A stretch of DNA of 15,756 nucleotides from an uncultured Clostridia bacterium (GTDB lineage Bacteria; Bacillota; Clostridia; Peptostreptococcales; Anaerovoracaceae): contig CAKQVC010000016.1 of the NCBI GenBank assembly GCA_934277655.1, positions 1 to 15,756 on the forward strand, given 5' to 3'. The first letter of the stretch is position 1, and every line of letters starts with the position of its first letter. Positions 1 through 15,756 of this stretch are shown piece after piece. The notes under the pieces were generated by a model. It was not told where the DNA came from and ran no database searches. It saw only the letters and a program-made list of their open reading frames with translations. Position numbers and translations under genes: made by a program.

Positions 1-294
1 ATCCGGACGCGTGCAACCTCTGCGCAGCGAGCGCTTTCCGAAGAAGAAAGATATCTGAACATGCAGGGCGTTTTTATGGTGCCGGAGCATAATAGAAAGA
101 GACTGCAGGGTAAGAACGTGATTTTAATTGATGATGTCTACACAACCGGGGCAACGGCAAATCAATGTGCACAGGCACTGAAAGAGGCAGGGGCAAGCGA
201 AGTGCATCTCCTGGCTCTGGCGACCGGCAATGATTTTGCCGGAGGATATTTTGCGGATGAGCAGGATCAGGTCTATCGGCATCCTATATCATGA
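1..294 (+). CDS. comFC: ComF family phosphoribosyltransferase-like protein, C-terminal part (5' truncated)
   Basis: The open frame enters from the window edge and ends at TGA 292-294, giving about 97 C-terminal residues. It begins with the ComF signature R-x-T-x-x-Q-x-x-L-(x)n-R-x-x-N-x-x-G-x-F (codons 1-75), followed by the PRPP-binding loop of type I phosphoribosyltransferases, VILIDDVYTTGAT (about residues 40-52). ComFC/ComF proteins are needed for uptake or processing of transforming DNA in naturally competent bacteria; their exact enzymatic activity is less settled. In Bacillota comFC often lies beside raiA/hpf and, in many species, a raiA-motif RNA lies between them. Here the gene is followed by such an RNA-like region. 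The start and the upstream comFA/recD-like partners are outside the window. The family call is firm; whether this organism is competent cannot be told. Confidence 0.9.
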   Translation: MRTRATSAQRALSEEERYLNMQGVFMVPEHNRKRLQGKNVILIDDVYTTGATANQCAQALKEAGASEVHLLALATGNDFAGGYFADEQDQVYRHPIS

Positions 295-322
295 TTTTTT
301 ACGATCTTTTTTTGGGATTGCT

Positions 323-354
323 ATTGTAATTTACGTTCAGCTTATTATTACAAT
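323..354. repeat. AT-rich inverted repeat upstream of the RNA promoter
   Basis: ATTGTAAT (323-330) and ATTACAAT (347-354) are perfect 8-base inverted arms separated by 16 bases. The heptamer AATTTAC also occurs directly repeated (328-334 and 352-358). The element ends 28 bases upstream of the -35 box at 383. It could be a regulator-binding site for the downstream RNA or a weak 3' hairpin of comFC. It lacks a GC stem and U-tract, so it is not a convincing terminator. Confidence 0.35.
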
Positions 355-382
355 TTACAATAAAAAAAACGAGAAGAAACTC

Positions 383-411
383 TTGAAACTTTTTCTCCAA
401 AAAGGTAAAAT
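383..411 (+). promoter_or_regulatory. Sigma-A-type promoter of the structured RNA
   Basis: TTGAAA (383-388) and TAAAAT (406-411) are separated by exactly 17 bases, close to the consensus housekeeping promoter. The predicted start (about 417-419) coincides with the first base of the first long stem of the RNA at 419. This argues that the RNA is an independent transcript with almost no 5' leader rather than part of the comFC message. Confidence 0.75.
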
Positions 412-417
412 AGATGG

Positions 418-760
418 AGCTGTCCCGGGTCTGTGGTTGCAAGTCCAGGCCAGGTGCGGGCAAAAGGATCCACGTAAGCCGTGAGCAGGAGATCTCGCGG
501 TGATCATGGCGTACCTTAGAAGTAAGTCCTCCGGAAACCGGATAAAGGCAAGTGTGGGGTCAAAGACCAGGTCAGCCGGGCCAGCAGAATAAATCGTCCA
601 TATATGACATCAAGCGTATAAACAGAGGCAGAGCATAACTGTGCATATGTCAGCCGATAAGAACGAAGAATCGGACGGACGCATAATTAAGAAATATCAA
701 TTTCATAAACAATGAAGACAAACAGGATACAATCGCAAATGCAGTGGTTGTATTTTTTTT
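418..760 (+). ncRNA. Large structured noncoding RNA, probable raiA-motif RNA
   Basis: No credible protein gene lies here, but helices are dense. The 5' domain is closed by 419-428 pairing with 576-585 (9 of 10 pairs). It contains 432-436/470-474 with 437-440/460-463 inside, a 7-bp hairpin 479-485/494-500, a GAAG-loop hairpin 515-518/523-526, 530-534/538-542 with an AAA loop, and 558-561/565-568. The 3' domain is closed by 595-599/677-681 and holds 605-610/647-652 and the hairpin 654-658/670-674. A strong promoter precedes it and an intrinsic terminator follows, so the transcript would be about 340 nt with a folded core of about 265 nt. The raiA-motif RNA is known to sit between comFC and raiA in many Bacillota and Actinomycetota, and in Clostridium acetobutylicum its loss impairs sporulation and aggregation. 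The identification here rests on position, size and fold, not on a covariance-model hit. It does not resemble 6S RNA, tmRNA or RNase P RNA. There is no raiA gene downstream. Confidence 0.65.
727..760 (+). terminator. Intrinsic terminator of the structured RNA
   Basis: ATACAATC (727-734) pairs with GGTTGTAT (746-753) as an 8-bp stem with one U-G pair, followed by a run of eight T ending at 760. It lies about 45 bases past the folded core and would end the RNA transcript. Confidence 0.7.
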
Positions 761-845
761 CGGTAAATGAAACCATCCCCCACCCAAGTAAAACCAGCCA
801 GAAAGCGACTTTTAGCACGCAGCTAAGGGATAATATCACATAACG

Positions 846-884
846 AAAAAGAGCAGGTAAGGATTCCCTCCCCCTGCTCTTTTT
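846..884. terminator. Bidirectional terminator downstream of deoD
   Basis: AAAAAGAGCAGG (846-857) and CCTGCTCTTTTT (873-884) form a perfect 12-base stem with T-runs on both strands. On the minus strand it ends the deoD transcript 37 bases past the stop codon. On the plus strand it is a second barrier for read-through from the RNA. The bases between 761 and 845 show nothing recognisable. Confidence 0.85.
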
Positions 885-921
885 CAATATCTAGAACAAG
901 AAAAATCAGAAAAGCGAAATT

Positions 922-1623
922 CTAGAGCACTGCTGTTTCCAATGCCAGCTTCATCATATTCGTGAAAGAATTCTGCCGTTCCTCAACCGTACTCTTGGCT
1001 CCGGTGACAAAGTTATCGCTGATCGTTATCATGGAAAGAGCGTTGACGTGGTTATACGCTGCATTGGTATAAAGGGCTGCCGTTTCCATTTCAACTGCCT
1101 GTACGCCCATCTTCGCCCATTTTTTCCACCAGTCGCCGAATTCATAGAAAACGTCGCAGGTTACTACATTTCCTGCCTTGAACGGAATACCCGTTTCCTG
1201 GCTCGCCTGCAATGCCTTTTTCATGAGATCCCAGCTGGCTGACGGGCTGAACTGTCCGTTCAGGTCAAATGCGTGCTGATAGTTGGAATCTGTGGAAGCT
1301 GCCATGGCAACGAAAACATCGCCCAGGGCAAGATCTTCTGTAAATGCACCGGCAGTACCGATACGGATCAGATTCTGGACCTGATATTCTGTGATCAGCT
1401 CCCAGGAGTAGATCCCCATGGACGGCATACCCATGCCTGTTCCCTGTACAGAAACAGGAACGCCTTTATATGTTCCGGTAAAGCCGTACATATTGCGGAT
1501 TTCCGAATATTGCTTCGGACTTTCTAAAAAATTCTCTGCAATAAATTTTGCTCTCAAAGGATCTCCGGGGAGCAGAACGGTTTCTGCAATCTGTCCTTTG
1601 GATGCGCCAATGTGTAATGACAT
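922..1623 (-). CDS. deoD: Purine nucleoside phosphorylase, DeoD type
   Basis: This 233-residue cytoplasmic enzyme of nucleoside salvage cleaves purine (deoxy)ribonucleosides with phosphate to the free base and (deoxy)ribose 1-phosphate. It is near full family length (E. coli DeoD has 239). The N-terminal LHIGA carries the His that, in the hexameric family, reaches the neighbouring active site. LPGDPLRAKFIAE (residues 18-30) contributes to the phosphate site. VEMETA (177-182) holds the ribose-binding Met-Glu. ISDN (201-204) has the catalytic Asp203 equivalent, followed by EERQNSF (214-220) with the catalytic Arg. The start is supported by GAAAGGAA about eight bases upstream. It lies 41 bases downstream of the MurF-like gene on the same strand with no terminator between, so cotranscription is likely; I see no convincing separate promoter. 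A strong terminator follows. Confidence in the family is high. Confidence 0.95.
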   Translation of the reverse strand: MSLHIGASKGQIAETVLLPGDPLRAKFIAENFLESPKQYSEIRNMYGFTGTYKGVPVSVQGTGMGMPSMGIYSWELITEYQVQNLIRIGTAGAFTEDLALGDVFVAMAASTDSNYQHAFDLNGQFSPSASWDLMKKALQASQETGIPFKAGNVVTCDVFYEFGDWWKKWAKMGVQAVEMETAALYTNAAYNHVNALSMITISDNFVTGAKSTVEERQNSFTNMMKLALETAVL

Positions 1624-1664
1624 ATCGATAAATTCCTTTCAAAATTCAATTTTTTATAGAACGC

Positions 1665-3764
1665 TTATTTATATTTTAACACAGCTTGAGGGCTGTTTTC
1701 CAGCAATTTTTCTCCCAACTGGTCGGTAGTTTCTGTAAGAAGAACTTCCTGCAGATCCGGGCAGTCAGCGAAAGCTTCGTCCCCGATTGAAAGCAGGCTG
1801 GCTGGACCTTCGAAATGAGTCAGACCGGAACCCTTGAATGCGCCGTCACGGATCCGGACAATGGTTTCAGGCAGGATAACTTCCTTGACGAAAGTCTTTT
1901 CACGGAATGCGGTTTTGCCGATTTTTTCAACAGGCAGATTTTTCGTTACTTCTACTTCATGCAACTCGTCTGTTACTGTCGCTTCAATGTGAGACGGAAC
2001 AGTAACATGCTCATCTGTACCCAAATAGGTCTTTATGGATGCACTGTTTTCAAAAATATAGTATTCGAAGTCGCCCTTGATAACAAGATCAAATTGTTTA
2101 TGGCCGATGGCAGAGCTTTCGTTGAAATCCGTACCGAAGAGTTTATCCATGGTCGCACCCAGGTTGACAGCATGGGAGGCTTTGAACAGAACCAGATCTC
2201 CGGGGGATGCAGCAGCCTTTAAGGCAGCTTCCATCTCTGAGCGGTCTTCGTAATAAACAGCATGAACTCCTGCTTTTAAGGCTTCTTCCACCGCATACTT
2301 CATATTGATGCCGTAGCCGATAAAAAGATCAGACTGGTGTGCAGCAACTTCCTGACCAATCTGGCGATGGGTTTCTTCTGCAAGATCGCCCAGAGAGGTT
2401 ACGTCGCCGAGCACCAGAATCTTTTGATTTCCGTCAGGAACCTGCAGTTCGTCTACAACCTTTAAGGTGTTCCGGACAGCAACCAGAGAGGAGTTGTAAC
2501 AGTCAGCGAAAATACGATACTTCCCGGCTTGGACGATATTTTGACGCATTCCGGATGCACGATAAGTTTCCAGTCCTTCCAGAATCTCTTCCGGCTTGAT
2601 TTTTAATGCGCGTCCTACAGAAAAGGCAACGACTGCATTGAGAACGTTATGCTCGCCGAGCGTGTGGATCCGGGCAGGAAAGCGTTGAGGCTGGCTGCCG
2701 GCAGAAACTGCTTCCGTATCAGTCGGCATATTTTCGCAGATTGTAAAACGATAACCATCATCATCACGCACAATGTCTGCGGCATAATACATGGCAGACG
2801 GGTCTTTCAGGCTGTAAGTAATCGTTTTCTGCGTAAACGGATGCCCCATCAGCACCGGATCATCATAGTTGATGAAAGCAAGACCATCCGGCTTACCGAA
2901 GGTAGAAAGAGACAGCTTATCTTCTTTAATGGCTTCTGCACTGCCGTAGCTTTCAATGTGTGAGTGTCCGATATTGGTATAGACCGCCATATCCACTTCC
3001 AACTGACGGGCAGAGTACTCAATGGTGCGAGGCACGAAAGCACCGACTTCCTGCAGGTAGACATTGGTGGTCCGTCTCAGACTCTGGATATTCCGGGTAA
3101 TGGAGTACATGGAATTGTTATTCCCCTTGGAAATGATCGGGCGTTTATAATGATGCCGAAGGACAGCTTCAATCATTTCTTTTGTCGAAGTTTTGCCCAC
3201 TGAACCGGTAACCGAAATGACTTTTGCCTTGTGGATGGAGCGGATATAGTGGGAAGCCCGGATATATGCCTCGATGATAACGCTCCTTCCGTCCTCTGTT
3301 TTTTCATCGATAACGATGCTGTTTTCAGCATCACATGGGACGCTGGAAATAATACAGAGACAGTGGCTGTCTACAGCCTTTTGAAGTGCGGCGAGAGGAT
3401 CACCGACCGAAAGAGGTGCTTTCTCCCAGAACAGGAAGACGGAGTCTTCCGTCAGACGTCGCGGGTCAGCCGTGAAATCGCTGATTACGTGATCTTTTTT
3501 GTCACTGAATTTATCAGGGAAAGGCAGCCCTGCGATCTCGAAGAAACGAGAAAGTGTCAGCGTTCTTTTCTCTTTATATGCCGCAATCGCAGCTTCTTTG
3601 GCAGCCTGTTTAGCAGCTGCTTTTTCCTCTTCTGTCATGGTAGCAGCGGTATCGGCACTTGTCTGACCGGAAGCTTTTTTATCCGGCTTCCCCGGGGAAG
3701 CCGGTGTTGCAGCGGATTTTAATGGGTCTTTTGGGTCCTTCTTCTTAAATAGTTTTGAAAACAT
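1665..3764 (-). CDS. MurF-like Mur ligase fused to a C-terminal leucine-rich-repeat-like domain
   Basis: This is a 699-residue protein; canonical MurF (UDP-MurNAc-tripeptide:D-Ala-D-Ala ligase, cytoplasmic peptidoglycan synthesis) is about 450. From the N-terminus I see a Lys/Ala-rich, probably helical or disordered stretch (1-65), a substrate-domain-like region (66-180), the ATP loop TGSVGKTST (186-194), NIGHSHIESYGS (264-275) with a Lys at 283 in the position of the carbamylated Lys, and a C-terminal ligase domain to about 544. In that last domain ADCYNSSL (420-427) stands where MurF has D-x-Y-N-A-N-P. Residues 559-699 resemble BspA/LRR_5 repeats (LPETIVRIRDGAFKGSGL, ASLLSIGDEAFADCPDL). I chose ATG 3764 because GGGAGAAG precedes it. 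The in-frame ATG at 3872 would translate through the rpsT terminator and is rejected. The gene lies between rpsT and deoD. It is either a paralogue with altered substrate or this organism's MurF with an added tail. The Mur-ligase fold is certain; the exact substrate is not. Confidence 0.85.
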   Translation of the reverse strand: MFSKLFKKKDPKDPLKSAATPASPGKPDKKASGQTSADTAATMTEEEKAAAKQAAKEAAIAAYKEKRTLTLSRFFEIAGLPFPDKFSDKKDHVISDFTADPRRLTEDSVFLFWEKAPLSVGDPLAALQKAVDSHCLCIISSVPCDAENSIVIDEKTEDGRSVIIEAYIRASHYIRSIHKAKVISVTGSVGKTSTKEMIEAVLRHHYKRPIISKGNNNSMYSITRNIQSLRRTTNVYLQEVGAFVPRTIEYSARQLEVDMAVYTNIGHSHIESYGSAEAIKEDKLSLSTFGKPDGLAFINYDDPVLMGHPFTQKTITYSLKDPSAMYYAADIVRDDDGYRFTICENMPTDTEAVSAGSQPQRFPARIHTLGEHNVLNAVVAFSVGRALKIKPEEILEGLETYRASGMRQNIVQAGKYRIFADCYNSSLVAVRNTLKVVDELQVPDGNQKILVLGDVTSLGDLAEETHRQIGQEVAAHQSDLFIGYGINMKYAVEEALKAGVHAVYYEDRSEMEAALKAAASPGDLVLFKASHAVNLGATMDKLFGTDFNESSAIGHKQFDLVIKGDFEYYIFENSASIKTYLGTDEHVTVPSHIEATVTDELHEVEVTKNLPVEKIGKTAFREKTFVKEVILPETIVRIRDGAFKGSGLTHFEGPASLLSIGDEAFADCPDLQEVLLTETTDQLGEKLLENSPQAVLKYK

Positions 3765-3803
3765 ACTTTCTTCTCCCTTTTTCACTGAAAGATTTTCTTT
3801 CTT

Positions 3804-3839
3804 AAGAAAAAACCCATGGGAGACACATCCATGGGTTTT
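3804..3839 (-). terminator. Intrinsic terminator of rpsT
   Basis: AAAACCCATGG (3809-3819) pairs perfectly with CCATGGGTTTT (3829-3839). Read on the minus strand the stem is followed by a T-rich tail. It lies 52 bases past the rpsT stop and 40 bases before the MurF-like start, so the downstream genes depend on read-through or on a promoter I cannot identify. Confidence 0.85.
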
Positions 3840-3891
3840 CGATTGCTCATGCTGTGCATTTAACTTATGCACGGGTGGGGACGGGTGAGAC

Positions 3892-4164
3892 TTATTTTGC
3901 AGCTTTTGCAGCGTTGAATCTTTTAGTCAGTCTGGAAACTTTTCTGGAAGCAGCGTGCTTGGAAATAGTTCCCTTTGCAGCAGCCTGCATCAGTTTCTTT
4001 TCTGCAAGTCTTAACTTTTCCTGTGCCAGGTCGAAGTTTCCTTCAGCCATTGCAGCGTCGAAGTTTTTCAGAACAGTTTTAAGATGATTCTTAATTCTTC
4101 TGTTTCTTGCAGTTTTCTTGTCGATGACTCTGATTCTTTTCTTTGCGGATTTGATGTTTGCCAT
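3892..4164 (-). CDS. rpsT: 30S ribosomal protein S20
   Basis: This is a 90-residue, Lys/Arg/Ala-rich helical protein that binds 16S rRNA early in assembly of the small subunit. The N-terminus MANIKSAKKRIR is the family hallmark, and the rest (TARNRRIKNHLKTVLKNF, then a helix ending in AASRKVSRLTKRFNAAKAAK) matches S20 throughout. The start at 4164 is fixed by GGGGTGA about eight bases upstream and by the conserved MANIKSA; an in-frame ATG at 4242 is upstream of any plausible ribosome binding site and is rejected. It has its own sigma-A-type promoter (4248-4276) with a leader of about 77 bases, and its own terminator. It is divergent from gpr, the same neighbourhood as in Bacillus. Confidence 0.97.
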   Translation of the reverse strand: MANIKSAKKRIRVIDKKTARNRRIKNHLKTVLKNFDAAMAEGNFDLAQEKLRLAEKKLMQAAAKGTISKHAASRKVSRLTKRFNAAKAAK

Positions 4165-4199
4165 GTGTTTTTCACCCCACTTTATTAAAATTTTCATGC

Positions 4200-4227
4200 G
4201 TTTCGAACTGTTTATCAGCCGAAACAG
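4200..4227 (-). promoter_or_regulatory. Possible rpsT leader structure with two exclusive stems
   Basis: Within the predicted rpsT leader, 4200-4205 can pair with 4220-4225 (GTTTCG/CGAAAC) and 4208-4213 can pair with 4222-4227 (CTGTTT/AAACAG). The two 6-bp stems share bases 4222-4225 and cannot form together. S20 synthesis is autoregulated at translation in E. coli, so a leader control is plausible, but this structure is only suggested by complementarity. Confidence 0.3.
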
Positions 4228-4247
4228 GACATAAATTCGCAATATGA

Positions 4248-4276
4248 ATTATATATGAATAAAGCCGCAATTGCAA
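4248..4276 (-). promoter_or_regulatory. Sigma-A-type promoter of rpsT
   Basis: Read on the minus strand, TTGCAA (4276-4271) and a perfect TATAAT (4253-4248) are separated by exactly 17 bases. Transcription would start near 4241. The element lies in the divergent rpsT-gpr gap, so any gpr promoter must overlap or flank it. Confidence 0.8.
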
Positions 4277-4338
4277 GGGAAAAATAGAAAAAAATCAAAA
4301 TTTAAGCGAGTTATTATATAAATAGGAAGGAAACAGAC

Positions 4339-5316
4339 ATGAACTATAGAACGGACCTTGCTGTTGAGATGGAAGAACTCCTGGAGAAAGCCAGAAAAGC
4401 GGCGAAGATGCGGGAAGGCGAAACCAGTGGAACGGCGAACCCTCAAGGCTATATCCGAAAACAGTCTCAGCCGGACGAAAATATTTCGGTCATATCGATA
4501 GAGATTACAGATGAAACAGGAGAGAAACTCTTCGCAAAATCCAAAGGTCACTATGTTACGGTAGAAATCAAGGGGATTTTGGAAGAAAAAGACCATATCA
4601 AACAGCGAGCAGCAAGAGTGATCGCAGAGGAACTGAAAAAATTTATTCCATTTCATTATTATCTGAAGGTTCTGGTGGTGGGACTCGGAAACGAAAAAGT
4701 AACGCCGGACAGCCTTGGACCACACACGGTTGACAAAGTGAAAATAACCAGGCATCTATTTTCCATATTCGAATGTGACGGCGACTGGGAAATGGCGAAC
4801 GTGAGTGGATTTAATCCTTCGGTAACAGGTGTGACAGGCATGGAAACTGCGGAACTGATCGAAAAGGCAGTTTCCCTGACAAAGCCGGAGGTTGTCATCG
4901 TCATTGATGCACTGGCAGCAAAGAGCATTGCGAGGATCAGCACAACCGTTCAGATCTGCGATACAGGAATTGAACCGGGAGCAGGAATGGGAAACCGCCG
5001 CAAGGCGATCAATGAGAAGAGCCTGGGATGCAAGGTTATTGCAATTGGTGTTCCAACCGTCATTGATGCGAGGACTCTGATCCTGGATGCGGCAGACCGG
5101 ATAAAGGAAGAACACAGACATCAAGAAGAAAATGGAGCCGAAAGATTTTGTGCGGCAGCCGAGGACTGTCTGGAGGACTGTTTAGAGAGCTATTTAAGAG
5201 AAGAAAATTTTGGCATGATCGTTACTTCCACAGACATTGACCAGATCATCAAGGACTTTGCGGACATTCTTTCAGATGCTATAAATATTACACTCCATCC
5301 AGGCATATACTCTTAA
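4339..5316 (+). CDS. gpr: Germination protease (spore protease GPR)
   Basis: This 325-residue protease degrades small acid-soluble DNA-binding proteins when the spore germinates. It is made in the forespore as a zymogen that cuts its own N-terminus. The RTDLAVE signature (residues 4-10) holds the self-cleavage site. GLGNEKVTPDSLGP (115-128, Asp124) and VIDALAA (188-194, Asp190) are the conserved acidic active-site blocks. STTVQICDTGIEPGAGMGNRRK and VIAIGVPTVIDA are further hallmarks. AGGAAGG at 4324-4330 and an upstream in-frame stop at 4303 with no other start codon between fix the start. By analogy with Bacillus, cleavage after Asp6 would leave a propeptide of only six residues. It is followed 30 bases later by spoIIP, as in Bacillus. 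A sigma-G or sigma-F promoter is expected, but I find no clear match in the A/T-rich gap. Confidence 0.96.
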   Translation: MNYRTDLAVEMEELLEKARKAAKMREGETSGTANPQGYIRKQSQPDENISVISIEITDETGEKLFAKSKGHYVTVEIKGILEEKDHIKQRAARVIAEELKKFIPFHYYLKVLVVGLGNEKVTPDSLGPHTVDKVKITRHLFSIFECDGDWEMANVSGFNPSVTGVTGMETAELIEKAVSLTKPEVVIVIDALAAKSIARISTTVQICDTGIEPGAGMGNRRKAINEKSLGCKVIAIGVPTVIDARTLILDAADRIKEEHRHQEENGAERFCAAAEDCLEDCLESYLREENFGMIVTSTDIDQIIKDFADILSDAINITLHPGIYS

Positions 5317-5346
5317 AGTATAGAAGAAGGAAATGGAGAGAGGACG

Positions 5347-6375
5347 ATGAAAAGAGGTTTTGTGATGGTGCTCCTGTGCGTGTACGTGACGAGTACTGTG
5401 CTTTTTTGTGATATGAAATTTCAGGAAGGAAGCGGTTTTTTTAATGGCGCGCTCGGATATTCCGGAAGGGGTGGAAAGCTGAGCTCGTCGGAACTAGGGG
5501 CTTTATGCATTTCATCCGCATATCCGGAACTGGAATTTGAGGTAGCAGATTCAAGGGACAACGAGGCGCAGGGAGAGCAGGCAGGGGGAGCTGACCAGAA
5601 TCCGACAAGTGCAGATACCAGTGGTGCAGCAGACGGCAAGGATGAGAACAGAAAAGCGCAGGCAGCAGGTAAAGTGGCAGGAAAGGACAGCAGTTCATCA
5701 AAGAAAGGCAATGGGAAGGACAGCACGAAAGTTGTCACCAGTAAAAGTTCTGATACTGAAACCGTGATCTTTGGCAAGGATCCTGCGGTTCTCATCGTAC
5801 ATACCCATGCAACAGAGTCTTATCTTCCATCATCGGGCGGAAATTATCATAAAAAAGCTAAGGAAAATACAGTTCGAGATGTCGGAGATGTTCTGGCAGA
5901 AGCCCTGGAAGAGGAAGGCATCGGTGTGGTGCATGATCAGACCCTTCATGATGACCCATCCTATAATTTGTCCTATAACCGTTCTTACGAGACAACAGAA
6001 AAGCTTCTAAAAAAATATCCTTCCATCGTGTGCGTTATCGACCTGCATCGAGATGCCATTGCGGCGGAAGTTCCGGCAGCGACGGTAGCAGTAAATGGGA
6101 AAACCTGTGCGAAATATTCTTACGTGGTCAGCAACGCAGTAGAGACATATCAGAAAAATCTGAAATTCATCCGTGCCATGAACGAAAATGCATCGAAAGA
6201 TTACAGTGGATTTACAGGAAAGGTTCTTGAACGGGGGTATCGCTATAATCAGGGATTGTCATCAAAATATATGTTGCTGGAAATCGGCTATAACCGAAAC
6301 GATATTACGGAGTGCAGAAACACGGCAGCTATTGTCGGGAAAGTTCTGGCTAAGACGCTGAAACAGGGGGCTTAG
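5347..6375 (+). CDS. spoIIP: Stage II sporulation protein P (engulfment peptidoglycan hydrolase)
   Basis: This 342-residue protein belongs to the SpoIID-SpoIIM-SpoIIP machine that removes septal peptidoglycan and drives engulfment; in Bacillus SpoIIP has amidase and endopeptidase activity. A single hydrophobic N-terminal segment (about residues 4-21) would anchor it in the membrane. A Gly/Ser/Lys/Asp-rich linker (about 65-135) follows. The catalytic domain shows VHTHATESYLP (151-161, zinc-ligand-type His), VIDLHRDA (230-237) and LLEIGYNRN (310-318, conserved Glu). The start has a good AGAGAGG ribosome binding site. It lies directly after gpr and they probably share a transcript. It is within the family's usual length range. 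Confidence 0.95.
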   Translation: MKRGFVMVLLCVYVTSTVLFCDMKFQEGSGFFNGALGYSGRGGKLSSSELGALCISSAYPELEFEVADSRDNEAQGEQAGGADQNPTSADTSGAADGKDENRKAQAAGKVAGKDSSSSKKGNGKDSTKVVTSKSSDTETVIFGKDPAVLIVHTHATESYLPSSGGNYHKKAKENTVRDVGDVLAEALEEEGIGVVHDQTLHDDPSYNLSYNRSYETTEKLLKKYPSIVCVIDLHRDAIAAEVPAATVAVNGKTCAKYSYVVSNAVETYQKNLKFIRAMNENASKDYSGFTGKVLERGYRYNQGLSSKYMLLEIGYNRNDITECRNTAAIVGKVLAKTLKQGA

Positions 6376-6378
6376 AGC

Positions 6379-6399
6379 TTTTCCTGCTGAGCGGGAAAA
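6379..6399 (+). other. Stem-loop after spoIIP
   Basis: TTTTCCTGC (6379-6387) pairs with GCGGGAAAA (6391-6399), nine pairs including one U-G, with a three-base loop, starting four bases after the spoIIP stop. No T-run follows, so it is more likely an mRNA 3'-end stabiliser or attenuator than a full terminator. Confidence 0.45.
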
Positions 6400-6497
6400 C
6401 AGATACGACAGGCGCAAATATAAAAAAGCAGATATGATGGAGGGAAACATAAGGCAGCAGATCAATACATAAAAAGGTATGAAGAGGCGGGAAAACT

Positions 6498-6803
6498 ATG
6501 AGAAGACAGCACAGGAGGCAGGAAGAAAAAGAGAATAGAGATAAACAGGTAAGTGATTGGCACAGCAACAGCAACAGATACTGCCACGGAAGAAGAGGAA
6601 GAAGAAAAGAAAGAAACAGAAAAGTGGCAGGATTCTGGCTGGGAATGCTGCTTGTTTTTCTGTTTGCGTTTGCAGGAACATTGGCTTTATTGACGGCAGA
6701 TGAGCGTTGCGCACAGGTCAGCGGCCAGCCGGCGGTGCTGGTAAAAACGGTAAATCTACTGGAAAGCGCAGGAGAAAGGATAGAAGGATTCAACCGAAGA
6801 TGA
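6498..6803 (+). CDS. Small single-pass membrane protein, function unknown (YqxA-like position)
   Basis: This is a 101-residue protein. Residues 1-42 are strongly basic (many Arg, with GRRGRRKERNRK just before the membrane segment). Residues about 43-65 are one hydrophobic helix (VAGFWLGMLLVFLFAFAGTLALL). About 35 residues follow, which by the positive-inside rule would lie outside the cytoplasm or in the intermembrane space of the forespore. AGGCGGG lies about seven bases before the ATG. In Bacillus subtilis the slot between spoIIP and lepA holds yqxA, also a small membrane protein. The position and one-helix design are similar, but I do not recognise sequence identity. A sporulation role is an inference from context only. 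Confidence 0.7.
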   Translation: MRRQHRRQEEKENRDKQVSDWHSNSNRYCHGRRGRRKERNRKVAGFWLGMLLVFLFAFAGTLALLTADERCAQVSGQPAVLVKTVNLLESAGERIEGFNRR

Positions 6804-6838
6804 CAAGTAGATAAGAGTAAAAGATCCTGAAAATCGTA

Positions 6839-6867
6839 TTGAACTGGCAGACGTTTTGGGGTAAAAT
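6839..6867 (+). promoter_or_regulatory. Sigma-A-type promoter of the lepA gene run
   Basis: TTGAAC (6839-6844) and TAAAAT (6862-6867) are 17 bases apart. The start would be near 6874, leaving a leader of about 100 bases before lepA. It separates the housekeeping run from the spore genes upstream. No terminator was seen between 6804 and this promoter. Confidence 0.7.
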
Positions 6868-6974
6868 AAAGTTGGATTAGTATGCTTTCGATGATTCTGG
6901 AGTAAATCGCAAGAAAAGAAAAAGGACAAGAAATCGGGCATGACTATATCACTTTATTACATCGCGAGGACAGT

Positions 6975-8783
6975 ATGGACTATCAGAAATATATCAGAAA
7001 TTTCAGCATTATTGCACATATCGACCATGGTAAATCCACTCTGGCAGACCGGATCATTGAAAAAACAGGTCTGGTTGCTCATAGAGACATGAAAGAACAG
7101 TTCTTGGACAATATGGAACTGGAACGGGAACGTGGTATTACCATCAAACTGCAGACGACGAGACTGGTGTATAAGGCACAGGATGGAAACGAATATATTT
7201 TCAACCTGATTGATACGCCAGGTCACGTGGACTTTAACTATGAAGTTTCCAGAAGCCTGGCAGCCTGTGAAGGCGCAGTGCTGGTGGTAGATGCGACGCA
7301 GGGAGTAGAAGCACAGACATTAGCGAACGTTTATCTGGCATTAGATGAAAATCTGGAGATCCTTCCAGTATTGAACAAGATTGATCTGGCATCTGCACGG
7401 CCGGATGAAACCAAAGAAGAAATCGAAGACGTTATAGGGCTGGACGCATCGGAAGCACCGCTGATTTCGGCAAAAGAGGGAATCGGAATTGAAGAACTTT
7501 TAGAAGACATCGTCAAGAATATTCCGGCACCCAGTGGAGATCCGGACGGCAAGCTGAAAGCGCTGATCTTTGACTCGAAATATGATAACTATAAAGGTGT
7601 TATCATTTATACAAGGATTTTTGACGGAGAAGTGAAAAGAGGCGATATGATCCGTCTGATGAACACGAATAAAAAATATGAAGTTACGGAAGTTGGCGTC
7701 TGCGCACCATCTCCGGTTCCGACGAATGTGCTGCGAGCAGGAGAAGTAGGCTACATCTGCGGCAGCATCAAGCAAGTGTCGGATGCGCGGGTAGGCGATA
7801 CAATCACACTGGATAACGATCCGACAGAAGAAACACTTCCAGGCTACAAAAAAGTACAGCCGATGGTTTACTGCGGTATCTATCCGGCAGAAGGCGAAAA
7901 ATACGAAAACGTTAAGGACGCACTGGAAAAACTGCAGGTTAACGATGCCGCCTTCCATTTCGAACCAGAAACATCAACAGCTCTTGGTTTTGGTTTCCGC
8001 TGCGGATTTTTGGGACTTCTGCACATGGAGATCATCGTAGAACGACTGGAAAGAGAATTCAACCTGGCGGTTATTACCACCTCTCCGAGTGTTATCTATA
8101 AAGTTGTCAAGACGGACGGAACCATTGAGATGATACAGAATCCTTCGAACCTTCCGGCACCGCAGGAGATCGACCATATTGAGGAACCAATTGTAAAAGC
8201 TGACATTATGATCCCAAATGAGTATGTGGGAAGCATCATGGAACTTTGTCAGGACAGACGTGGAACCATGATCCATATGGAATATATCACGCCGACCAGA
8301 GTGCAGCTGCATTATGAGATGCCGCTGAATGAAGTTATTTACGATTTTTTCGATGCATTGAAATCCAAGACCAGAGGATACGGCTCTCTGGACTATGAGT
8401 TCATCCGTTATGAAAAGTCCAATGTGGTAAAGATGGATGTGCTTTTGAATAAAGAACTGGTGGACGCATTCTCCATGATTGTCCACGAGTCCAAGGCTTA
8501 TGCAAGAGGTCGTTTTGTCTGCGAAAAGCTGAAGGAGATCATTCCGATGCATCAGTTCGAAGTGCCGATCCAGGCAGCCATCGGACAGAAGGTTATCGCA
8601 AGAGAAACGGTAAAAGCATATCGCAAGGACGTTATCGCAAAATGTTATGGCGGCGATATTTCAAGAAAGAAGAAGCTTCTGGAAAAACAGAAGGAAGGAA
8701 AAAAACGAATGAGACAGTTCGGTAAAGTCGAGGTTCCGCAGGAAGCCTTCACTGCCGTTCTGAAATATGATGATAACAAATAA
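6975..8783 (+). CDS. lepA: Elongation factor 4 (LepA), ribosome-associated GTPase
   Basis: This 602-residue translational GTPase acts on ribosomes under stress and in initiation or subunit maturation; its precise role is debated. The G1 loop AHIDHGKST (14-22), the G2-region RERGITIK, the G3 motif DTPGH (80-84) and the G4 motif NKID (134-137) are all intact. The EF-G-like domains follow, with [14 protein letters not shown]. The LepA-specific C-terminal domain ends with [30 protein letters not shown]. Length is typical. GAGGA lies about six bases before the ATG. It is followed by hemW after 20 bases, a pairing conserved across Bacillota. Confidence 0.98.
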
Positions 8784-8803
8784 AGAGAAGGGATTGACGG
8801 ATT

Positions 8804-9994
8804 ATGAAAAAAAGAGGGATCTATATTCACGTTCCCTTTTGCAGGAGTAAATGTCCGTACTGTGACTTTTATTCCATCCCGGATCACGATGATGAGCTGA
8901 GAGCAAGGTATACAGATGCTGTTTGCAAAGAAATTGAATATTATGGTATCCGGTGCAATGATAAAAAAATAGAAAGCATTTATTTTGGGGGAGGGACACC
9001 AACGATTCTGCTGTCAGAGCAATTTGCAGAAATCATGGACTGCATCCGGAACTATTTTCAACTGACTCATAAGGCAGAAGTTTCCATGGAATGCAACCCG
9101 GGAGCAGCATCCGTTGACCGGCTCCGAGGATATAAAAAAGCAGGGCTGAACCGCCTGAGCATCGGGGCACAGTCCTTTGACAACAACGTTTTGAAAATCC
9201 TGGGCAGAATCCATAATCGAAAAGACATTATCCGTGCTGTTGATATGGCGAGAAAAGCCGGACTGAGAAATATCAGTCTGGACCTGATGTTTGGTATTTC
9301 CGGGCAGACCTTTACATCCTGGATCGAATCTGTACAGCAGGCGATCGAGCTGAACCCGAAGCATATTTCCCTTTACAGCCTGGAGATCATGGAAAATACC
9401 AGATTTGGAGAGGATGCATTAAGCGGCATTTACCATGAAACGAAACCGGAGGACGACCGGCTGATGTATGAATATGCATTGAAAATCCTGGACGAGGCAG
9501 GTTTTCACCAGTATGAGATCTCCAATGTGGCGAAATCCAGACAGGAAAGCGTGCATAATCTGCGGTATTGGAACATGGGCGAATATCTGGGATTCGGGCC
9601 ATCGGCACATTCTTTCATGGAGAATGTGCGCTATTCGAATATTGCAGATGTGCGAAAATATGTTGATGCAATGGATCAGCTGGACCTGGGAAAAGATGTT
9701 TTCCTGGGAACAACCAATGCCTTGGGGACCGGGGCAGTTGACAGCTTTGTCAAGAATGCATATCGTGACAATGTTTCAGAGTACATGTTTACGGGACTAC
9801 GAAAGAATCAGGGAATCAGCAAAAAAGATTTTCACAGGCGGTTCGGCAAGGATCTTTGGGACATCTACAGGAAGGAAAAAGAAGCATTTCAGGATTTTGT
9901 AGATACAGGAGCAGCAGAAGAAGATGAACTGGGAATCAGGCTGACTGTAAAAGGAATGAATATTTCTAATCAGATTATGACGCTGTTCGTATAA
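8804..9994 (+). CDS. hemW: HemW-type radical SAM protein (heme chaperone)
   Basis: This 396-residue radical SAM protein is related to oxygen-independent coproporphyrinogen III oxidase. The iron-sulfur motif is C-x3-C-x2-C-x-F (Cys13, Cys17, Cys20, in [12 protein letters not shown]). True HemN has a fourth Cys where this protein has Phe, so HemW is the better name. FGGGTPT (61-67) is the SAM-binding glycine motif, then [19 protein letters not shown], and GFGPSAHSF in the barrel. A HemN C-terminal domain occupies about residues 310-396. HemW proteins bind heme and are proposed to insert it into respiratory enzymes. GAAGGGA precedes the ATG by about ten bases. Spacing to glpK is 16 bases, so they are probably cotranscribed. 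Such genes are often mis-annotated as hemN. Confidence 0.93.
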
Positions 9995-10010
9995 AGACAG
10001 GAGAAATACC

Positions 10011-11504
10011 ATGGGAAAATATATTATGGCTCTGGATCAGGGAACGACCAGCTCAAGGTGTATCCTTTATGATAAACAGGGCAATATGGTAAGCGTTGCG
10101 CAGAAAGAGTTCACGCAGATTTATCCAAAAGCAGGCTGGGTCGAACACGACCCGATGGAAATCTGGTCAACGCAGATGGGTGTGGCGCAGGAAGCTATTT
10201 TAAAGGTAAATTGTACATATGAGGATATCGAAGCGATCGGTATAACCAACCAGAGAGAAACAACGGTAGTCTGGGATAAAGAGACCGGGATTCCGGTGTG
10301 CAATGCGATCGTGTGGCAGTGCAGGAGAACTGCAGAATATTGTGACCAGCTGATACAGGCAGGTTATGGGGATATGATCCGCAGCAAGACAGGACTTTTG
10401 ATTGATGCTTACTTCAGCGGAACGAAATTGAAATGGATCCTGGATCATGTGCCGGGGGCTCGTGAAAAAGCAGAAGCCGGAAAGCTTCTATTCGGCACGG
10501 TGGAAACCTGGCTGATCTGGAAACTGACGGACGGCAGAGTGCATGTGACGGATTATTCCAATGCATCCAGGACTATGATGTTCAATATCAATACTCTGGA
10601 ATGGGATGGTGAGATTCTGCAACTTCTGGATATACCAAGATCCATGCTGCCGCAGCCGAAACCATCCAGCTGCATTTTCGGGACTTCCAGTGAGAATATT
10701 TTCGGCGGACCGATCACAATCAGCGGGGCTGCAGGCGATCAGCAGTCGGCACTGTTCGGACAAACCTGTTTTCATGCAGGCGAAGGGAAAAATACTTACG
10801 GAACCGGATGCTTCCTGCTGATGAATATTGGTGAAAAACCGGTATTTTCTAATCATGGACTGGTTACGACCATCGCGTGGGGATTGGACGGCAAGGTAAA
10901 CTATGCACTGGAAGGGTCGGTGTTCGTATGTGGAGCCGCAATCCAGTGGCTGCGGGATGAACTCAACATACTGGAGCGTGCAGCTGATTCAGAGAAGATG
11001 GCGCTTGCTGTGCCGGACGCAGGCGGAGTTTATGTGGTTCCTGCGTTTGTAGGGCTGGGTGCACCATACTGGGATCCGTATGCCAGAGGTGCGGTTTTGG
11101 GAATTACCCGTGGTTCTAATAAGAATCATCTGGTAAGAGCAACTCTGGAATCGATGGCATATCAGACGAAAGATCTGATCGATGCCATGGCAGAAGACCT
11201 GGGCGAAAGTCTGGTAAGCCTGAAAGTAGACGGGGGTGCTTCGGCAAACAATTTCCTGATGCAATTTCAATCTGATATTCTGGGCTGCACAGTAAAACGT
11301 CCGAAATGCATTGAAACGACATCGCTGGGAGCTGCCTACCTTGCAGGTCTTGCGACAGGATACTGGGAAAGTACCGAAGATGTCGTCGAAAACTGGCAGG
11401 CTGACCGGACATTCGAGCCTGCTATGGATGAAGTAAAGAAAGGAGAACTTCTCAGAGGCTGGAACAAGGCGGTAAGCTGCGTGAAAGGCTGGGCGAAAGA
11501 ATAA
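10011..11504 (+). CDS. glpK: Glycerol kinase
   Basis: This 497-residue FGGY-family kinase phosphorylates glycerol to sn-glycerol 3-phosphate in the cytoplasm. Recognised blocks are [11 protein letters not shown] (6-16, nucleotide loop), [21 protein letters not shown] (77-90), [33 protein letters not shown] (241-251), [10 protein letters not shown] and [20 protein letters not shown]. In low-GC Gram-positives many GlpK proteins carry a His in the activation loop that HPr of the sugar phosphotransferase system phosphorylates. The corresponding stretch here appears to be SSENIFGG (about 226-233) without a His, so that control may be missing. AGGAG lies about seven bases before the ATG. No glpF, glpD or glpP is nearby. 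The gene stands where B. subtilis has the hrcA-dnaK cluster. Confidence 0.95.
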
Positions 11505-11513
11505 GATAAATTT

Positions 11514-12656
11514 ATGGGTGAACAGATAAAGCAAAGAGATTATATGTTTGACACGTTCAGGGGGCTGTTGATGTGGTCAATCCCGATCTCGCATTTTACG
11601 AGAGTAGCAGGACATTTCAGCCAGGCATCCCTTGGCGGTGTTGTGTATATTACAATCAATGTTTTTGTCATGCAGGCATTTGTATTCCTGTCAGGCTATT
11701 TTTCAAAAAAACCGGATCGTTCCAAGGAGACATCATTCCATACGTTCATGTGGCCGTATCTTCTGGGAATTCCGTTCTTTTATTTCGTAAGGCAGTATTT
11801 CTTCGGCAATGCAGTATTGCACTGGGATCAGCCGCCATTTGCACTTTGGTATTTGTGGGCACTTTTCTTTTACCGCTATTTTACGAAAGAGTGGATGAAG
11901 GTACCATATATATTGGAACTGAGCATTGTGGTGTATCTGCTGGCAGGACAGGTTCCGTTTTTTTCAGATCGTTTCGGACTGGGAAGGGTAGTTTCCTACT
12001 TCCCGTTCTTCGTCATGGCGGTATACTGCACAGGTGATCAGCTGAAGAAACTGCAGTGCCTGAAAAAATGGCATTGTTGGGCATTGGGTACTGCGTTGAT
12101 GGGAATTTCCTGCTTCTTGGCATTCTGCGTACCGCAGCTTCCGGTTGGTTTCTATTTATTAAAGAATCCGGCTTGTGAGCTGGGAATTACCTGGTACTGG
12201 GACATCATCGGCAGAGCAATGATCCTGTTTTTGGCATGGGGATGGATTATCCTGATGGTCAATATTCTTCCTAACAGGAAAAATTATCTGGCTTACATCG
12301 GCATGAATACGATGCCAATCTATATTTTCCATCTGATCGTCAGATATGCCATTAAGTTTAATGGCATCGGACTGGGCGTGATCCCGGTCAACAACTGGGT
12401 GGTATATTACGGTTTGATCTTTGGACTGGCATCCCTGTGTGCGGTAGGATTTTCTTCCAAACCGGTTGTAAAATTCTATGATTTCTTCGTAGAAGGAAGC
12501 TGGAAAATCTTCTGTTGGCTTCTTGACCGCATCAAAGATGTGCTGGCGCTGATTCATATTCCAGTGGAAAGCATCAAAAACTGGACGTTGCGCACGATCG
12601 GAGGAATCGGACAGGATGCTGAGCCGGAAACAAAAAAATCGGAGGATGCAATATGA
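11514..12656 (+). CDS. Multi-pass membrane acyltransferase, acyltransferase-3 / fucose 4-O-acetylase-like
   Basis: This 380-residue protein has about ten hydrophobic segments. Features of the acyltransferase-3 superfamily are visible: the N-terminal FDTFRG (12-17) with His27 at the end of the first helix, LWYLWAL (111-117), and YIGMNTMPIYIFH (261-273) with a late conserved His. Such proteins transfer acetyl or other acyl groups to cell-surface sugars or polymers; the acceptor here is unknown. A polar tail (about 340-380) is probably cytoplasmic. The start lies nine bases after the glpK stop with no good ribosome binding site; ATG 11544 (Met11) is an alternative, also with a weak site. Its stop overlaps the prmA start as ATGA, suggesting coupled translation. 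Confidence 0.82.
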   Translation: MGEQIKQRDYMFDTFRGLLMWSIPISHFTRVAGHFSQASLGGVVYITINVFVMQAFVFLSGYFSKKPDRSKETSFHTFMWPYLLGIPFFYFVRQYFFGNAVLHWDQPPFALWYLWALFFYRYFTKEWMKVPYILELSIVVYLLAGQVPFFSDRFGLGRVVSYFPFFVMAVYCTGDQLKKLQCLKKWHCWALGTALMGISCFLAFCVPQLPVGFYLLKNPACELGITWYWDIIGRAMILFLAWGWIILMVNILPNRKNYLAYIGMNTMPIYIFHLIVRYAIKFNGIGLGVIPVNNWVVYYGLIFGLASLCAVGFSSKPVVKFYDFFVEGSWKIFCWLLDRIKDVLALIHIPVESIKNWTLRTIGGIGQDAEPETKKSEDAI

Positions 12657-13618
12657 AATATATTGATGTAAAAATAGAAACGGGGATTGGTGGGCTGGAA
12701 CCTCTGATCTCGGCACTGATGGATCTGGGAATTACCGATACAGTGGTAGAAAATCCCCGCGATATCGAAGATCTCTTGAATAAAAAAAATGATTATGACT
12801 GGGATTACGTGGATGCGGAAGTGATGAAGCTGGGAGAAGAAACACCCAGCGTGCAGATTTTCCTGGATGCAGATGAAAGCGGAGAGCAAAAGCTTTGCGA
12901 AGTAAAAGAAGCGGTAAGCCGCTTAAAAAAGCAGGCAGAAAATGGTATCTTCGGCGAAGATCCGGATTTCGGAACATTGGAAATGGCGGTGCAGGTTGTC
13001 AACGATGAGGACTGGAAGGACAACTGGAAAGAGTACTTTAAGCCGCTTCGGGCAGGAACATCCATTGTGGTAAAGCCGACATGGGAAGACTATACACCGC
13101 ATCCGGGGGATAAGATCATTGAAATCGATCCGGGCATGGCTTTTGGAACCGGCGGTCATGAAACAACATCACTGTGCATCCGTCTGATGGAGGACTATCA
13201 GAAAGCGGGAGATACAGTGTTAGATGTGGGCTGTGGATCCGGGATTTTATCAATTGCCGGAGCACTGCTGGGAGCTTCGAAGGTAGTTGGGATTGAGATT
13301 GATCCGCAGGCGGTTGAAATTGCAAGAGAAAATATCCGGCTGAATCATGTGGAAAATGTGGCATCGGCGCAGTATGGAGATCTGACCGAAGGTATCGATA
13401 TGAAAGCTGATCTGATCGTAGCGAATCTGATGGCAGATCTGGTTATGATGCTGAGCAAGGACGTGGCAGCACATCTTGCACCCGGTGGAAAATATATCTC
13501 TTCAGGTATTCTCGTCGAAAAGGAAGAACTGGTGGCAGACACGATTCGTAGTCTGGGCTTTCGTATTGTCGAAATCCGTGAGGATGGCATGTGGTGTGCG
13601 ATCGTAGCAGAGTTATAA
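12653..13618 (+). CDS. prmA: Ribosomal protein L11 methyltransferase
   Basis: This 321-residue SAM-dependent methyltransferase tri-methylates amino groups of ribosomal protein L11. An N-terminal substrate-recognition domain (about 1-110) precedes the catalytic domain. Hallmarks are IDPGMAFGTGGHETT (158-172), the SAM loop DVGCGSGILSIA (191-202), GIEIDPQAVEIARENI (213-228), and VANLMADL (256-263) in the active-site position usually written N-I-L. GGAGG lies seven bases before the ATG. The ATGA overlap with the acyltransferase gene indicates translational coupling. prmA followed by rsmE is a widely conserved pair; here they are 105 bases apart. Confidence 0.96.
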   Translation: MKYIDVKIETGIGGLEPLISALMDLGITDTVVENPRDIEDLLNKKNDYDWDYVDAEVMKLGEETPSVQIFLDADESGEQKLCEVKEAVSRLKKQAENGIFGEDPDFGTLEMAVQVVNDEDWKDNWKEYFKPLRAGTSIVVKPTWEDYTPHPGDKIIEIDPGMAFGTGGHETTSLCIRLMEDYQKAGDTVLDVGCGSGILSIAGALLGASKVVGIEIDPQAVEIARENIRLNHVENVASAQYGDLTEGIDMKADLIVANLMADLVMMLSKDVAAHLAPGGKYISSGILVEKEELVADTIRSLGFRIVEIREDGMWCAIVAEL

Positions 13619-13723
13619 AGAGGATGGCTAGGAAGAAAGAGCGAAAACATGCTAAAGCAGGGCGTGCGAAAGGATAACAAACGATAAAAAAATGAGAGAA
13701 ACAAAAATGACAGAGGAGAAAAG

Positions 13724-14527
13724 ATGAGCAGATTCTTTGTTGAGGAAGAGGCAATTACGGGAGCACATGTTTATCTGGAAAAGCCGGAAGACATCAAGCA
13801 TTTGACGAAGGTTCTGCGAGGGCATGTCGGGGACTGCGTTTCTGTATCGGATGGAACCGAGTGGGAATACGAAACCGAGATCGAAGATATTCAGGAGACC
13901 TGTGTAACGCTTAGAATTGTAGATAAACAGAAGTTTGCAAGAGAGCCGGAAACGAGAGTGACGTTGTATCAGGGCATACCCAAGGCATCCAAGATGGAGA
14001 CGATCATTCAGAAAACGGTAGAGCTGGGAATTGACAGCATCGTGCCGGTATTTATGGAGCGTACGGTTGTCGTAGATAAAGGACAATTCGGGAAGAAGCT
14101 TTCCAGATGGCAGAAGATCAGCGATGAGGCAGTAAAGCAGTGCAAGAGAGGCGTGATCCCTAAGGTCAGGGAGCCCCTGAAATTCCCGGACATGGTTCAT
14201 GAGCTGGAAACCGCATATGATCTTGTCATCTGTCCTTACGAAAACGAAGAAAACAGAACGATAAAGGATTGCCTGCGGGGAGTGGCTTCCTCAGGAATCA
14301 AAAACGGAGCCAGAGTCGCTGTTATCATCGGACCGGAGGGCGGGTTCAGCGAGAATGAAATTCAAATGCTATCCAAGATTGTAATCGGCAGAGAGCAGAT
14401 GGTGGCAGACACTGATGCACCGTTTGAAAACAAAGTACAGATTGTTACCCTCGGCAAAACCATTCTCCGTACAGAGACGGCAGGAATGGCGGCGCTTGCC
14501 ATGATCATGTACGAGCTGGAACTGTAG
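13724..14527 (+). CDS. rsmE: 16S rRNA m3U1498 methyltransferase
   Basis: This 267-residue SPOUT (trefoil-knot) methyltransferase modifies U1498 of 16S rRNA. The N-terminal PUA-like domain begins MSRFFVEEE and contains HLTKVLRGHVGD. LYQGIPKASKMETIIQKTVELGI (81-103), VKQCKRGVIP (137-146), GPEGGFSENEI (203-213) and LGKTILRTETAG (243-254) define the family. Between GPEGG and LGKTIL there are about 35 residues, whereas E. coli RsmE has about 18, so an extra stretch of roughly 17 residues lies in or beside the knot. AGGAG precedes the ATG by about seven bases. It is the last gene of the run and is followed by a bidirectional terminator. Confidence 0.95.
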   Translation: MSRFFVEEEAITGAHVYLEKPEDIKHLTKVLRGHVGDCVSVSDGTEWEYETEIEDIQETCVTLRIVDKQKFAREPETRVTLYQGIPKASKMETIIQKTVELGIDSIVPVFMERTVVVDKGQFGKKLSRWQKISDEAVKQCKRGVIPKVREPLKFPDMVHELETAYDLVICPYENEENRTIKDCLRGVASSGIKNGARVAVIIGPEGGFSENEIQMLSKIVIGREQMVADTDAPFENKVQIVTLGKTILRTETAGMAALAMIMYELEL

Positions 14528-14560
14528 CGCCGCAGGAAAAAATTTATAAAAGCGAAAGAA

Positions 14561-14600
14561 AAAGCTCTCAGATGCTAGAATAGTCTCTGAAAGCTTTTTT
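14561..14600. terminator. Bidirectional terminator between rsmE and the M18 aminopeptidase
   Basis: AAAGCT (14561-14566) pairs with AGCTTT (14592-14597) and TCAGA (14568-14572) with TCTGA (14586-14590), with one mismatch between the two helices. T-runs follow on the plus strand (14595-14600) and, through the A-run before the stem, on the minus strand. It fits the convergent gene ends. Confidence 0.8.
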
Positions 14601-14610
14601 AGTTATAATC

Positions 14611-15756
14611 CTACTCGTAGAACGTTTCCATCGCACGTACCAGATACAGGGTATCTTTACTGCCTGCCATCTCATAAGGGGCATGCATCGCCAGTTGAGG
14701 AAGTCCCAGGTCAACAGTGCTGACCGGAACCTGGGCACTGGAAAGGTTGCCAAGCGTACTTCCGCCCTTACGGTCGGAACGATTGGAAAATATCTGATAC
14801 GGAACATCCGCACGGCGGCAGATATCTTTAAACATAGCGCCGGAAAAACCATCTGTGCAGTAATTTTGTGCAGCGTTATATTTTATGACAATTCCCTCGT
14901 TCATATATGGACGGTTGACCGGATCTGATTTTTCCGGGTGAGCAGGATGTGCGGCGTGGGCATTGTCAGCGGAAACCATGAGACTGCCAGCGATCGCCAT
15001 GAGATAATCCTGGCGGCTCATGGAAAGACATTCACAGATCCTTTCCAGCGTGTCCTTGAGGAAAGTGGACGCTGCACCCTGGCGTGTCAGACTTCCGACT
15101 TCTTCATTATCAAAGACGCAGTAAACGGCACTGTGAGCTGTCTTCTTTCCTGCTAAAAATCCCTTGAGACAAGAAAAGGCACATTGCAGATCATCCAGAC
15201 GGGGACTTGCGATGAATTCACCGGAAACACCCAGGATGCTGCCTTTCTGTCTCGGGTAGATGAACAGATCATGACCGAGGATATTTTCTTCACTGGTATC
15301 AGCAGCTTCTGCAATCAGCTTCAGGAAAGTACCCTGGGATGTATCGTCGCCGTAGACTGGAAGGAAATCAATCTGCATATTCATATCCTCTTTTTCTCCA
15401 CTGCGTTTAAAATGAGGCGCAACACTGGGGATAAGAAGCATGTCACGACCGAAATTGATCAGCCGGCTTTCAATCAGCCCTTCGTCAGAAATGATGACGC
15501 GGCCAGCAAAGGAAAGAGGTCGGTCGAACCAGGAGGATACGATCATGCCGCCATACCCTTCTGCATTAAGACGTACATAGTGGTTTTCGGCAGGCAGCTC
15601 CGGGTTTTCCTTGATCTTCAGGCAGGGAGAATCACTGTGGCTGGCAGAAATGCGCCAGCTTTTGATCTGTCCTTCCGGAATGGTAAACGCGATGAGTGAT
15701 GAGCCGTTGCGGCAGGTAAAATAATTTCCGCCGGGTTTTAACTCCCAAGAGTCTTT
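14611..15756 (-). CDS. M18 family aminopeptidase, 5' truncated by the window end
   Basis: The minus-strand frame stays open to base 15756, so the true start is outside; 381 C-terminal residues are present of a family length near 430. M18 enzymes are cytosolic dodecameric zinc aminopeptidases, often acting on N-terminal acidic residues. Visible metal and active-site blocks, numbered from the first residue in the window, are ISASHSDSPCLKIK (36-49, His40), SPRLDDLQCAFSCL (184-197, Asp ligands), CVFDNEEVGSLTRQGA (213-228, catalytic Glu pair), and LAMHAPYEMAG (355-365, C-terminal His ligand). Met at 15546 is internal and not the start, because the segment before it contains the conserved SHSDSP block. 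It is often annotated apeB or pepC in Clostridia; I leave the symbol open. Confidence 0.93.
   Translation of the reverse strand, partial: KDSWELKPGGNYFTCRNGSSLIAFTIPEGQIKSWRISASHSDSPCLKIKENPELPAENHYVRLNAEGYGGMIVSSWFDRPLSFAGRVIISDEGLIESRLINFGRDMLLIPSVAPHFKRSGEKEDMNMQIDFLPVYGDDTSQGTFLKLIAEAADTSEENILGHDLFIYPRQKGSILGVSGEFIASPRLDDLQCAFSCLKGFLAGKKTAHSAVYCVFDNEEVGSLTRQGAASTFLKDTLERICECLSMSRQDYLMAIAGSLMVSADNAHAAHPAHPEKSDPVNRPYMNEGIVIKYNAAQNYCTDGFSGAMFKDICRRADVPYQIFSNRSDRKGGSTLGNLSSAQVPVSTVDLGLPQLAMHAPYEMAGSKDTLYLVRAMETFYE

Follow-up and report, generated by a model that had tools for sequence, protein, structure and literature searches.

Genes and features of the locus

The stretch of DNA analysed here in its entirety (hereafter the window; 15,756 nucleotides) begins inside comFC, the C-terminal part of which occupies positions 1–294 of the plus strand and matches Pfam model PF00156 above its cut-off. 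The best NCBIfam match of this fragment, TIGR00201 (comF), scores 55 bits against a whole-protein cut-off of 233.55, because only 97 amino acids of ComFC are encoded in the window. Downstream of comFC on the same strand lies the conserved core of a structured RNA (420–584), in the position given in a preliminary description made from this sequence alone. Correctly identified in that description as well was the next gene, a convergent deoD (922–1623, minus strand; NCBIfam models TIGR00107 and NF004489, both above cut-off), which occupies the place usually taken by raiA/hpf.

Further along, the protein encoded at 1665–3764 (minus strand) resembles the Mur ligase MurF and carries leucine-rich repeats of the BspA type at its C terminus (PF08245, PF02875 and PF13306). 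Its gene sits between deoD and rpsT, and no relatives of it were detected by tblastn among the listed loci or in genome G178, where roughly 150 nt separate deoD from rpsT. The spore genes gpr and spoIIP are found at 4339–6375 (plus strand); thus, the organism may form spores.

The RNA belongs to the raiA-motif family

The covariance model of the raiA-motif RNA (Rfam accession RF03072) matches positions 420–584 of the plus strand over its full length (model positions 1–209 of 209), with a score of 136.1 bits against a gathering threshold of 101.3 bits and an E-value of 4.9e-34. No other Rfam family reaches its gathering threshold in the window, and the match settles the identity of the element in favor of the preliminary description, which had proposed a raiA-motif RNA. 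The RNAs of eight relatives score between 127 and 143 bits with the same model, a range that includes the score of the window. The element at 420–584 is an ordinary-looking, intact-looking copy of the widespread bacterial raiA-motif RNA, also termed ModT. The whole region 418–760 has a predicted fold of -95.7 kcal/mol (z -2.33), which one of 100 shuffled sequences equalled. A comFC match was present on the fetched stretch in 35 of the 37 RNA loci compared (L089–L125), although the two are not always directly adjacent.

Covariation was evaluated in an alignment of 31 sequences, comprising the window and 30 relatives with an RNA of similar length; eight loci with a larger RNA (L097–L104) were excluded. 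Across the 36 tested pairs, which belong to seven helices, standard pairs form in 95.9% of cells as opposed to 81.9% in shuffles, and pairing falls to 25–44% when the partners are slid by one to three columns. Changes on both sides of a pair occur at 27 of the 36 pairs, and on each of five measures all 500 shuffles fell short of the observed value. Compensatory changes, on which the preliminary description had said that its proposal would depend, are thus abundant. Within this alignment, the window RNA is highly conserved.

The core is closed by helix P1 (419–428 with 576–585), the 3' strand of which is supported by both pairing and covariation in the alignment. This is the long-range closure reported in the preliminary description, now recognized as P1 of the RNA family. 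Nine of its ten positions form standard pairs in the window, with one mismatch; among the 30 aligned relatives, all ten pairs form in 26, nine in three, and seven in one. Inside it, a helix of seven pairs (452–458 with 510–516) is paired in 99.5% of cells and shows two-sided change at five of the seven pairs. Judging by its length and position, it probably corresponds to pseudoknot pk-1 in the Clostridium acetobutylicum raiA-motif RNA as solved by cryo-EM, where pk-1 also consists of seven pairs (PMC11751092).

The P5 hairpin (478–501; 478–485 with 494–501) was taken from the minimum-energy fold, and its first five pairs, which were counted in the covariation analysis, are paired in 91.3% of cells. 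P5 as mapped from the cmscan lines was rejected, as the partners assigned in this way do not pair. Both the RF03072 match and the alignment also place a short P6 arm at 528–548 (528–530 with 546–548, and 531–534 with 538–541), which we take to be a small version of the P6–P8 domain, a domain known in two versions (PMC11751092). By itself, the arm (516–560) is no more stable than shuffled sequences (z 0.40; 119 of 200 as good), yet it covaries in the 31-sequence alignment. One of its pairs forms in only 35.5% of cells, probably owing to an alignment slip around a gap, and was kept in the totals. The window and the C. acetobutylicum RNA thus share the same family core, including what appears to be the same seven-pair helix in the place of pk-1, but differ in that the latter carries a multi-stem P6–P8 domain (PMC11751092), whereas the window has only the short P6 arm.

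Predicted promoter, tail and terminators

A sigma-70-like promoter site, TTGAAA-17-TAAAAT, is located at 383–411 (plus strand) and agrees with the consensus at 10 of 12 positions. Five promoter-like sites were seen in the scanned region 200–1700, compared with 2.8 (standard deviation 1.7) in shuffles, and the match by itself is therefore weak, being near chance. Its position is more telling: 8 nt separate the end of the -10 element from the RNA, as in the closest relative found (G178), which has TTGAAA-17-TAGAAT at the equivalent place, and in several others. This recurrence supports the site. A site that fits the promoter with 17-base spacing of the preliminary description is thus present, with its placement, rather than its resemblance to the consensus, carrying the argument. 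Transcription likely starts at about 418–419, at the foot of P1, as predicted from the location of the site.

On the 3' side, a hairpin resembling an intrinsic terminator is found at 724–760 of the plus strand (stem 724–756, with a T run to 760). It contains 13 pairs, three of them G-C, and the segment 720–758 folds with -12.4 kcal/mol (z -5.29). The preliminary description had called an intrinsic terminator here, and both the sequence and the predicted fold agree with that call. A second, stronger hairpin, A/T-rich at either end, lies at 845–885; with -23.0 and -25.7 kcal/mol on the two strands, its predicted structure makes it a probable terminator of the convergent deoD and a probable back-up terminator of the RNA. 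Having promoter-like and terminator-like sites of its own, the sequence fits the independent transcript that had been proposed for it. Terminators were also counted in two groups of relatives, those in which hpf follows the RNA and those in which it does not; the counts differ, but the searched lengths differ too, and no contrast is drawn from them.

Between the core and the first hairpin, the predicted transcript has a 3' tail (586–723). The fold of this tail is marginally better than that of shuffled sequences (586–720; z -1.98, 4 of 200 as good), and blastn at an E-value of 1e-3 detected no relatives of region 585–760 among the relatives' loci searched. The preliminary description had placed a second long-range closure here, 595–599 with 677–681. 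The two segments are indeed complementary and form part of the minimum-energy fold, but with a marginal fold of the tail and no relatives of it in the loci searched, we regard this helix as unsupported rather than disproved.

The junction between the RNA and deoD

In the relatives examined, the two sides of the intergenic region after the RNA belong to separate neighborhoods. The DeoD protein of the window matches those of Clostridium aminobutyricum and Anaerovorax odorimutans at 75% and 73%, respectively, which puts the window close to these species. The closest relative found, G178, belongs to the same bacterial family and matches the window at 82% in DeoD and at 88% over 164 columns in the RNA. 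In this genome, the RNA is preceded by a comFC-like gene and followed by hpf and then cdaA, all on one contig (L138); a different contig carries deoD and rpsT. The G178 RNA locus thus resembles the window in its RNA and in having a similar promoter; unlike the window, where deoD converges on the RNA, it has hpf and cdaA following the RNA, and its P1 is extended by nine pairs rather than one.

Relatives of deoD were compared in the best 80 loci. In 17 of the 30 that were listed (L001–L030 of 80), rpsT and/or lepA share the locus with deoD, as they do in the window. The deoD neighborhood itself varies: within 10 kb of this gene, no other gene of the window turned up in C. aminobutyricum or A. 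odorimutans (L001 and L002). A blastn search that recovers the RNA in all 37 RNA loci detected it in none of the 80 loci with deoD; a word test was insensitive (42 of 79 known RNAs recovered) and was replaced by blastn. The window is thus a junction of two neighborhoods, one with the RNA and the other with deoD, that the examined relatives keep separate; either a rearrangement or a misassembly could have created it.

Starting from what was observed directly, namely the family membership, the covariation, the lack of an hpf match in the window and the gene order of relatives, we consider it highly probable that the locus holds a trans-acting raiA-motif RNA gene with its own promoter and terminator, that the deoD cluster has come, by a rearrangement or an assembly join, to stand in the place of hpf, and that hpf probably resides elsewhere. 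The main competing explanation is that the junction of comFC and the RNA with deoD is an assembly artefact and that hpf/raiA really follows the RNA as usual. The separation of the RNA and hpf from deoD on different contigs of G178 and the lack of the RNA from all 80 deoD loci in the blastn search would both be expected of an artefact. On the other hand, the two convergent units are neatly set apart, each being followed by a terminator-like hairpin of its own; both sides of the junction have the same close relative, G178; and separation of the RNA from hpf recurs in the bacterial family (see below). Thus, we view an artefact as unlikely, albeit as the alternative to be taken most seriously.

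Coupling of the RNA and hpf in relatives

With the hpf frames of eight relatives as queries, tblastn revealed no homologue of raiA/hpf in the 15.8-kb window (best E-value 0.063). The claim of the preliminary description that the RNA stands without a raiA gene therefore holds for this spot, but it is overstated beyond it, because hpf is usual in relatives: it was present in all eight relatives that were searched first and was found in 220 of 247 genomes of the bacterial family. The RNA was found in 224 of these 247 genomes (219 over the cut-off; stricter filters).

The relative position of the two was analysed in 105 genomes that have both an RNA and an hpf place among the best 150 listed for each, a set that includes four RNA places and three hpf places added from the searches of the first relatives. 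In 83 of them, hpf lies within 1 kb downstream of the RNA on the same strand. In the remaining 22, the two are uncoupled: hpf is further downstream in four, convergent in four, and on another contig in 14. Loss of adjacency is thus a recurrent event, and the window is one more case of it.

The sequence that follows uncoupled RNAs varies among relatives. In one genome (G226, locus L143), an open reading frame with CdaA domains begins 41 nt after the RNA, with no hpf between them, and G226 is absent among the genomes with an hpf match, although its assembly may be incomplete. In two others (G044 and G118; loci L144 and L147), an open reading frame begins 34 nt after the RNA in place of hpf; its product resembles a malic enzyme.

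Together with the failure to find a homologue in the window, G226 is also what can be said for a second alternative, namely that raiA/hpf was lost from the whole genome and that the RNA works without the ribosome-hibernation factor. We find this clearly improbable, given that hpf was found in all of the first-searched relatives and in the great majority of the family genomes, and that in the 22 uncoupled genomes it lies elsewhere.

Where the RNA and hpf are neighbors, they do not necessarily form one transcription unit. Among 27 of 29 same-strand loci with a usable gap between the two (40–800 nt; L096 and L099 lack one), an extended -10 element is present in the gap in 16, as opposed to 1.7 expected from shuffles, an excess that points to a separate promoter for hpf in many cases. 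The other 11 loci lack such an element, so co-transcription of the RNA and hpf is possible in some relatives. A probable separate promoter for hpf in relatives and the hairpins in the window both fit a stand-alone RNA.

Mode of action

The reported neighbors of raiA-motif RNAs put the window in context: comFC is a neighbor in 74% of cases and raiA in 66% (PMC11706538). Thus, comFC, present in the window, is a usual but not a required neighbor, and the same holds for raiA/hpf, which is absent. According to the same report, the ModT RNA of Clostridioides difficile has no raiA downstream but a different gene; it acts in trans, as complementation from another locus succeeded, and trans action is also cited there for the C. 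acetobutylicum homologue (PMC11706538). Published work also describes the C. difficile transcript as abundant and stable. The window is similar to the C. difficile case in several respects: the RNA matches RF03072 over its full length, comFC lies upstream, and no raiA follows (PMC11706538). The convergent deoD sets the window apart from both ModT and the RF03072 relatives. The earlier suggestion that the RNA acts in trans rather than as a cis-regulator of raiA agrees with the trans role published for C. difficile (PMC11706538). Because both the uncoupling from raiA and the trans role are already in print, this suggestion was right in kind but not new. What the window adds is one clean case in which a raiA-motif RNA has been kept with what is likely its own promoter and terminator after hpf has gone from the spot, a layout that agrees with the published role (PMC11706538).

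For the trans-acting RNA gene that we favor, the following sequence of events can be proposed. RNA polymerase would start from the promoter at 383–411, so that the transcript begins at the foot of P1, and the transcript would fold into the compact family core (420–584). Transcription would end at the terminator at 724–756, yielding a long form of roughly 340 nt, which may then be trimmed to about 170 nt. In running on to an intrinsic terminator beyond the core, such a transcript would be similar to ModT(L) of C. difficile (PMC11706538). By analogy with the published cases, the RNA would act in trans and not as a switch for a neighboring gene. A rearrangement or an assembly join would have placed the deoD cluster in the usual slot of hpf, and hpf is probably encoded at another site of the genome.

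Could the RNA be a decaying relic, stranded by a rearrangement? It has one mismatch in P1 and, unlike many relatives, neither an extension of this helix nor a U-run beside it. Yet its RF03072 score is well over the cut-off and in the range of the eight relatives (127–143 bits), its conservation in the alignment is high, and its promoter is where relatives have theirs, all of which makes decay very improbable. Even less credible is a cis-acting riboswitch or leader that controls a downstream gene: Rfam types RF03072 as "Cis-reg; riboswitch", and hpf follows the RNA closely on the same strand in most of the 105 genomes, but in the window the next gene is the convergent deoD, the terminator-like hairpins at 724–756 and 845–885 intervene, no same-strand gene lies directly downstream (of the genes tested, gpr at 4339 is the first further along this strand to match a family), and in C. 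difficile complementation worked from another locus (PMC11706538).

Extension of the closing helix in relatives

In the bacterial family to which the window belongs, P1 frequently continues beyond the boundaries of the Rfam model. Allowing at most one mismatch, it runs eight or more pairs further (at most 18) in 61 of 78 loci (L089–L125, L138 and L151–L190), which mostly represent the top of the score list rather than a random sample and include one locus (L169) that failed a conserved-word check and was retained. After removal of loci with similar arms (33 of the 78 were dropped), the extension is present in 31 of 45 loci, compared with 1.2% after exchange of arms among loci. Each of positions 1–12 of the extension is paired in between 32 and 41 of these 45 loci, by several standard pair types. 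These data suggest that, in this bacterial family, the RNA may reach further than the curated Rfam boundaries. A U-run near the end of the helix is present in 35 of the 78 loci.

The window differs from most of its RF03072 relatives in this respect. Its P1 is extended by only one further pair, with no U-run, as opposed to nine further pairs in G178, and its tail has no relatives in the searched loci. Since P1 lacks the extension, the ends of the window RNA may be made differently from those of most relatives. We tentatively propose, as an idea that could well prove wrong, that the bacterial family has two ways of making the ends of this RNA. Most members would use a long P1 (8–18 pairs past the model), and the closing helix, near the end of which about half of the examined loci have a U-run, may itself terminate transcription or act as a stalk for processing; a minority, including the window, would have a short P1, often with a promoter at its foot, and the window RNA, parted from hpf, would end at a separate terminator downstream. 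The extension thereby offers a testable idea of how the ends of this RNA arise. A promoter-like site close to the RNA was seen in 8 of the 17 loci with a short helix and in 5 of the 61 others, counts that come from relatives that are not independent of one another.
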